64,000 nt of DNA. Origin: Methylomonas sp. EFPC3 (lineage in GTDB: Bacteria > Pseudomonadota > Gammaproteobacteria > Methylococcales > Methylomonadaceae). How positions within the stretch are numbered: the stretch's first letter is position 1; the number at the start of each line of letters is the position of its first letter. The stretch is taken from contig NZ_CP116398.1 in the NCBI RefSeq assembly GCF_029643245.1, positions 992,001 through 1,056,000 of the forward strand, read 5' to 3'. The notes under the pieces are model-generated. The model saw only the letters and a list, made by a program, of their open reading frames with translations. It ran no database searches and was not told the DNA's origin. Of the stretch, positions 1-64,000 are shown piece by piece. Both the position numbers and the translations under genes were made by a program.

Positions 1-479
1 ATGTAACGTGGGTCTTTGAAGGCGTTAAGTAACCATTCAAAGTGCTGTTTATGGTCTTCCATGCCTGGGTAGGTTTGCTCGATTAAAGTTCGATCAGCGG
101 TGCCTTGCCAGATGTTGTTCCAACTATGATTTGCCCAACACAAGCAAAATGGGAAATCGGGTTCGCCGCTGGCGAGGATCTCGTTGACCGGCCGCTCAAG
201 GATGCGTCGGCCGTCGCCGAACCAGTAGTGGTAGTAGCAAAACCCCTCAATTCCGTATTCTTTGGCAAGTTCGGCTTGAGCGTGGCGCGCTTCGGGTAAA
301 CGTAGGTCGTAGAATCCGAGGTCGGCCGGCACATGGGGTTGGTAATGGCCGGGGTATAGCGGCTTGGCTTTAGCGACGTTGGTCCATTCTGTGAACCCTT
401 TGCCCCACCACTCGTCGTTTTCCGGGGTAGGATGAAATTGAGGTAAATGAAAAGCGATAAGGCGTGGACTGGTCTTCAT
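1..479 (-). CDS. WbsX/GH99-like glycan-processing protein, partial (3' end beyond window)
   Basis: The reading frame opens at the ATG at 479 and stays open to the left edge, so only the first 159 residues are visible. The N-terminus (IAFHLPQFHP, then NDEWWGKGFTEWTNV, YPGHYQPHVPADLGFYDL, GFCYYHYWF and CWANHSW) is the characteristic start of the WbsX family, also called the glycoside hydrolase family 99-like domain. These proteins occur in O-antigen and capsule loci and are thought to act on glycans, by transfer or by hydrolysis; the activity is poorly defined. It lies 6 bp after the stop of the next glycosyltransferase and is probably its operon partner. Family assignment is confident, reaction is not. 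Confidence 0.88.
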   Translation of the reverse strand, partial: MKTSPRLIAFHLPQFHPTPENDEWWGKGFTEWTNVAKAKPLYPGHYQPHVPADLGFYDLRLPEARHAQAELAKEYGIEGFCYYHYWFGDGRRILERPVNEILASGEPDFPFCLCWANHSWNNIWQGTADRTLIEQTYPGMEDHKQHFEWLLNAFKDPRY

Positions 480-485
480 AAAATG

Positions 486-1534
486 TTAAACAGAGTTGAA
501 TTTTGCAAGTATGGCTCGCCAGGCTGACACGATTTCTTGTTCTTCAAGCGCCAATGAATAAGTCTCGCGAATAAAATTAGCCGCCAGCCGACCTTTCTGC
601 GCCATGGTTTCGGGGGCCTGCCGGTAGGTTTGTATGACGTGTTCGACAGTTTTCGCAAAGCCTACTATATCGCCTTGCTCGATAGGATAAGAAAATTCAG
701 GGTTGAAAAACTCCCGGCCTCCGCCGCCGTGGAAGCCGATCACGACACAACCCGATGCCATAGCCTCTGCAGCAGGTAAGCCGAAGCCTTCGGGATAACC
801 GAAACTCAAAAAGACGGCCGAGTCGCGGTAAATTCTTGCAACTTCTGCTTGAGGCAAGTTAATAAAAGGGACGATCTCGAAGTCTTCAAGCGCACCGCGA
901 AACTTCAGAATGTTAATCACTTGCATCGCGTCTTGCTGATTTTTGATGCGGGAAAAACACAATTGCTTTTTCTTTTTCTCTTGATAATAAAAGGTATTAG
1001 GATCGATAGAGAGTCTAAACCGATAGAGCGATAGTTCCGGAAAAGCATGACGTAAATAATCTTCGCCGTCCTTCGAGTTTACCAGCGTGGCAAGCGTATC
1101 GGGGTCGTGATATGGACTTATCAGGCGATCTTTGTTCAACGAGTAACCGTTAAAGGTCAGATAGCAATTTTGGTTTAATACGACTTTTTTTATGCCTTTG
1201 CCGTAAGCCCACGCCAAATCCGGTCCGTACAATTCCGGTATAGCAATAATGTCGTCTGAGCCGATCGTGCGACTTTTGCCGCCTTTGATGTGCAACTCAA
1301 CGACCTGATCCGGCTGGAAACGGCGTTTTACCTTGCCGTGAAGACGATCGATGATCGAGCCCCGCCAATACACAATTGGCGTTTTATTTTCGAACCACGA
1401 TACTCGAAATCCGGGATTGTTGTGCACGACGTAGGCCGGGATGCCGTTACGGTTCAATACGTCGACATGCTGATATATGACTCTTACCCCCCTACGGGAG
1501 TGTTATGTTCCGGACAAAGATAATAGATAGTCAC
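486..1534 (-). pseudogene. GT4-type glycosyltransferase interrupted by a -1 frameshift
   Basis: The C-terminal part (from about 1457 down to 486, 323 codons) is a GT-B glycosyltransferase with the nucleotide-sugar motif GYPEGFGLPAAEAMASG and a following GGGG stretch. It has no ATG at its 5' end. Upstream, another frame encodes IYYLCPEHNTPVGG from a GTG at 1534, and the in-frame continuation VRVIYQHVDVLNR is only reached by shifting frame at the C6 run (G6 on the coding strand) at 1487-1492. One more G would join the two parts into a 349-residue protein starting MTIYYLCPEH. It could be a sequencing error, a slippage-variable gene or a recent mutation. The Shine-Dalgarno sequence before the GTG is weak. 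Confidence 0.75.
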
Positions 1535-1600
1535 GAGGTTGGCTCAATTTCGAGTGTTAGCGTGAGCAAAGCCAGCGGCTTGCTCTGGCTGTTAAGATGG

Positions 1601-2938
1601 TTATGCCGATCCATTTGAGTGGGTTTGCTTGAAACGCCACATTACATGTTTGTCCAACATGTCGATGCATCGTCTTTTAAAACCAGGGAGTCCGAAATAG
1701 TTAAATTGCATTTCGGCGTTTTTTAATGCCTTGGTATCGCTCAGCTTGCTGTGTTGCCGCCGTGATAAAAACGCTTTTTCTTCCAGAATTAACGCCAAAT
1801 CGTTCATAAATTCGATTTGCTCCGACGCGGCGTGATAGGCCCGAGCATCAGCAGTCGCTTGGCGGCCGATTTTTTCGCGAAGTCCCGGATCGGCGGCTAA
1901 TTTTTTCATCCAGTCGGCGGCCTCATCGATATGGGGTTCTGCCCATACTGCGCGTTTGCCGAGTCGGTCGGGGCCATTGGCGGCCATGCCGGTATAAGGC
2001 ACCAAATCAAATCCTACCAGACACGAATTCGTGTGCCGCATGAACGACATGTTACCCGACCAGGCGGTTGCTATCACAGGCTTGCCTAACGCCATACATT
2101 CTAATGGTCCGAGTCCCAGTCCTTCCGCACGGTGCATAGAGACAAATACGTCACAGCTGGCATACAGGCTTAACACATCCGGGTAGCTCAGCGACTTGGG
2201 GATAAAATGAACACGCGGATTACCAGCACATCGTGATTTTAGTTCCTCTACCAATCGCATGGGGTTGCAACCCGGCGTAGTGACTTCCGCGTTATTTAAT
2301 TTCACGACTAAATGCGGCGCGTCCGAAGCTTCGGAGTTGCCGGGAAACGCCTGCAGGAAAGCATCGACAGCACCAAATGGGTTCTTGCGGGCCGGGTCAT
2401 GATGCGGATCGAAACTGGATACAAACAGAAGCTTATCGTGAGGCAGTTCAAATTTAGCGCGGTCTGCGTAAATTCCGTCAGGCAGGAAAAGCGGGTGTAT
2501 GCAGTCGAGCGTCAATACATCCGATAAATTAGTATCAAATACATGTTTAACAAAGTGCGATCCGGCCAGTACCACATCAAATAAACGTAGCGCTTCCCGG
2601 AAGCGTTTAGGTAACACGGTTTCTTCGCACCAGATCAATCCTACATTGAGACGATTGGCGGCAAACAAGCCCTTCGGGGGATGCAGAAACAGGTTTGGCA
2701 ATTGTCCCATCGATAGAAAGAACAAATTGATCGAGTAGGGCAGTTGTATCGGGTCGTCAACTGTAAGATCCTGGTATTCATGCACCCGGGCATTGGGAGC
2801 GCGCTTGTAATCTATATCAAAAATCGATACTGGAATTTGCCGATTTAAAAATAGTTTTACAAAATGCCTGGCAGTTATTCCCAAGCTTACGTTACTGCTG
2901 ACGTAGCCGATAACGTTGATACCAAAATTACCGTTCAT
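1601..2938 (-). CDS. GT4-family glycosyltransferase
   Basis: This 445-residue GT-B fold glycosyltransferase presumably transfers a sugar from a nucleotide donor to a growing surface polysaccharide at the cytoplasmic face. The N-terminus (GINVIGYVSSNVSLGITAR) forms the first Rossmann half. The C-terminal donor site shows HRAEGLGLGPLECMALGKP at about residues 266-284, the E-x7-E type pattern of GT4 enzymes. The last 15 residues (around VMWRFKQT) resemble the tail of the next upstream gene product, which ends VLWRFNKTN. Its start is 5 bp from the stop of that gene, so translation is probably coupled. The sugar is unknown. Confidence 0.9.
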   Translation of the reverse strand: MNGNFGINVIGYVSSNVSLGITARHFVKLFLNRQIPVSIFDIDYKRAPNARVHEYQDLTVDDPIQLPYSINLFFLSMGQLPNLFLHPPKGLFAANRLNVGLIWCEETVLPKRFREALRLFDVVLAGSHFVKHVFDTNLSDVLTLDCIHPLFLPDGIYADRAKFELPHDKLLFVSSFDPHHDPARKNPFGAVDAFLQAFPGNSEASDAPHLVVKLNNAEVTTPGCNPMRLVEELKSRCAGNPRVHFIPKSLSYPDVLSLYASCDVFVSMHRAEGLGLGPLECMALGKPVIATAWSGNMSFMRHTNSCLVGFDLVPYTGMAANGPDRLGKRAVWAEPHIDEAADWMKKLAADPGLREKIGRQATADARAYHAASEQIEFMNDLALILEEKAFLSRRQHSKLSDTKALKNAEMQFNYFGLPGFKRRCIDMLDKHVMWRFKQTHSNGSA

Positions 2939-2943
2939 CTGAG

Positions 2944-4152
2944 TTAATTTGTTTTATTGAATCGCCATAGCACATAACGATTGAGAGTGTGATAAAACCA
3001 GCTACGAAGAATGCGGCTTTTGAGTTTTAACCATGGTACCTGGGTTTGATCGATCTGGCTGAATACCTGATTAATTTTGACTTTCACCACCGCTTCTGAA
3101 AAATTATTTTCCAGAAAATTTCTGCCGGATAAACCGATTTCGCTATGCCGCCCCGGATCGTTGAGTAAACTTAATACGTGATCGGCAAATTCTCTGGGTG
3201 TATCGCCAATCAATATTTCTTTGCCGGGAGTAAGCCCGAAGCCTTCCAGCCCAATCGAGGTCGTGACGACTGGGAGGCCGAAGGACAGCGCTTCGCCAAT
3301 TTTGCCCTTTACACCGCTCCCGTAACGCAAAGGTGCTACCGAGATATAGGACTCTGTCAAATAAGGGTGCATCGACGGCACGTGGCCCAAAATCTCAATG
3401 GGCCCGCCGTGAAGATTTTTCACCGTCTCCGGGTAGCCTTCGCCGATTACTTTAAAACGAACCTGAGGGGCTTGTTCTAATATTAGCGGCAAGACCTCGT
3501 TGGCAAAATATAACACTGCGTCACTATTAGGCTCATACTGGCCCCAGCCTACAAACATCAATACGTTTTTATCTCGCGCCGCAGTAGGAATATATTCACC
3601 CATAGGATGAATATTTGGAATGATAGCGAGTTTATTGGCGGGGAGTTCTGGTGCTAATAACTGACGCTCCTGTTCAGAAACGACAATAACGAAATCAGCT
3701 TTCCTATAGGTGGCAATTTCTTCCCGCTTAACTTTATTGGCGAAATCTATATCGCTCTGTTGTTTAGTCAATCGGGCACGTGACATATATCGGCCGAACT
3801 GAACGTCTACAGAGTCTATAATCAATTTCGCTGTCGGCGCCCAATCTCTGACTGCTTGAATATTTTTCGGGGTCGCCAGTACATAGAGAACGAATACCAC
3901 CGCATCGTAATTTTCGGCCTGTAAGGCCGGCACCAATCCGTTATCGCAAATACCGACGCCTTGAGACACCAAAGTTTGTCGATAAAGCGACACCGCGGAC
4001 TCTCCTAATTCGTTGGCCATGTAAGGGACATCCAACGGGCAAAGCGATACTTGGTGAGACTCCGTCAGTATTTGAATCAAGCGAGAAAACCTGAGTTCGT
4101 ATGAGGAACGGTCGAATGCTGGGTAGGAGTCTGAGACGATCAGTATTTTCAT
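2944..4152 (-). CDS. GT4-family glycosyltransferase
   Basis: This 402-residue GT-B glycosyltransferase starts MKILIVSDSYPAFDRSSYELR, a typical acceptor-domain beginning. The Rossmann C-domain starts near VLMFVGWGQYEPN (about residue 200). The donor motif is SVAPLRYGSGVKGKIGEALSFG (about residues 275-297), typical of GT4 enzymes of lipopolysaccharide and exopolysaccharide loci. It sits in the middle of the minus-strand polysaccharide operon. Its basic, aromatic C-terminal tail resembles that of the downstream enzyme, which may mean shared docking at the membrane or with a partner. Substrate unknown. Confidence 0.9.
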   Translation of the reverse strand: MKILIVSDSYPAFDRSSYELRFSRLIQILTESHQVSLCPLDVPYMANELGESAVSLYRQTLVSQGVGICDNGLVPALQAENYDAVVFVLYVLATPKNIQAVRDWAPTAKLIIDSVDVQFGRYMSRARLTKQQSDIDFANKVKREEIATYRKADFVIVVSEQERQLLAPELPANKLAIIPNIHPMGEYIPTAARDKNVLMFVGWGQYEPNSDAVLYFANEVLPLILEQAPQVRFKVIGEGYPETVKNLHGGPIEILGHVPSMHPYLTESYISVAPLRYGSGVKGKIGEALSFGLPVVTTSIGLEGFGLTPGKEILIGDTPREFADHVLSLLNDPGRHSEIGLSGRNFLENNFSEAVVKVKINQVFSQIDQTQVPWLKLKSRILRSWFYHTLNRYVLWRFNKTN

Positions 4153-4209
4153 GCGCTAAATGACTCGATAAAGACTATATTTGTTGAGATATCGATCCGG
4201 CAACTAAAG

Positions 4210-5097
4210 TTAATGTTTTACCCATGGCGGTATGAATTCGCTCCAGTATTGATCCTCGTTTTTTGCCAATCGCTTGATAATCGGTCTGAGAAATCTAATA
4301 ACAGGATTCTGGATAATTGCTTGGTAATTTTTCTCGTACCAGCAGTATTTATTGATTATATCTGTTAGTTGTTTTTCGACATGCTTTTTACCACCATGTT
4401 GAATGATAACCATCGCACAATCTAAAAGCATAAGTTTCTCAAAAGCTGTTGTTTTGGCATTAGGATGACTTAAAGCTTCAGAAAGAAGGCTGTCAGTGCT
4501 GATAAATTTAATTCCATTTTCCGCCATTCGCAGCCATAAATCCAGATCCATCGCGATGTGGATAGATTCATCAATCGGACCAACCTGCTCCCAAGCCGCG
4601 CGAGAAAATGCGCTAGACGGTTGCAAAAAATTGCCGCCATTCATCCAGCTATATAGGCTATTCAGATCGATTGTTGGATTAGGTTCAATGTAATAAATTT
4701 CGTTGCCAGACAAATCAACAATTCTTCCTGAGCCAACGACCATTCCAATTTCCGGATTGTTCTGGAATGTCTTAGAGAAATATTCAAGAGTGCCAGGCAG
4801 GTACCAATCATCCGAATTTAGCCAAGTAAGTATGTCGCCGGTGGCTTTTGCCATGCCTTTGTTTATAGCATGGCTTTGACCTCTATCAGGCTCGCTAACC
4901 CAATAAGTTAAGTATTCCTCATATTTTTTAATAATATCGATTGTATTGTCGGTGCTGCCGCCATCGATAATTATGAACTCTAAATTAGGATAATTTTGAG
5001 ATAAAACAGATTGTATTGTCTTCTCGATGAACTCCCCCTGATTGAAAGTTGGAGTTACAACAGATATTCTAGGAAGCTGTTCACATTGAAGAGTCAT
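4210..5097 (-). CDS. GT2-family glycosyltransferase (GT-A fold)
   Basis: A 295-residue single-domain glycosyltransferase. The N-terminus ISVVTPTFNQGEFIEKTIQSVLSQ and the motif IIDGGSTDNT (about residues 41-50) form the nucleotide-binding half of a GT-A domain. LNSDDWYLPG (about 94-103) supplies the metal-binding acidic residues. There is no transmembrane segment, so it should act at the inner face of the membrane on a lipid-linked glycan. The coding sequence is clearly AT-richer than the genes further right in the window, as is common for O-antigen loci. It is separated by 92 bp from the ABC transporter gene upstream. Confidence 0.9.
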   Translation of the reverse strand: MTLQCEQLPRISVVTPTFNQGEFIEKTIQSVLSQNYPNLEFIIIDGGSTDNTIDIIKKYEEYLTYWVSEPDRGQSHAINKGMAKATGDILTWLNSDDWYLPGTLEYFSKTFQNNPEIGMVVGSGRIVDLSGNEIYYIEPNPTIDLNSLYSWMNGGNFLQPSSAFSRAAWEQVGPIDESIHIAMDLDLWLRMAENGIKFISTDSLLSEALSHPNAKTTAFEKLMLLDCAMVIIQHGGKKHVEKQLTDIINKYCWYEKNYQAIIQNPVIRFLRPIIKRLAKNEDQYWSEFIPPWVKH

Positions 5098-5189
5098 GAT
5101 CTAAAAGTAGGTTGAATTTCTGTGCTTAGTGGTCAATATTGTTTATTCGTCGGTTACAGGGAGTAAATTGAATGTTCAAACAAGATTTT

Positions 5190-6416
5190 TCACTGAAAGC
5201 TCCATTTGCCATTTAAAGCTAAAAATCCTTCCGTCATGCTTTGAGTGCGTGCAATGTCTGGTGCGGTTACTTGAAATGTGATAACGCCTTCTTCATAGAA
5301 GATATTACGAGTTATACGTCCTGCATCCACGCCGATACGAACTGAAAAAACGCCTGGTAGCAATGGAAAAGAAGGTATGTCGATGGCTAATGTATATTCT
5401 CCTGGAGTTAGGATTTTGTCAGCAAACAATGATTCCGTGATTTCAGTGGCAAGATAAAGAAAATCAGTGGTATGAATGCCAAATCCAAAATTGGGTTTTT
5501 CAAGTTCTTTATTAACTCTAAAATGTAACTTAAATGTTATATTTTCGTCGGTACGTATACTTTCAGTTACACTTCCATCTTTATTGTATATCTTCACCGA
5601 TAGCAATTCGATATCATCCGTATGTTCTTTGCGAGCACTGCTTGACGAATGGTGGCTTTGCTCTTTTATTTTTTCGTCGTTTTGTGCGTAAAAAAGCCCA
5701 CATATTTCTGCCGGGCTTCCATCCGCGACAATTTTACCGTGATCCATGAGGAGCACTCGCTTGCATATGCGTTCGATTTGTCGAATGTTGTGGCTGACAA
5801 GTAAAACCGTTTTTCCTTGATGAATTATCATGTCTTCCATCTTATTGAAGCATTTCCTTTGAAACGCTAAGTCGCCGACCGCCAAAACTTCATCGATAAT
5901 TAGAATATCCGCATCCAGACTGGTAGCGATGGAAAACCCCAGCTTTACGGTCATGCCGGAGCTGTATCGTTTTACGGGGGTGTCAATAAATTTTTCCAAT
6001 TCGGAAAAATTAATGATTTCGTCCAGTTTTTGTTGAATAATCTTTTTCGGTATACCCAAAATCGAACCGTTCAAAAAAATATTTTCCCTGCCGGTTAACT
6101 CTGGGTTTACGCCTGCGCCCACTTCTATAAGCGGGGCGATACTACCTCTTACCACAACATTGCCCTTTGTAGGCTTGCTAATATTGGCGAGGTGTTTGAG
6201 TAGAGTGCTTTTTCCGGCGCCGTTGTGTCCGATAATGCCAACGACTTCACCTTCATCAATAGCAAAGTTGACATTGTCGAGGGCTTTAAACCGCTCGCGG
6301 CTAATTGTAGGCTGAAAACTTAGGCGTCGTATTGCGTTGACGGCAGTTTCTTTCAAACTTGTAAGGTGTCCGAGTTGATATTCTTTGGTCAGATGATTGA
6401 CTTCTATAATGGCCAT
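5190..6416 (-). CDS. wzt: Wzt-type ABC transporter ATPase with C-terminal glycan-binding domain
   Basis: This is the ATPase of an ABC-type O-antigen or capsule exporter. Residues 1-235 are a complete nucleotide-binding domain: Walker A GHNGAGKST (63-71), signature YSSGM (151-155), Walker B ILIIDEVLAVGD (171-182) and H-loop VSHN (His209). Residues about 260-408 form a beta-rich extension of the Wzt C-terminal type. In characterised systems, such as E. coli O8/O9a, this domain recognises a terminal modification of the finished glycan before export. Its permease follows 44 bp upstream on the same strand. The presence of this domain implies a chain-terminating modification, but no obvious capping methyltransferase or kinase is encoded in the visible operon. 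Confidence 0.93.
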   Translation of the reverse strand: MAIIEVNHLTKEYQLGHLTSLKETAVNAIRRLSFQPTISRERFKALDNVNFAIDEGEVVGIIGHNGAGKSTLLKHLANISKPTKGNVVVRGSIAPLIEVGAGVNPELTGRENIFLNGSILGIPKKIIQQKLDEIINFSELEKFIDTPVKRYSSGMTVKLGFSIATSLDADILIIDEVLAVGDLAFQRKCFNKMEDMIIHQGKTVLLVSHNIRQIERICKRVLLMDHGKIVADGSPAEICGLFYAQNDEKIKEQSHHSSSSARKEHTDDIELLSVKIYNKDGSVTESIRTDENITFKLHFRVNKELEKPNFGFGIHTTDFLYLATEITESLFADKILTPGEYTLAIDIPSFPLLPGVFSVRIGVDAGRITRNIFYEEGVITFQVTAPDIARTQSMTEGFLALNGKWSFQ

Positions 6417-6460
6417 ATAGTGGAATTTGAGTATTTCGATTCTAGTAAGTTATCGACCTA

Positions 6461-7279
6461 TTAGATAACGTCAGCAAACCAATTTTCAGCCCGCTTAAAA
6501 AACCAATAGCTAAAAGGAAGCACAGACAAAGTTAATATCAAACCTGGGTAAAGTGCTTGAAAATCCGGGTCAGATGCTCCAATTAGTGTGCGCTGAAAAC
6601 CATCGATTATTCCAACTAATGGATTTATAGTGTAAAGGGTATACAACTTCTCCGACCACTCTCCGGCTGCCTGCTCTATAAGTAGTTTCTTTTTAACCAG
6701 GCTTAAGGGATAAATCACCGGTGAGCCGTACATCAATAACGATAGGCCGATTGGTATGGCTTGCGCGATATCGCGGTAGTAGACATTCATCGCTGCGCCG
6801 AAAAAACTGATCGTCAAAGCCACTACCATGGTATACAGCACAAAAACCGGCAGCCAGAAAGCATATATAGTAGGCAAAATTTTGTAATAGATCATCATTC
6901 CGGCCAGTATTACAAAACTAACAACTAGTTCTACTAGTTTGGTCACCATTGCTGTCAACGGAAAAATTTCCCTTGGGAAATATATTTTTTTAATTAAGGC
7001 TGCGTTCGAGGTGACGCTGTTTACACCTTCGGAAACGGATTCCTGAAAAAAGACCCAAGGTATTAATGCCGCAAAGGTAATTAAAGGGTAAGGTAATCCA
7101 CCTGTCTCAATACCTACGAAACCCTTGACTAGCGTGAATACCAACATCAGCATAACTGGTTTTAGTACCGCCCATAAAATGCCAAGGTAAGCCTGTTTGT
7201 AGCGAATAACTATATTTTTGTAAGTTAGAGCGGCTATTAGCTCTCTATAGTTATAAAGGTTTTTGATTATTCTGAACAT
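6461..7279 (-). CDS. wzm: Wzm-type ABC-2 transporter permease for polysaccharide
   Basis: A 272-residue ABC-2 membrane protein with about six hydrophobic segments, starting MFRIIKNLYNYRELIAALTYKNI. The amphipathic N-terminus and the TYKNIVIRYKQAYLGILWAVLKP segment are typical of O-antigen, capsule and teichoic-acid export permeases. It partners the ATPase encoded immediately downstream and should move undecaprenyl-linked glycan across the inner membrane. The gene is AT-rich like its neighbours at 4-9 kb. Confidence 0.93.
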   Translation of the reverse strand: MFRIIKNLYNYRELIAALTYKNIVIRYKQAYLGILWAVLKPVMLMLVFTLVKGFVGIETGGLPYPLITFAALIPWVFFQESVSEGVNSVTSNAALIKKIYFPREIFPLTAMVTKLVELVVSFVILAGMMIYYKILPTIYAFWLPVFVLYTMVVALTISFFGAAMNVYYRDIAQAIPIGLSLLMYGSPVIYPLSLVKKKLLIEQAAGEWSEKLYTLYTINPLVGIIDGFQRTLIGASDPDFQALYPGLILTLSVLPFSYWFFKRAENWFADVI

Positions 7280-7306
7280 CTCGAATGGTATGAGCTATAA
7301 GGTATA

Positions 7307-7918
7307 TTAATCAGCTTTTTGGGTTTTTTTCAGTTTAGAAAGACGTTTCAATAGAGGCTTAGAATCCGGTTTCTTTTCTAAGCCTTGTTCCAGTATATTG
7401 ATCGCCTCGTTAGGTCTGTTCAATTTGATATATATATCGCCTAGCGCTGCATAAGGCATCCAGGTTTTCGGGCTACGCTCGATACTTTTGTGATAGTTGT
7501 CGATAGCCGCTTTGTAGTCCTCCAATCCTTCGTATGCTTTGCCGATGTCGTAGTACATTTTAGGGATCAATACAAAATCCGACACCATACCGTGCTTAAA
7601 CGGAAAAACCATTTCATTGATGGCCTGTTTCAGATAACTCATTCTTTCCGCACGGTTGTTGGTTTTCCAGGCCAGGTTATAGGTAAACAATCCTGCACAA
7701 TAATGGTGAATACCGCCGTTGCCTGCCAGCCTTTTTTCCCACATCAAGGCTCTTGGCGTGCCTTGGGCACCTTCCTGATGCATTTCTTTGCAGAAAATAG
7801 GCAGCCCCATATAATCTAAATCTGTTTGAGGAAATTCTGCTTTAGCAATGATCGGTAAAAGTCCGATACACAGCATAAATGTTTTTAATGATTTTTTGGC
7901 AAACTTTATAATTCTCAT
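7307..7918 (-). CDS. secreted tetratricopeptide-repeat protein
   Basis: The 203-residue product has a Sec signal peptide (charged start MRIIKFAKKSLK, hydrophobic core FMLCIGLLPII, likely cleavage after AKA at about residue 27). Two to three TPR units follow in the C-terminal half (YYDIGKAYEGLEDYKAAIDNYHKS, then YAALGDIYIKLNRPNEAINILEQGL). It is therefore periplasmic and probably a scaffold. It lies 27 bp upstream of the permease gene in the same operon, which suggests a role in assembly or export of the glycan, but no function is established. It keeps two or three Cys residues in the N-terminal part. Confidence 0.8.
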   Translation of the reverse strand: MRIIKFAKKSLKTFMLCIGLLPIIAKAEFPQTDLDYMGLPIFCKEMHQEGAQGTPRALMWEKRLAGNGGIHHYCAGLFTYNLAWKTNNRAERMSYLKQAINEMVFPFKHGMVSDFVLIPKMYYDIGKAYEGLEDYKAAIDNYHKSIERSPKTWMPYAALGDIYIKLNRPNEAINILEQGLEKKPDSKPLLKRLSKLKKTQKAD

Positions 7919-7949
7919 TATGTATAAGCTTTATAAGTTGTAAAAATGG

Positions 7950-9179
7950 CTACTGTTTCAGTAATTTAAAGTAAATTGACTCTATACTTGTTGTATGAGT
8001 TTTTATAGAGAATAATTTAAACGCCTTTTCTTGCGCGTTTTCCCCAAGCCGCTCGGCCAAGTCAGGTTTTTGGTAAAGTTCGAGTACCGCATTACGAAAG
8101 CTTTCGGAGTCACCGGCGCTAAATAACAACCCCGTTTCTCCGTTGTCCAGCATTTCCGCGCCGCCACCGTGGTTCGGGCCGATTAAAGGTCTGCCCATTG
8201 CCATGGACTCGATCACTACTGTGCCTAACGGTTCAGGCGCTGTCGATGCCGACACGACCACATTTAAACCGTTGTATACGCGTTCCATTTGCCCGATATG
8301 GCCGGTGAAAATAACAAAATTTTTTAAGTTTTCGTTATTGACTCTATTTTTCAACATTTCTTCATAATTAGAGCATTCTTCCGGTGTACCGCCAATAATT
8401 ACCATTTTTAAATTTGGAATTTTATCAGATAGCTCTTTGGCGGCATCCAAAAATAATTCCTGGCCTTTCCAGGGAATCAGTAATCCTACCAGTCCGACTA
8501 CAAAATCATTGGTGTCTATATCAAATTGTTTACGGAATGTGTTGCCGTCAGCCTTTAAATCGAGTTTTTGTAATTCTATCCCATCATAAACTACGGTTAT
8601 TTTTTCCCGGGCAACCATTAGTTCAGAAGTCATTCTGTGAGCGACCCAGTTAGAAACAGATACAAAGTGGTCCGGAATTTTGTAAAGGTAGCCCGCCAAT
8701 TTGGAATAATTAGGGTTTTCGCGCACATGGCAAACACACGGTTTATGCAAAATTTTAGCGGCCAGCAAAGCGGCGCGGTTGCAAACTGGGTCATTGTTGG
8801 CGTGAATCAGGTCTGCTTCAAACTTCCAGGCAATCCAGAGAAGTTGCAAAAAAAACGGCATAAAATTGAGCAAATCATCAGCGCGAGCGATGATTTGCGT
8901 GGCGATAAATCTTAAATATCGATTGCTTGCAAACACTGGTTTGCGTTTTACTAAAGCACGCCATGCGCTAATGTCGAAATGGCGGTCTTTTATATGTTTC
9001 CAAACGGCCTCGCTTGCTATTTCTTGGTATTGGGCAGTTGCGCGTCCAGTAACAACGATCGGATATAATTGGCTACGATCAAGACATCTCACTAAATGGC
9101 GCAGACAAATTACGGCACCACCATAGCCAATGCCATTTTCAACGAATAATATGCGTTTAGGTTTGACTGCGCCGTTCAT
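7950..9179 (-). CDS. GT4-family glycosyltransferase
   Basis: A 409-residue GT-B glycosyltransferase. The N-domain begins RILFVENGIGYGGAVICLRHL, with a Gly-rich acceptor loop. The C-domain begins VVGLVGLLIPWKGQELFLDA (about residue 228), and the donor motif EPLGTVVIESMAMGRPLIG lies at about 318-336. This architecture is typical of enzymes that add mannose, rhamnose or similar sugars in surface-glycan pathways. It is the fifth transferase of the locus. A 31-bp gap separates it from the TPR gene downstream. Substrate unknown. Confidence 0.9.
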   Translation of the reverse strand: MNGAVKPKRILFVENGIGYGGAVICLRHLVRCLDRSQLYPIVVTGRATAQYQEIASEAVWKHIKDRHFDISAWRALVKRKPVFASNRYLRFIATQIIARADDLLNFMPFFLQLLWIAWKFEADLIHANNDPVCNRAALLAAKILHKPCVCHVRENPNYSKLAGYLYKIPDHFVSVSNWVAHRMTSELMVAREKITVVYDGIELQKLDLKADGNTFRKQFDIDTNDFVVGLVGLLIPWKGQELFLDAAKELSDKIPNLKMVIIGGTPEECSNYEEMLKNRVNNENLKNFVIFTGHIGQMERVYNGLNVVVSASTAPEPLGTVVIESMAMGRPLIGPNHGGGAEMLDNGETGLLFSAGDSESFRNAVLELYQKPDLAERLGENAQEKAFKLFSIKTHTTSIESIYFKLLKQ

Positions 9180-9229
9180 TTAACCGGAATGTCCTATGGG
9201 CTGTTATAATTAAAATGTAATTTAGTGAG

Positions 9230-10177
9230 TTAATTTAATTCTTGTTTTAAACTACGTAATTTTATTATCAAGTCTTTGGGTAGGTTACTTAACGTTAAAT
9301 ACTTCAGAGAGCGGAGCGTGAATTTTTGTTTCATACTTATTAAAAAATTCACTCGGGCTTGGTCGTGTTCCATGTTAATAAAAGACCAATATCCTAGCGA
9401 CCAATACGCGTTAGCTACCATTAAATTAGCGTCTATTCCCTGAGCGCTTAATTGCGGCCCAGCAAATTCGCGGATCGAGTTCATGACTTTGATTAGGTCT
9501 GCCAACATGGGCCGGTTTGCTTGGGTAGCATTGTTGCCGTGTTGGCGGCGTAGCATCAGTACTTCGGGCACACAGCTGATAGCATGAACGGCAGCAATTT
9601 TTGCCCACATCTCCAAGTCTTCGCCAAAACGAATTTCTTGATTGAATCGCCCGGATGAAATGATAGTTTCACGGTCAATCAGGACGGTACCTGTAGGAAT
9701 GAAATTTTTTTCGACAAGTTTGGCCAATGCGTTCGGTATTGGGCAACCCGCCAAGTGATGAAAATAATCAAACAGTTGGTGCTTGGCTAGTACCGATTTG
9801 ACTGTAATGTTGTCGTCTATATCGATCTCAGCCATATCGCCGGCTACTAGTTTCAATTCTGGATGTGCGATCAGAATCTGTTTTTGCAGCGCAATTTTGT
9901 TGGGGACCCATTGATCGTCGGCGTCCAAAAATGCGATCCAGTCTCCACTTGCCAGTTCAATGCCTTTGTTCCTGGCGGCGGATGGCCCCTGGTTTTTTTG
10001 TTTGTAGTAGGTAATGTTTCCGGGCAACGCTCGCACGATCGCTTCAGTTTCGTCGGTCGAACCGTCGTCGACAATGATGATTTCCGCTACGGGCTCGGTC
10101 TGGGCCTGAATACTGGCGACGGCGGCACTGATGAACTTGGCGCTGTTGTATGCCGGGATGACTGCGCTGATTTTCAT
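9230..10177 (-). CDS. GT2-family glycosyltransferase (GT-A fold)
   Basis: A 315-residue GT-A glycosyltransferase starting KISAVIPAYNSAKFISAAVAS. IIVDDGSTDETE (about 34-45) is the nucleotide-binding motif and LDADDQW (about 88-94) the metal-binding DxD equivalent. FGEDLEMWAK (about residue 184) carries the conserved ED motif of GT2 enzymes. It has no membrane segments. It is cotranscribed with the deacetylase-like gene upstream (18-bp gap). Substrate unknown. Confidence 0.9.
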   Translation of the reverse strand: MKISAVIPAYNSAKFISAAVASIQAQTEPVAEIIIVDDGSTDETEAIVRALPGNITYYKQKNQGPSAARNKGIELASGDWIAFLDADDQWVPNKIALQKQILIAHPELKLVAGDMAEIDIDDNITVKSVLAKHQLFDYFHHLAGCPIPNALAKLVEKNFIPTGTVLIDRETIISSGRFNQEIRFGEDLEMWAKIAAVHAISCVPEVLMLRRQHGNNATQANRPMLADLIKVMNSIREFAGPQLSAQGIDANLMVANAYWSLGYWSFINMEHDQARVNFLISMKQKFTLRSLKYLTLSNLPKDLIIKLRSLKQELN

Positions 10178-10195
10178 TAGTTTTCTTGGTTACCC

Positions 10196-11437
10196 TTATT
10201 TGAGTCCAGTTTTACAGATTACCCAAGCAGGAAGGCTTAGTCCCGTGACGTATCCGATCAAGGCCAATTTTCGATGACGATAGTATAGACGATATAAGAA
10301 TGCGCCCAATTTTCGGTGACCGCTCGCCATCTTCAGGCCGGGCCACAGCTTGCCGTTAAAACGGTTGGTGATTTCAGGCGAAGGATCAACTAGTGATTCC
10401 CCGAGTTCGGCCGAGGACAGAAAGCGGACTCGCGGAAACATCCCGGCAATAGCCGACATCAGCTGATCCAGCCCGGCAATCGCATCGTTGCATTCTGTTT
10501 CGGAACGAGTGAAGTTGTAACGATGAGTCGAGATACTGATCGGCGCTGCTTGCTGATAAGCGATTTCAGCCTCAGCCACAGCGCTCGCTACGGTGTTTTT
10601 ACCGTCAACGGGTTCGTACATGACGTTGCGGACCAGATAAAATTGGCCGAAACGGTTTTTGTTCCCGACCCGGATAATCGGCGGATCCTGTTGATATCCG
10701 CCGGATTGGTCGCGGCCGGTGCAACGGTAGCCTGCAGTTTGAATTGCAATGATATTGCGATCGCGCCACCGTTGTTCGATAAGGTCGTTCCATAGATAGC
10801 AGGGCGCGACCGTAGTCACGCTGGGTGCACCGAACATACGCTGGAAGCTGGCGGTGGCAAGTTCTATGATGTTTTGCGCCTCGGTCGAGTCGACCGACGA
10901 CGTCGGTAATGCGCTGCCGTCCACGTAATGGCCTTGTAGCGGCGAATCCAGTGATTCCCAGTCCCACCAGTCGGAGGTGGATTTGGCCGCGGTTAAGCGC
11001 GGGTCGTTTTGCTGGCATAATCTGGCAAAACCGGCTCCGTTCAGGTGTTCCAGACCGTGTAATTGCGGAGTCAATAGATCCCGAGCGATGCCATCTTTCA
11101 GTGCTTGGTAGATTGCCGGAAAATCGGCATCCAGCATTTTTCGGTGATATTCACCGTCAACGGCTATTTTTTCTATGTCGGGAACCGCCAACACCATGTC
11201 GGCAGTCAGGACAGGATTGCGTCCTACCGCGTCTTTATGCTGATCCAGCATATTTAGCAATTGGTTGAGCCGGTCGGCATGAAACTCGCCGCCTGGCCCC
11301 CAATCGTCGCTCTCAATCAATACCGGCGTGTCGGCGAAATAGGCTTCGTTCCAGGTTGCAACAAACAGATCCTTTTTCCAAACCCATAAGCAGGCGATGC
11401 AGACCGACCAGAAACCTAAAATAAACAGAATTGCCAT
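10196..11437 (-). CDS. membrane-anchored NodB-fold polysaccharide deacetylase-like protein
   Basis: This 413-residue protein begins with one transmembrane anchor (about residues 2-20), so the rest is probably periplasmic. I do not recognise a named family. Three spaced motifs match the metal site of NodB-type carbohydrate esterases: ESDDWG (about 42-47, equivalent to the TFDD motif), HGLEH (H-x3-H, about 124-128, equivalent to HSxxH) and STHRYNF (about 300). It would then remove acetyl groups from, or otherwise hydrolyse, the glycan made by this locus. It is the first gene of the minus-strand operon, divergent from xrtA. It is longer than the usual PEP-CTERM-locus deacetylase (about 280 residues) and may be a distinct subfamily. 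Confidence 0.6.
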   Translation of the reverse strand: MAILFILGFWSVCIACLWVWKKDLFVATWNEAYFADTPVLIESDDWGPGGEFHADRLNQLLNMLDQHKDAVGRNPVLTADMVLAVPDIEKIAVDGEYHRKMLDADFPAIYQALKDGIARDLLTPQLHGLEHLNGAGFARLCQQNDPRLTAAKSTSDWWDWESLDSPLQGHYVDGSALPTSSVDSTEAQNIIELATASFQRMFGAPSVTTVAPCYLWNDLIEQRWRDRNIIAIQTAGYRCTGRDQSGGYQQDPPIIRVGNKNRFGQFYLVRNVMYEPVDGKNTVASAVAEAEIAYQQAAPISISTHRYNFTRSETECNDAIAGLDQLMSAIAGMFPRVRFLSSAELGESLVDPSPEITNRFNGKLWPGLKMASGHRKLGAFLYRLYYRHRKLALIGYVTGLSLPAWVICKTGLK

Positions 11438-11658
11438 ATTTTCAATCGATAATTAAAGTGCCGCGGTAGCAAGCTATAACGGGCTACACTTTCATCCTAG
11501 CAGAGATTCATGGTCTCGCGGAACCGTGGTAGCCTCGGGAAGGATTCGGGGTGCATTGTGCGGCCAATTTTAGTGTTATGAATCGTCTATTTGTTCAGTA
11601 CGGGGTGATGATGCGCAAAAACAGTGGTTTAGATCGGGTAAAAGCGGAGAATTTTTTT

Positions 11659-13173
11659 ATGACCGATACGTCAGGTTTACCGCAACATTGGCGTAGACCG
11701 TTGGCAGGAGTGCTGGTGGTTACGCTGGTTACGCTGGGAGTGTTCGCGGATACATGGGCATCTATCGTTGCAATTTGGTCGCGTTCAGAGACCTTTACCC
11801 ATGGCTATTTAGTAGCGCCGACGAGTTTATGGCTGATCTGGCTGCGGCGGCGGCAATACCGCGATTTGCGGGCGGAATTCAGTTGGTTTGGCCTGATTTT
11901 GTCCATCGCGGGTGGTTTTATGTGGTTGGTGGCAGACTTGGTCCACGTCTTGGTAGTACAGCAATGGGCGGTGGTTGGAATCCTGATCAGCAGTCTGTGG
12001 GCGGTGTTGGGAACCGGCGTGATATCGAGTATGCTTTTTCCCATTCTGTTCTTGTTTCTGATGGTACCTTTCGGCGAAGCCTTTATTCCGCCGCTGATGG
12101 ACTACACCGCGACCTTTGTCGTCACGTTACTGCGTTTGACCGGGATTAGCGTTTACCGGGAAGGCTTGTTCTTTACGCTAACCTCCGGGAATTGGTCTGT
12201 GGTTGAGGGCTGTAGCGGTTTACGCTATCTGATATCGTCTTTTACTCTGGGAACCGTTTACGCCTATCTGAATTACACCAGTTATAAAAAACGCGCAGTG
12301 TTTATCGCGGTTTCTTTTCTGGCACCTATCATCGCAAACGGATTCCGCGCTTATATGATCGTCATGATCGGCCATTTAAGCAGCATGAAACTCGCGACCG
12401 GCGTGGATCACATCGTTTATGGCTGGGTATTTTTCGGAATCGTCATGTTCGCGCTGTTTTACATTGGTTCGTTTTGGCACGACCCCCCAAACAGCTCCGA
12501 AATCAGCGTGAAAGAAGAAGGGGCGTTCGATGCCGAAGTGGCTTCAGAGCCCCGTTATCAGTGGTTCGGTTTCGCGGCAATCTTGGTGTGTCTGATAATT
12601 TGGCCGCCGATTTCTCATGGTCTGTCCGGCTTGCAAAATAGCAATGTAGTAGTGCTGGAGAGGTTCAGCCACCCCGCGCTCGATACTTGGTTACCGGCTG
12701 ATCCGCCGGATTGGGGTTGGGAGCCGAACTTCAAAGGTGTGGTCGCCGAATCCAGAACATTTTTAAAAGACGAGCAAGCCGTCGTCGGCCTCTATTTCGC
12801 CAACTTCGGCGACGAAAGCCAAGGCGGCGAATTGGTAAACTCGCAGAACTATTTGGTCCCGCAAAAACATAAGATTTGGCGGATGCTGCGCGACAATGGC
12901 TATCCGGTCGATTGGGGCTCCGGCTACTCAATCGTTGTCGAAGAAGCGGTCTTGAGCAGTAGCCAGCGCGATTTATTGGTATGGCGCTGGTATCGCATCG
13001 GCGATAAAAATACCGACAATGCCTATTTGGCAAAGTGGTGGCAACTGCTCAAGCGCTTAACCGGCGATTCGGCGCCGGAATTGCTGGTTGTGGTCTACAC
13101 AGAACTAGCTAATCAAGAATTGGATACGGCGCGTGACAAGTTAAAACAAATAGCCGTGGCGTGCTGCAGCTGA
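11659..13173 (+). CDS. xrtA: exosortase A fused to EpsI domain
   Basis: The product is an integral-membrane cysteine protease of the exosortase family, which cleaves PEP-CTERM sorting signals on exported proteins. With the ATG at 11659 (GGAGA 8 bp upstream) it has 504 residues. The catalytic triad is visible as Cys185 ([10 protein letters not shown]), Arg230 (NGFRAYM) and His251 (VDHIVYGW), spread over several membrane helices. Residues from about 300 on form the periplasmic EpsI (DUF3485) domain, including [11 protein letters not shown] and WRWYRIG. The fusion is the usual form of XrtA in many Proteobacteria. An open frame continues upstream to 11551, but the upstream starts lack a good ribosome site. 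No PEP-CTERM substrate is encoded in the window. Confidence 0.93.
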
Positions 13174-13288
13174 TTAGGGCGAACGGGATCGACACAGTCG
13201 ACCCGCGTCAGTACTCCGCTTGACGCTGCAGGCCGCGCGGATGTTAGACTAGCAACACCCTTATTTAAAACTTTGTGAAGGAAAACTT

Positions 13289-14689
13289 ATGATACCGGTA
13301 ATATTGTCAGGCGGTTCTGGAACCCGGCTTTGGCCATTGTCGCGCGGCCAATATCCCAAACAATTTTTGCCTTTGGTTTCCGGTGCAACCATGATCCAGG
13401 AAACCATGCTCAGGCTGGATGGGTTGGCCGGTTTGCAGCCGCCGATCGCGGTGTGTAACGAAGATCACCGCTTTATGATGGCCGAGCAAATGCGGGAGAT
13501 CGGTATCAAGCCGGTGGCGATTATATTGGAGCCGGTAGGCAAGAATACCGCGCCGGCGGTAGCCATGGCGGCCTTGAGTGCTGGTTCCGAGGACGACATC
13601 TTGCTGATCTTGCCGGCGGATCACGTCGTGGCCGATCGGCAGTCGTTCCATCGTGCGGTGGTGCAGGCTGAGCAACTGGCGAAGCAGGACTTGTTGGTCA
13701 CCTTCGGTATTGTCGCCAGCGAACCTGAGACCGGTTACGGTTATATCAAGCGCGGTGAGGTGCGTTACGGCGAAGCCTATAAAGTCGATGCCTTTGTCGA
13801 GAAGCCGGATTTGCAAACCGCGCAACGCTATCTGGAAAGCGGCGAGTATTTTTGGAACAGCGGCATGTTCGCGTTCAAAGCCGGTTGTTTCTTGCGCGAA
13901 CTGGAAAAATTCAATCCGCAAATGTTGGCAGTGTGCCGGGAAGCATTGAAAGCGGCCAAACCGGACCTGGACTTTGTGCGGTTGGATAAGGAAATATTTG
14001 CGACATGCCCTTCCGATTCGATCGACTATGCGGTGATGGAAAAAACCGACAAAGCCGCAGTGATTCCGTTGGACGCGGGCTGGAACGACGTCGGTTCCTG
14101 GTCGGCACTATGGGATGTCACCGCCAAGGACGAAACCGGCAATGCCATCAAAGGCGACGTCTTGACAGTCGATACCCGTAATTCCTACATCCATTCCGGC
14201 AACAAATTGGTGGCCGTGATCGGCGTCGATAATCTGATCGTGGTCGAAACCGACGACGCAGTGATGATTGCCGCCAAAGACCGGGTTCAAGACGTCAAGG
14301 ATGTCGTCGACCAACTGAAAAAAGCCAAACGCAGTGAAGCCAACGTCCACCGCAAGGTTTATCGGCCTTGGGGTCACTACGACCTGGTCGACAGCGGCGA
14401 CCGGCATCAAACCAAACGCATCGTGGTCAAGCCCGGCGCAAAATTGTCGGTGCAGAAACATCACCATCGCGCCGAGCATTGGGTGGTGGTGAAAGGGACC
14501 GCCTGGGTCGAGAAAAACGGCGAAAAAGTTCTGGTGTCGGAAAACGAATCGATTTACATCCCGCTCGGCGTGATTCACAGTTTGGAGAATCCGGGCGTGA
14601 TTCCGCTTGAAATGGTCGAAGTCCAATCCGGCAGCTATCTGGGCGAAGACGATATTGTGCGCTACGAAGACCAGTACGGGCGGATCTAG
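13289..14689 (+). CDS. manC: mannose-1-phosphate guanylyltransferase / mannose-6-phosphate isomerase
   Basis: A bifunctional 466-residue enzyme that makes GDP-mannose for surface polysaccharides. The N-terminal nucleotidyltransferase domain starts IPVILSGGSGTRLWPLSRG and has the KQFL metal and nucleotide motif and FVEKP (about 170). The C-terminal cupin domain (from PWGHYDLVDSG, about 356) carries the zinc-binding QKHHHRAEHW motif (about 388-397) of type II phosphomannose isomerases. AAGGA lies about 7 bp before the ATG. It follows xrtA by 115 bp on the same strand and fits the adjacent polysaccharide locus. Confidence 0.96.
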   Translation: MIPVILSGGSGTRLWPLSRGQYPKQFLPLVSGATMIQETMLRLDGLAGLQPPIAVCNEDHRFMMAEQMREIGIKPVAIILEPVGKNTAPAVAMAALSAGSEDDILLILPADHVVADRQSFHRAVVQAEQLAKQDLLVTFGIVASEPETGYGYIKRGEVRYGEAYKVDAFVEKPDLQTAQRYLESGEYFWNSGMFAFKAGCFLRELEKFNPQMLAVCREALKAAKPDLDFVRLDKEIFATCPSDSIDYAVMEKTDKAAVIPLDAGWNDVGSWSALWDVTAKDETGNAIKGDVLTVDTRNSYIHSGNKLVAVIGVDNLIVVETDDAVMIAAKDRVQDVKDVVDQLKKAKRSEANVHRKVYRPWGHYDLVDSGDRHQTKRIVVKPGAKLSVQKHHHRAEHWVVVKGTAWVEKNGEKVLVSENESIYIPLGVIHSLENPGVIPLEMVEVQSGSYLGEDDIVRYEDQYGRI

Positions 14690-14728
14690 CGCCATTCGGT
14701 AATAGTCACGCTAAACTTCCGATCAACG

Positions 14729-14747
14729 CCGCGCCGGCTTGGCGCGG
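14729..14747 (+). other. GC-rich hairpin between manC and corA
   Basis: The sequence CCGCGCC, a 5-base loop (GGCTT) and GGCGCGG forms a perfect 7-bp stem. No T run follows, so it is not a canonical terminator. It may pause or attenuate transcription into corA. Confidence 0.45.
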
Positions 14748-14799
14748 TGACCTGCCTAACATCCGATAACGTTCGGTAATCGTTTCCCCGGAGTTGCCC

Positions 14800-16077
14800 T
14801 TGTCTCTGCAAACGGTCAACGACCTTTTGAAAAAACACAAGCTCGTCGAGGGCATGTTGCACAACCAGCCGATGCCGCGGCGCAAGTTGATCACTGCGCT
14901 GGTGCAAAAGCAGCACATGGTCGAATTGCGCAGCTTGTTGGCGCGACTCACGGCAATCGAAATCGGCCAGATCTTGCACGCCTTGGAGTTGGAAGATGCC
15001 CGCCTGGTCTGGGAGCAGGTGGAGGATAACCGGCAGGATGACGTGTTGTGGGAGCTTTCCGATACCTTACGCGAACAATTGGTCGGCGACCGAGAGCCGC
15101 ATTGCGGCGTCGGCCAAATGAGCGCGTTCGAACTGGTCGAGGGCCGGTTATCCAAAGTGGCGATCACCTGTCGCCATGATTTGTACGAAATCAAACCGAT
15201 CTGGATCGACTTATTGGCGCCGAGCAAGGCCCAGCGCCAACTGATCGGCCAGCATTTCGGCTTGGAATTGCCCGATCCGCTGGATTTGACCGATCTTGAG
15301 GCCAGCGCCCGGTTCTATGTCGAAGACCAGCATGAAATCCATATCCATTCGGATTTTTTGTTGGACCGGGAGGGCAAATCGCGCAGCGTGCCGGTAGCCT
15401 TCGTTTTGTCGGGCGACATGCTGTTCTCGGTACGCAACGAGGAGTTGCCGGTATTTCGGCTCCAGCGCTTAAGGGCGAGAACACAGCCAGGCTTCGTCTC
15501 GGATTCCAAGGATATGCTGCTGGATTTGTACGGTGCCGAGGCTGAATATTCGGCCGACGCGCTGGAAAATATTTACGAGCAACTGGAGAGCGTCAGTAAA
15601 AAAGTACTAAGCCAGGATATCAGCGACGAAGAAGCTGCCGAGATATTGACCGATATTGCCGAAGAAGAGGATTTGAATGGTCGTATCCGCCGCAATATGC
15701 TGGATACCCAACGCGCCGTGTCGTTTTTGATCCGGCGTAAATTGTTGAATCCGACCCAGTTGGAAGATGCACAGCAAATCTTGCGCGATATCGAGTCCTT
15801 GAATAGCCATACGGCATTTCTGTTCGACAAAATCAATTTCTTGATGGATGCAACCGTCGGTTTTATTAATATCAACCAAAACAAGGTTATTAAAATCTTT
15901 TCGGTCGCTTCGGTGGCAATGTTGCCGCCTACCTTGATCGCCAGCATTTACGGTATGAATTTCGAGTATATGCCAGAATTGAAATGGATGTTGGGTTACC
16001 CGTTTGCGTTGGGGTTGATGACTGTTTCTGTGCTATTGCCTTACGTATATTTCAAACGCAAAGGCTGGCTTAGATAA
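14800..16077 (+). CDS. corA: CorA-family magnesium transporter with long N-terminal cytoplasmic domain
   Basis: This inner-membrane divalent cation channel has about 425 residues, against roughly 316 in E. coli CorA. The first ~110 residues (QKQHMVELRSLLARLTAIEIGQ and following) are a helical region like the MgtE N-domain. The CorA funnel domain follows, then two C-terminal transmembrane helices with the pore motif YGMNFEY (about 385). The sequence ends in a basic tail. No ATG is available. TTG at 14800 has GGAG 6 bp upstream, while TTG at 14794 is closer to that site, so the start is uncertain by two codons. It transports Mg2+, perhaps Co2+. Confidence 0.9.
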   Translation: MSLQTVNDLLKKHKLVEGMLHNQPMPRRKLITALVQKQHMVELRSLLARLTAIEIGQILHALELEDARLVWEQVEDNRQDDVLWELSDTLREQLVGDREPHCGVGQMSAFELVEGRLSKVAITCRHDLYEIKPIWIDLLAPSKAQRQLIGQHFGLELPDPLDLTDLEASARFYVEDQHEIHIHSDFLLDREGKSRSVPVAFVLSGDMLFSVRNEELPVFRLQRLRARTQPGFVSDSKDMLLDLYGAEAEYSADALENIYEQLESVSKKVLSQDISDEEAAEILTDIAEEEDLNGRIRRNMLDTQRAVSFLIRRKLLNPTQLEDAQQILRDIESLNSHTAFLFDKINFLMDATVGFININQNKVIKIFSVASVAMLPPTLIASIYGMNFEYMPELKWMLGYPFALGLMTVSVLLPYVYFKRKGWLR

Positions 16078-16233
16078 AAATCACGGAGTGCGTCACAGTT
16101 TGTTGGCTCAAAACCACAAACTGCGACAATATGTCACATTTAAAATCGACAATCCGCCAACTATTATTAACCTAACTTTTTCGGTTTGGTTTGACAGCTA
16201 AAAGTTGCGTTATATTTCTTCCTATTGCTCTGA

Positions 16234-16265
16234 GGCGATTATCCACTGGTAATCGCCTTTTTTTT
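16234..16265 (+). terminator. rho-independent terminator after corA
   Basis: A perfect 8-bp stem GGCGATTA / TAATCGCC with an 8-base loop is followed at once by eight T residues (16258-16265). It lies between the convergent corA and corC-like genes and is oriented to stop plus-strand transcription. Confidence 0.9.
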
Positions 16266-16276
16266 GCCCGAAGAAA

Positions 16277-17527
16277 TTAACCGACCGGTTTGAATTTAAC
16301 CGACTTGATTGCATTATCGTCGCGCTTGACGATCTCAATGACGTGGCCGTGGAGCTTAATGCTGGTGCCGGGCTCGGGGATGGTTTCCATATACTCGATA
16401 ATTAAGCCGTTGAGGGTTTTTGGACCTTCGGTCGGCAAATCCCATTGGGTGACGCGGTTTAGCTCACGGATGCTAACACCGGCATCGACCAAGTAACTAC
16501 CGTCTTTTTGCGCTTTAATATCCGGTTCTTCTATCGCCAACTCGCCGACGATCTCCTGCAACAGATCGTCGAGCGTAACCAGTCCCAATACGTCCCCATA
16601 TTCGTCGACTACCAAGCCGATCCGCAATTTTTCCGCCTTGAAAATCTGCATTTGCTTATGAATCGACGTGCTGGCCGGAATGAAAAACGGCTTGGCCAAG
16701 CTGTTGACAATGCTTTGCTTATCTAAATCGGCGTGGCTAATGCGGGATAGGGCGGTGCGAATATGCAAAAATCCGATCACCCGATCGATATTCTTTTTGT
16801 AAACCGGCAGACGGGTATGTGGACTGGCTTGGAGCTGGCGAATGATATCTTCGATCGATTCTTCCAAATCGATACCGACGATCTCGTTACGGTGGGTCAT
16901 GATATCGGTCACGCTGGCGGATTCCAGATCCAGAATACTCATCAGCATATTGCGGTAGCGGGCCGGCAGTTGGTGGTTGGCTTGAGACACTAGGCTTTTC
17001 AACTCGTCCTTATTCAAAGGCTCGGCAACTTCGCCCAATTTTTTACGTTTGATCCCGAAAATACGTAACAGGCCGCTCGATATCAAATTGATGGTCCATA
17101 CCACCGGATAAAACAATTTCAATAACGGGGGATAAATCCAAGCCGAAACGAATGCCAGCAATTCCGGCTTTAGTGTGCCCAGAGTTTTTGGGGTAACCTC
17201 GGAGAATACTAAAATGGCGAAGGTCAATAATCCCATCGCGGTAGGAATGGCCTGATTACCGCCAATCCGGATTGCAATCACCGTCGTCAGCGCAGCAGCC
17301 AGAATATTGACGAAATTGTTACCGATTAAAATCAGGCCCAGCACGCGTTCCGGCCGTTTTAGCAGGCGATGGGTTTTAACGGCGCTTTTATGTTTTTTTT
17401 TGACGAGGTGCTGCAACCTATAGCGGTTAAGCGTCATCAACGCTGTTTCAGAGCCCGAGAAAAATGCGGATATCAACAATAATACCGCCAGTATACCGAA
17501 TAGTATACTTAGGGAAATTTCGTTCAA
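16277..17527 (-). CDS. CNNM/CorC-HlyC family transporter-associated protein
   Basis: The 416-residue protein has the order of the CNNM/CorC superfamily: an N-terminal DUF21 membrane domain with about four hydrophobic helices and the motif FSGSETALMTLNRYRL (residues 24-39), paired CBS domains (about 195-325, with MTHRNEIVGIDLEESIEDI), and a C-terminal CorC_HlyC domain (about 335-416). Family members are linked to Mg2+/Co2+ efflux and resistance. CBS domains bind ATP-Mg in characterised members. It converges on corA across a terminator, so two Mg2+-related genes sit tail to tail. Confidence 0.9.
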   Translation of the reverse strand: MNEISLSILFGILAVLLLISAFFSGSETALMTLNRYRLQHLVKKKHKSAVKTHRLLKRPERVLGLILIGNNFVNILAAALTTVIAIRIGGNQAIPTAMGLLTFAILVFSEVTPKTLGTLKPELLAFVSAWIYPPLLKLFYPVVWTINLISSGLLRIFGIKRKKLGEVAEPLNKDELKSLVSQANHQLPARYRNMLMSILDLESASVTDIMTHRNEIVGIDLEESIEDIIRQLQASPHTRLPVYKKNIDRVIGFLHIRTALSRISHADLDKQSIVNSLAKPFFIPASTSIHKQMQIFKAEKLRIGLVVDEYGDVLGLVTLDDLLQEIVGELAIEEPDIKAQKDGSYLVDAGVSIRELNRVTQWDLPTEGPKTLNGLIIEYMETIPEPGTSIKLHGHVIEIVKRDDNAIKSVKFKPVG

Positions 17528-17680
17528 AACAAACGTACTCTGGGTTGTGTAACAAGAGCTTAGTTTCTATGCTGGGCAAAATTTGTCAAGCTGAAAACCG
17601 CGTGCCGATCTGAAGCATTTGCCGGAGATTGAACTAAACTACATCAACTAGACGGCGCAATCGGCTGAAATCCGGCGATT

Positions 17681-17709
17681 TTGACAATCCCGGACTTCGA
17701 TGCTTAACT
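17681..17709 (+). promoter_or_regulatory. possible sigma-70 promoter for the sigma-54 activator gene
   Basis: A perfect TTGACA (17681-17686) is followed after 17 bp by TTAACT (17704-17709), a poor -10 element. It lies 55 bp before the ATG at 17764 in the 236-bp gap that separates two divergent genes. Otherwise I see no clear structure in this gap. Confidence 0.35.
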
Positions 17710-17763
17710 TGAAATTCGATTGTTCCCTCCCTTCGTATCCAAGTAGTTTCAGAGAACACACGC

Positions 17764-19176
17764 ATGGCATTGCCGGAAATTTTGCTGGTTGACGATAACC
17801 TTAATCGCGCACAACAAGTCGAAACGGTGCTCCGGTTTTTGGAATACCGGGTGATTACGGTCAGCGGCAATCAATACGAATCGGTATTGGCCGGTCAAGA
17901 TGCTTTCGGTGCGGTGTTTGTCGGTAGTGGCGATCGCCAAGCCAGCCTGATCAAAGCGATAGCCGACGCGACGGAGGATACGCCGATCATTCTGCTAGCG
18001 GAGCCCGGTAATGGGCAGCAGTTGCTGAGTACTATTCAACAATTGGTCAGTAAAGTCGTGGAATGGCCGACGGTCTATCCGACACTCATCGACATATTGG
18101 ACGAATTGCCCAAACCAGAATCGACTGCGCACAAGCCGCAAACCAATAAAGGCTTGGCCGGAATCAGTAAAGCAGTACAGAAAACCCGCGAACTGATCGA
18201 TCAAGTTGCCAAATCCGATGCGACCGTACTCATTCTCGGCGAGTCCGGGACCGGTAAGGAAGTTGTCGCCCAAGCCCTGCATCGGGCATCCGCCCGCAGG
18301 GACAAGCCGTTTGTGCCAGTCAATTGCGGAGCGATTCCGGGCGAACTGTTGGAAAGCGAATTGTTTGGCCATGAAAAAGGGGCATTTACCGGAGCCTTGA
18401 CTTCGCGCCAGGGCCGATTCGAGATGGCCGAGGGCGGTACCTTATTTCTCGACGAGATCGGCGACATGCCGATGCCGATGCAGGTCAAGCTTTTGCGCGT
18501 ATTGCAGGAACGGACCTTCGAAAGGGTCGGCAGCAATAAAACCATCCGCTGCGACGTCCGTATCGTCGCCGCCACCCACCGCCATCTGGAACAGGAGATT
18601 ATCGAAAAACGTTTTCGGGAGGATTTGTTCTACCGGCTGAACGTATTTCCGATTGAAGTGCCGGCGTTGCGGGAGCGGGCTGAAGACATCCCGTATCTGA
18701 TCAACGATTTGATTGCCCGCATGGAAGCGGCGAACCGCGGCAGCGTCAGCTTAACGCCGCGGGCGGTCGCTGTCCTGATGCAACACAGTTGGCCGGGCAA
18801 TGTGCGCGAGTTGTCGAATTTGATCGAACGCTTGGCGATCATCAGCCCGGATTCACCCGTGGATGCCGGCGACTTACCGGAAAAATTCCAAGCGTACGAA
18901 GTGCCCGACACGGTTCAATTGCAGCTGCCGGAACCTGATATCCATGTGGTCCGGCCGGCCGCACGCGAAGCGTTGGCCAAGCCGATACAGGGCCAGGCTA
19001 CGGTGCAATTGCCGGAGCAAGGCATCGATTTAAAGGAATACTTGACCGACTTGGAAAACGAACTGATCCGCCAAGCCTTGGAAGAGTGCAATGGCGTGGT
19101 CGCCCATGCCGCCAAATTGCTGAATATGCGCAGGACCACGTTAGTGGAAAAACTGCGCAAAGTGGATGCCGCCTAA
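17764..19176 (+). CDS. sigma-54-dependent activator, FleQ-like
   Basis: The 470-residue protein has the three parts of an enhancer-binding activator. Residues 1-115 are a FleQ-type receiver-like domain: LLVDDN is present but the usual phospho-acceptor strand reads AVFVGSG, with no Asp. Residues about 140-370 are the AAA+ domain with Walker A GESGTGKE (160-167), sigma-54 contact loop GAFTGA (about 207-212) and an intact Walker B (LFLDEIGD). The C-terminal helix-turn-helix (about 425-470) is Fis-like ([16 protein letters not shown]). It would activate sigma-54 promoters, perhaps tuned by c-di-GMP as FleQ is. No flagellar genes are nearby, so the regulon cannot be read from context. Confidence 0.88.
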
Positions 19177-19192
19177 GCGGCGGCGGTTTTTT
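19168..19192 (+). terminator. rho-independent terminator overlapping the stop codon
   Basis: GCCGCC, loop TAAGC, GGCGGC, then GG and six T residues. The stem includes the last codons and TAA of the sigma-54 activator gene, so the gene probably ends as a single transcript here. Confidence 0.7.
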
Positions 19193-19278
19193 GTCCGGCC
19201 GCCAGATTTGTGCGGTAGCAATCCAACCCCGGCCAAGTGTTAGACTAAGGCTTTGCCACTGCAGCACCCTTCGTAACC

Positions 19279-20520
19279 ATGCCAGAATCGAATAACTCGA
19301 CCCATCCAAGTAACGGAAACGGCCGATTTGGCGGTGCCGTTGCCGAAATCTTCGACTATGCCGGCGAAATCAGCGTTTGGCGGCAGCGTATCCATGCTCA
19401 TCCTGAACTTTGCTTTCAGGAGTTTGGCACTGCCGATTTCGTCGCAGAAAAATTAACGGAATGGGGGATACCCATCCACCGCGGCTTGGGTAAAACCGGT
19501 GTAGTCGGCATCGTCAAGTCCGGTCTTTCGGAAAATGCGATAGGCCTGCGAGCCGATATGGACGCATTGCCGATCCAGGAACAAAACCGCTTCGCCCATG
19601 CCTCGGTTTATCCCGGCAAAATGCACGCCTGCGGCCACGACGGCCATACCGCAATGCTGCTGGCCGCCGCACGCTATTTGGCCAAGCAGCGCAATTTCGA
19701 CGGCACCGTGTATCTGATTTTTCAACCGGCAGAGGAGGGCGGCGGTGGCGGCGACGCCATGATCCGTGACGGCTTGTTCGAGCGCTTCCCAATGCAGGCC
19801 GTGTTCGGCATGCACAATTGGCCTGGGTTGCCGGCTGGCAGTTTTGCGGTCAGCCCGGGGCCGGTGATGGCCTCATTAAATACCTTCCGGATCACGATAA
19901 ACGGCAAAGGTTGCCACGCCGCGCTGCCGCATTTGGGCCTGGACCCGACACCGGTTGCCGCGCAAATTATTTTAGCGCTGCAAACTATTCTGACGCGTAA
20001 CACCAATCCGTTGGCGGCGGGGCTGATTTCGGTGACGATGATGCACATCGGCGACGCTACCAACGTGATTGCCGAACGTTGTGAACTGGCCGGTACGGTG
20101 CGGACGTTTTCCGCCGAACTGCTGGATATGATAGAAGCGCGCATGGCCGAAATCGTCCACCATACCTGTTTGGCGCACGGCATGACCGGCGATTTCGAAT
20201 TGACCCGCAGCTATCCGCCAACGGTAAATCATGCAGAGCAAGTCGTAATTTCCCGGAAAGTCATGGCTGGCATCGTTGGCGACGAACAGGTTTTCGAACA
20301 ACAGCCCACCATGGGGGCCGAGGACTTTGCCTTCATGCTGCAACGCGTACCCGGCAGTTACTGCTTCATCGGTAACGGCGACGGCGGCCACCGGTTAGCG
20401 GACCACGGCGCCGGGCCGTGTACGTTGCACAATCCCAGTTACGATTTTAACGACGCCATTTTGGCGTTGGGCGCCAGTTACTGGGTCAGATTGGCCGAAA
20501 CCTGCTTGGCGTTCGCCTGA
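19279..20520 (+). CDS. M20D-family amidohydrolase (hippurate hydrolase-like)
   Basis: A 413-residue zinc or manganese amidohydrolase of the M20D group, which cleaves N-acyl amino acids or related amides. RIHAHPELCFQEF (about residues 37-49), GLRADMDALPI (about 90-100), HACGHDGHTAM (about 115-125, with the Cys and His ligands), the EEGGGG region (about 154) and a C-terminal GAEDFAFM motif (about 346) are all intact. The dimerisation lid domain is present in the middle. There is no signal peptide, so it is cytoplasmic. It stands alone, 102 bp after the previous gene's terminator region. The natural substrate cannot be read from context. Confidence 0.92.
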   Translation: MPESNNSTHPSNGNGRFGGAVAEIFDYAGEISVWRQRIHAHPELCFQEFGTADFVAEKLTEWGIPIHRGLGKTGVVGIVKSGLSENAIGLRADMDALPIQEQNRFAHASVYPGKMHACGHDGHTAMLLAAARYLAKQRNFDGTVYLIFQPAEEGGGGGDAMIRDGLFERFPMQAVFGMHNWPGLPAGSFAVSPGPVMASLNTFRITINGKGCHAALPHLGLDPTPVAAQIILALQTILTRNTNPLAAGLISVTMMHIGDATNVIAERCELAGTVRTFSAELLDMIEARMAEIVHHTCLAHGMTGDFELTRSYPPTVNHAEQVVISRKVMAGIVGDEQVFEQQPTMGAEDFAFMLQRVPGSYCFIGNGDGGHRLADHGAGPCTLHNPSYDFNDAILALGASYWVRLAETCLAFA

Positions 20521-20696
20521 CAGTTGGCTGCCACAGTGTGTAAGCTGTCTGACAATTGTGGCAGGAGTCTCGAAGCACTGCGGTCTTTTCGGCGCGTCAG
20601 ACCGGATGCAAATGGTTGAAAGCCAATAAAACTTGAGCGTTTGGCCCAGCCTATGCTGCAGGGTTGGTGAGTTCCATCAACCCAACGGTGAGCGCC

Positions 20697-20906
20697 ATGC
20701 AAGCATTGAACGAAATGACCGAACTTGGCTATGCCCGGACCATGTTCATTGAAAACCTCAGCCACCAATTTATTGCCGCCACCGGCTGCGGCGTCTACGC
20801 CTACTTGGATCCGGTCGATGTCAGCGGCTTGTTTAACAACTATGTCAACGACAATCTGCCGATAGAAGCCTTCATCAGGCAATGCGTGAAAGACGTACTG
20901 AAGTAA
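20697..20906 (+). CDS. small conserved-looking hypothetical protein
   Basis: A 69-residue protein from the ATG at 20697 (a TTG at 20664 would add 11 residues). It is acidic-aromatic, with no signal peptide or membrane segment, and includes YARTMFIENLSHQFI, CGVYAYLDPVD and a charged end IRQCVKDVLK. I do not recognise a family. A GGTGAG lies 4 bp before the ATG. It converges on mgtC with a 39-bp gap. Upstream at 20529-20564 an 8-bp stem (CTGCCACA / TGTGGCAG) with a 20-base loop lies after the amidohydrolase gene. Confidence 0.6.
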   Translation: MQALNEMTELGYARTMFIENLSHQFIAATGCGVYAYLDPVDVSGLFNNYVNDNLPIEAFIRQCVKDVLK

Positions 20907-20945
20907 AAATCGCAACTTGGTGTTGGCCGCAGCTGCTCTAGCAAA

Positions 20946-21692
20946 TCAGTTGCGGGCAAAAGACAATTGGTAACCCGCCAGAAACACCTGTTGCTCCAGC
21001 GTCTCGCTGATTGCGGGAATCGATACCTTTCGGTTGTCGGTGGCAATCAGCACCAAATGCCATTCTTCACCGTGCAGGTCTTTGCTCATCGAAATCGACC
21101 CTTCCGCCAGGCGGTAACCCATGATTTGGGCCAACTGTTCCAAATCGGTTTGCCGCGGGCGGTGGCCGGATTTGAAACGTAGCAAAACCGCAATGGCGTG
21201 CCTGGAGGGGAGTACGGTTTCGATCCAGCCACCCCAGATCATCGTCGCCGACGCGATCAAGGCCAGTACGATCGCTGCCAGATAAAAGCCGGCGCCGCAT
21301 AGGATGCCGATCGCCGATGAGGCCCAAATCGACGCTGCGGTGGTCAGCCCGCTGATATTCAGGCCTTCCTTCATGATGACGCCGGCGCCGAGAAAGCCGA
21401 TACCGGTGACGATGCCTTGAATCACCCGGGTCGGATCGGCCGTCGCCGTCAGCGGCAATAAGCCGCCGAACCAGAATTGCGGGTAACCGACGATGACGGT
21501 AACCGCCGCCGAGGCCATACAGACCAAGCCGTAGGTGCGCATGCCGGCAGCGCGGCCGTGATAGGAGCGTTCGTAACCGACCACCATGCCCAACAACAGG
21601 GCTCCGACGATGTTCATCAGTATCACTGCGCTGGCCTCGAGCTGGGCGGCAGACCAAAACGAGATCAAGCGGTCGGGAGAGATCGGATTCAT
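20946..21692 (-). CDS. mgtC: MgtC/SapB family membrane protein
   Basis: The 248-residue protein has an N-terminal membrane domain of four to five helices with the family core GALLLGMVVGYERSYHGRAAGMRTYGLVCM (about 30-59) and GVIMKEGLNISGLTTAASIWASSAIG (about 115-140). A soluble ACT-like C-terminal domain follows from about residue 165. MgtC proteins help survival in low Mg2+ and, in some bacteria, inhibit the F-type ATP synthase. It is the third magnesium-linked gene in 7 kb. A short gap (26 bp) separates it from the gspD stop region on the same strand, but it may have its own transcription. Confidence 0.9.
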   Translation of the reverse strand: MNPISPDRLISFWSAAQLEASAVILMNIVGALLLGMVVGYERSYHGRAAGMRTYGLVCMASAAVTVIVGYPQFWFGGLLPLTATADPTRVIQGIVTGIGFLGAGVIMKEGLNISGLTTAASIWASSAIGILCGAGFYLAAIVLALIASATMIWGGWIETVLPSRHAIAVLLRFKSGHRPRQTDLEQLAQIMGYRLAEGSISMSKDLHGEEWHLVLIATDNRKVSIPAISETLEQQVFLAGYQLSFARN

Positions 21693-21718
21693 AAAGCGAT
21701 TGCCGCTATGCGGTAGCG

Positions 21719-24001
21719 TTATTGCTCGCTGGGTTCGACCTTCTCGACATCGACCTCGAACGGTTCTTGAAAATAGATGCCGGACAATTTGCGTTTGAAC
21801 TCCTTGGTAATGTCTTGTGCGTCCTGGCGGCTTTTCATGACTCTGGGGGTCAGTAGCACTACCAGCTCGGTTTTGCCTTTATTTCGGGTGGTGCCGCCGA
21901 ATAACGGGCCTATTAACGGAATTTCGTGCAATAGCGGTACCCCGTCTCGCAAATAGTCATTATTTTCTCTGATCAAGCCGCCTAGTACGATGGTTTCTCC
22001 ACTTTGTACGGCGACGCTGCTTTCGATTTCCCGTTTCTGTATCGTAGGCGAGTCAATGGTATCGCTAGTGGTCGTCTTAATTGCTTGATTGACGCTTTGT
22101 AAAATGTCCATCAGTACCAAGCCGCCGGCGTTGACTCGAGGTCTGACAGATAAATTTACCCCGGTATCGATCATTTGAATCGAGCTGGTTTGAATAGGGG
22201 TGTTATTGGCTCCACCAGATGTCAAATTGGTAGAAACGGATGAACGGATAGGTACGGAATCGCCAACCTTGATGGATGCTTCCTGGTTGTTCAATACCAT
22301 TAAAGATGGCGATGAAATCACGTTGACGTTATTGTTTTTTGCGCTCGCATTCAATACTGCCTGGATGTCTTTAGAGCCGCTTGAAAACGCATAGGTAAAA
22401 CCGCCTGTAGAAAAGGCTTTTGCCGCTTCTTCTGCCAGATCTAGTGCATTGAGCCCTTGGTTTGAGCCGCCTGTGATCTGATTTGTCCCGCCATTGTTGT
22501 GGCTGAAATACCATTGAATACCGTATTTTAGGTCGTCGTTCAGAGTTACCTCAACGATCGTCGCATCGATTAATACCTGCAACGGCAACACGTCCAGTTG
22601 TTTCAGCACACGCTGAATCACGGCATATTCCTGCGCCGTAGCCACGATAATCAAGGCGTTATTGCCTTCGTCGGCCAGGATTTTGACGTTCGGCATATCG
22701 TTATTGTTACCGCCGCCGCTGCCGCCGCTCAAACTGCCGCCGAGCGCGCCGGAGCTGCGGTTGGCGGAACGGTCGGTGCGGTCGCTCAGGGTTCGTTCGC
22801 TGGCGGAATCCTGTTGCCGGTTGCTGCCGGTGCTGCCGCCCATGCTGCTGGCGCTTGACGAAGTGCCGCTGGAGCTTTTGTTGGTCGCTGACAGGGATTT
22901 GCGGCCCGAAGCGATCGAGGCTTTGCTGCTGCGTTGCACCCCGCTACCGAAAATGCCGCTCAAGGTGTCGGCGAGATCGCCGGCGCTGACGTGCTGGCAA
23001 CGGTAGACGTTGACGCCGCCGGCCGCAGCCGGATTGATCCGGTCCAGCCGCAACACCCAGTTTTCAATGTCTTTCAGGTAATTGGCTTGATGAGTAATAG
23101 CCAATACCGCGTTCAGGCGTTCGATTTCGATGAAACGGAAGAAACTGGCTTCTTCGTCCTTGGCTTTCTTGTTATTAAAAATCTGTTCCAGTTCTTCGAT
23201 AATCTTGCCGGCGCTGACATTGGCCGGGGTGAACAATGCAAAGGAGCGGCCTTTCATGATATCGATATCGAAAGTATTGACCACTTCCATCGCTCGCGCG
23301 ACTTCGTTGCCGGACCCGGCCACCAATAAAATATTGCGGCTCGGGTCGACATGCAAAACCGACTTTTCCGGCATCAGCGGCTTCAGGATCTCGGACAGCT
23401 CGGTCGCGGCCACGTTTTTCACCGGGATGATGCGCACCTGGTAGCCGTTCGGCATTTTGGCGCTGGTCAACGAATTGATCGAACTGCTGTACAAGGCCTC
23501 GTTGGCCGGTTTGATCAGATACATTCCGCCTTGCTCGGTCAACGCGGCGTTATTCAAACCCAGCAGCATGTCCAGAGTCGGCAGCAGCTCGTCCTTGGTC
23601 AGCGGCTTCGAGGTTTGCAAGGTGACCTTGCCGGTGACTTGCGGGCTGATCGTGTAATTGCGGCCCATGATGTCGCTCAGGATCACCTTGGCGACTTCGC
23701 CGAGGTCGGCATCGTCGAAATTCAGGCTGTATTCACCTTTGGCGCCGGATTTGGCGGCGGTACTGGGCGTATTGTGGGCGGTAATGCTGGCTTCACCGTT
23801 CGGGAACAATTCGACTTTGGTGGTCCGGTTCTCGGCCGATTTATCCGCATTTGCCAGCTCCGGAATGGGCTGATCGTCGCCGATCCGTTGGTTGTCGGCA
23901 ATCGGCAATTTTTGGTGCAACTGCGGGCCGATATACTCGCAGCCGGCCATGGACAGCGCCAACACCAACATCGGGGGAACGCCAATTTTGTTAGTTGTCA
24001 T
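21719..24001 (-). CDS. gspD: type II secretion secretin GspD
   Basis: The outer-membrane secretin of the type II system. With the ATG at 24001 it has 760 residues and a lipoprotein signal (lipobox SMAGC, Cys at about residue 21), unlike secretins with a plain Sec signal. N0 (from YSLNFDDADLGEVAKVI), N1-N3 and the C-terminal secretin core (VNVISSPSLMVLNNQEASI, then VVLGGLIRENND and VPLLHEIPLIGPLF) are in the usual order. A long Ser/Gly-rich loop (about 360-440) interrupts N3, as in many family members. The start overlaps the upstream gspC-like gene by 11 bp. A start at 24049 is also open but would put 16 residues in front of the signal. Confidence 0.95.
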   Translation of the reverse strand: MTTNKIGVPPMLVLALSMAGCEYIGPQLHQKLPIADNQRIGDDQPIPELANADKSAENRTTKVELFPNGEASITAHNTPSTAAKSGAKGEYSLNFDDADLGEVAKVILSDIMGRNYTISPQVTGKVTLQTSKPLTKDELLPTLDMLLGLNNAALTEQGGMYLIKPANEALYSSSINSLTSAKMPNGYQVRIIPVKNVAATELSEILKPLMPEKSVLHVDPSRNILLVAGSGNEVARAMEVVNTFDIDIMKGRSFALFTPANVSAGKIIEELEQIFNNKKAKDEEASFFRFIEIERLNAVLAITHQANYLKDIENWVLRLDRINPAAAGGVNVYRCQHVSAGDLADTLSGIFGSGVQRSSKASIASGRKSLSATNKSSSGTSSSASSMGGSTGSNRQQDSASERTLSDRTDRSANRSSGALGGSLSGGSGGGNNNDMPNVKILADEGNNALIIVATAQEYAVIQRVLKQLDVLPLQVLIDATIVEVTLNDDLKYGIQWYFSHNNGGTNQITGGSNQGLNALDLAEEAAKAFSTGGFTYAFSSGSKDIQAVLNASAKNNNVNVISSPSLMVLNNQEASIKVGDSVPIRSSVSTNLTSGGANNTPIQTSSIQMIDTGVNLSVRPRVNAGGLVLMDILQSVNQAIKTTTSDTIDSPTIQKREIESSVAVQSGETIVLGGLIRENNDYLRDGVPLLHEIPLIGPLFGGTTRNKGKTELVVLLTPRVMKSRQDAQDITKEFKRKLSGIYFQEPFEVDVEKVEPSEQ

Positions 24002-24602
24002 TGAGTGTCTCGGGTATTTCATTGGGTGCTTGTTCAATCGGTCTGGCATTGACGTTGGCCGGCGCCGGAGGCCGGGGCGCGGGTTTACCGGGCGGCGGTT
24101 TGATTTGTGCTCGCGGTTTGCGCAACATGACCGGCTTGTCCTGGCCGGCTTGTTGCAGGATGACCCGGTCGGCCAGAATCTGTTTCAATTGCCAGCCGGA
24201 TATACTTTGTTCTTCGCCGATCTTCAGGAATTTCCGCGCTTCGTTACGCTTGCTGAACAGCGCGGTCGGTTTGCCGCCCTTATCGTAAACACCGATCAGC
24301 GACCAGTCGTCGATCTGGCTGGTGTCGCTGTTCTGCATGGGGTCGTTGGCTTTGGTTTCGACCAGCGGCCGGCGCCCCTCGATAAAAATCGGCCGCTCGA
24401 CGATATCGCTGTAACTGTCGATAGGGCGCGGGGAATCAGCGATAGCGGGTAGTTGTTCGGCCTCGAACCCGATTTGGTCTCGGGCCGCCAGCTGGCTGTC
24501 GAGTTCCTGCGCCGCATAACGGCTGACCAGCCACTCGCCGCCGAGGCCGGTGCCGAGTGCGGCGCAAGTCAGCAATTGCAAGCGTAACAACTTACGATTC
24601 AT
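23991..24602 (-). CDS. gspC: GspC-like type II secretion inner-membrane protein (no PDZ domain)
   Basis: A 203-residue bitopic protein: an N-terminal membrane helix (about 8-25), a periplasmic linker, then a domain like the GspC homology region (WSLIGVYDKGGKPTALF to QAGQDKPVMLRK, about 98-160). The tail is Pro-rich. In characterised systems this region links the inner-membrane platform to GspD. The PDZ or coiled-coil domain found at the end of many GspC proteins is absent. Some annotations call such proteins GspN. Its ATG overlaps the gspM stop in an ATGA. Confidence 0.75.
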   Translation of the reverse strand: MNRKLLRLQLLTCAALGTGLGGEWLVSRYAAQELDSQLAARDQIGFEAEQLPAIADSPRPIDSYSDIVERPIFIEGRRPLVETKANDPMQNSDTSQIDDWSLIGVYDKGGKPTALFSKRNEARKFLKIGEEQSISGWQLKQILADRVILQQAGQDKPVMLRKPRAQIKPPPGKPAPRPPAPANVNARPIEQAPNEIPETLNDN

Positions 24603-25177
24603 GACGCCTTGGCCCGCATAAAGCTGACGACTTGAAAGCTGACATTCAATTGCGAGCTCGGCTCCAGCTTGTTATTGCTGCGGTTGCGCGCGCCGCGTAC
24701 CGGCGAAATGTCCAGCTGGTCGACCAATAACAGCGGGACGTTGGTTTCCAGCGCGTACAACACGGCGCGTAAGGCCTCCATGCTGCAGCTCATGCGGACT
24801 TTGACCAGGATCCGCATGAAACCGTCTTCAGTTTTGCCGGGTAATCCCTGAGTGCTGGTCAATTGCCCGCCGGCGTCGGTTACGGCAGTTTTGATGATGT
24901 TTTGCAATTCCGCCGATGCCAGCGATTCGGTATCGCTATCGCTCAAATAGCCTTGCTGTTGAAACTGTTGATGCAGAAAATCCAGGTTTTGAGCCACGCT
25001 GTCGCGGCGGGCAGCAATGGTTTGCTGGCGTTGCAGGCGGAATAACAAGGTTTCCTTCTGCTCCCGGTAATCCAGCCAGGTGTTGAACAGCGGCAACAGG
25101 GCGGCCAACACCACAACCAGCACCACTGCAGCCAACAGGCCCAACGCCAGCCAACGCTGATAGCGGGCTTCATTCAT
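24599..25177 (-). CDS. gspM: type II secretion platform protein GspM
   Basis: A 192-residue bitopic inner-membrane protein from the ATG at 25177, which has GGAGG 7 bp upstream. An open frame reaches 25261 but that start would lie inside gspL without a site. The N-terminal helix (about 11-32, LALGLLAAVVLVVVLAALLP) is followed by a coiled coil and a ferredoxin-like periplasmic domain. GspM pairs with GspL. It overlaps gspL by 8 bp and gspC by 4 bp. Confidence 0.85.
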   Translation of the reverse strand: MNEARYQRWLALGLLAAVVLVVVLAALLPLFNTWLDYREQKETLLFRLQRQQTIAARRDSVAQNLDFLHQQFQQQGYLSDSDTESLASAELQNIIKTAVTDAGGQLTSTQGLPGKTEDGFMRILVKVRMSCSMEALRAVLYALETNVPLLLVDQLDISPVRGARNRSNNKLEPSSQLNVSFQVVSFMRAKAS

Positions 25178-26330
25178 GCTGTGCCTCCTCGGAGTTGTCG
25201 CCCTCCGCGGCAGGCGTTTCCGCATCTGCTGCCGTGTCTTCCGGCTTCGGCGCGGCGACATCCATGCTGATTTGAAACCGTTCGCGGCCGGTTGCCTTGT
25301 CTTGCGTCAACGGTGAGACAAAACTGACGTTACTGAAGTAGGGCGAGGCTTCAAGTACCCCGATCAGCGACGATGCGGCCGGCGACTGGCCTTGTATTTG
25401 TAAACGTTTTTCGGCGTATTGGTAGTGGGTTAACCACGTATCGTCTTTTAACAGGACGCTGAGTTCGTTTAAAACCGCAACGAGCGATGGCGAATCGGAT
25501 TTAATGCCGATCAGACGTTGGGTCTGCTCGCGGAGCGCGTCTATTTCGCTTTGCTGGGCTTCGATCAGAGTGGTTTCTTTCTCCAATGTCTTCAGTTGGC
25601 GTTTCAAGGTATCGACGGCTTCGCCTTCCTGCCAGACCGGCCAAGCCAAGGCGGCGACCAGCAACAGCAGTAACAAGGCATTCAGGCTCCAATGTACCGT
25701 GCGCACCCAGTTATTTGGCCGGGGCCGGTATTGTTCCGGCAACAAGGTGTAACGCGGGACGTTAGCGGGATAAACCGTCGCCGCCGGACTGAAATCGACT
25801 GCGGCCGGTTGTACGCCAAGCGCCTGCAGCCGGGCCAGGCAATCGTCCAGCAGCGGTTTCGGCGTTAACACCAACAACACTTCGATTTGGCCGAATTCGG
25901 TTTTGCCTAGCACGTTGGCGGCAAAATAAACCTGCTCGGTGCTGAACGGGGTGTAGCGGTCCAGTTCGAAGCCGACGACTTGTTGCAGATTTTCTTGGGC
26001 GGCGGCAGGCAGAAACAAGCGTTTTTGCAAGGCTTGGCCGGGGTTTAACCGCAGCAGGCACTCGGCCTTGTCTAGTTCGGGATTCAGATTTTTCAGGTTC
26101 CGGTACGCGTCCTCGGCATTGGGATCGAGTTGCCAGATTACGGTGTTTTCGCTTGCAGTTTCCCGATGAAAATCGATTCGGAAATTGCTTTGGTCGGGGC
26201 TGAAGATGGCGACGCCGCTGCGGTCGCTGAGCAGCCGTTTCAGGCCGGTCGGCAGCAGAGCAGCCAGCTCTCCGCTCCACCATTGCCAAAACCGCTTCAG
26301 ATCGACGTCGTTAGTTGTTAGTAAGCTCAT
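25170..26330 (-). CDS. gspL: type II secretion platform protein GspL
   Basis: The 386-residue protein has a cytoplasmic actin-like domain (residues about 40-200, with QQVVGFELDRYTPFSTEQVY), one membrane helix (about 213-232, SLNALLLLLLVAALAWPVW), a coiled coil and a periplasmic PilN-like domain. In type II systems GspL recruits the ATPase GspE to the inner membrane. It overlaps gspK by 20 bp. No gspE is encoded in this operon. The C-terminus is acidic and Ala/Pro-rich (from about 365). Confidence 0.88.
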   Translation of the reverse strand: MSLLTTNDVDLKRFWQWWSGELAALLPTGLKRLLSDRSGVAIFSPDQSNFRIDFHRETASENTVIWQLDPNAEDAYRNLKNLNPELDKAECLLRLNPGQALQKRLFLPAAAQENLQQVVGFELDRYTPFSTEQVYFAANVLGKTEFGQIEVLLVLTPKPLLDDCLARLQALGVQPAAVDFSPAATVYPANVPRYTLLPEQYRPRPNNWVRTVHWSLNALLLLLLVAALAWPVWQEGEAVDTLKRQLKTLEKETTLIEAQQSEIDALREQTQRLIGIKSDSPSLVAVLNELSVLLKDDTWLTHYQYAEKRLQIQGQSPAASSLIGVLEASPYFSNVSFVSPLTQDKATGRERFQISMDVAAPKPEDTAADAETPAAEGDNSEEAQHE

Positions 26331-27279
26331 CTTGCACAGTGATTAACTGGGGTTCCTTTTCCGGGTCGAATAGCGACGATTCTTGTCGACCCTGCTGCCA
26401 ATCCAGGATGCGGTAGGGCGCTTGTCCGATATCTTGGTTTTCAAACTTCACCACGGCCGTAATTGACGCGGTTGACTGGTCCGCCAGCAGTGTTTCGCAG
26501 CTAATGGTAAAGGTTTGTTCCTGGTCCGCCAAGCCGGCCTCGGTTTGATTGCCGTCCGGCCCGTTATCGCCGGTTTGTTTGGCCAGACGTCGCTCCAAGT
26601 ATACATCATGAATATTTTGTGTCTTCAGCCGGGCATCGATGATGCGCAGCAACTCGGGCGGCGCCAGGCTTTTGTTCGGCTCGGGCTGACCGGAATAGAC
26701 CGTGATCCAGGGCCGGATCCGTTCGAATATGGCTTCGTCCATGCCCAGCACCATTTGCAACTCTTCCAGCGATTGAAAGGGGGCATTGCCCGGAGGGTAT
26801 GATCTGCCGGCCTGGCGGTAGTGTTTCTTTTCGGCGCCGTTCGGCCGCGGTTCGTCGTCGGCGTCGCGCCAATCGATGATCGCATCCATCAGTTGTTGCC
26901 GCCGGCTATCATCTTCGACGGCATAGGACAGTACCGCCAGCAGTAATTCTTCGCCGGCTGCGTTGATATCGACCTTGCCGGATTCGGCCAAAACCCGAAT
27001 TCGCAGTTCGCTATCGGCGCCAGCCAACCGGTAAATCGCGCCGTCGACCCGCCAGCGTTGTTCCGGATCGGGTTGACGCAGGCCCTGTGCGGCCAAATTC
27101 AAACCGGATTCCGCCAGCGCCGAGGCGCGGGCGTTGCCGACCATAGCCGAACTAACGCCGCTTTCCCGCCGCATGGTCAGCGTAAAACTGCCCGCCATCA
27201 CGCTGAGCAGCGTCAAAATCCAAATCACGATCACCAGCGCCATTCCGGTTTGGCGTGGACTGGACGGATTACTCGGCAT
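26311..27279 (-). CDS. gspK: type II secretion minor pseudopilin GspK
   Basis: A 322-residue pseudopilin, the large tip subunit. The prepilin peptidase site is QTG followed by MALVIVIWILTLLSVMAG (about residues 12-30), without the Glu5 that other pseudopilins have, as is normal for GspK. The alpha-helical domain contains SGLNLAAQGL, VDINAAGEELLLAVLSY and NAPFQSLEELQMVLGM, which are the helix-hairpin-helix-like segments of the family. It overlaps gspJ by 11 bp. Confidence 0.92.
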   Translation of the reverse strand: MPSNPSSPRQTGMALVIVIWILTLLSVMAGSFTLTMRRESGVSSAMVGNARASALAESGLNLAAQGLRQPDPEQRWRVDGAIYRLAGADSELRIRVLAESGKVDINAAGEELLLAVLSYAVEDDSRRQQLMDAIIDWRDADDEPRPNGAEKKHYRQAGRSYPPGNAPFQSLEELQMVLGMDEAIFERIRPWITVYSGQPEPNKSLAPPELLRIIDARLKTQNIHDVYLERRLAKQTGDNGPDGNQTEAGLADQEQTFTISCETLLADQSTASITAVVKFENQDIGQAPYRILDWQQGRQESSLFDPEKEPQLITVQDELTNN

Positions 27280-27963
27280 CGGGGGGCAGGGAGGTTTGCT
27301 GGCCGATGTTATCGCCGGCCGGGGCGGCGGCGTCGATCCGCAGCGGAAAGATCATATCCGGCCAAAAGCTGTCGTCATTGAGCGCAATATGGATTTTGAC
27401 CAGGCTCGGTAAACGTTCGGCGTCCAGCCAGTCGTCCTGCCAGACCGGAGCGTCGCCAGCGTTCGGACTCTTGGCGCCGAAGTAACTGATGCGGAAGCTG
27501 CGGACGTCCTCCAGCAACACCACCGGCTCCGGCTCGGCATCCACTTGCCGCCGGTAGGGGGTCAAGGTGACGTTCAATGTAGACGTCCGGTCGCGGGCCG
27601 GTTCGATGCTGAAGATTTGCAGACCTTTGCGCGCCGAAGCGGCCGGCAGCGCGGCAACGAAGCGCAAGCTTTGCGGCAGGCCCTGAAAACTAAGTTTGGG
27701 CAATTCCGGCTCGGGGGGGCTTGAAGGTCGTCGCGCTCGGCAGCGACGAACTCAGGCAACGGCCGGGCCGCACTCAAATGGTGTTTGAAAAATTGGTAGA
27801 CCACGGCTTTACGGTTGACTTGGTCGATTTTGGTTTCGCCGCTATGCCAACTCTGCGCCGCAATCCGCAAACTGCCGAACAGCAAGGTCACCATCACGCC
27901 GAGCAGCGTGATCGCGATCAGCATTTCGATCAAGGTAAAGCCGTTAGATTGGCGGGGAAACAC
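27269..27963 (-). pseudogene. gspJ: type II secretion minor pseudopilin GspJ, frameshifted
   Basis: Two frames make one protein. The first (from ATG 27963) has the prepilin cleavage site NGFTLIEMLIAITLLGVM and reads normally to RDDLQAPP. It then runs into unrelated sequence at the G7 run 27713-27719 (C7 on the coding strand). The second frame resumes as PEPELPKLSFQGLPQSL and gives a normal GspJ C-terminal half to SLPPDAE. One extra base in the run would restore a protein of about 231 residues. The overlaps with gspI and gspK are intact, so the gene is probably functional in the cell or only recently broken. Confidence 0.85.
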
Positions 27964-28376
27964 TATCCCTGGCCTTGCTGCAATTTTAATGTTGTCAATT
28001 CCACGCTACGGCGCTGGTCGCCGTCCCCCCAACTGACACCAACCTGCACCGAGTAAAGTTGTGCGGCGGTTTCGCTGTTCGGATCGGGTTCGCGCAGACT
28101 GCGCCTGGCCGGTTGATTCGAGGCCGGCGCCACTCGGACCAGCCAGTCGTATTTGTCGCCTTCGCTGCCCTCGCTGTCGCCGACCGTGAGCGGGGTTTCC
28201 ACGCCGGTCCGCGCCATCAACGATTCGGCGATCTGCACGGCTATAGTGTATTCCTCGGATATGACGGCATTGTTAACGCCGGCGCCGAATACCCGCAGTA
28301 ATACGCTCAATGCAATCGCCATGATCGAAAACGCCACCAGGATTTCCAGCAGCGAAAAGCCTTTATGCCGCCGCAT
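27963..28376 (-). CDS. gspI: type II secretion minor pseudopilin GspI
   Basis: A 137-residue pseudopilin with the cleavage site HKG followed by FSLLEILVAFSIMAIALSVL (residues 7-26). The soluble domain contains the IAESLMART region typical of GspI. Its start lies 14 bp inside gspH and its stop meets the gspJ start, so translation is coupled. It should form the pseudopilus tip with GspJ and GspK. Confidence 0.9.
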   Translation of the reverse strand: MRRHKGFSLLEILVAFSIMAIALSVLLRVFGAGVNNAVISEEYTIAVQIAESLMARTGVETPLTVGDSEGSEGDKYDWLVRVAPASNQPARRSLREPDPNSETAAQLYSVQVGVSWGDGDQRRSVELTTLKLQQGQG

Positions 28377-28866
28377 CCGATATCCTGACTTCGCCGGTAA
28401 TCCAGTTGACGTCGATCCGGCGTAATTGGTTACCCCATTCCAGCGTGATGCGGCCGCCGGTCGACGAACCGTCGCCGAAAAAGCGGATGCTGCCGATTTG
28501 GTCGGCGCCGAATTCCTCTTCGGCGACGACCAGCGACACGTCGACCTCTTCGGCGAAGGTATAGACTTTGTCGCGGTTGCTGATTTGATAGCTGTTGTTG
28601 CGCAAGTCGATGGCGACGCTGGTTTGGCGTTGCGTGGCCAGCGCCTGGCCCTGGGCGTAGCGTAAAGCGCTGGCCAGATCTCTGGCCAGCGCTTGCAGTT
28701 GGGTGCTTTTATTGCCGGAGCCGATGCTGCCGCCCAGCGCCGCGAAGCCGAGCACGGCGACCAGCAACACTACCACCAGTTCAATCAGCGTGAATCCGGC
28801 GCATGACCGCGGCGGACGCCGGAATGCGTCGGCCGGAGCCGTTTCCGAAGCGGGCAGGGCGGTCAT
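28363..28866 (-). CDS. gspH: type II secretion minor pseudopilin GspH
   Basis: A 167-residue pseudopilin with an unusually long leader (about 24 residues, ending SCAG) before FTLIELVVVLLVAVLGFAAL. The body has LARDLASALRYAQGQALATQRQ, typical of the GspH/FimT family. The ATG directly follows the gspG stop (TAAATG). It links the major pseudopilin to the tip complex in known systems. Confidence 0.9.
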   Translation of the reverse strand: MTALPASETAPADAFRRPPRSCAGFTLIELVVVLLVAVLGFAALGGSIGSGNKSTQLQALARDLASALRYAQGQALATQRQTSVAIDLRNNSYQISNRDKVYTFAEEVDVSLVVAEEEFGADQIGSIRFFGDGSSTGGRITLEWGNQLRRIDVNWITGEVRISDAAA

Positions 28867-29292
28867 TTATTCCCAGCTGTTGATGTCCTGGTCCTCGCCT
28901 TCACCGCCTTCTTTTTCGTCGGCGCCCAGACTAAACAAGTCGAATTTGCCGTGCTGGCCGGGGAAAACGTAGTGGTATTCCTGGTTCCACGGATCCAGCG
29001 GAATTTTGTCTTTGCGCAGGTAAGGACCGTTCCAACGTTTGGCCTCGGCCGGTTTTTCCACCAGTGCCGTCAGGCCTTGCTGGGTGGTCGGATAACGGCC
29101 CTCATCGAGTTTGTACATGTCCAGCGCCGCGGCGAGGTCCTCGATTTGGACCTTGGCCGCCTTGGTCTTGGATGCACCCATATGTTTCATGACTTGTGGG
29201 CCGACGATGCCGGCCAGCATCGCGATAATGCCCAACACCACAAGCAGTTCCAACAAAGTAAAACCGCGGTGGCGGTGCAAGGTTAATTTCAT
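28867..29292 (-). CDS. gspG: type II secretion major pseudopilin GspG
   Basis: A 141-residue major pseudopilin. The leader ends HRG before FTLLELLVVLGIIAMLAGIV. The domain includes LAAALDMYKLDEGRYPTTQQGL, WNGPYLRKDKIPLDPW, and the C-terminal calcium-site region FDLFSLGADEKEGGE, all standard for GspG. The gene follows gspF by 22 bp with GGAG before the ATG. Confidence 0.96.
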   Translation of the reverse strand: MKLTLHRHRGFTLLELLVVLGIIAMLAGIVGPQVMKHMGASKTKAAKVQIEDLAAALDMYKLDEGRYPTTQQGLTALVEKPAEAKRWNGPYLRKDKIPLDPWNQEYHYVFPGQHGKFDLFSLGADEKEGGEGEDQDINSWE

Positions 29293-29314
29293 GTTGTCGA
29301 CTCCATTTTTATTT

Positions 29315-30532
29315 TTAAAATGCCAGATCGTTTACGCTCAGGATCGCCAGCAGTATCGAAACGATGATGCCGCCTATCATCAACCCCAGCGAAATAATCA
29401 AGGCCGGCTCCAGCAGCGCCAGCATCCGTTGTATCGTGGTTTTTAACTGTTTATCGTAAATTAGGGCAACCCGCATCAGCATTTCCTCCAGCCGGCCGGT
29501 TTCCTCCCCCATTTTAATCATTTGCACCGCCAGTTTGGGAAACAGGTTTTGCTGGGCCAAGGCTTCGGACATGGTCCGCCCCTGCTTCAATTGCGCCTCG
29601 GCCTGTTCCAGCAGGTCGGCCAGCACCGTATTGCCGACCGTTTCCCGGACGATGCCAAGCGATTTCAAAATCGATACGCCATTGCCCAACAAGGTGCCGA
29701 AGGTCCGGCTGAAATTAGCGACTTCCATGGTCAACACAATTTCGCCGAACAGCGGCATTTTTAGAAAACGGCCGTCCCAGGCCTTTTTGCCGGCCGGATC
29801 GGCCAGTTGGCTTTTCAGGGTTTGCACCGCGATCACGATCGCCAGCAGCATCACCCACCAATACCGCTGCAGAAATTCGGCCAATCCGACCACGATTTGG
29901 GTCGGCACCGGCAACGCCTGGCCGGCGCTGTCGAACATTTCCTTGAATTGCGGCACCACGAAAGTCAGCATCACGAACAGCGAGGCCAGCGACATCACCA
30001 ACAGGATTGCCGGATAAATCAGCGCGGTGCTGACCGTGTCTTTCAGTTCCTGCGACCGCTCCAGATATTCGGCCAGCCGCTGCAGTACGCCGCCCAGATT
30101 GCCGCCCAACTCGCCGGCCCGGATCATGTTCAAATAAAATCGGGAAAATACCCCGCTCTGGCTTTCCAGGGCATCGGCCAGGGCTTTGCCGGCTTTGACT
30201 TTTTCCAGCACCTCGCCGACCAGTTTGTTCAGTTTCGGATTTTCCTCGGTCAGCTGCATCAAGATCGTCAACGAGCGATCCAACGGCAAGCCCGACTCCA
30301 GCAAGGTTGCCAGTTCGCCGGTCAGCATACCGATTTCCTTTTGCGACAGTCTGACCGCAGCGGATTTGAGTTTGAAACCGAGAAAAGTCTTGTCTTTTGC
30401 CGGCTCGATACGGATGGGCACCAAGCCCTGTTTTTGCAGTTCCAACAGCAACGCTCTTTCGTCGGCAGCGTCGCGCACGCCTTCTTCGGTGACGCCCAGA
30501 TTGTTGACAACTTTGTAAGAAAATAAGGCCAT
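29315..30532 (-). CDS. gspF: type II secretion inner-membrane platform protein GspF
   Basis: The polytopic core of the secretion platform (405 residues), with two T2SSF repeats separated by membrane helices. The first repeat has LTGELATLLESGLPLDRSL (about 68-86), the second FSRTFGTLLGNGVSILKSL (about 271-289) and the closing helix ALLEPALIISLGLMIGGIIVSILLAI. It is the first gene of the operon; upstream is a 304-bp divergent gap rather than gspE. Confidence 0.95.
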   Translation of the reverse strand: MALFSYKVVNNLGVTEEGVRDAADERALLLELQKQGLVPIRIEPAKDKTFLGFKLKSAAVRLSQKEIGMLTGELATLLESGLPLDRSLTILMQLTEENPKLNKLVGEVLEKVKAGKALADALESQSGVFSRFYLNMIRAGELGGNLGGVLQRLAEYLERSQELKDTVSTALIYPAILLVMSLASLFVMLTFVVPQFKEMFDSAGQALPVPTQIVVGLAEFLQRYWWVMLLAIVIAVQTLKSQLADPAGKKAWDGRFLKMPLFGEIVLTMEVANFSRTFGTLLGNGVSILKSLGIVRETVGNTVLADLLEQAEAQLKQGRTMSEALAQQNLFPKLAVQMIKMGEETGRLEEMLMRVALIYDKQLKTTIQRMLALLEPALIISLGLMIGGIIVSILLAILSVNDLAF

Positions 30533-30836
30533 GGCCGGGTACTCGCGAAACGAGGGTAGTCTTGGTAAGCCGATGTCGGCCGCTCATTTTGGCCTAATTG
30601 CCGGCCAATTACAAAAACCGCCGGCCGATACTCGGTTCAAGCGGGTAAATAAGAGTTGGGTTGGTCGGGCGCGAGCCGCTTGGAACCGGCGTTTGCCAAA
30701 ATCCCCAAGCAAAACGGATTTACGGTTAAAATTCAGTTCAGCTACGGCGTATTGCCGGTGGCTTTAGTTTTCTCAGTCTGTTAATCGTCGCACCACCGCC
30801 AATTAAATTTTCGCCGTAGTTGATCCGGGACCCAAG
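30533..30836. other. divergent intergenic region between gspF and the GGDEF-EAL gene
   Basis: These 304 bp must hold the promoters of the type II secretion operon and of the c-di-GMP gene. I see several GCCGGCC-type repeats but no convincing -35/-10 pair, riboswitch or terminator. Confidence 0.4.
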
Positions 30837-33800
30837 ATGACCGAAGCCATCAGCAAAGAACCGCAAGCCGTTGGGCATTTGCTGGTATCGGTTATGGGCT
30901 TGTTGCTGATTCAACTTGCCAGCCTGACGCTTCCCGTCGCCGAGTTGGCCCGGCAAATTCAGCCGCATTCGTTGTCGACCCACAATCTGATGGAAGGCGT
31001 TTCCATCGTAATTTCCGCGTCGGTGTTCGCGGTGGGCTGGAGCGTCTACCAAAAAGAAAATTCGGGCGGATTCGTGGTGATGGCGTGCTGTTTTCTCGGC
31101 GTCGCCTTGCTGGATTTTTTGCATACCCTGTCTTTCAAAGGCATGCCGGCGTTCGTCAGCGAGAGCGGAGCGGAAAAAGCGATTGCATTTTGGCTGATGG
31201 CCAGAGGCCTTGCCGCAGTGGGGTTAATTGCCTGCGCGGTACCGTGCAAACGTCTATTGTCCCCGGCCTTTCGCTGGTCCGTGCTGGTTTGCGTGATCGG
31301 CCTGTGCGGCGTCGGCGCTTGGCTGGTATTTTTCCATCAGGCCCGGTTGCCGGCCACCTTCGACGAAACTACCGGCCTGACGCCGTTCAAGAAAAATAGC
31401 GAGTACCTGTTGGCAGCCCTGTACGGCTTGATCGCAGTGGTATTCGTTTATCAGGCCGGTTGGCGCCGTAACTGCGATGCCGCCGGTTTGGCCGCCGCCG
31501 CCGCGGTCATGGCGATGAGCGAGTTGTTCGTCACCTTTTATACCAGCGTCGCCGATTTGTACATTTTGCTCGGCCACGTCTACAAAGTCTTTGCCTATGC
31601 CTTTATCTACCGTTCGATATTCGTGTCGAGCGTGCAACGGCCTTATCAACGTCTGTTCGCGGCTCACCAAGCCTTGTCGGCCAGCGAGACCAGGTTTCAC
31701 GCCATCATTGACGAATCGCCGGTGGCTTACGTGGTTTACGATACCCAGGGGCGTATCGATTATTTGAATCCGGCCTTCGTCAAAATTTTCGGTTACGACC
31801 GCAGCGATATTCCGAGTTTGGCCGAGTGGTGGTGGTTGGCGCATCCCGATGCCGAGTACCGCCAGCAAGTGATCGGCCGCTGGCACGAATACCGCCGGCT
31901 TTACGACGAATCCGGCGAACTGTCGCCGCCGCAGGAGTTGGCGGTCCGTGCCAAGAACGGCAGCCTGCACACGGTATTGGTCAATAACGTGGTGCTGGAC
32001 AACACGCCGGCCGCCACCAATTTTCTGATGTTGCACGACGTGTCCGACCGGGTGGAGGCGATGCGGCGGCTGGCGGAGTCGGTCGATATGCTGCAAACCG
32101 TGATCGATACCATTCCCAGCCGGGTATTTTGGAAAGACCTGGATTCGCGTTACTTGGGCGCCAATATCGCTTTCAGCCGCGACGCGGGCTTGTCCGGGCC
32201 GGAACAATTAATCGGCAAACTGGATAGCGAGTTGGCTTGGCGCGACTTCGGCGACAAATACCGGGCCGACGACCTGCAGGTCATCCGGAGCAATGCGCCG
32301 AAACTGGATTACGAGGAAGCTCAAATCGATCCGCACGGCAATACCGTCTGGTTGAAGACCTCGAAAGTCCCGCTACGCGACGCCCAGCGCCGGCCGATTG
32401 GGGTGCTGGGCGTTTACGATGACATCACGGCGCGCAAATTGGCCGAACAGGAAATGCAGCTCGCTTCGCTGGTCTACCTGAACAGTAGCGAAGCGATGCT
32501 GGTGACCGACGGCAGCGGGCTGATCATTACCGTGAATCCGGCCTTTACCAAAGTAACCGGTTACGCCGCCGACGAAGTCATCGGTCGTTCGTTCACCGGC
32601 CTGAGCCCGGAACAGCACGATCAGGCTTTTTTCAAAACCGTGTTGCGGGTAACCAATACTCAGGGGCATTGGGCCGGAGAGATCGGCGGCCGCCGCAAAA
32701 ACGGGGAGGATTGCGTCCACTGGGTAACGGTCAATTCCATTTATAACGAAACCGGCGGCGTGCATCGGCGGGTCGCTTTGATTACCGATATTACCGAGCG
32801 CAAAAAATCCGAGCAATTGATCTGGCGCCAGGCCAATTTCGATCCGCTGACCAGTCTGCCCAACCGCAATATGTTTTTGGACCGTCTGGACCGGGAAATC
32901 AAAAAAGCTTTACGCCACAGCCAAAAAGTCGCGCTGATGTTTTTGGATCTTGACCGGTTCAAGGATGTCAACGACAGCCTGGGCCATTTCATGGGCGATG
33001 TATTGTTGAAAGAAGCCGCACACCGCCTGTGCGAAAGCGTGCGTGATTCCGACAGTATTGCCCGGCTCGGCGGCGACGAGTTCACAATCATTCTGGGCGA
33101 ATTGGAACACACCGAAAGCGTCGACCGGATTGCCGACAGCATTTTGCAGCGATTGGCCCAGCCTTTCTCGTTGGGGAATGAGATCGCCTATATCTCCGCC
33201 AGCATCGGCATCGCCGTGTTTCCCGACGACGGTAATGACTCGGAAGCGCTGTTGAAGAACGCCGACCAAGCCATGTATGCCGCCAAAAACCAAGGCCGCG
33301 ACCGTTACCAATATTTCACCGCGCAAATGCAACTGCAATCGCAAAAGCGTCTGCGTCTGGCCAACGATCTGCATGCGGCGTTGGCAAAAAACCAGTTGTT
33401 GTTGCATTACCAGCCCATAGTCGACTTCGGCTCGGGTCGGTTGGCAAAAGCCGAAGCACTGCTGCGCTGGCAACATCCGGATCTGGGGATGGTCAGTCCG
33501 GCCGAATTTATTCCGATTGCCGAGGATACCGGCAGTATCGTCGAAATCGGCGATTGGGTATTCGCCGACGCGGTGCGGCAGCTCAAACAATGGCGCGAGT
33601 TGTACCAACCGCAGTTTCAAATCAGCGTCAATAAATCCCCGGTACAGTTTCGAAAGCAGGCCGTAGAGAGCCAGGCCTGGGTGGCAGTGTTGCAGGAATT
33701 AGGTTTGCCGGGCGACAGCATAGTTGTGGAAATTACCGAGGGTGCGTTGTTGGAAGCCAGCGACGCCAGTCGCGAACAATTGTTAGTATTCCGCGATGCC

Positions 33801-34139
33801 GGGATTCAGGTGGCGCTGGACGACTTTGGTACCGGTTATTCGTCGCTGGCTTACCTGAAAAAGTTCGATATCGACTACATCAAAATCGACCAGACCTTCG
33901 TGCGCAACATGGTAGCGGAATCCAGCGATATGGCCTTGTGCGAAGCGATCGTGGTAATGGCGCACAAGTTGGGGATCAAAGTGGTCGCCGAAGGCATCGA
34001 GACCGCAGAGCAATACCAGTTGTTGCGACGGATAGGCTGCGATTACGGCCAGGGCTATCTGATTTCGAAGCCGGTGCCGGCCGAGCAGTTCGAGCGCTTG
34101 TTCGCAACCGGGATTATGGTGGCTGACGCGGCCGGATAA
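30837..34139 (+). CDS. MASE3-PAS-PAS-PAS-GGDEF-EAL c-di-GMP enzyme
   Basis: A 1100-residue inner-membrane protein that can make and/or break c-di-GMP. Residues about 10-270 are a MASE3-type sensor with about eight helices (LLDFLHTLSFKGMP is diagnostic). Three PAS domains follow (about 280-400, 415-535, 540-660). The cyclase domain starts NFDPLTSLPNRNMFL (about 667). It has an intact GGDEF (about 744-748) with an RDSD inhibitory site five residues before it. The phosphodiesterase domain keeps EALLRW (about 871), EITEGA, DDFGTGYSSL, KIDQTFV and EGIETAEQ. Both activities therefore look possible. It is divergent from the secretion operon. Confidence 0.95.
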   Translation: MTEAISKEPQAVGHLLVSVMGLLLIQLASLTLPVAELARQIQPHSLSTHNLMEGVSIVISASVFAVGWSVYQKENSGGFVVMACCFLGVALLDFLHTLSFKGMPAFVSESGAEKAIAFWLMARGLAAVGLIACAVPCKRLLSPAFRWSVLVCVIGLCGVGAWLVFFHQARLPATFDETTGLTPFKKNSEYLLAALYGLIAVVFVYQAGWRRNCDAAGLAAAAAVMAMSELFVTFYTSVADLYILLGHVYKVFAYAFIYRSIFVSSVQRPYQRLFAAHQALSASETRFHAIIDESPVAYVVYDTQGRIDYLNPAFVKIFGYDRSDIPSLAEWWWLAHPDAEYRQQVIGRWHEYRRLYDESGELSPPQELAVRAKNGSLHTVLVNNVVLDNTPAATNFLMLHDVSDRVEAMRRLAESVDMLQTVIDTIPSRVFWKDLDSRYLGANIAFSRDAGLSGPEQLIGKLDSELAWRDFGDKYRADDLQVIRSNAPKLDYEEAQIDPHGNTVWLKTSKVPLRDAQRRPIGVLGVYDDITARKLAEQEMQLASLVYLNSSEAMLVTDGSGLIITVNPAFTKVTGYAADEVIGRSFTGLSPEQHDQAFFKTVLRVTNTQGHWAGEIGGRRKNGEDCVHWVTVNSIYNETGGVHRRVALITDITERKKSEQLIWRQANFDPLTSLPNRNMFLDRLDREIKKALRHSQKVALMFLDLDRFKDVNDSLGHFMGDVLLKEAAHRLCESVRDSDSIARLGGDEFTIILGELEHTESVDRIADSILQRLAQPFSLGNEIAYISASIGIAVFPDDGNDSEALLKNADQAMYAAKNQGRDRYQYFTAQMQLQSQKRLRLANDLHAALAKNQLLLHYQPIVDFGSGRLAKAEALLRWQHPDLGMVSPAEFIPIAEDTGSIVEIGDWVFADAVRQLKQWRELYQPQFQISVNKSPVQFRKQAVESQAWVAVLQELGLPGDSIVVEITEGALLEASDASREQLLVFRDAGIQVALDDFGTGYSSLAYLKKFDIDYIKIDQTFVRNMVAESSDMALCEAIVVMAHKLGIKVVAEGIETAEQYQLLRRIGCDYGQGYLISKPVPAEQFERLFATGIMVADAAG

Positions 34140-34207
34140 CACCCCTAACCGGAACGGATACGCGGCGCGCATCGCAGTCAAGTCCGCCCGCCTGTTAAAA
34201 TGTCGCG

Positions 34208-35122
34208 ATGAATACGACATTGATACAGATGACCGTGCTGATGCTGTGCGGTGCCGGCTGGCGAATCACGACGCCGAACCGGCTGTCCGCCGAGCAGACC
34301 CGGTTGGTATTGACCAGCGTGGTCTACTATTTTTTCCTGCCGGCGATGGTGCTCGACGTACTCTGGCGGGCCGATATCGGTTGGCAATCGCTAAGCTTCA
34401 GCCTGTTGGGTTGCGCCAGCATCCTGGCAATCACCGGACTGAGTTGGGCGATCTGCAAGCTGTGCCGGTTCCGCAATCCGCAAACCGGCGCCGTGATCCT
34501 GGCCGCCGCATTTCCTAACGTCACCTACCTGGGCCTACCGGTATTAGAGCAGGCCTTTGGCAGTTGGTCGCGCTCGGTGGTGATTCAACTCGATCTATTC
34601 GCCGCAGCGCCCTTGGTATTTACCCTGGGCGTCGGCTTGGCCCGCCATTACGGCGAGTCTGCCGCAGATAAACCCAAGTCGCCGCTGGCGTTTTTGAATG
34701 CGCCGCCGTTTTGGGCGGCCTTTGTCGCTGTCGCACTCAACCTGAATCAAATCGCCACTCCCGACTGGCTGGCCGGCCTGTTGCACACTTGCTCCGGTGC
34801 CGTGGCGCCGCTGATGATCTTTTCGTTGGGATTGGCCTTGAGTTGGCGCGACGTGCATTTGCGCAATCTGCCTTTCGTCGGGCCGATCTTGCTGCTCAAG
34901 CTATTCCTGATGCCGTTGTTCGCCTTCTGGCTGGCCGACTATCTGGCATTGGCCGGCCAGTTCAAAGCCGCCGCGGTGCTCGACATCGCCATGCCGAGCA
35001 TGGTGCTCGGTATCGTATTCTGCGACCGTTACCGGCTCGATAGTGGCCTGTATGCCATGGCGGTGACGCTGACCACGGCATGCAGTTTGTTCAGCCTACC
35101 TTTTTGGTTCCATTCCTTATGA
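34208..35122 (+). CDS. AEC-family transporter
   Basis: A 304-residue membrane protein with about ten hydrophobic segments in two halves, starting MNTTLIQMTVLMLCGAGWRI. Conserved features of the auxin efflux carrier family are VYYFFLPAMVLDVLW (about 38-52), the NVTYLGLPVLEQAFG region (about 102-116) and PLMIFSLGLALSW (about 200). Members export or import organic anions; the substrate here is unknown. The stop overlaps the next ATG (ATGA), so the two genes are translationally coupled. Confidence 0.88.
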   Translation: MNTTLIQMTVLMLCGAGWRITTPNRLSAEQTRLVLTSVVYYFFLPAMVLDVLWRADIGWQSLSFSLLGCASILAITGLSWAICKLCRFRNPQTGAVILAAAFPNVTYLGLPVLEQAFGSWSRSVVIQLDLFAAAPLVFTLGVGLARHYGESAADKPKSPLAFLNAPPFWAAFVAVALNLNQIATPDWLAGLLHTCSGAVAPLMIFSLGLALSWRDVHLRNLPFVGPILLLKLFLMPLFAFWLADYLALAGQFKAAAVLDIAMPSMVLGIVFCDRYRLDSGLYAMAVTLTTACSLFSLPFWFHSL

Positions 35123-36324
35123 CCTTGATCGCCGAAATCTTTTCCCAGGGTGCCGAAATCATCACCGGCCAGACCGTCGATTCCAACGCCGCCTGGCTGT
35201 CGCAGCAGTTGACCGAGCTGGGTTTCAGCTTGAAGCGGCATACCGCGGTGGGCGACGATTTGCCGGATTTGGTCGATCTGTTCGGCGAAATTGCCCGCCG
35301 CGCCGATTGTTGTATCTGCACCGGCGGTTTGGGGCCGACCTGCGACGATTTGACCGCGGCGGCGGTCAGCGCGGCCAGCGGCGTGCCGCTTGAATTCGAC
35401 GCCGCAGCCTTCGCCGCGATCCAGGCTTATTACGCCAGGCGGCAGCGCACGATGCCGGAGGCCAATCGCAAACAGGCGTTACTGCCGGCCGGAGCCCTGC
35501 GCATCGACAACCGCTTCGGCACCGCGCCCGGCTTCGCATTGCAATTTCAGCGTTGCTGGTTCGTGTTTTTACCCGGCGTGCCGTTCGAGATGAAGCAAAT
35601 GTTCGGCGACTGGGTGCGCGCCGATTTATTGCAACGATTCTCGCTGCAGCCGGATCATTTGGTGACCTTGCGCTGCATCGGTTTGGGCGAATCGGCGATT
35701 CAGGAGAAGCTGGCGCATTTGGCTTTGCCGCCCGGTGCAGTGTTGGGATTTCGCGCCGCCCCGGACGAAGTGCAGGCCAAACTGCTGTTTCCAGCGGCGG
35801 TTCCGGAAGCGGAGCGGCGGCGGGTGGCCGCCGAAGCCGCGGCCCGCATCGGCGACTACGTGTTCGCAGTGGACGGCTTGCCGGATGTGCAGGGCGACTT
35901 GCTGGCCGTCGTCGACGCGGCGCTCAACGCCGGCCGGTATTCGCTGGCGGTACTGGAAACCGCCAGCCACGGCTTGCTGGCGGCCAAATGCCTGGGCCGG
36001 CCCTGGTTGCAGCATGCCGAGTTGCGGTTGAACAGCGCTGCTGCCGACGCGGCCGATGATTGGGAAATCCGCGCCGAAACCTTGGCGCGCGAACTGCGGG
36101 CCGAGCGGCAGACCGATTTCGGATTGGTGCAGATCTATGCAATCGAGTCCGGCAGTTTCGACGATAAGGATAGCGGCATCGTCCTTTATAATGCCCTGGC
36201 TACGCCGCAAGGCGTGGTTTCCCGGCGGTTAACCGCGCACGGTGCCGGTATCCATAAACAGAACCAGGCCGCGTTGTTGGCGCTGGACCTTCTCAGACGC
36301 TATTTTCAAAACTCATGCCTTTAA
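35119..36324 (+). CDS. CinA-like protein with degenerate amidase domain
   Basis: A 401-residue protein from the ATG at 35119, which overlaps the previous stop as ATGA. The N-terminal MoCF/COG1058-type domain has FSQGAEIITGQTVDSNAAWL (about 7-26), CTGGLGPTCDDLT (about 72-84) and the loop LPGVPFEMKQMF (about 152-163). COG1058-type domains act as nucleotide-sugar-like pyrophosphatases in CinA. The C-terminal part resembles the CinA nicotinamide-nucleotide amidase, but the usual ESCTGG serine motif reads ETASHG (about 287), so amidase activity is doubtful. The stop overlaps the ABC-F gene by 10 bp. Confidence 0.82.
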   Translation: MTLIAEIFSQGAEIITGQTVDSNAAWLSQQLTELGFSLKRHTAVGDDLPDLVDLFGEIARRADCCICTGGLGPTCDDLTAAAVSAASGVPLEFDAAAFAAIQAYYARRQRTMPEANRKQALLPAGALRIDNRFGTAPGFALQFQRCWFVFLPGVPFEMKQMFGDWVRADLLQRFSLQPDHLVTLRCIGLGESAIQEKLAHLALPPGAVLGFRAAPDEVQAKLLFPAAVPEAERRRVAAEAAARIGDYVFAVDGLPDVQGDLLAVVDAALNAGRYSLAVLETASHGLLAAKCLGRPWLQHAELRLNSAAADAADDWEIRAETLARELRAERQTDFGLVQIYAIESGSFDDKDSGIVLYNALATPQGVVSRRLTAHGAGIHKQNQAALLALDLLRRYFQNSCL

Positions 36325-38207
36325 TTCGGTTAAACAATGTTTCCATCGCCTTCGGCGTGCATGCACTGCTGGACAACGCCTCATTCCAACTCGATCCCGG
36401 CGAGCGGGTCGGATTGCTGGGCCGTAACGGCGAAGGCAAATCCACGCTGATGAAAATCATCGCCGGCGAGATTCCGCCCGACCACGGCGAAATCTGGAAG
36501 CAACCGGAATTGCGCTTGGCCTGGCTGGAGCAGGCGCCGACGCTGGACGGCGACGCAACCATTTACGAAGCGGTGGCCGGCGGCTTGGGCGAACTGGGGC
36601 GCCTGATCGCTCGCTACCACGAGCTATTGACGCACATGGACGGCAGCGAACAATCTTTGCAGGCGCTGGGCGAGGTGCAACATAAACTCGAAGCCGACCA
36701 CGGCTGGGAATTTCAAACCCGGGTCGAAGCGATACTGAGCCGGCTGCAATTGCCGGCCGATGTCAAGGTCGGCAGCCTTTCCGGCGGCTGGAAACGGCGG
36801 GTGGCGTTGGCGCGGGCGCTGGTGATCGATCCGGAAGTGTTGCTGCTGGACGAGCCGACCAACCATCTGGATTTCGAGAGTATCGCCTGGTTGGAAGAAC
36901 AGATTCTGGCATTCCCGGGCGCGGTGATGTTCGTCACCCACGACCGGGCGTTCCTGCAAAAATTGGCGACGCGGATCATCGATCTGGATCGCGGCCAGTT
37001 GACCTCCTGGGCCGGCAATTACCAGGATTACCTGGTGCGCAAGGCCGCGGCCCTGGAAGACGAAGCCAATCAAAATGCCGAATTCGACAAGAAATTGGCC
37101 AAGGAAGAAGCCTGGATCCGGCAGGGCATCAAGGCCCGCCGTACCCGTAACGAAGGCCGGGTCAGGGCCTTGAAGAAATTGCGCGCCGAGCGCGCCGAGC
37201 GCCGCACCGGCCAAGGTTCGGCCAAATTGGCGCTGCATAAAGGCGAGAGCTCCGGCAAGAAAGTGATCGAGGCGGTTAACGTCGGCTTCGGCTATCAGGA
37301 TAAAACCATCATCAGGGATTTTTCCTTGCTGATCGAGCGCGGCGACAAGATCGGCCTGCTCGGCAACAACGGTGCCGGTAAATCGACCTTGCTGAAATTG
37401 CTGCTGGGCCAACTGCAACCCACCACCGGCAGCGTCGAACTGGGTACCAATCTGCAAATCGCCTATTTCGACCAGTTGCGCGAACAGCTCGATCCGGAAC
37501 TGTCGGTGGCCGACAGCGTGCTGGACGGCGGCGAGTTCGTCGATACTCCGGACGGCAAGCGCCACGTCATGTCCTATCTGGCCGACTTTTTATTCGCGCC
37601 GGCCCGGGCGCGTTCGCCGGTGCGGAGTTTGTCCGGCGGCGAGAAAAACCGGTTGCTGCTGGCGCGGCTGTTCACCAAGCCGGCCAACTTGATCGTAATG
37701 GACGAACCGACCAACGATCTGGATCTGGAAACCCTGGAAATTCTGGAAGAAAAACTGGTGCAGTACCAGGGCACCTTGCTGTTGGTCAGTCACGACCGCG
37801 AGTTTTTAGATAACGTCGTCACCAGCGTGCTGGTGTTCGAAGGCGAGGGCCGGGTCGAAGAGTACATCGGCGGCTATGCCGATTGGTTCGCCTTATCGGA
37901 GCGCAACAAACAGCAGCAAGTCGAAACGGCGAAAAGCGCGGAAACGGCTGCAAAAAAAGAAAAGCCCAAACCCGCTACCGGCAAAAAACTCAGCTACAAA
38001 GAGCAGCGCGAACTGGAACAGTTGCCGGAGCGTATCGAACAACTGGAGACGCGCCAGGCCGAGTTGACCGCAACGATGAGCGGCGCCGAGTTTTACAAAC
38101 AGGGCCAGGACGCCGTGGCCGGAACCATGGCGGAGTTGCAGGCAGTCGAAACCGAGCTGGCTGCGGCGTATAGTCGCTGGGACGAATTGGATGCGTTACA
38201 AGGCTAA
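36315..38207 (+). CDS. uup: ABC-F family ATPase, Uup-type
   Basis: A 630-residue soluble twin-ABC protein without membrane domains. ABC-1 has Walker A GRNGEGKST (about 36-44), signature LSGGWKRRVALARAL and LLLDEPTNHLD. The linker (about 245-305) is charged and helical. ABC-2 has GNNGAGKST (about 353-361), LSGGEKNRLLLARLF and MDEPTNDLD. A C-terminal coiled coil (about 555-630, after Lys-rich KKEKPKPATGKK) matches the Uup DNA-binding tail. Uup acts on ribosomes or branched DNA intermediates and limits transposon excision in E. coli. It is translationally coupled to the cinA-like gene. Confidence 0.92.
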   Translation: MPLIRLNNVSIAFGVHALLDNASFQLDPGERVGLLGRNGEGKSTLMKIIAGEIPPDHGEIWKQPELRLAWLEQAPTLDGDATIYEAVAGGLGELGRLIARYHELLTHMDGSEQSLQALGEVQHKLEADHGWEFQTRVEAILSRLQLPADVKVGSLSGGWKRRVALARALVIDPEVLLLDEPTNHLDFESIAWLEEQILAFPGAVMFVTHDRAFLQKLATRIIDLDRGQLTSWAGNYQDYLVRKAAALEDEANQNAEFDKKLAKEEAWIRQGIKARRTRNEGRVRALKKLRAERAERRTGQGSAKLALHKGESSGKKVIEAVNVGFGYQDKTIIRDFSLLIERGDKIGLLGNNGAGKSTLLKLLLGQLQPTTGSVELGTNLQIAYFDQLREQLDPELSVADSVLDGGEFVDTPDGKRHVMSYLADFLFAPARARSPVRSLSGGEKNRLLLARLFTKPANLIVMDEPTNDLDLETLEILEEKLVQYQGTLLLVSHDREFLDNVVTSVLVFEGEGRVEEYIGGYADWFALSERNKQQQVETAKSAETAAKKEKPKPATGKKLSYKEQRELEQLPERIEQLETRQAELTATMSGAEFYKQGQDAVAGTMAELQAVETELAAAYSRWDELDALQG

Positions 38208-38407
38208 TGGCCGTTATAGCCGGTCTTGATTGGCCGGATCGTAGCCGAGTTGGCCGAGCATTCGCATTTAAACCGGTTCGATAATAGGCGCATCGCCCTT
38301 ATCAAGCTAAAATCCAGTCAACGCGTTGGCGGTGTCATCGCCGGCGCAGAACGTTTTAACCAGCCGCCTGTTGCCGTTTTCAGCGCGCGTCCGGCCGGCG
38401 TTATTGA

Positions 38408-40666
38408 GTGTCTAAAGCCTTGAAAATAAGAAATTATCTTGCCGTTTTAATTCTGTCAGCCGTAATGGAGTCCGCTGTGAGTGCACAAGAAGCAAACCAG
38501 GCCGTCGAAGATCAAGTTCAGGCGCTGCTGGCGCAAATGACCTTGGAAGAGAAAGTCGGGCAAATGACGCAGATCGACTTTAGCGTCATTTCTGTCGCCG
38601 ACGGCCAGGACGCCGAAAACCCGGTTGATCCGGCCAAACTGGAAGAAGCCTTGATGCAGTATCACGTCGGCTCGATCCTGAATGCGCCGAGTACGCCGAA
38701 CAACAAGGCGCAGCCGCTCGGCAAATGGCGGCGGCTGACTCAGCAGATCCGCGACGCGGCGGCGCGCACCCGGCTGAAAATTCCGGTGATCTACGGTATC
38801 GATGCGATTCACGGCGCCACCTATACCCAAAATGCGGTGCTGTTCCCGCAAGCGATCAGCATGGCGGCGACCTTCAATCCCGACTTGTCTTACCAGGAAG
38901 GCGAAATCACTGCCCGCGAAGTCAAAGCCTCCGGTTTGGACTGGAATTTTGCCCCGGTGATGGATATCGGCCGGCAGCCGCTGTGGCCGCGGTTGTGGGA
39001 GACCTACGGCGAGGACGTGCATCTGGCCAGCGCGATGGGCAGCGCCTACATTCGCGGCCATCAGGGGCTGGACTTGGCGGCCGCCGATAAAGCGCCGACT
39101 TGCTTGAAGCACTATGTCGGTTACAGCTATCCGTTAAACGGCAAGGACCGTACGCCGGCCTGGATCGGCGAACGCGCGTTGCGCGAGTGGTTTCTACCGC
39201 CGTTCGAAGCCGGCGTTCTGGCCGGCGCGCCGACGGTGATGGTCAATTCGGCGGAAGTCGATGGCGTGCCGGGACACGCCAATCGCCATTACCTGACCGA
39301 CATTCTGCGCGGCGAAATGGGCTTCGACGGTTTTACCGTATCGGATTGGGAAGACATCATCCGCTTGTACAGCCGCGACAAACTGGCCGACTCGCCGCGG
39401 GAGGCGGTGAAAATCGCGGTGATGGCCGGGGTCGATATGAGCATGGTGCCGTTCGATTTCTCGTTTTATTACCTGTTGCTGGATTTGGCCCAACAAGGCG
39501 AAGTGCCGCTGGCGCGGATCGACGAGGCGGTGGCCCGGATTCTGCGCGTCAAATTCCGCAGCGGCCTGTTCGAACGGCGCGAGCCGGCCTTGGCGGAGGA
39601 CGGCCACTTTGCCACCGCCGAAGCCGCGGCGGTCAACCGCCAGGCGGCGCGCGAAGCCATCGTGCTGGCCAAGAACGACGCGCGTATGTTGCCGTTGAGT
39701 AAACATGCCAGCGTCCTGGTCACCGGCCCGACCGCAAACCTACTTAGCGTGATGAACGGCGGCTGGACCATTACCTGGCAAGGCAACAAGGAAGAACTTT
39801 ATCCGCAGGACAAACTGACCCTGTTGGAGGCGATCAGGCAACAAACCGACGGCAAGGTGACTTATGTCGGCGGCAAACAATTCAGCGACGAGATCAACAT
39901 CGAACATGCCGTCAGCGAAGCCCGGCACCACGACTTGGTGGTGTTGGCGCTGGGCGAAAAAACCTATACCGAAACCGAAGGCAACATCGATTCTTTGCAA
40001 CTGGACCCGGTGCAATTGCAATTGGCGCGGGCCATCTTCCAGACCGGTAAACCGGTGGTACTGGTCACCTTCGGCGGCCGGCCGCGCATCATCACCGAAA
40101 TCGCCAATCAGGCTCAGGCGGTCGTGCTCGGCTTTTTGCCGGGGATGGAGGGCGGTGCGGCCGTAGCCGACATCCTGTTCGGCAAGGTCAATCCCAGCGG
40201 TAAATTGCCGATTTCCTACCCGCGCGACACCAACGACATCACGCCTTACGACCATAAACCGATCGAAGCCTACGAGAGTAACCAATACCGGCCCTTATAT
40301 CCGTTCGGCCACGGCCTGAGCTATACCAGCTTCGAAACCAGCGGTCTGCGGCTGGCGAAGCCGGCGATTACGGCCGGCGAAAATCTGCAGTTGAGCGTCA
40401 ATGTCAAAAACACCGGCAGTGTGGCCGGCAAGGAAACCGTGATGGTCTACCTGCACGACGTCGCGGCCTCGGTTACCCGCCCGGTCAAGCAACTGAAAGC
40501 GTTCAAGAAAGTGGAATTGCAGCCGGGCGAGCAGCGCACTCTGCAGTTTGAGTTAACGCCGCGTGACCTGTCGTTCATTGGCCTGGATATGAAACGGGTG
40601 GTCGAGCCGGGCGAATTCCACGTCACGGTCGGCGCCGAAACGGCTTCGTTTCATTTAGTGAACTAG
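38408..40666 (+). CDS. glycoside hydrolase family 3 beta-glucosidase
   Basis: A 752-residue exported GH3 enzyme of BglX-like length, which removes beta-linked glucose from oligosaccharides. A Sec signal covers about residues 1-27 (hydrophobic LAVLILSAVMESAVSA before QEANQ). The (beta/alpha)8 domain has MTLEEKVGQMTQIDF (about 43) and the nucleophile motif TVSDWED (Asp at about 313). The alpha/beta sandwich and a C-terminal fibronectin-like domain (from about 650) follow. The GTG at 38408 lacks a clear ribosome site. The MFS gene begins 18 bp after the stop, so the two genes form an operon. Confidence 0.9.
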   Translation: MSKALKIRNYLAVLILSAVMESAVSAQEANQAVEDQVQALLAQMTLEEKVGQMTQIDFSVISVADGQDAENPVDPAKLEEALMQYHVGSILNAPSTPNNKAQPLGKWRRLTQQIRDAAARTRLKIPVIYGIDAIHGATYTQNAVLFPQAISMAATFNPDLSYQEGEITAREVKASGLDWNFAPVMDIGRQPLWPRLWETYGEDVHLASAMGSAYIRGHQGLDLAAADKAPTCLKHYVGYSYPLNGKDRTPAWIGERALREWFLPPFEAGVLAGAPTVMVNSAEVDGVPGHANRHYLTDILRGEMGFDGFTVSDWEDIIRLYSRDKLADSPREAVKIAVMAGVDMSMVPFDFSFYYLLLDLAQQGEVPLARIDEAVARILRVKFRSGLFERREPALAEDGHFATAEAAAVNRQAAREAIVLAKNDARMLPLSKHASVLVTGPTANLLSVMNGGWTITWQGNKEELYPQDKLTLLEAIRQQTDGKVTYVGGKQFSDEINIEHAVSEARHHDLVVLALGEKTYTETEGNIDSLQLDPVQLQLARAIFQTGKPVVLVTFGGRPRIITEIANQAQAVVLGFLPGMEGGAAVADILFGKVNPSGKLPISYPRDTNDITPYDHKPIEAYESNQYRPLYPFGHGLSYTSFETSGLRLAKPAITAGENLQLSVNVKNTGSVAGKETVMVYLHDVAASVTRPVKQLKAFKKVELQPGEQRTLQFELTPRDLSFIGLDMKRVVEPGEFHVTVGAETASFHLVN

Positions 40667-40684
40667 CCTGTGCCGGAGCGAAGC

Positions 40685-41962
40685 ATGACCGATCAGCAAA
40701 ACAACTATAGCGGCGCTTTGGCGGTACTGACCTCGCTGTTCTTTATCTGGGGATTTCTGACCAGCCTGAACGACATTCTGATTCCGCATTTGAAAGCCGT
40801 CTTCACGCTGAATTACACCCAGGCCATGCTGGTGCAGTTTTGCTTCTTCGCGGCTTATTTCGTGATGTCGGTGCCGTGCGGTTATCTGGTGGACAGAGTC
40901 GGTTACAAGCCCGGCATCATCGTCGGCCTGACGGTGGCCGGCGGCGGTTGTCTGCTGTTTTATCCGGCGGCCGCTTTGCATGCCTATCCTTTGTTTTTGA
41001 CCGCGTTTTTTGTGTTGGCCTCCGGCATTACCTTGCTGCAGGTTGCCGCCAATCCCTACGTCACGGTGTTGGGCAATCCGGACACGGCGTCGAGCCGGCT
41101 GACCTTGACCCAGGCCTTCAATTCCTTGGGCACCACCATTGGGCCCTATTTCGGCTCCCTGCTGATTCTGGCGACGGCGGTGAAAACCTCCGCCGAGCTG
41201 GCATCATTGAACGCCGAACAATTGTCGGTGTACCAGGCGGCGGAAGCGGCGGCGGTGCAACAACCGTATTTGTGGCTGGCGGCGGTGTTGTTCGGTTTGG
41301 CGGCGGTGTTTGCCTTTCTGAAATTACCCGCCGTAACCGCAACGGCGGCTGCCGCATCAGCAGGGGCTATGGCTGAGCCGGAGGCCGCAGCCAGTGCCTG
41401 GCAGTTTCCGTTGCTGGTGTTGGGCGCGCTGGCGATTTTTGTCTACGTCGGCGGCGAAGTCGCCATCGGCAGCTTTCTGGTCAATTTTCTGGGGCAGCCT
41501 GATATTGCCGGCCTGACCGAACCAGAAGCCGGCAAACTGGTGTCGTTCTATTGGGGCGGGGCGATGGTGGGCCGCTTTATCGGCGCGGTGGCGATGCGCA
41601 AGGTTCATCCGGGCAAGGCTTTGATCTTCAACGCTTTGTGCGCGGCGGGATTGGTCGGTCTGGCGATGTTTGCCGACGGTCGCGTTGCGACGGTTGCCAT
41701 TCTGGCGGTCGGTTTATGCAATTCGATCATGTTTCCGACCATTTTTTCCCTGGCCTTGACCGGCCTGGGGTCTCACACCGGCCAGGGTTCCGGTATCCTG
41801 TGCTCGGCCATCGTCGGCGGCGCGCTGATTCCGCTGCTGCAGGGCTTGTTTGCCGACCGCCTCGGCATCCAGTACGCGTTTTTCGTACCTTTGCTTTGCT
41901 ATCTGTACATCGCCTATTACGGCAAGCGCTGCGCCCGCCAATTACGGTTCAAAACCGACTGA
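40685..41962 (+). CDS. FucP/GluP-type sugar:H+ symporter (MFS)
   Basis: A 425-residue major facilitator with 12 predicted helices. The starts [25 protein letters not shown] and [22 protein letters not shown] are typical of the fucose/glucose/galactose subfamily. The ATG at 40685 has GGAG 5-6 bp upstream; a GTG at 40670 is also open. It would import the glucose freed by the GH3 enzyme, which lies directly upstream. A long loop rich in Ala separates the two halves (about 220-245). Confidence 0.9.
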
Positions 41963-42214
41963 CGCGAGCTTGAATGCGGGCTACGCCAATTGTAAAGCGG
42001 TTGACGTCACCAAACTCGTGACACCGCCGTTGCAAAACTCCTGTACCTATCTGCAGTTTTCGGTTGAAATGGCCTAGCGTAATACCAACAAGAAATGGCT
42101 GCGTTCGGCTGAGTTGAGAAAGCGATATCCCGCAATAAAATGGGGTATCGACTGTAAAAGCTGGGTTTCATGCCCCGCGCCCGGCCTGCCGCCTTAAGGT
42201 GAGGAGAATCAAAA

Positions 42215-43225
42215 ATGGCCGAAAAACCTTTAGCGCAAGAAATTATCCCTCCAGCGGAAACCCAGGTCATCGAAAACCTTTCCGCGCGGCTCAAAGCCAA
42301 AATCGTAAATGACTATCCAGCCGGCATCATGCGCCGTGATGCTCACCCCAAGATGCATGGTTTGGTCAAAGCCGAGTTTACCGTCAACGCCGATTTGGCT
42401 GACGAATTGCGGGTTGGTTTGTTCAAAGAGCCCAAAACCTATCAGGCTTGGGTCCGGTTTTCCAACGCCAGCGGCTCGATCAGACCGGACCGGGACCGTG
42501 ACATTCGCGGCATGGCGATCAAATTGATGGGAGTGCCGGGCGATAAAGTGCTGGAGGCCGAACGGCACGAACAGACCCACGATTTGCTTTTGATTAGCGC
42601 CAATCAGTTTGTCGCCAGGGACGTTGCCGAATTTGACGCCTTGGCCGCAGCGCTGAGCGGCAGTTTCTTCGCCAAGTTGCGGTTTTTTCTTTGCCATTGG
42701 CGAGTGGCCTGGATTTTACTCAGAACGATGCGCAGGCACGCCAACCCGTTGCAGATTACCTACTTCAGCACCACACCCTATCTGTTTGGGGCGTTGGCGG
42801 TCAAATACGCGGCAATCCCGCAACTCGTTGCTGTCGCCGAACGTCCGGCCAAACCCTCGGCCGATTTTTTGCGCGAGGCCATGGTCAAGCAATTGCAGGC
42901 CGGCGATGCGCTATTCGACTTCGCAGTACAAGTTCAAACCGACGCGGAGGCGATGCCGATCGAAGACCCTGGAATCGAATGGCCGGAGTCGGTTTCGCCA
43001 TTCCGTAAGGTGGCGACGCTCAGGATATTTCGGCAGGGGTTTGATACCGAAGCGCAGAATGCGTTTGGCGAGCAGTTGTCTTTTACGCCTTGGCATGCAT
43101 TACCCGAACACCGGCCTCTAGGCGGCATCAACCGGGCCCGGAAAGTTGTTTACGATACGATTTCGGCATTCCGTCACCAGGCCAACAACGTGCCGCGGAC
43201 TGAGCCGAGTGGCTGGGATATTTAG
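42215..43225 (+). CDS. catalase-family heme protein (short, KatE/SrpA-like)
   Basis: A 336-residue heme peroxidase-type catalase relative, shorter than monofunctional catalases (480 or more). AHPKMHGLVKAEF (about 43-55) aligns with the distal His motif HAKG of catalases. ISANQFV (about 128) aligns with the distal Asn. RKVVY (about 307-311) has the RxxxY proximal Tyr spacing. FTPWHALPEHRPLGGINR is typical of the catalase-related, lipid-hydroperoxide-type group. It lacks a signal peptide. A strong site GAGGAGAA lies before the ATG. It is a single gene with a 252-bp leader. Confidence 0.85.
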   Translation: MAEKPLAQEIIPPAETQVIENLSARLKAKIVNDYPAGIMRRDAHPKMHGLVKAEFTVNADLADELRVGLFKEPKTYQAWVRFSNASGSIRPDRDRDIRGMAIKLMGVPGDKVLEAERHEQTHDLLLISANQFVARDVAEFDALAAALSGSFFAKLRFFLCHWRVAWILLRTMRRHANPLQITYFSTTPYLFGALAVKYAAIPQLVAVAERPAKPSADFLREAMVKQLQAGDALFDFAVQVQTDAEAMPIEDPGIEWPESVSPFRKVATLRIFRQGFDTEAQNAFGEQLSFTPWHALPEHRPLGGINRARKVVYDTISAFRHQANNVPRTEPSGWDI

Positions 43226-43268
43226 GTCGCGGTAGCAAGCTCAAGGTTCGAATGGAGATACAGATGTT

Positions 43269-43307
43269 CCCAGTGTCCATGCCGACTGATGTCAAGATGG
43301 CACTGGG
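43269..43307. other. strong hairpin in a convergent gap
   Basis: CCCAGTG-T-CCAT pairs with ATGG-CACTGGG (11 bp, one bulged base, 16-base loop). It sits between the convergent catalase and nitrilase genes. There is no T run on either strand, so it is either an atypical bidirectional terminator or a REP-like element. Confidence 0.55.
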
Positions 43308-43509
43308 CTTAAAGCGTTGATGACACTAGTTTCAACGAGAACCGAGAGTCCGAATCCTTCCGCATCTGAATTTTCCGCACGGCTTCTGTGGCCCGAGCAA
43401 GGGCCTGGCTTTCGGTAAGGTCGAGCCGACGATGGTACGCAGCGCATACCATCTGCCGGCATTCCCAAACGGCGCGGCATTATGCAGCCGCTGCCTCTGG
43501 GATAGGGCG

Positions 43510-44370
43510 TTAGCTGCAATCGAACTGTTTCGGCCAGTCGCGGTAATTGAATACCTGTCCCACATTGCGCACGGTTTCCACCGCGGCCAAGTCCAGGTCG
43601 GCGTAGACCCATTGCACTTTGTTGTATTCGCCGATTGCCAAAATGCCGTTGTTCGGGAAGCCGCGATCGACCGGCGTGTAGATCGCCGCCGCGCCGCAGT
43701 TGACGTCCACGGCTTCCGACCAGTCCGCATTGCCGACCAGCGAGGCCTGCACCACGTAACATTGATTTTCCAGGGCGCGGGCCTGGCAGCCGATCCGGAC
43801 CCGGTAATAGCCGGCCTCGGTATCGGTGCAGCTCGGCACCAGAATCAAAGTGGCGCCGCGTTCGGTTTGCTGGCGAGCGTAGTGGGGGAATTCGCTGTCG
43901 TAGCAGATGTTGATTGCCACCTTGCCGAATACGGTGTCGAATACCTTAATTTCCAGGCCGCGGGAAATATGCCATTGCTCGTTTTCGAAGCGGGTCATCG
44001 TCAGTTTTTCCTGAAAATCGACGTCGCCTTGCGGGGTGAAGAAATAGGCGTGGTTGCGGAATTCGCCGTTGTCGTGTTTGACCGGATAAGTGCCGGCCTG
44101 GATGTAAACCCGGTGTTGCGCAGCGAGGGATTTGAACAAGTCCAGGTACTGCGGCAACAGGCTTTGCAGGGCTTCCAACTGACCGGACAACGATTGGTAG
44201 ATTTCCGGCGGGAACAGCGAGGCCAATTCCATGCAGGCGTATTCCGGGAACAGCAGAATGTCGGCCCGGTTATCGGCGGCTTCCTGGACCCAGCGGCGGG
44301 CCTTGGCTTCGAAGTTTTCCCAGGTTTCCAGGAAGCCGATATCGTATTGGGCGCTGGCGATTTTAGGCAT
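43510..44370 (-). CDS. carbon-nitrogen hydrolase (nitrilase superfamily)
   Basis: A 286-residue amidase/nitrilase-fold enzyme. The catalytic triad is visible: Glu in LFPEYACME (about 43), Lys in FQEKLTMTRFE (about 122) and Cys in INICYDSEFP (about 157). It hydrolyses an amide or nitrile; the small-molecule substrate is unknown. GGAGG lies 7 bp before the ATG. The start overlaps the stop of the GNAT gene by 8 bp. In other bacteria (B. subtilis YhcX is an example) the two domains are fused in one chain, which supports a joint pathway. Confidence 0.9.
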   Translation of the reverse strand: MPKIASAQYDIGFLETWENFEAKARRWVQEAADNRADILLFPEYACMELASLFPPEIYQSLSGQLEALQSLLPQYLDLFKSLAAQHRVYIQAGTYPVKHDNGEFRNHAYFFTPQGDVDFQEKLTMTRFENEQWHISRGLEIKVFDTVFGKVAINICYDSEFPHYARQQTERGATLILVPSCTDTEAGYYRVRIGCQARALENQCYVVQASLVGNADWSEAVDVNCGAAAIYTPVDRGFPNNGILAIGEYNKVQWVYADLDLAAVETVRNVGQVFNYRDWPKQFDCS

Positions 44371-44968
44371 TGCCTTCCTCCTTCAACCAGAACGTCATCG
44401 GCTTGGGCGTTTCCGCGCTATCGTCCAGATCCTTCCAGGAATAAGTGGTCTTCAGTTCCGGATGCTTGAAATAACTGCGTTTATTCCAGAATGCATCCAG
44501 CGGCACGTAGTCGGCCGGCCGGCGCGGATGGTCGATTGGGCGTTCGACGCAGCAGAAGGTGATGTGTTTGAAGCCGCCCAGGTCTGCGGCGTGGGCTTCG
44601 CGCTGTTCGAAGAACTTCACACCGATGCCCAAGCCGCGATAGGCTTTGTTCAACACCGATTCGCCGCAATAAAACACCTCGTCCGGGTTGTAACCGTGTT
44701 CGACGAACGGCTTTTTGACCTCGTCGGTTTCATATTTCAGCGGGATGGCAGTCGAGGCACCGATGATCTTGTCGTCGTCGAAAGCCAGCACGATTACGCT
44801 GTCCGGGCAGTTGATGTAGGTTTGCAGGTACTTTTTCTCGTACTCGTAGTCGCCGTCGTACAGGTAAGGAAAATCGCGGAACACTTCGATGCGCAGGCGC
44901 GCCAATTCCGGGATGTATTGAACCAAGGCTTCGCCGCTGAGGCGCTGGATGCGGATATCTTTGCTCAT
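44363..44968 (-). CDS. GNAT-family acetyltransferase paired with the nitrilase
   Basis: A 201-residue GNAT domain protein. IQRLSGEALVQYIPELARLRIEVFRDFPYLY (about 7-37) and the acetyl-CoA loop YRGLGIGVKFFEQRE (about 112-126, RGxGxG-like) define the fold. It acetylates an amine on an unknown small molecule. The operon partner is a carbon-nitrogen hydrolase. No promoter signal is clear in the 412-bp gap upstream. Confidence 0.88.
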   Translation of the reverse strand: MSKDIRIQRLSGEALVQYIPELARLRIEVFRDFPYLYDGDYEYEKKYLQTYINCPDSVIVLAFDDDKIIGASTAIPLKYETDEVKKPFVEHGYNPDEVFYCGESVLNKAYRGLGIGVKFFEQREAHAADLGGFKHITFCCVERPIDHPRRPADYVPLDAFWNKRSYFKHPELKTTYSWKDLDDSAETPKPMTFWLKEEGNA

Positions 44969-45380
44969 GTGGATATGCGGTTGGGTTGAAACGAAACAGC
45001 AACCGGCATTTCGGGCCGGTCAATCCGCTATTGTATTGCACGAGGCTTTGGTTGCCTATGCGCGGATCGAGTTCGGTGTCGTCCGGCTCGCGACGGTTAC
45101 CGGTTCTTATGCGGCCCGCTGAGTTTTGCCGGTTGCAGCGGTTAACGGCCTAATACGATAGGCCCGGTGGTGGCGGCGCTCCAGTTGAATGTTGAAGTGC
45201 CTTGCCGGCGTAAAATGGTTTTATGGGCCAGGTTGGGCAGCAGAGGCCGAAGGTCGCCATTCCCACTCTAACGTTTTGAATCGATATTTCGCCGTTTTAC
45301 GCTAGACTGGGCCTATGTAAAACAAGCGCGATTCAAGGTTGCCGAATTCGGCCGTCCAATAACCGATAGCATCCGATTTT
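44969..45380. other. divergent intergenic region, no recognised element
   Basis: The 412 bp between the GNAT gene (minus) and the TonB receptor gene (plus) should hold both promoters. I found no clear -35/-10 pair, Fur box, riboswitch or small gene here. Confidence 0.4.
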
Positions 45381-47393
45381 ATGCAGAGATTTCGCCTAGT
45401 CACTTTTAAGATTGCGCTGATTGTGGGCAATTGCCTGAACGCAAGCGTTTCTCTGGCCGGAGCCGATATCGAAGTTCTGAAAAAAATGTCGTTGGAAGAC
45501 ATTTTGAATGTGGAAGTGGTGTCGAAGAAAGCCGAAAGCCAATATTCGGCCGCCGGCATCGTCAGCATCGTCACCCGCGACGATATCGAGCGCTACGGCG
45601 CCAACACGCTGGCCGACGTGTTGAACCGGGTCACCAGCGTTTACATGCTCAGCACCTATATCTGGTCCAACAGCACCGCGGCGGTGCGCGGCGACGCGCT
45701 GACCCACGTCAACAACCATACCCTGGTGCTGATCAACGGCCGGCCGTTTCGCGATAGCGCATACGGCGGTTTGAACGAGACCATGTTCCGCGACTTTCCG
45801 ATTCACCATATCGAACAAATCGAAGTCGTGCGCGGCTCCGGTTCGGTGTTGTACGGCAGCAATGCTTTTACCGGCGTGATCAATATCGTCACCCAGAGGA
45901 AACAGGACAACCGGCTCACCGTGCGCGGCCGCTACGGCAGCTACAATACCGGCCAAGCCGAAACCGAGTTCGGCTGGAACCGTGGCGACGCGGCGATCAG
46001 CGGCGCGGTGAGGTATCGGGCCAGCGACGGCTGGACGGCGGCGGCGGTCGACGAAACCCGGCAAAACGTCAATTTCCGCAACGACGACGGCGACGTCAGC
46101 GCCAGCATCTGGGGCGGCTGGAGAGAATTCGATTTCAATTTGTACGTGGTCAACAGCCAGAAACAGCATTGGGGCGCGGTGCCGATCGGCTTCGGCCAAC
46201 AGGTCGAGAACAACCGCCTGTTTTTCGATGCCGGTTACAACCACCAAATCAACGACTTTTGGCGCAGCAAATGGAATTTGACGCTGAACAAGTTCTCGCA
46301 AAACTACAATCTGCCGGTAGCCGGCGTGCCGTACCTGACCGATTTGTGGGAAAACAACCTGTTGCTGGAGCAAAGCCATTTCCTGTCGTTTTTCGACGAT
46401 AAACTGAATCTGCTGTTGGGCGGGCTGGTGGAATGGCAACAAGGGCAGGTGACTCAGGTGTCGCAAGCGAATACGTTGGCGCCCTACGAGCAATTGAAGT
46501 CCAGCATCTACGCGAACGTCGGTTACGCCATACTCGATAATCTGCAGCTCAATCTCGGCGGGCAATGGCACCGCTTCGACCATTTGAAGGCGGCTCCGAG
46601 CGGCGTCGCGGAAAACGACAACGCCATCGACGGCCTGGTCGGCCGCGCCGGCCTGGTTTACGAAATGACGGCCAATTGGGGCGCCAAGTTGTTATTCGCC
46701 CAGGCTTATCGGGCGCCGAGTGCCGGCGAATTGGGTGCCAATTCGGCGGTGGTGTTGGGCAACCGCAGCGTGGAGCCGGAAAAAGTCGAAACGGCCGACG
46801 CCCAGATTTTTTACCACGATGCTGATTACCAGATCTCCTTGACCGCGTTCGAAAGCCGGGTGACCAATTTGATCGTGCGCAGCCCGATCCCGAACACGGT
46901 GCCGACCCGGCTGCTATACGTCAACGGCGGCAGCGCAACCTTCGAGGGCCTGGAACTGGAGACCGAGGCCAAACTGTTGCCCGGTTTGTCCTGGAAAGGC
47001 TCTTACACCTTTCAAACCAATCGCGACGAAAACCAACAGAACAATAAAACCTTAATGCCCAACCACATGGCGAAACTGGGCTTAAGCTACGATTTCAGCC
47101 CCAACTTGCAAATCGGCGTGTTCGATACCTATTTCAGCGCCGCCAAAGCCGCTCCCAGTGCGTTATTGGTCAATCCGTCTGCCGGCGGTTATCACAACAT
47201 CAGCGTCAACGCCAATTACAAGTTGAATAACTGGCTGGGAGCCGCCAAACACAAACACATGACTTTTACCTTGTATCTGGACAATGTGCTCGACGAAAAT
47301 TTTTATTATCCGGAGTTCAACCGTAAAAACATCAACACCGTTCCGGCATCCCCCGGCCGTATGCTTTTCGGCGAAATTGCGTTGGAGTTTTGA
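45381..47393 (+). CDS. TonB-dependent outer-membrane receptor
   Basis: A 670-residue receptor with a Sec signal (cleavage near SLA, about residue 25). The mature N-terminus keeps the MSLEDILNVEVVSKKAE motif. The plug spans about 50-170 (IVSIVTRDDIERYGA, VRGSGSVLYGSNAFTGVINIV). The barrel ends in Phe (FGEIALEF). This subtype (Cir/BtuB/CjrC-like) takes up iron complexes, vitamins or other metals; the ligand is unknown. The gene stands alone and converges on the DUF945 gene. Confidence 0.93.
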   Translation: MQRFRLVTFKIALIVGNCLNASVSLAGADIEVLKKMSLEDILNVEVVSKKAESQYSAAGIVSIVTRDDIERYGANTLADVLNRVTSVYMLSTYIWSNSTAAVRGDALTHVNNHTLVLINGRPFRDSAYGGLNETMFRDFPIHHIEQIEVVRGSGSVLYGSNAFTGVINIVTQRKQDNRLTVRGRYGSYNTGQAETEFGWNRGDAAISGAVRYRASDGWTAAAVDETRQNVNFRNDDGDVSASIWGGWREFDFNLYVVNSQKQHWGAVPIGFGQQVENNRLFFDAGYNHQINDFWRSKWNLTLNKFSQNYNLPVAGVPYLTDLWENNLLLEQSHFLSFFDDKLNLLLGGLVEWQQGQVTQVSQANTLAPYEQLKSSIYANVGYAILDNLQLNLGGQWHRFDHLKAAPSGVAENDNAIDGLVGRAGLVYEMTANWGAKLLFAQAYRAPSAGELGANSAVVLGNRSVEPEKVETADAQIFYHDADYQISLTAFESRVTNLIVRSPIPNTVPTRLLYVNGGSATFEGLELETEAKLLPGLSWKGSYTFQTNRDENQQNNKTLMPNHMAKLGLSYDFSPNLQIGVFDTYFSAAKAAPSALLVNPSAGGYHNISVNANYKLNNWLGAAKHKHMTFTLYLDNVLDENFYYPEFNRKNINTVPASPGRMLFGEIALEF

Positions 47394-47415
47394 GGCCTGG
47401 AATCGAGTGACGCTG

Positions 47416-47429
47416 CGCGGCCGGCCGCG
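47416..47429. repeat. 14-bp perfect palindrome in a convergent gap
   Basis: CGCGGCCGGCCGCG reads the same on both strands. It lies 23 bp after the TonB receptor stop and before the DUF945 stop on the other strand. It could help terminate both genes or be chance in GC-rich DNA. Confidence 0.4.
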
Positions 47430-47454
47430 GCGGCACTGTTGGCCGATAGCCCGC

Positions 47455-49119
47455 TCAGTTCGCCGCCGGGGTAGTCCCGCCGCTGGGTTCCGTTTCCGCC
47501 GCAGGGATGGCGTTGAGTTGTTGAATCGCCTTGATCTGCCGATCGGCGTCGACCAGGGCGGTCACGGCGCAGGTTTCGCCTTCGCGGCATAATCCTACGA
47601 TCAGTTGGCCGACGTCGGAGTCGGCAGCAAAATACAGACGTTGGCCGTCCGAGCTTTCCAACATGGCCCCGGATTCGGCGTAAACGGCGCGACCGGTCAT
47701 GCTGATGGATTGGTAGGCCAGCGGATTCGCGGCTTGATCCGCCAGGTCTGGTGCCGAATCGGATACGCCCGCGTCGTTTTCGGTTTGCGGGTTGATCACG
47801 TTTTCCAAGCCGGGTACCGGCATTTCGCTTTCCGGATCATTCAGAAAACGGTTGAGATGGGCGTCGGTGTCGGTCAAGGTTTGTTGGAGCCACTGGCCGT
47901 CGATGACACGGTCGTTGGTTTTCAGAATACCGGCGGCATATTCGTAGCCGGCCTGTAGGCCTTCGGCCCCGGCTGTGGCTATGCCCATTTCCACCCATTG
48001 GTTTTTCTGTTCCTCGCCGATCGCATCACCGCTAACGCTGACCTGGCCGGAGGATTGCAACACCTTAGCCAACTCAATGTCGGCGTCGGGATTGGCGTTG
48101 GGTTTCAGTTCTATCGTCAGCTGGCCGTTCAGTGCGCTATTTGCGGCGGAGTTGCTGACGGTACCGCTCAATTTAGTGATACCGGTGGAGAAGCCGCGAT
48201 TAATGGCTTGTTTCAGGGCCTTGCGGTAACGTTGGTTTTCCTCCAGCGTCAGATTTTGAAACGATTTGGATTCCTTGGCGATGTCGGCCAGAGTTTTGAT
48301 GCTTTCGGCATCCAGTCCGCGAATGGCAAGCTCAAGCGCCAGATCTCTCGCGGCATAACCCATCGTATCGATACTGCCCAAGGCATACTGGATGGTCGTA
48401 TCGATTCGGTCGCCGTTTTGTACCGTCGCACTGGATACCCCAAGTCTTTCGCCGCTAGCGTTCGTCGACGCGATTTTGTCCACGGTCAAGCTGGAGGTGC
48501 CCAAGCCCAGTGCTCGATCCAGCAGATTAAGCTGCAGGCCCATTCCTTGTACATCCAGTGCGTTACCATTGCCGCGCAGGGTAAAACGCGGCGCTTTTAA
48601 GCTGAGATTCACCCTTTTTTCGTCGGCTTCGATATGACCGGTCAACGGCTCCAGGCGCCAGCTTTCGCTATCGGCTGCTCCTCCGGCCATTTCCGCGGAG
48701 GCAATATCGGAAAACACCGTGCCGGAAAACGCCGAATGCCCGCTGCCGCTGAACTGCAGCCCCGGCCCGTCGCGATCGGGTTCGGGCCTTTGCCGCAAGG
48801 TCCAGTTAAACCGCATGGCCGAGCCGGGCAGAATCAGGTGGCTGACGTTGTATTGCACATCGGCGACGACCCAATATTTGCCGGTTTGGTCGGGACTGCA
48901 CAAATCGCCGACTTGCAGTTCCAGCGAGCCGTTGGCCGACAACAAACCGTTCTGCTGTTGTAAATTGCTTAAACGCACAGCGCAATCCGCCGAGGTCTTG
49001 TCCACCCGCTCCGCCAGTTCCCGCTCGGCATTGCGGCCAAGATAAACGCTGGCGCCCAGCCAAGCTGCCGCGAACAGGGCGATAGCGCCTGCCGCCTGAA
49101 TTAGAGGTTTTTGCTCCAT
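47455..49119 (-). CDS. DUF945 (YdgA-like) membrane-anchored protein
   Basis: A 554-residue protein from the ATG at 49119 (an upstream start at 49167 would only add a basic stretch). An N-terminal anchor (about 7-26, AAGAIALFAAAWLGASVYLG) is followed by a long periplasmic region. Repeated beta-strands (TGHIEADEKRVNLSLKAPRF, TLTVDK-like strands) and the LNGQLTIELKPN segment match DUF945. The C-terminus (from about 440) is an extra small Cys-containing domain (LCREGETCAVTALVDADRQI) and a Pro/Thr-rich tail. Its role is not known; YdgA in E. coli is likewise uncharacterised. Confidence 0.75.
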   Translation of the reverse strand: MEQKPLIQAAGAIALFAAAWLGASVYLGRNAERELAERVDKTSADCAVRLSNLQQQNGLLSANGSLELQVGDLCSPDQTGKYWVVADVQYNVSHLILPGSAMRFNWTLRQRPEPDRDGPGLQFSGSGHSAFSGTVFSDIASAEMAGGAADSESWRLEPLTGHIEADEKRVNLSLKAPRFTLRGNGNALDVQGMGLQLNLLDRALGLGTSSLTVDKIASTNASGERLGVSSATVQNGDRIDTTIQYALGSIDTMGYAARDLALELAIRGLDAESIKTLADIAKESKSFQNLTLEENQRYRKALKQAINRGFSTGITKLSGTVSNSAANSALNGQLTIELKPNANPDADIELAKVLQSSGQVSVSGDAIGEEQKNQWVEMGIATAGAEGLQAGYEYAAGILKTNDRVIDGQWLQQTLTDTDAHLNRFLNDPESEMPVPGLENVINPQTENDAGVSDSAPDLADQAANPLAYQSISMTGRAVYAESGAMLESSDGQRLYFAADSDVGQLIVGLCREGETCAVTALVDADRQIKAIQQLNAIPAAETEPSGGTTPAAN

Positions 49120-49243
49120 GATCGCCACCCAATGCTGTTTAGATAACGGCGCCAGTCTAACAAACACCGCACTGCTCTGGCTGCAGCCGGCACCGGCAAA
49201 TATAAGGCCGCAAACGTGACCGGCCGCGAAAACATCGCGGTTA

Positions 49244-52200
49244 CTAGGCCAATTCGATATCCAAACGCCGCAGCATGCCCTGGCGTAAGGCTGCCGCGGC
49301 CTCGGCGTCCAGATAAGTGCCGTCTACCGCGGTGTCGTTGCCGTCGCGGAAATATAAGCGGTACCGCTGCGGCTTGACCGGTTGCGCACCGAAACAATCA
49401 CGCCGTTGCGGATTCAGGTAAACCACCAGTGTGGCGCCGAACAAGGCGCAGGCGGCACTGGCCACCGGCAAGGTTTCTTCGCCAGCAAAGGGCGCCGCGC
49501 TGCGCTCGCAGTTGGAAAACAACCTGGCCGCCAGTACCGGCTCGGGTTGGAAACGCAGCTCGCCGTCCACAACGCGGAACGGCGCATCGCCGAAAAACAG
49601 ATAGGTCCACAGTTGCAGCAGTTCCACCGTCGAACCGGACAAGCGGGCGACGCAGCCGCGGCCGTGCTGGCGCGGATCGACACTGAAGCCGCTGCTGACC
49701 AGAAAGCTGGAATTCTCCAGCGGATTGCGCTTGTACTCCTCGGCATCCCGAAACGCGACCAACAAACGCTCGATGTCGGCATAAAACTCATCGACCAGAC
49801 CGGCACGCAGCATTTCCAACACAAACTTGTAATGCATGTGCAGGAAGATCGAGCCGTTTTCCAGCCAGCCGTAATTGAATACGCCGATCCGGCCCAGATC
49901 CAGCGCCTGGTCGCCCAGCGCCGCATTGAGCCGGTACATGCCCAATTCGCGGTCGTACAGCTCGGAATTGCGCGCGGCCAGATACAGGCGTTTGGCCGAT
50001 TCGCGATCGGCAATCCGTAGCGAGTGAACGAAACCCTCCAGAAACGGCGGCAGCGCCACCGGAAGGAAACGGGCAATCTCGACGCTGCCGTCCGCCTGCT
50101 CGTGGTAGTCGCCGGCACGGAAGGCGTAATAAGTGGTGATGCCGGCGTCGGATTCGGCTTTGGCTACCGCAGCGGTCAGATAAGCCGAGGCTTTGCCGAA
50201 GAAGCCGCGCAGCCGGTCCGAACTCAGCGCTGTTTCGGCGCCGGCGAAGCCCATGAACACTTGCCGGCGGTAAGCTTCCTTCAAGGCGCCGCTTTCCTGC
50301 CAGAACGCGTGCGGCGTCAACGCCGGCAGATCCAGCAAGCGGTCCAGCCCGGCGACGAAAGCGGCCAGCTCGGCCGGCAGCGCTATCTCGGCGGCGTTGA
50401 TCGCGGCGAATAACGGCAAGCTAAAATCGATCAGCCGTTTCAGTTCGATGGTTTCGTTGACCGCCGAGCCGAGAATGCCGGGCAAGCCGTTCAACGCATC
50501 GCACCAACCGGGCCGGTCCGCTTCCATCTCGATGCCGATCCCGGCCGGGTCCAGCGTCGCCAGCTTGTTTGCCACCAAGGTGACGATTTTACCCAACAAG
50601 GTGGTGCGGACGATGGCGCCGCGGCCTTGCTCGGCGCGCACCTGGTAACGCCGGCCGCTACGCGACTCGATCAAGGCTTTTTTCTCCGCGCTGAATTGCA
50701 CCGCGCCGTACTGGCGCAGGCCGTCGGCCGTAATCCGGTATTTTTGCGCGCGCGGGGCGACGTAATGGGTCGGGTCGAAAAAGCTGTAATCGGCTTCCAG
50801 CAACAGTGCAGGCAGCCGGTCGGGGAAGATCGCCCGATAGTTGACCAGCAGGTCGACCAGGTACGTCCAATGGTCGGACCAATAACCGCGGTCGAATTCG
50901 GCGTCCGCCACTTCCCGCGCTGCGGCGAGAATGGCGCCGAGCATTTCGTCAGCCGCGTCATGGCCGGCCAACAACTGCCAGAGCTCGGCGTATTTGAATT
51001 CGGTTTCGAGTAAAGCCGCCAGTCCCGGAATTTCGGCAAAATATGCCGCGAAATCCTGCGGCGCAGAGACGGCAAAACGCCAGTTGCGTAACGCGCAGGG
51101 GTTATAGCCGTCCGGCTGGATCAGATTGAAAAAATAACGGATGTTTTGCCCGCCCAAGCCCGGCTCGAAAAACAGATCGACGCGGCGGTTCTGCAATACG
51201 TCGCGAAAGTCGCCGTTGCCCTCCGAATACGGCGTGTCCTGCAACAGGAAGTCGTTATAGTCGCGTTCCAGATCGCCGTGTTTGCGGCCGAACAAATACA
51301 ACAGCTTGCCGCCCGGAACCGGCGTCGGAAAGCCGCCGCGCAAACCGTTATCCAGATAGCATTGGCGGACGTGGCCATCGAACAAGGGCAGGGCGGTCGC
51401 GGTAAAGGCTTTGTGGCCGATTCGGTCGATCAACGCCCGGTTAGCTTCGCGTTTGGCGGCGAAATACTCGTCTCGATAGGCGGCCTGCGCCACGAAACGC
51501 TGATATTCCGCCACCGATTCGGCGTGGCCGTAGACCGCATAAAACACCTGGCTGGTTCCGGGCGGCAGTTCCAGCGTCAAGGTTTGAAATGCCGCCGGTG
51601 TCTGGTTGGCGGCGACCTGGTTTTCTAAATCCAGCGGCGCATCGCTAAAGAAGCGTTCCGCGCTGGAAAAATCGCCGGCCAACCCGAATACCCGTTCCGG
51701 GTCGACGATCACCGGGTTACGCCGGCCGGCGCTGCAGCCGAAAAAGAAATTACCGCCGTCGACCGGTTCCACTTGCGGTGAATCGGTCGGCCAGACTTTC
51801 AGTCGGTAAAACGGCAGAGCGTCGTCGACGCCTTCGACGCGCATGAAGGCTTCCGAGGTGCGGCTCATGAATTTCAAGATCCATTGGTTCATCGCGTACG
51901 GCAAGACTTGCGGCAAGCCGTCGACGATTTCGATGCGCAGGGTTCGGCTGGAAATATTGCCGATTTCCACCCGGCGCACCAAGCCGGCGACGTTGGCCTC
52001 CGGCAGTGTGAACATATCGGCGCGGATGCTGAAACCGAGGCCGGGATTGATCTCTTCGACCCCGACTTCGTGCGGCGTCACGCTTAAGCGCTGGACGACC
52101 TCCGCTCTGGCGCCGCGTTGGAACGGTTCGTAATGGCGGCTGGTTTGGCCGTCGGAAATTTTTAAAAAGCTGCGGAAGCCGCGGGACGGCGTCAGTTGGT

Positions 52201-52417
52201 AAGCCTTGTCGGCCGGAAAGAACTCCAGGAAGGCGCCGTCTTTGTTGCGGACGCCGAAACTGGCGATGGCCTGGCCGCGGTTGACGTAAAACGCCCAGGC
52301 CGGTCGGCCGGATACGCCGGCTATGCCGGGCAGAAAACTGGCAAATGCAGCGCAGTCGTTGTATTGCTCGACGACAAAGCGTTCGTCGTCGGCGAAGTAG
52401 TAGCGGGGCTGAGCCAT
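49244..52417 (-). CDS. GH94-like (cellobiose-phosphorylase family) protein
   Basis: A 1057-residue soluble protein, in the size range of large glycan phosphorylases. The N-terminal beta-sandwich begins YYFADDERFVVEQYND. A (alpha/alpha)6 barrel follows, with YWSDHWTYLVDLLVNY (about 508), PGWCDALNGLPGILGSAVNE (about 632-651) and YAFRAGDYHEQADGSVEIARF (about 762). These match GH94/GH36-type families, which phosphorolyse beta-glucosidic bonds. I cannot assign the catalytic Asp with confidence. GGAGAG lies before the ATG. It ends 43 bp from the nucleotidase stop region on the same strand, so both may be one transcript. Confidence 0.75.
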   Translation of the reverse strand: MAQPRYYFADDERFVVEQYNDCAAFASFLPGIAGVSGRPAWAFYVNRGQAIASFGVRNKDGAFLEFFPADKAYQLTPSRGFRSFLKISDGQTSRHYEPFQRGARAEVVQRLSVTPHEVGVEEINPGLGFSIRADMFTLPEANVAGLVRRVEIGNISSRTLRIEIVDGLPQVLPYAMNQWILKFMSRTSEAFMRVEGVDDALPFYRLKVWPTDSPQVEPVDGGNFFFGCSAGRRNPVIVDPERVFGLAGDFSSAERFFSDAPLDLENQVAANQTPAAFQTLTLELPPGTSQVFYAVYGHAESVAEYQRFVAQAAYRDEYFAAKREANRALIDRIGHKAFTATALPLFDGHVRQCYLDNGLRGGFPTPVPGGKLLYLFGRKHGDLERDYNDFLLQDTPYSEGNGDFRDVLQNRRVDLFFEPGLGGQNIRYFFNLIQPDGYNPCALRNWRFAVSAPQDFAAYFAEIPGLAALLETEFKYAELWQLLAGHDAADEMLGAILAAAREVADAEFDRGYWSDHWTYLVDLLVNYRAIFPDRLPALLLEADYSFFDPTHYVAPRAQKYRITADGLRQYGAVQFSAEKKALIESRSGRRYQVRAEQGRGAIVRTTLLGKIVTLVANKLATLDPAGIGIEMEADRPGWCDALNGLPGILGSAVNETIELKRLIDFSLPLFAAINAAEIALPAELAAFVAGLDRLLDLPALTPHAFWQESGALKEAYRRQVFMGFAGAETALSSDRLRGFFGKASAYLTAAVAKAESDAGITTYYAFRAGDYHEQADGSVEIARFLPVALPPFLEGFVHSLRIADRESAKRLYLAARNSELYDRELGMYRLNAALGDQALDLGRIGVFNYGWLENGSIFLHMHYKFVLEMLRAGLVDEFYADIERLLVAFRDAEEYKRNPLENSSFLVSSGFSVDPRQHGRGCVARLSGSTVELLQLWTYLFFGDAPFRVVDGELRFQPEPVLAARLFSNCERSAAPFAGEETLPVASAACALFGATLVVYLNPQRRDCFGAQPVKPQRYRLYFRDGNDTAVDGTYLDAEAAAALRQGMLRRLDIELA

Positions 52418-52459
52418 GGTCTCTCCAAAATGGGCGGCAAACGGGCCGGTTGCGGCGGG

Positions 52460-54121
52460 TTAGGGTTGCAGCCGGACGATGCGGCCCTCGACCTGCTGGG
52501 TTATCGTGCGCTGCGGCAAGTTGGCGATTGCCGCTTCCACGGTTTGACGGAAGCCGACAGCCGTGCCGTCGTCCAGCCGGCGCGGACTGGTTTTGCCTGC
52601 GCCTTTGCCGAATATCGCATAGTCGTCGCTGGAACCGTGTTCCCAAATGAAATCGGTGCTGGCGACGCGATAGGTTTTCTGCAAATCCAGCGCTTGGTCT
52701 TGTTTGGCGCCGCGCGGCCTGATCCGCACGTCGCCGGCGTCTACCCGATACTTGAAGCCGCCGTCGGCTTGGGGCTCGGCGCGGTAGCCGAAGCGGATGC
52801 CGGAGACTTGCAGAAAACGGCCGTCGCCCAAATGGGTTTTGGACACCGAGTTATTCAACACCTCCAGCAGTTGCTGGCCGGTCAATTCGAAGCTGACCAG
52901 CTTGTTGTCGTAGGAAAACAAGCCTTCCATGTCGTACAGCGTCACCGGTCCGGCCGGGATGTTGTCGTTGATGCGGATGCCGCCGCCGTTGGTGAAGGCG
53001 ATGTCGGTGCGCATGCGTTCCCGCATCGTGTCGGCCAGGAAGTTGCCGAGTGCGGTTTCCCGGCCGCGCACGGCCGGTTCCACCCCTTCCAGCAAATGTT
53101 CGGTGTAGCCCAACACCTGCTTCAGGTCTTTGCCTTGTTGCTGAAATACGCCGGCCAGCCGTTGCAACTGGCGGTCGACTTCGGCCGCGACCAATGGGTC
53201 TTTGGCGATGCTTTGGTCCAGATCGACTTTGCGGTGGCTACTGCTGACCTTGCCGGCGGCGAGGTAAATGTCGTGGACGATGGCGCTTTTATTGTCGGCG
53301 TCGGCCTTGGTGATCCAGGTGTTGCCGATCTGTTTTTCGATAAAAAAATGCTCGTGGCCGCCGACGATCAGGTTCACTTCCGGATATTCGCGCGCCAACC
53401 ATTGGTCTTGGTCCAAATCCTGGTGGGTGAGGGCGACGATAGCCGTCGCCCCCTGGCTTTGCAAGCGGTCCAATGCGTTGCGGATGGCGGTGCGCCTGGC
53501 CGGCAGATCGTAGGCGAATTCGACATAAGCTGGGTTGCGGCTATCCAGGGTGATGCCGAAAAAGCCGACCTTGATGCCGGCGATGTCTTTGACGCAAACG
53601 TCGTGCACCTGAGGCAGGCGTTGGCTGAAGGGTTCTGCGGCCGCGCTGTCGCTGAAATTGAAGCGGGTGTTGGACGAAATCCAGCTAAAGTCCGATTGCA
53701 CGATCCGCCGCAACAACAGCCCGGCGTCCGGCGTATCGAACTCGTGGTTGCCGAACACCGCCATCATGTCGTTATCGAACGCAGCCGCCGCGCCGTCCAG
53801 CAAGTTCATGACCTGGACCATCGCATCGGCCTGCAGATATTTGCTCATTACCGACGGAAACAAAAAATCGCCACCGTGTAACAGCAACACCGGGGTGGCA
53901 TCGGCCTGCAACTGACGGCGCAGGGTACGCAAGCGGGCAAAACCGCCGACGTTACCGTTCTCCAGACCTTCGATTTTGTAGGAGTCGTTGACTTGCAGAA
54001 TCCGGAAATGCGCGCTTGGCACCGGCTCCGCTCCGCCAGGCGTATCGGAGGTGGACACCGCGCTGCAAGCCGCAAGCGCGGCGACGACGGTCGCGAATAA
54101 CAGTGATTTTGTCGGCGACAT
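52460..54121 (-). CDS. 5'-nucleotidase/metallophosphatase lipoprotein (UshA-like)
   Basis: A 553-residue periplasmic lipoprotein (lipobox LAAC, Cys at about 19). The N-terminal metallophosphoesterase domain has ILQVNDSYKIEG (about 43-54), LLHGGDFLFPS, GNHEFDTP and VGGHEHFF. The metal-binding His of the usual NDxH motif is a Tyr here (NDSY), a variant found in a subset of the family. The C-terminal nucleotidase domain contains AFTNGGGIRINDNIPAG (about 376) and FDLTGQQLL-type FELTGQQLLEVL. GGAGG lies before the ATG. It would free phosphate or nucleosides from periplasmic nucleotides. Confidence 0.88.
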   Translation of the reverse strand: MSPTKSLLFATVVAALAACSAVSTSDTPGGAEPVPSAHFRILQVNDSYKIEGLENGNVGGFARLRTLRRQLQADATPVLLLHGGDFLFPSVMSKYLQADAMVQVMNLLDGAAAAFDNDMMAVFGNHEFDTPDAGLLLRRIVQSDFSWISSNTRFNFSDSAAAEPFSQRLPQVHDVCVKDIAGIKVGFFGITLDSRNPAYVEFAYDLPARRTAIRNALDRLQSQGATAIVALTHQDLDQDQWLAREYPEVNLIVGGHEHFFIEKQIGNTWITKADADNKSAIVHDIYLAAGKVSSSHRKVDLDQSIAKDPLVAAEVDRQLQRLAGVFQQQGKDLKQVLGYTEHLLEGVEPAVRGRETALGNFLADTMRERMRTDIAFTNGGGIRINDNIPAGPVTLYDMEGLFSYDNKLVSFELTGQQLLEVLNNSVSKTHLGDGRFLQVSGIRFGYRAEPQADGGFKYRVDAGDVRIRPRGAKQDQALDLQKTYRVASTDFIWEHGSSDDYAIFGKGAGKTSPRRLDDGTAVGFRQTVEAAIANLPQRTITQQVEGRIVRLQP

Positions 54122-54389
54122 AAAACCTATCCTCCGCAGAGCAGGCTAATTTTGCCGATCAAGATAGCAGCGAATCGGAATTAACCCAAAAATTGACGGG
54201 TTTACCACCGGCGCAGAGGGGGCAAGCCGACTTTTGCTGGAAAGCTAATCCGCCGATTTTCGTGGCTTAAGTGGCAGGTATTGCTATTGCCCAAGGCAAA
54301 CCGATCCTGGCCTGCGCTTTTTAAAAGTATTCGCTTACTTTCCGCATTTGATTCTTCATCTGACGATCATCACGAACCCATAATTCTGC

Positions 54390-54420
54390 TTGACCTTCCA
54401 ATTATGTAAACCTTTAGATT
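54390..54420 (+). promoter_or_regulatory. MerR-type promoter (19-bp spacer) before the methyltransferase gene
   Basis: TTGACC (54390-54395), a 19-bp spacer, then TAGATT (54415-54420). A 19-bp spacer is the mark of MerR-family activated promoters. The start TTGACCTTCC matches the promoter before the copper ATPase gene base for base over 10 bp. The rest of the 371-bp gap (54122-54492) shows no other clear element. A ribosome site AGGAG lies before the ATG at 54493. Confidence 0.55.
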
Positions 54421-54492
54421 CATGTCTCCGGATAGTCTCTGATGTGAGGTGGCTATCCATGATTAAAATTTGAAAATTTTCAGGAGCTTGAA

Positions 54493-55317
54493 ATGGAATC
54501 GCACGTACTAGCCAACCAGAAAGCCGCGTCCGCCTATAACGCCGCGGCCGAACTATTCGATCATCCCGCCAACACGTTTTGGAACCGTTTCGGCCAAGGT
54601 ACCATTGAGCGACTGGATTTAAGAGAAGGCGACAAAGTGTTGGATGTATGTTCCGGAACCGGTGCTTCAGCTTTGCCGGCGGCGCGTAAGGTTGGCTCGG
54701 ATGGCCGTGTGGTTGCTGTCGATTTGGCGGAAAAATTATTGGCCAGGGCGGCAGAAAAAGCCAAAGCTGATGGTCTTGAGAACATGGAGTTTCGGGTCGA
54801 CGATATGCTCGCGTTAGTGTATCCCGATGGTTATTTTGATGCCGTCGTTTGCGTGTTTGGGATATTTTTCGTGCCTGATATGGCTGCAGCGGTCAGGGAG
54901 TTATGGCGGCAAGTCCGGCCGGGCGGGCGGATAGCGATTACGACCTGGGGGGGCGATTTATTCGAGCCTGCCAACACCTCGCTCTGGCAAGCCATACGCG
55001 ATGAACGCCCCGATCTGCACAAAGACTTCAACCCGTGGGATCGCATTTCCACGCCGGAAGGATTTTTGGCGATGTTGGCCGAAGCCGGTTTAACCGATGC
55101 GAACGTTTTCGCTGAAGACGCGACTCATAGTCTGTCCGACCCCGAGGATTGGTGGACCTTGGCGATGGGTAGCGGCTATCGGGGCACCTTGGATCAGCTC
55201 AATGAGGAACAGCTCAGGAGGGTAAAACAAAGTAATCTCCATCACTTGGCCAGTCAATCGGTTACCGAAATTTCAGCCAACGTGCTTTATGCCGTTGTTG
55301 AGAAACCACTTATTTGA
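54493..55317 (+). CDS. class I SAM-dependent methyltransferase
   Basis: A 274-residue cytoplasmic methyltransferase of the UbiE/MenG-like type. Motif I is VLDVCSGTGASALPAARKVG (about 50-69), followed by VDLAEKLLARAAEKA (about 76-90), the acidic motif FRVDDMLAL and PGGRIAITTWGGD (about 145-157). The C-terminal half binds the acceptor. The acceptor is unknown. It lies upstream of the copper ATPase gene, with a CueR-like promoter before it, so it may be part of the copper response. AGGAGCTTGAA precedes the ATG. Confidence 0.88.
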   Translation: MESHVLANQKAASAYNAAAELFDHPANTFWNRFGQGTIERLDLREGDKVLDVCSGTGASALPAARKVGSDGRVVAVDLAEKLLARAAEKAKADGLENMEFRVDDMLALVYPDGYFDAVVCVFGIFFVPDMAAAVRELWRQVRPGGRIAITTWGGDLFEPANTSLWQAIRDERPDLHKDFNPWDRISTPEGFLAMLAEAGLTDANVFAEDATHSLSDPEDWWTLAMGSGYRGTLDQLNEEQLRRVKQSNLHHLASQSVTEISANVLYAVVEKPLI

Positions 55318-55386
55318 AGACTTGCCTCGTCTCCAGTATCGATTTTTTTCAATAAGTGCCAGTATCCAAAAAAGCGAAAAAAACTG

Positions 55387-55417
55387 TTGACCTTCCCATC
55401 GTGGTAAGCCGAACACT
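55387..55417 (+). promoter_or_regulatory. CueR-type promoter before the copper ATPase gene
   Basis: TTGACC (55387-55392) starts the element, which contains an imperfect dyad CCTTCCCA-tcg-TGGTAAG. At a 19-bp spacer the -10 position reads AACACT, which is weak, as expected for an activator-dependent promoter. The layout and the cueR gene nearby suggest Cu(I)-CueR control. Confidence 0.6.
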
Positions 55418-55451
55418 TTGATCACAGTCAATTACATCAGGAGACTTGATC

Positions 55452-57665
55452 ATGAAAACTTTAAATTCCCACCAGTTGGCGGACCATTCGGTTTACTTGT
55501 CGATAGAGGGTATGACCTGCGCGTCCTGCGCCGGACGTGTCGAGAAAGCGCTGAACAATATTTCCGGCGTAGAGCATGCCAGGGTAAATTTAGCTACCGA
55601 AAGTGCCGTTGTCCGCAGCGACGGCTCGGTAGCTTCCTACGCACTGATAAGCGCGGTTGCGGCCACAGGTTACCGTGCTTACCTCAAGCAGGATCGGCCG
55701 GCAAACAAACCAAGGTCGCGAGACGGACTGACGGTGGTGATGGCGGCGGTATTGTCGCTGCCATTACTGGCGCCGATGCTACTGGAGCCTTTCGGTATCC
55801 ATATTGCACTACCGGCCTGGTTGCAATTGAGTTTAGCAACACCGGTCCAGTTTGGATTGGGAGCGCGTTTTTTCCGGGCAGGTTGGACAGCGCTGAAAGC
55901 CGGTGCCGGCAATATGGATTTGCTGGTGGCCCTGGGTACCAGTGCAGCGTACGGCTTGAGCGTTTACCAACTGACGGGCTCCACTGGCGGCATGGTGCCG
56001 CATCTGTATTTTGAGGCATCGGCGGTGGTGATCAGCTTGGTGTTGACCGGCAAATGGTTGGAGGCGTGGGCGAAACGGCAAACGGTTTCAGCGATTACGG
56101 CGCTGCAAGCCTTACAGCCGCAAGTCGCGCGGGTCAAACGCAACCATCGAGAGTTGGACATTGCAATTGACAGCGTCAAGGTCGGCGATCTGGTCGTGGT
56201 CCGCCCCGGGGAACGTATCGCGGTCGACGGTACCATCGCCGATGGCCGCAGCCATATCGACGAATCGATGGTTACCGGCGAAAGCATGCCTATCGCCAAA
56301 CAGCCCGGCGATAAGGTGACCGGCGGCGCACTCAATGGCGAAGGCTTGTTGCTGGTACATACCGATGCGGTCGGCGCGGAGACTTCCTTGGCAAAAATGA
56401 TTCGCTTGATCGAGGACGCACAATTGGCCAAGGCGCCGATTCAACATTTGGTGGATAAGGTCAGCGCATGGTTCGTGCCGGCGGTACTAGCCATTGCCTT
56501 GATGACCTGGCTGGGTTGGTGGTTGCAGGGTGCCGCCATGGAAACCGCGATTATCAATGCCGTGTCGGTATTGGTGATTGCCTGTCCGTGTGCGTTGGGC
56601 TTGGCAACGCCCGCTGCGCTGATGGCCGGTACCGGCATTGCCGCCCGCCACGGCATCCTGATCAAAAGCCCGGAAGTGCTGGAAGTTGCCCATCGCATTA
56701 CCACGGTCATCTTCGACAAAACCGGAACCTTGACCCAAGGGAAAGGTTACCTGGTCGAAGCCGCGCCCTTCGGTATCGACCGCAAACGCTTGTTGCAACT
56801 GGCCGCTGCGCTACAAACCGGCAGCGAGCACCCTTTGGCAAAGCCAGTGCTTGAAGCCGCACATGAGTTACAGATCGAAACTATGCCGGCAGATGCGGTC
56901 ACGGCCTTGCCTGGACGCGGGCTATCCGGGCGAGTGGATAATTTCGATTTGCGTTTGGGCAATAGCCGCTTGATGTCTGAATTGGGCATTGATCTAGGTG
57001 AGCTGGCGGAACGTGCCCAGGCCATGGAGCTTGCCGGCAATACAGTGTCCTGGCTGGCAATGGCCGCGCCGCAAAAACGCTTGCTCGGCATGATGGCCTT
57101 TGGCGACCGACTCAAATCGTCTGCTTATCCCGCCGTCAAACAATTACAGGCATTGAATATCCAAACCGTATTGTTGAGCGGTGATAATCGCGGTAGCGTC
57201 AAGGCAGTCGGTCAGGCGTTAGGCATCAGCGACATAGTTGCCGAGGTATTGCCGGCGGATAAGGTCTATCAAGTGGAATTGCTGAAACAGCAAAACCAGC
57301 ATGTGGCAATGGTTGGCGACGGCATCAACGACGCGCCGGCGCTGGCGGCCGCCGACGTTGGCATTGCCATGGCGACCGGCACCGATATCGCGATGCAGTC
57401 TGCCGGCATCACGCTGATGCACGGCGACCCGATACTGGTAGGCGCTGCGCTCGATATTGCACAGCGAACCTATCGCAAAATCCGGCAAAATTTGTTTTGG
57501 GCGTTTAGTTACAACCTCGCAGCCATTCCATTGGCGGCATTGGGTTTGCTCAATCCGCAACTGGCCGGAGCGGCGATGGCCTTCAGTTCGCTGAGCGTGA
57601 TCGGCAACGCCTTGTTGCTTAGGACTTGGAAACCTGCCGGCTTATTGCCATCCGTCAGGCATTAA
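55452..57665 (+). CDS. copA: Cu(I)-exporting P1B-type ATPase
   Basis: A 737-residue inner-membrane pump that exports Cu(I). One N-terminal HMA domain has GMTCASCAGRVEKAL (about 20-34). Eight membrane helices include the ion-site motif IACPCALGLATPAAL. The P-domain has DKTGT, the A-domain MVTGESMPI, the N-domain SEHPLAKP, and GDGINDAPALAAADVG closes the cytoplasmic part. The ATG at 55452 has AGGAG 8 bp upstream; the TTG at 55446 is less likely. It is followed by cueR on the same strand. Confidence 0.97.
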   Translation: MKTLNSHQLADHSVYLSIEGMTCASCAGRVEKALNNISGVEHARVNLATESAVVRSDGSVASYALISAVAATGYRAYLKQDRPANKPRSRDGLTVVMAAVLSLPLLAPMLLEPFGIHIALPAWLQLSLATPVQFGLGARFFRAGWTALKAGAGNMDLLVALGTSAAYGLSVYQLTGSTGGMVPHLYFEASAVVISLVLTGKWLEAWAKRQTVSAITALQALQPQVARVKRNHRELDIAIDSVKVGDLVVVRPGERIAVDGTIADGRSHIDESMVTGESMPIAKQPGDKVTGGALNGEGLLLVHTDAVGAETSLAKMIRLIEDAQLAKAPIQHLVDKVSAWFVPAVLAIALMTWLGWWLQGAAMETAIINAVSVLVIACPCALGLATPAALMAGTGIAARHGILIKSPEVLEVAHRITTVIFDKTGTLTQGKGYLVEAAPFGIDRKRLLQLAAALQTGSEHPLAKPVLEAAHELQIETMPADAVTALPGRGLSGRVDNFDLRLGNSRLMSELGIDLGELAERAQAMELAGNTVSWLAMAAPQKRLLGMMAFGDRLKSSAYPAVKQLQALNIQTVLLSGDNRGSVKAVGQALGISDIVAEVLPADKVYQVELLKQQNQHVAMVGDGINDAPALAAADVGIAMATGTDIAMQSAGITLMHGDPILVGAALDIAQRTYRKIRQNLFWAFSYNLAAIPLAALGLLNPQLAGAAMAFSSLSVIGNALLLRTWKPAGLLPSVRH

Positions 57666-57676
57666 CCGAGCCTGCG

Positions 57677-57702
57677 TGCGGGCAGCGTACTTGTTGCCCG
57701 CA
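57677..57702 (+). terminator. hairpin between copA and cueR
   Basis: TGCGGGCA pairs perfectly with TGCCCGCA around a 10-base loop. A T-rich but interrupted stretch follows (TTGTCTTTCT). It could end or attenuate the copA transcript, letting cueR be expressed at a lower level. Confidence 0.45.
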
Positions 57703-57734
57703 ACACGTTGTCTTTCTGTGTTGGAGAATGATCG

Positions 57735-58136
57735 ATGAATATCAGCCAAGCTGCGAAAATGGCCGGCGTATCCGCTAAAATGATTCGTCACTATGAAAGT
57801 ATCGGATTGATCAAAAAAAGCGTGCGCACGGTATCGGGCTACCGGACCTACAACGACACCGATTTGCAGGTGTTGCGGATGATCAAACGAGCGCGGGGCC
57901 TGGGGTTTTCGTTGGAGCAAATCCGTGAGCTGGTCTCGCTGTGGCAAGACCCGGCACGGGCCAGCGCCGACGTCAAAGCGCTGGCCCAATCCCATGTCGA
58001 CGATTTAAACCAACGCATCGACGAATTGACCGAAATGCGCGACATTCTGGCCCGGCTGGCGCAAAACTGTAGCGGGGACAATAAACCGGATTGCCCGATC
58101 ATCGAGACCTTGGTGCTCGGCCAGCAGATGCTTTAA
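57735..58136 (+). CDS. cueR: copper-responsive MerR-family regulator CueR
   Basis: A 133-residue MerR-type activator. The winged helix begins MNISQAAKMAGVSAKMIRHYE and the dimer helix is ARASADVKALAQSHVDDLNQR. The metal loop CSGDNKPDC places the cysteines at residues 112 and 120, the same positions as in E. coli CueR (C112, C120), and no Cys79-type residue of Zn/Hg sensors is present. It should bind Cu(I) and activate promoters with a 19-bp spacer, such as those at 54390 and 55387. TTGGAGAATG before the ATG gives a ribosome site. Confidence 0.95.
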   Translation: MNISQAAKMAGVSAKMIRHYESIGLIKKSVRTVSGYRTYNDTDLQVLRMIKRARGLGFSLEQIRELVSLWQDPARASADVKALAQSHVDDLNQRIDELTEMRDILARLAQNCSGDNKPDCPIIETLVLGQQML

Positions 58137-58480
58137 TGCTATTAAACCCCAAGGATATGGGCTCGGTAAAACTACCGATTGGCCGTTATAAACTCTAAAT
58201 TTGCCGTTACAGCGGAACTTCTCATTGTCTCTCAATGTGCCCGATAGTTATATTTCCTATAAGGGGTTGGGGCTTACAAACAGCACCCATCGAAGTACAT
58301 CCCAAGTAACTCTCTTATCGACGAATCGTCGCTTGGCTCTTGTGTGCACTGGGTGAAAACCGCAAGGCAGGGAATCCTTTAGCTCCAACGCGGACAGCGC
58401 GTGGGAGATGCGCAAAAGCCAGCGCCATCGGAATTGCCGGGAGCGCAACGGTCTACCAAACGGCTGTCTTGAAAAAAGCC
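58137..58480. other. gap after cueR without recognised gene
   Basis: 344 bp between cueR and the small membrane-protein gene. Short frames on both strands have no ribosome site or family signature. I find no terminator with a T run, riboswitch or insertion remnant that I can support. Confidence 0.4.
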
Positions 58481-58609
58481 TTACTTTTCCGTTTGCCCAT
58501 GTCGCCAGGCCTCGGCGGCGAATTCGGCGAGTTCTCCGGCCACTTCGGCGATAAAGCGTAGTGCCGAGTAGGCAATTGCGGCTATCATCAGCGCTAGGAT
58601 TAATTTCAT
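58481..58609 (-). CDS. 42-aa membrane peptide in the copper block
   Basis: An ATG at 58609 preceded by GGAGG at a 5-bp spacing starts a 42-residue peptide: a hydrophobic helix (ILALMIAAIAYSALRFIA, about 3-20) then an amphipathic, Glu-rich segment and a charged end (WRHGQTEK). It is unlikely to be noise because of the strong ribosome site and clean helix. It is divergent from the periplasmic protein and multicopper oxidase genes. I know of no named family; a regulatory or stabilising role for a membrane partner is only a guess. Confidence 0.55.
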   Translation of the reverse strand: MKLILALMIAAIAYSALRFIAEVAGELAEFAAEAWRHGQTEK

Positions 58610-58650
58610 CTCGTCCTCCGGCATGCCGAACCGGTCACTTGGCTCCGCAA

Positions 58651-58729
58651 CGCTAGGAGGATTGGGCGCGATTGCGAAAAGTTCCAAGGCCGATTTTCGG
58701 CGCTAGCGGCTTGGCCCACGCGCGATTGC
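58651..58729 (+). promoter_or_regulatory. direct repeats in a divergent copper-block promoter
   Basis: GCGCGATTGC occurs at 58666-58675 and again at 58720-58729 (54 bp apart, about five helical turns). CGCTAG precedes each copy (58651 and 58701), and CTTGGC accompanies both. These lie between the 42-aa peptide gene and the periplasmic protein gene, as expected for binding sites of a shared regulator. Confidence 0.4.
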
Positions 58730-58761
58730 CGGACAGAAACCCTTATCTTTCGGAGGCAGCG

Positions 58762-59124
58762 ATGCAGCTCGGCAAAATATTGAGTGCGGCCATGATGCTG
58801 GCGGCAGCTGCACCGCTGTCGGCCGAACCGGTCAAATGCGTGGTGGCAGGCAAGACGCTGTATACCGACGACGCCAAAAAATGCGCTAAAGGCGATGTCA
58901 AACCGATCAACGGCGCCTTGGTGATTACCGAACTGCCGGCCGCCAAGTCTGCCGGCAAATCCGCGCCGATTTCGGCGCCGGCTAGCTCAGATTCGTTGCT
59001 GGATTCTTTATTACAGCGGCTGGGGATTACGCAACAGGAAGTCGCAGCCGGTTGGAAAACCGTTGACGAAGCGCGCCAACGCGGCGAGTGGCAGGCGCCG
59101 GAGATGCCGGAAGATGCGCGTTAA
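58762..59124 (+). CDS. small periplasmic protein upstream of the multicopper oxidase
   Basis: A 120-residue protein from the ATG at 58762 (GGAGG at 5-8 bp). A Sec signal (LGKILSAAMMLAAAAPLSA, cleavage before EPVKC) leads to a short domain with two Cys (VKCVVAGKTLYTDDAKKCAKGDVKP) and a helical end (LLDSLLQRLGITQQEVAAGWKTV). The pattern resembles DUF4124-type periplasmic proteins but is not a firm match. It overlaps the multicopper oxidase start by 11 bp, so it is probably part of copper handling. The two cysteines could form a disulfide or bind Cu. Confidence 0.7.
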   Translation: MQLGKILSAAMMLAAAAPLSAEPVKCVVAGKTLYTDDAKKCAKGDVKPINGALVITELPAAKSAGKSAPISAPASSDSLLDSLLQRLGITQQEVAAGWKTVDEARQRGEWQAPEMPEDAR

Positions 59125-60823
59125 CCGCGGGCGAAAGTCTCGGTTAGCCGCCAGCCGCAGTATGTTTGCCGGCTGTTTGGCCAAGCCTGTGCCGAATCGT
59201 ATCCGCTGTATCGGCTTGGTCATGGCGCTGGCCGGACAGGCTTTAGCCGGGGAATACCATTTGACGATTGCCGAGAAGCGAGTCGATCTGATCGGCCAGC
59301 CGCAGACCGCGATTCTGGTGGACGACGGTTTGCCGGGGCCGACTTTGCACTGGCGCGAAGGCGAACAGGTGGTGTTGCATGTCGAAAACCGGCTGTCGGA
59401 ACCGACTTCTATCCATTGGCACGGCCTCGAGTTGCCGTATCGGATGGATGGCGTGCCGGGTATCAGTTTCGAGGGTATCGCGCCCGGTAGCCGCTTTACT
59501 TACCAATTCCCGGTCAAGCAGAGCGGCACCTATTGGTACCACGGCCATTCCGGCATGCAGGAGCAGCAGGGCTTGTTCGGGGCATTGATCATCGATCCGG
59601 CGCAGCCGCAGCCGCCAACCGATCGCGATTACGTGGTGATACTGTCGGATTGGCCGCAGGCAGACCCTTACCGCACGCTGGCTCGGCTGAAAAAACAGAG
59701 CGATTACTACAATTTTCAGAAACGCACGCTAGCCGATTTCTTTGCCGATATCGAACGGCTCGGGTTTGGGGAAACCGTCGACGACCGTTTGGCCTGGGGA
59801 GCAATGCGGATGGATCCGACCGATCTGGCCGACGTCAACGGTTCGACTTACCGTTACCTGATTAACGGCCGCACCCCGCAAATGCAACCGCATTTTTTGT
59901 TCCATCCCGGAGAAAGAGTGCGGCTGCGTTTTATTAACGCATCGGCGATGACTTATTTCGATGTGCGGATTCCGGGTTTGGCGATGCAGGTCGCCGCCGC
60001 GGATGGCCAAAACCTGCAGCCTTTGAATGTGAACGCCTTCCGGATTGCGGTTGCCGAAACCTATGACGTCGTGGTGCAACCCAACGCCGAACAAGCCTAC
60101 AGTATTTTCGCCGAGGCGATGGACCGCAGCGGTTACGCTCACGCCAGCCTGTCGCCGCGGGCGGATTGGTTGGCGCCGGTGCCGCCGTCGACGCCGCGGA
60201 CCTTGTTGACGCTGGCGGATATGGGCGGCGCCCACGCCGGACACGCAGTGCAGGGCGATAATCAGCTCGAACATGCCGAGCACGTCGAACATGCCGAACA
60301 TGCGCCGCAGGCTACCGACAGTCCTGAGGCCGACCGGGCAACAGAACATTCCGCCCATGTCGGCCACCATCACGCCGCCATGTCGCCGGAAATTCCGTCT
60401 TACCAGACGCTCGATTACCGCAATTTGCGCGCCCAAATCGCCACGCCGCTGCGCAAGCCGGATCGGGAAATCGAGTTGCGGCTGACTGGCGACATGCGGC
60501 GCTACATCTGGTCGTTTAACGATGTCAAATACGCCGATGCCGAACCGATTCGGGTTAAGTTAGGCGAAGTGGTCCGCTTTCGTTACGTCAATCAGACCAT
60601 GATGAACCATCCGATCCATATCCACGGTTTGTGGCAATACCTGGATATCGGCGCCGGCGCATACAATCCGAAAAAGCACGTTATCAACGTCAGGCCGGGC
60701 ACCACTGCGGTGGTCGACGTGCCGGCCGAGGCGGTAGGCGAATGGGCGTTTCATTGTCATTTGCTGTACCACATGGATACCGGCATGTTTCGTAAATTGA
60801 TCGTCGAGCCGAATCATGATTGA
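59114..60823 (+). CDS. periplasmic multicopper oxidase (copper resistance type)
   Basis: A three-cupredoxin copper oxidase, which oxidises Cu(I) in the periplasm. The start is uncertain: ATG 59114 (GGAG 10 bp upstream) gives 569 residues, with ATG 59162 and 59222 as alternatives. The leader (LVMALAGQALAGEYHL) looks like a Sec signal; no twin-arginine motif is visible, although CopA-type oxidases often use one. All four copper motifs are present: HWHGLELPYRMDG, YWYHGHSGMQ, HPIHIHGLWQ and HCHLLYHMDTGM. A His/Glu-rich insert (about 395-425, with repeated EHAEH and HHHAAM) may bind extra copper. It overlaps copB by 8 bp. Confidence 0.92.
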   Translation: MRVNRGRKSRLAASRSMFAGCLAKPVPNRIRCIGLVMALAGQALAGEYHLTIAEKRVDLIGQPQTAILVDDGLPGPTLHWREGEQVVLHVENRLSEPTSIHWHGLELPYRMDGVPGISFEGIAPGSRFTYQFPVKQSGTYWYHGHSGMQEQQGLFGALIIDPAQPQPPTDRDYVVILSDWPQADPYRTLARLKKQSDYYNFQKRTLADFFADIERLGFGETVDDRLAWGAMRMDPTDLADVNGSTYRYLINGRTPQMQPHFLFHPGERVRLRFINASAMTYFDVRIPGLAMQVAAADGQNLQPLNVNAFRIAVAETYDVVVQPNAEQAYSIFAEAMDRSGYAHASLSPRADWLAPVPPSTPRTLLTLADMGGAHAGHAVQGDNQLEHAEHVEHAEHAPQATDSPEADRATEHSAHVGHHHAAMSPEIPSYQTLDYRNLRAQIATPLRKPDREIELRLTGDMRRYIWSFNDVKYADAEPIRVKLGEVVRFRYVNQTMMNHPIHIHGLWQYLDIGAGAYNPKKHVINVRPGTTAVVDVPAEAVGEWAFHCHLLYHMDTGMFRKLIVEPNHD

Positions 60824-61496
60824 GCGGCGCAGAGCGATAGCCACAATCATCGGCCTGCTGTGGCTGAACTGCCGCGCCGATGATGGCCACATGCTGTTCA
60901 ACCGCTTCCTGGCCGAACGCCTGGAATACGAAAGTAACGGCGGACTGCATCTGGCGAAATGGGATATACAGAATTGGTTCGGCAACGACGACCACAAGTT
61001 TTGGCTGAAAACGGAAGGCGACTATTCGGCCGACCAGGACATTTTCGGCCGGGCCGATTTACAGGTGCTGTACAGCCGCAACGTCGATAGTTTCTGGGAT
61101 CTGCAAATCGGCGCCCGCCGCGCGTTCGAGCCGGAGCGCACTTTCGATGCGGTGATCGGGTTTCAGGGCTTGGCGCCGTATTTTTTTGAAGTGGACAGCG
61201 CGCTGTTCGTCACCGAGAAGGGCAATCTGCTGGGGCGATTGACTGTCAGTTATGAGCTGTTGCTGAGCCAGCGCCTGATCCTGCAGCCGCGCATCGGTTT
61301 GAATGTGGCGGCGGAAGATTTGCAATCGCGCGGTGTCAAAGCCGGGGTGACCGAATTCGAGGCCGGTTTGCGGCTGCGCTACGAAATCGAACGCGAGTTT
61401 GCGCCTTATTGGGGCGTCGATTACGTCGAAGAGCAATCGCTGCGCGAACATCAACATAGCGTCAGAGCCGTGGCCGGTGTCCGGTTTTGGTTTTAG
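60816..61496 (+). CDS. copB: CopB-type outer-membrane copper resistance protein
   Basis: A 226-residue beta-barrel protein. A short signal (IATIIGLLWLNC, before RADDGH) leads to the family core: LAERLEYESNGGLHLAKWDIQNWFG, DDHKFWLKTEGDY, QVLYSRNVDSFWDLQIGAR. It ends in Phe, as outer-membrane barrels do. The Met/His-rich N-terminal region of many CopB proteins is missing. Translation is coupled to the oxidase gene, which fits a CopA-CopB pair for copper export or sequestration. Confidence 0.9.
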   Translation: MIERRRAIATIIGLLWLNCRADDGHMLFNRFLAERLEYESNGGLHLAKWDIQNWFGNDDHKFWLKTEGDYSADQDIFGRADLQVLYSRNVDSFWDLQIGARRAFEPERTFDAVIGFQGLAPYFFEVDSALFVTEKGNLLGRLTVSYELLLSQRLILQPRIGLNVAAEDLQSRGVKAGVTEFEAGLRLRYEIEREFAPYWGVDYVEEQSLREHQHSVRAVAGVRFWF

Positions 61497-61584
61497 ATAG
61501 TGCGGTGCGACGGGCTGAACCCAAGCCCACGGCGCAGAGGCGGTCCCCGGACATCAGCAACATCATGCCGCGCCGGCGCAATGA

Positions 61585-62136
61585 TCAGGCCTCGGCGTCG
61601 ATAATCTCCAGGCATACCAGCATGGTATGACGCACCACGAAAAAGGTCATCGCCATCGGATACAGCGCGTAATGCCGGGTAATCAGTAAGCTGGCGGCAA
61701 CCAGGCCGAGAATCATGCTGAAGTCGAATCGGCTGATTTTTTCCAGGTAACGCAAGTGTTGTACCGAGTCCGGATCGAAGTAAGGCGCTTTATTGATCAA
61801 GGCTAGGGTCAAGGTCGCGGTCAATAACGCGTAATAGATCGGAAACAAGAAAAACATCGGCGCTTCGGCGCCGAACTGAGGTTGCCAGTAGGAATACCAG
61901 ACGAACAAACCGGCAGTGGCAAAGCCATCGTGCCATAGCGAGGTAGGGAGTTTTTTCAGATAGCCGCCGGCGACGCTGGCGGCCATCACCGTGACGCCGA
62001 CGGCGGTCGCCAGCGGCGACACCAGGTAATCCAGGAGCGCGGTTTGGTTTTGCACTAAAACCGCGAGGGCAATGCTACAGGCAATGAATCCGATCATAAT
62101 CAGGCCGCTAAAAAAATTTAACTGGGAATTTAGCAT
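61585..62136 (-). CDS. polytopic membrane protein of unknown function
   Basis: A 183-residue protein from the ATG at 62136 (a GTG at 62181 would add 15 residues and lies nearer to the upstream receptor). It has about five hydrophobic segments (LIMIGFIACSIALAVLV, LATAVGVTVMAASVAGGYL, MFFLFPIYYALLTATLTLAL, FSMILGLVAASLLI, YPMAMTFFVVRHTMLVCL). I do not recognise a family. It follows the siderophore-type receptor gene on the same strand and may be cotranscribed. Confidence 0.7.
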   Translation of the reverse strand: MLNSQLNFFSGLIMIGFIACSIALAVLVQNQTALLDYLVSPLATAVGVTVMAASVAGGYLKKLPTSLWHDGFATAGLFVWYSYWQPQFGAEAPMFFLFPIYYALLTATLTLALINKAPYFDPDSVQHLRYLEKISRFDFSMILGLVAASLLITRHYALYPMAMTFFVVRHTMLVCLEIIDAEA

Positions 62137-62239
62137 TGCTGGCGCTGAAAAAGAAGCATTGCCGGCGCTGTTCGCCGCCACCCGTTACCGCTAAGCCGAC
62201 GATGGTGTTGTGCGTAGCGGCGGCTGGGACGGCTAGGGT

Positions 62240-64000
62240 TCAGAAATCCAGTTTCAATTCCATCATGAAGGTGCGCGGCGCGGCAATGAAAAATAACGGT
62301 GCGTTGCCGCCGCTGCCCCATTCCACATATTGTTCGTCGGACAGATTTTTTACGCGGGCGGTAACGGTCGCGTGCGGGTTGAATTTCCAGGCCAACTGGG
62401 TATCGAATACCGCGAATGCCGGGGCCTTGATAATGTTGCTGGTATCGACGAAGCGGTCGCCGACATAACGGGAGCCGAAGTTCCATTGCCAGTCCGGGTC
62501 GAAATCCCAGGTCAGCCAGGCGTTCGCGACCCATTTGGCAACGTTGGTCGGCCGGTTGCCCTTGCGGGAAACGATGGTGGTGTTATTGACGGTTTCCAGA
62601 AACTTGTCGTATTGGGCGTCGACATAAGCCATATTGCCCTGCATGCTCCATTCCGGGGTTAATTGCACGCCGATATTCGCTTCCATACCGGCGGAGGATT
62701 GTGCCCCGATCGGCAACACCCGGTTACGGTCGGACGGGTCAGTCATCGACAGGTTTTTGCGTTCGATGTAATAACCGGCCAAGGTTGCCGAGCCTTTACC
62801 GTCCCAGAAATCGAATTTGGTACCGATTTCCGCCTGACGGCCGGTGGTCAGGTCGAAATCGCGCAAGGCCGCGAAAGTGCCGGTGGTCAGGATGCCGGAA
62901 GGCGGGTCGGCGGCAGTGCTGTATTGGGCATACACGTTGAAGGTGGAGGTGATGTCGTACATCAGCGCCGCGCGCCAAGTCACCGCGGTCCAGCGGCGGC
63001 CGAACGCGGCCGGCGTGGTCGCGGTGGGCGGTACGATTCCTGTGCGCAGGTTGACCGCATCCAGCCGGATATCGTCCACCCGCAAGCCGGTGATCAGATT
63101 CAAATCAGGTACCAGCGTCAGCCTGTTTTCGGCGTAACCGGCGACGGTATACAACTCGTTGCGAGCGTTCGGCACCGGACCCGTGGCGGCGGGATAGTCG
63201 TAATAGCTGCGTACGCTGAAATTGTAAGGATCGACGGTACTGACCGTGCCGTTCGGGCTCTCCATGCTGGGCGCCCGGGTTTGTTTGTTGTAGGCGACGT
63301 CGATACCGGCCGAGAATTTCGACGGCAAGTTAAACCAGCGGTCGCTGTGGACGATTTCGAAACGGTTGCCCACTAGGGCTTGGTCGTGGTTGACCGCAAA
63401 CGAGCGGTTGCGAATGATTTGGGTGTTGCTGGCGTTCCAGTCGTAGCCTTCGACGTTCAACCATTGCCGGTCGGCCTTGTAGTAATAAAACGTGTTTTTG
63501 AACTGAGTATTTTCCGACAACTGGTAGTCGACGATGTCGCGTAGCCAGAACACCTGTTGGTCGAAGGTCGGACTGGCGGCGTTGTAATTTCTGAAACGGG
63601 TGTTCGGATCGATCTGGCCTTCGATTGGGCCCAGACCAGGGGTACCCCACGGGACGATCCGACCGCCAACCGTCGGATTCAGTACCGGCGTCCCCCAATA
63701 GGAATCGCGGTCTTCCAATTGGTGCTCGAAGGCGATGGTGTGGGACAGCTTGGAGGTGATGTCGCTCAACAACGAAAACGACATGGCACCGGAATTGGCC
63801 TCGGTCCGATCGATATAACCTTCTGAGCCGAGGTAACTGATATCGGCCTGCAACCAGTTATCGGTGTTGCCGAGCCGACCGTTAAATCCGTAAGAAGCCC
63901 GCCGGTTAAGATATTCGCCGAGCGAAACCAGTGCGCTATGGCGGTCCGGGCCGCGTTGGGCGATTTTGCTGACGTAATTGATCGAACCGCCAACGGCACC
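62240..64000 (-). CDS. TonB-dependent siderophore-type receptor, partial (5' end beyond window)
   Basis: The frame is open to the right edge (first codon at 64000), and the visible part is about 586 residues: the end of the plug (GAVGGSINYVSKIAQRG) and the full 22-strand barrel, ending KLDF. The residue patterns NAASPTFDQQVFWLRD, YIERKNLSMTDPSDRNRVL and FDTQLAWKFNPHATVTARVKNL are typical of FhuA/FpvA-like ferric-siderophore receptors. The signal peptide, TonB box and any signalling domain are outside the window, so the ligand cannot be inferred. Confidence 0.92.
   Translation of the reverse strand, partial: GAVGGSINYVSKIAQRGPDRHSALVSLGEYLNRRASYGFNGRLGNTDNWLQADISYLGSEGYIDRTEANSGAMSFSLLSDITSKLSHTIAFEHQLEDRDSYWGTPVLNPTVGGRIVPWGTPGLGPIEGQIDPNTRFRNYNAASPTFDQQVFWLRDIVDYQLSENTQFKNTFYYYKADRQWLNVEGYDWNASNTQIIRNRSFAVNHDQALVGNRFEIVHSDRWFNLPSKFSAGIDVAYNKQTRAPSMESPNGTVSTVDPYNFSVRSYYDYPAATGPVPNARNELYTVAGYAENRLTLVPDLNLITGLRVDDIRLDAVNLRTGIVPPTATTPAAFGRRWTAVTWRAALMYDITSTFNVYAQYSTAADPPSGILTTGTFAALRDFDLTTGRQAEIGTKFDFWDGKGSATLAGYYIERKNLSMTDPSDRNRVLPIGAQSSAGMEANIGVQLTPEWSMQGNMAYVDAQYDKFLETVNNTTIVSRKGNRPTNVAKWVANAWLTWDFDPDWQWNFGSRYVGDRFVDTSNIIKAPAFAVFDTQLAWKFNPHATVTARVKNLSDEQYVEWGSGGNAPLFFIAAPRTFMMELKLDF

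What the first reader, a model, noticed from the sequence alone, without database searches (positions are those of the whole stretch)
54390..55417. Shared CueR-type promoter start suggests the methyltransferase is part of a copper regulon
TTGACCTTCC occurs at 54390 and 55387, once before the SAM methyltransferase gene and once before the Cu(I) ATPase gene. Both fit a 19-bp spacer, and the first has a fair -10 (TAGATT). A CueR with Cys112/Cys120 is encoded 2.3 kb downstream. A copper-induced methyltransferase of unknown acceptor would be a new member of a CueR regulon.
Basis: partly seen in the sequence, partly recalled or inferred. Interest (0 to 1): 0.7.

Follow-up and report, generated by a model that had tools for sequence, protein, structure and literature searches.

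The report
Copper-switched methyltransferase in methanotroph resistance cassette
In some methane-eating bacteria a methyl-transferring enzyme of unknown target appears to be switched on by copper through the same sensor as the copper pump, and its closest cousins sit in arsenic-resistance operons, so it may be an overlooked arm of metal defence.

Summary
In detail: TTGACCTTCC starts two 19-bp-spacer promoters, before the methyltransferase gene (MT) and before the Cu(I)-ATPase gene. The 10-mer alone is at chance level genome-wide. Comparison supports the reading. A longer pattern, written after seeing the sites, occurs 16 times in 237 family genomes, always before MT (10) or copA (6); reversed control 0. 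Its 9 genomes are all among the 11 with CueR at E<=1e-35; three genomes with this MT clade but no CueR hit lack it. In G004, MT-cueR is the only CueR target I could predict. Beyond the finding: the sister MT clade sits in arsenic operons (16 of 18 rows), one on a Methylocystis plasmid. The MT fails the ArsM and UbiE tests run; its predicted fold is nearest fungal small-molecule methyltransferases, first the dithiol S-methyltransferase GtmA. Best reading: a methanotroph soft-metal-resistance methyltransferase under CueR control, acceptor unknown, a thiol my guess. Limits: no expression data, weak right half-site, genomes not independent.

The parts
54390..54420 (+). CueR-type promoter of the methyltransferase: TTGACC, 19-bp spacer with CCTTCC half-site and degenerate right arm, TAGATT
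54451..54470 (+). leader stretch GGCTATCCATGATTAAAATT; its core CTATCCATGA is invariant in 9 of 9 Methylomonas copies; role unknown
   Evidence: alignment
54493..55317 (+). class I SAM-dependent methyltransferase (MT), 274 aa, Cu-linked clade
   Evidence: Pfam Methyltransf_25, Ubie_methyltran; tree; dN/dS 0.09-0.29; fold
55387..55417 (+). CueR-type promoter of copA: TTGACC, 19-bp spacer, AACACT
55452..57665 (+). Cu(I)-exporting P1B-ATPase (CopA type), HMA domain with CASC, CPC motif
   Evidence: TIGR01511 566.8 bits against cut-off 397; motifs
57735..58136 (+). cueR, Cu(I)-responsive MerR-family regulator, C112/C120/S77
   Evidence: TIGR02044 185.3 bits against cut-off 147.4; alignment to E. 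coli CueR 1q05; residues
54319..58409 (.). approximate extent of the MT-copA-cueR cassette, absent from the same-species genome G007, which has about 5.5 kb of other DNA there (one 87-bp, 82% match at 58278-58364)

Best explanation
The methyltransferase belongs to a mobile CueR-controlled copper-resistance cassette, MT-copA-cueR. CueR sits on both 19-bp-spacer promoters and, when it binds Cu(I), realigns them so that RNA polymerase starts transcription of MT and of copA-cueR (or of MT-cueR where copA is absent). Shown here: promoter architecture, conservation and coupling to cueR. Inferred from the known CueR/MerR mechanism: binding and copper induction. The enzyme is a soft-metal-resistance methyltransferase, found mainly in methanotrophs, whose sister clade serves in ars operons. 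My commitment on chemistry, inferred and at about 0.25, is that it methylates a small intracellular (di)thiol or similar soft-metal ligand, capping it when Cu(I) or As(III) is in excess, while CopA or Acr3 pumps the metal out. The confidence given is for the regulatory statement.
Against: No expression or binding data. The MT box has a weak right arm: 4-7 of 10 dyad pairs in Methylomonas, against 5-7 for copA boxes; a copA-trained matrix ranks it second in the window, but at 14.0 bits against 47.3 for copA and 11.7 for the best unrelated place. Counting letters of the published 16-letter CueR consensus does not discriminate: MT boxes score 10-12, and so do chance places in the unrelated CopA-like loci (best 10-12). 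The nine genomes share one mobile cassette, so co-occurrence counts are not independent. In G025 and G024 the locus looks decaying: early stop in MT, cueR split by an insert, worn copA-box-like remnant. Two Cu-clade members (G137, G138) sit beside EmrA/NodT-type efflux genes, not copper genes. The pattern was written after seeing the sites. Fold likeness at 19% identity proves no substrate.
Confidence: 0.8

Rival explanations
1. The box before MT is used by another MerR-family regulator, not by CueR; likeness to the copA box is common MerR-promoter architecture.
For: The own genome has four other MerR-like proteins at E<=1e-6. G157 keeps a 19-bp promoter before MT without any close CueR. The right arm differs between MT and copA boxes.
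Against: The left half-site matches 7-8 of 8 letters of the published CueR consensus in all nine Methylomonas copies (consensus from PMC1526738 passages). The pattern is found only in genomes with a CueR hit. In G004 cueR directly follows MT and no other intergenic hit was found.
Confidence: 0.08
2. The MT is an arsenite methyltransferase (ArsM-like) that rides along in metal islands; copper induction is incidental.
Against: PRK11873 gives 83.2 bits against a cut-off of 263, and 89.2 and 80.7 for two ars-linked relatives. The window MT has only two Cys, while ArsMs were selected by at least three of four As-binding Cys (PMC5552862 passages); some other members of the family have 3 or more Cys, positions not tested. 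CueR is not known to sense arsenite (recalled). G004 and G026 carry separate Cu-linked and ars-linked copies.
Confidence: 0.12
3. The MT methylates a core metabolite (UbiE/Coq5-like quinone step or other cofactor) whose supply is hit by thiophilic metals; it is a stress isoenzyme.
For: Pfam Ubie_methyltran 77.6 bits and NCBIfam UbiE/MenG partial matches; UbiG and Coq5 in the fold list.
Against: The UbiE/MenG scores listed are far below their cut-offs (e.g. 78.5 against 158.35). Sparse distribution (37 of 237 family genomes), in one case on a plasmid.
Confidence: 0.2
4. The box before MT is a passive leftover of cassette assembly and does not drive MT.
For: One cassette could explain all copies; the locus is decaying in two genomes.
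Against: Box sequence is largely kept in G004, and its geometry in genus g9 (G056), where synonymous sites have diverged to dS 0.7-2.8. In G025 and G024 a copA-box-like remnant is worn while the MT box is not. Lacking CueR goes with lacking the pattern.
Confidence: 0.05

Closest known systems
CueR/HmrR copper-efflux regulons (E. coli copA, cueO; rhizobial actP-hmrR)
   Same: CueR orthologue, 19-bp-spacer promoters, CCTTCC half-site, copA-cueR operon; published signal ACCTTCCC-(5)-TGGAAGGT (PMC1526738 passages)
   Different: A methyltransferase gene heads the cassette under its own box. The main text of the 2006 survey has no word beginning 'methyltransferase'; candidate extra targets in the passages seen were multicopper oxidase, chaperones, cytochromes, GSTs, a glutaminase and an amino-acid transporter.
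ArsM arsenite methyltransferase in ars operons
   Same: SAM methyltransferase; sister clade in arsC-arsD-arsA-acr3 operons
   Different: Below the ArsM cut-off, two Cys only, CueR beside the Cu clade
GtmA (also crystallised as TmtA) gliotoxin S-methyltransferase, with OxaG and RoqN
   Different: Fungal, 18-19% identity, no metal regulator known to me; substrate of the MT here untested; RoqN is named an O-methyltransferase and OxaG is not an S-methyltransferase (recalled), so the fold does not fix the acceptor atom
UbiE/Coq5 methyltransferases
   Same: Pfam domain and core fold
   Different: Family cut-offs missed by a wide margin

Membership tests
CueR (TIGR02044) | equivalog score above cut-off 147.4 | tested here: met
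   185.3 bits for the window protein; 177.8 G004; 180.7 G056
CueR (narrower model PRK10227) | equivalog score above cut-off 244 | tested here: not met
   124.5 bits; this narrower model seems built on the enterobacterial protein (my judgement)
CueR (TIGR02044) | Cu(I) ligands Cys112 and Cys120, Ser77 in place of the MerR Cys | tested here: met
   (the roles of these residues are recalled)
CueR (TIGR02044) | Cu(I) binding and Cu-dependent activation | not testable with these tools
   needs the purified protein
CueR-type promoter (MT box) | 19-bp spacer between -35 and -10 | tested here: met
CueR-type promoter (MT box) | left half-site ACCTTCCC | tested here: met
   7 or 8 of 8 letters in 9 of 9 Methylomonas copies; 6 in G056, 5 in G157
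CueR-type promoter (MT box) | right half-site TGGAAGGT / full dyad | tested here: inconclusive
   10-12 of 16 consensus letters, dyad 4-7 of 10 pairs; copA boxes 11-12 and 5-7; chance places also reach 10-12 of 16
CueR regulon member (MT gene) | box and regulator present or absent together | tested here: met
   9 of 9 with CueR have the pattern, 0 of 3 without; phylogeny not independent
CueR regulon member (MT gene) | copper-induced transcription | not testable with these tools
   no expression data held
Cu(I) P1B-ATPase (TIGR01511) | score above 397 and CPC motif | tested here: met
   566.8 bits; CPC at 378; the narrower PRK10671 is not met (544.1 against 1316)
ArsM | PRK11873 score above 263 | tested here: not met
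   83.2 bits
ArsM | at least three of four As-binding Cys | tested here: not met
   two Cys in the whole window protein; rule from PMC5552862 passages
UbiE/MenG | TIGR01934 score above 158.35 | tested here: not met
   78.5 bits
GtmA-like S-methyltransferase | full-length fold | tested here: met
GtmA-like S-methyltransferase | S-methylation of a dithiol | not testable with these tools
   needs an enzyme assay

The most novel reading that the evidence does not exclude
Methanotrophs possess a previously unrecognised arm of soft-metal resistance: a SAM-dependent methyltransferase that caps a metal-binding small molecule, most likely a (di)thiol, deployed by CueR against Cu(I) in one clade and as part of arsenic operons in the sister clade. 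In some genomes it, not an efflux pump, is the main CueR target.
Probability: 0.25. Interest if true: 0.82.

Novelty: new variant of a known kind. Interest (0 to 1): 0.6.

Why it matters
CueR regulons are textbook cases of efflux plus oxidation; an enzyme that transfers methyl groups would add a new kind of response. Copper also decides which methane monooxygenase methanotrophs use, so any copper-induced small-molecule chemistry in them bears on methane oxidation. The paired Cu-linked and As-linked clades give a direct test: two enzymes of one family under two metal sensors should share an acceptor that Cu(I) and As(III) both touch.

Tried and rejected
Chance: rejected; the 10-mer alone is at chance level genome-wide, but the longer pattern is confined to the MT/copA promoters.

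Sigma-70 scan: neither box is reported because the tool tests only 16-18 nt spacers; uninformative.

Consensus letter count as a discriminator: dropped, since chance places in CopA-like loci reach the same 10-12 of 16.

Cus-type neighbours of G137/G138: I first labelled these CUS after a Pfam CusB-domain hit. NCBIfam matches them best to EmrA-type adaptor and NodT-type outer-membrane models, so the label is withdrawn; the tree still prints it.

Box before the G002 copy (61% identity): TTGACCTTACCATAAGGTTAAACTG at L133:7795; not followed.

Methylococcus capsulatus relative (L018): a minus-strand TTGACCTTCCC about 100 nt upstream points away from the gene; not followed. A 2004 genome paper reports no CueR homologue in M. 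capsulatus Bath (PMC517821 passages).

Wider kin: 1 of 369 class-level genomes (the own one) has the MT at E<=1e-60; no phage match at E<=1e-20. Seven plasmid records match at E<=1e-30: one Methylomonas, one Methylocystis, four Leptolyngbya, one Nocardia; one Leptolyngbya stretch was read and its annotation shows no Cu or As gene. The ten rows (nine genomes) of the third tree clade show no Cu or As gene with my queries in the 4.7-14 kb held, apart from a 35% CopA fragment at the edge of L185.

Literature: ten searches showed no CueR-regulated methyltransferase. Most hits were seen only as listings. Seen more closely: passages of PMC517821, PMC1526738, PMC5552862, PMC5936775 and PMC3495685, and abstract plus passages of PMC12175517 and PMC5356443.

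Rows dropped: of 80 loci, L019-L080 (short or distant matches, at most 43% identity) were not used. The tree left out L127-L130 and L195 (contig-split fragments), L132 (no MT), and L001-L010, L012, L014-L018; of these L006, L016, L017 and L018 do not repeat genomes already in the tree or in the G011 fragments.

Full report
What was claimed and what is there. TTGACCTTCC occurs exactly at 54390 and 55387 on the + strand and nowhere else in the window. Each begins a promoter with a 19-bp spacer: TTGACC-19-TAGATT before a 274-aa methyltransferase gene (54493-55317) and TTGACC-19-AACACT before a 737-aa Cu(I) ATPase gene (55452-57665); cueR follows at 57735-58136. The genome belongs to the same genus as G025, whose contig length equals that of Methylomonas sp. 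LW13, and G026, whose 125,316-bp contig matches the plasmid of Methylomonas sp. LL1, so I take it to be a Methylomonas. The protein assignments are firm: methyltransferase domain, CopA-type ATPase (TIGR01511) and CueR (TIGR02044) above their curated cut-offs, though below the narrower PRK10671 and PRK10227 models; CueR aligns to E. coli CueR with C112, C120 and S77.

Chance. The 10-mer itself is not special in the genome: 9 copies, 8.1 expected, 17 for the reversed pattern; six of the seven others were fetched and all six lie inside open reading frames. With spacer positions added (TTGACCTTNCNANNNTG) only these two places match exactly in 4.44 Mb. A matrix built from four distinct copA boxes ranks the MT box second in the window, but far below copA and only a little above the best unrelated place (14.0 against 47.3 and 11.7 bits). 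The case therefore does not rest on the single sequence.

Comparison. MT relatives occur in 12 of 37 genomes of the genus at E<=1e-30, in 37 of 237 of the family at E<=1e-60, and in 1 of 369 genomes drawn across the class, the own one. In the eight Methylomonas genomes with the closest MT (80% identity or more) all nine gene copies carry the TTGACCTTCC start 103-105 nt before the ATG, in upstream DNA that differs between lineages and is near-identical only within three close pairs. Gene order is MT-copA-cueR in G000, G016, G020 and G026, the same split over contigs twice in G011, and MT-cueR without copA in G025, G024 and G004. G056, of another genus, has MT-copA-cueR with boxes TTGACATTCCAATAATGTCAAATGCTAGATT and TTGACCTTCCCATCGTGGTAAGCCGAATACT. 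The exact 10-mer holds in 9 of 11 MT boxes and 6 of 8 copA boxes compared.

Specificity. The pattern TTGACMTTCCMAYNRTGNNAA, written after seeing these sites, was searched in all 237 family genomes: 16 hits in 9 genomes, ten before MT and six before copA, none elsewhere; the reversed pattern gave none. CueR at E<=1e-35 is in 11 of the 237, and all nine box genomes are among them. The other two are G002, with a copA found in two pieces under a box TTGACCTTGCCACGGTGG and no MT beside it, and G228. Twelve genomes hold a Cu-clade MT (11 by the tree, G011 by identity): the nine with CueR have the pattern; G137, G138 and G157 have no CueR hit and lack it. G157 keeps a drifted 19-bp promoter, TTGACATTCAAATAATGAAACATGCAAGATT, and its best MerR-like protein is 35% identical. 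The genomes share a mobile cassette, so these counts are not independent tests. In G004 the relaxed pattern with one mismatch allowed has ten hits (33 for the reversed control): the MT box and nine inside open reading frames, one of these at the very start of its frame on the opposite strand; none lies at the four other CopA-like loci. A cruder count of consensus letters does find 10-11 of 16 in those loci, as chance does elsewhere, so it decides nothing. MT-cueR is the only CueR target I could predict there.

Selection and decay. dN/dS of the MT among seven Cu-clade copies is 0.09 to 0.29 over 21 pairs, so the protein is maintained; LW13 was left out of this. LW13 (G025) has an internal TAG that leaves 245 aa, and in G024 an insert of about 1.2 kb splits cueR. 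In both, a copA-box-like sequence with damaged hexamers lies between MT and cueR, suggesting that copA was lost there and the locus is eroding.

Mobility. The same-species genome G007 lacks the cassette: similarity stops near 54318 and resumes firmly at 58410, with one 87-bp, 82% match at 58278; G007 has about 5.5 kb of other genes there. In LL1 the cassette is on a plasmid beside a CusA/CzcA-type RND efflux cluster.

A wider family. A 43-row tree splits into a Cu-linked clade (11 rows, support 100/97), its sister, an ars-linked clade (18 rows, 100/98; 16 with ars genes nearby, one of them (G027) on a single Acr3-like fragment of a short contig, and 2 without in the stretch held), and a clade of ten rows from nine other family genomes without Cu or As neighbours detectable with my queries, apart from a 35% CopA fragment at one edge. 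G002's MT stands alone, and three distant relatives lie outside these. In the ars clade the MT typically follows arsC-arsD-arsA-(arsC)-ArsI/CadI-acr3. A plasmid of the alphaproteobacterial methanotroph Methylocystis sp. MJC1 shows a similar arrangement in its public annotation. G004 and G026 carry one copy of each kind. Not all Cu-clade rows are copper-linked: two sit next to drug-type efflux genes, and one (G157) faces a copper-type ATPase convergently.

Verdict. The promoter observation is right and the regulon reading is well supported by comparison, short of experiment. The regulatory logic is known (CueR); the effector is new to it as far as ten literature searches show, in a library that lacks most subscription papers.

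Noticed in passing
L134, L135, L136, L137, L172-L178, L180, L182, L184, L194, L215: Paralogous methyltransferases (about 60-65% identity) end or border arsenic operons in many methanotrophs, including a Methylocystis plasmid.
   Followed up: yes
54451-54470: GGCTATCCATGATTAAAATT in the MT leader, with an ATG in no conserved frame; its core CTATCCATGA is invariant in 9 of 9 Methylomonas copies.
   Followed up: partly
L148 about 2960-8490 (G007:C76:83959-89490): In the same-species genome the cassette site holds other genes: a 1143-aa ORF and a 505-aa ORF that looks subtilase-like to me (not searched).
   Followed up: partly
L124 6500-8017; L125 6577-9301: Eroding copies: early stop in the LW13 methyltransferase, cueR split by an insert of about 1.2 kb in G024, worn copA-box-like sequence in both.
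   Followed up: partly
59063-61496: A second copper locus in the window (CopA-type multicopper oxidase and CopB) lies just downstream of the cassette; no exact TTGACCTTCC lies there, and it is kept in G007.
   Followed up: no
L133:7795 (G002): MerR-type-looking TTGACCTTACCATAAGGTTAAACTG upstream of an MT relative for which my queries found neither Cu nor As neighbours.
   Followed up: no
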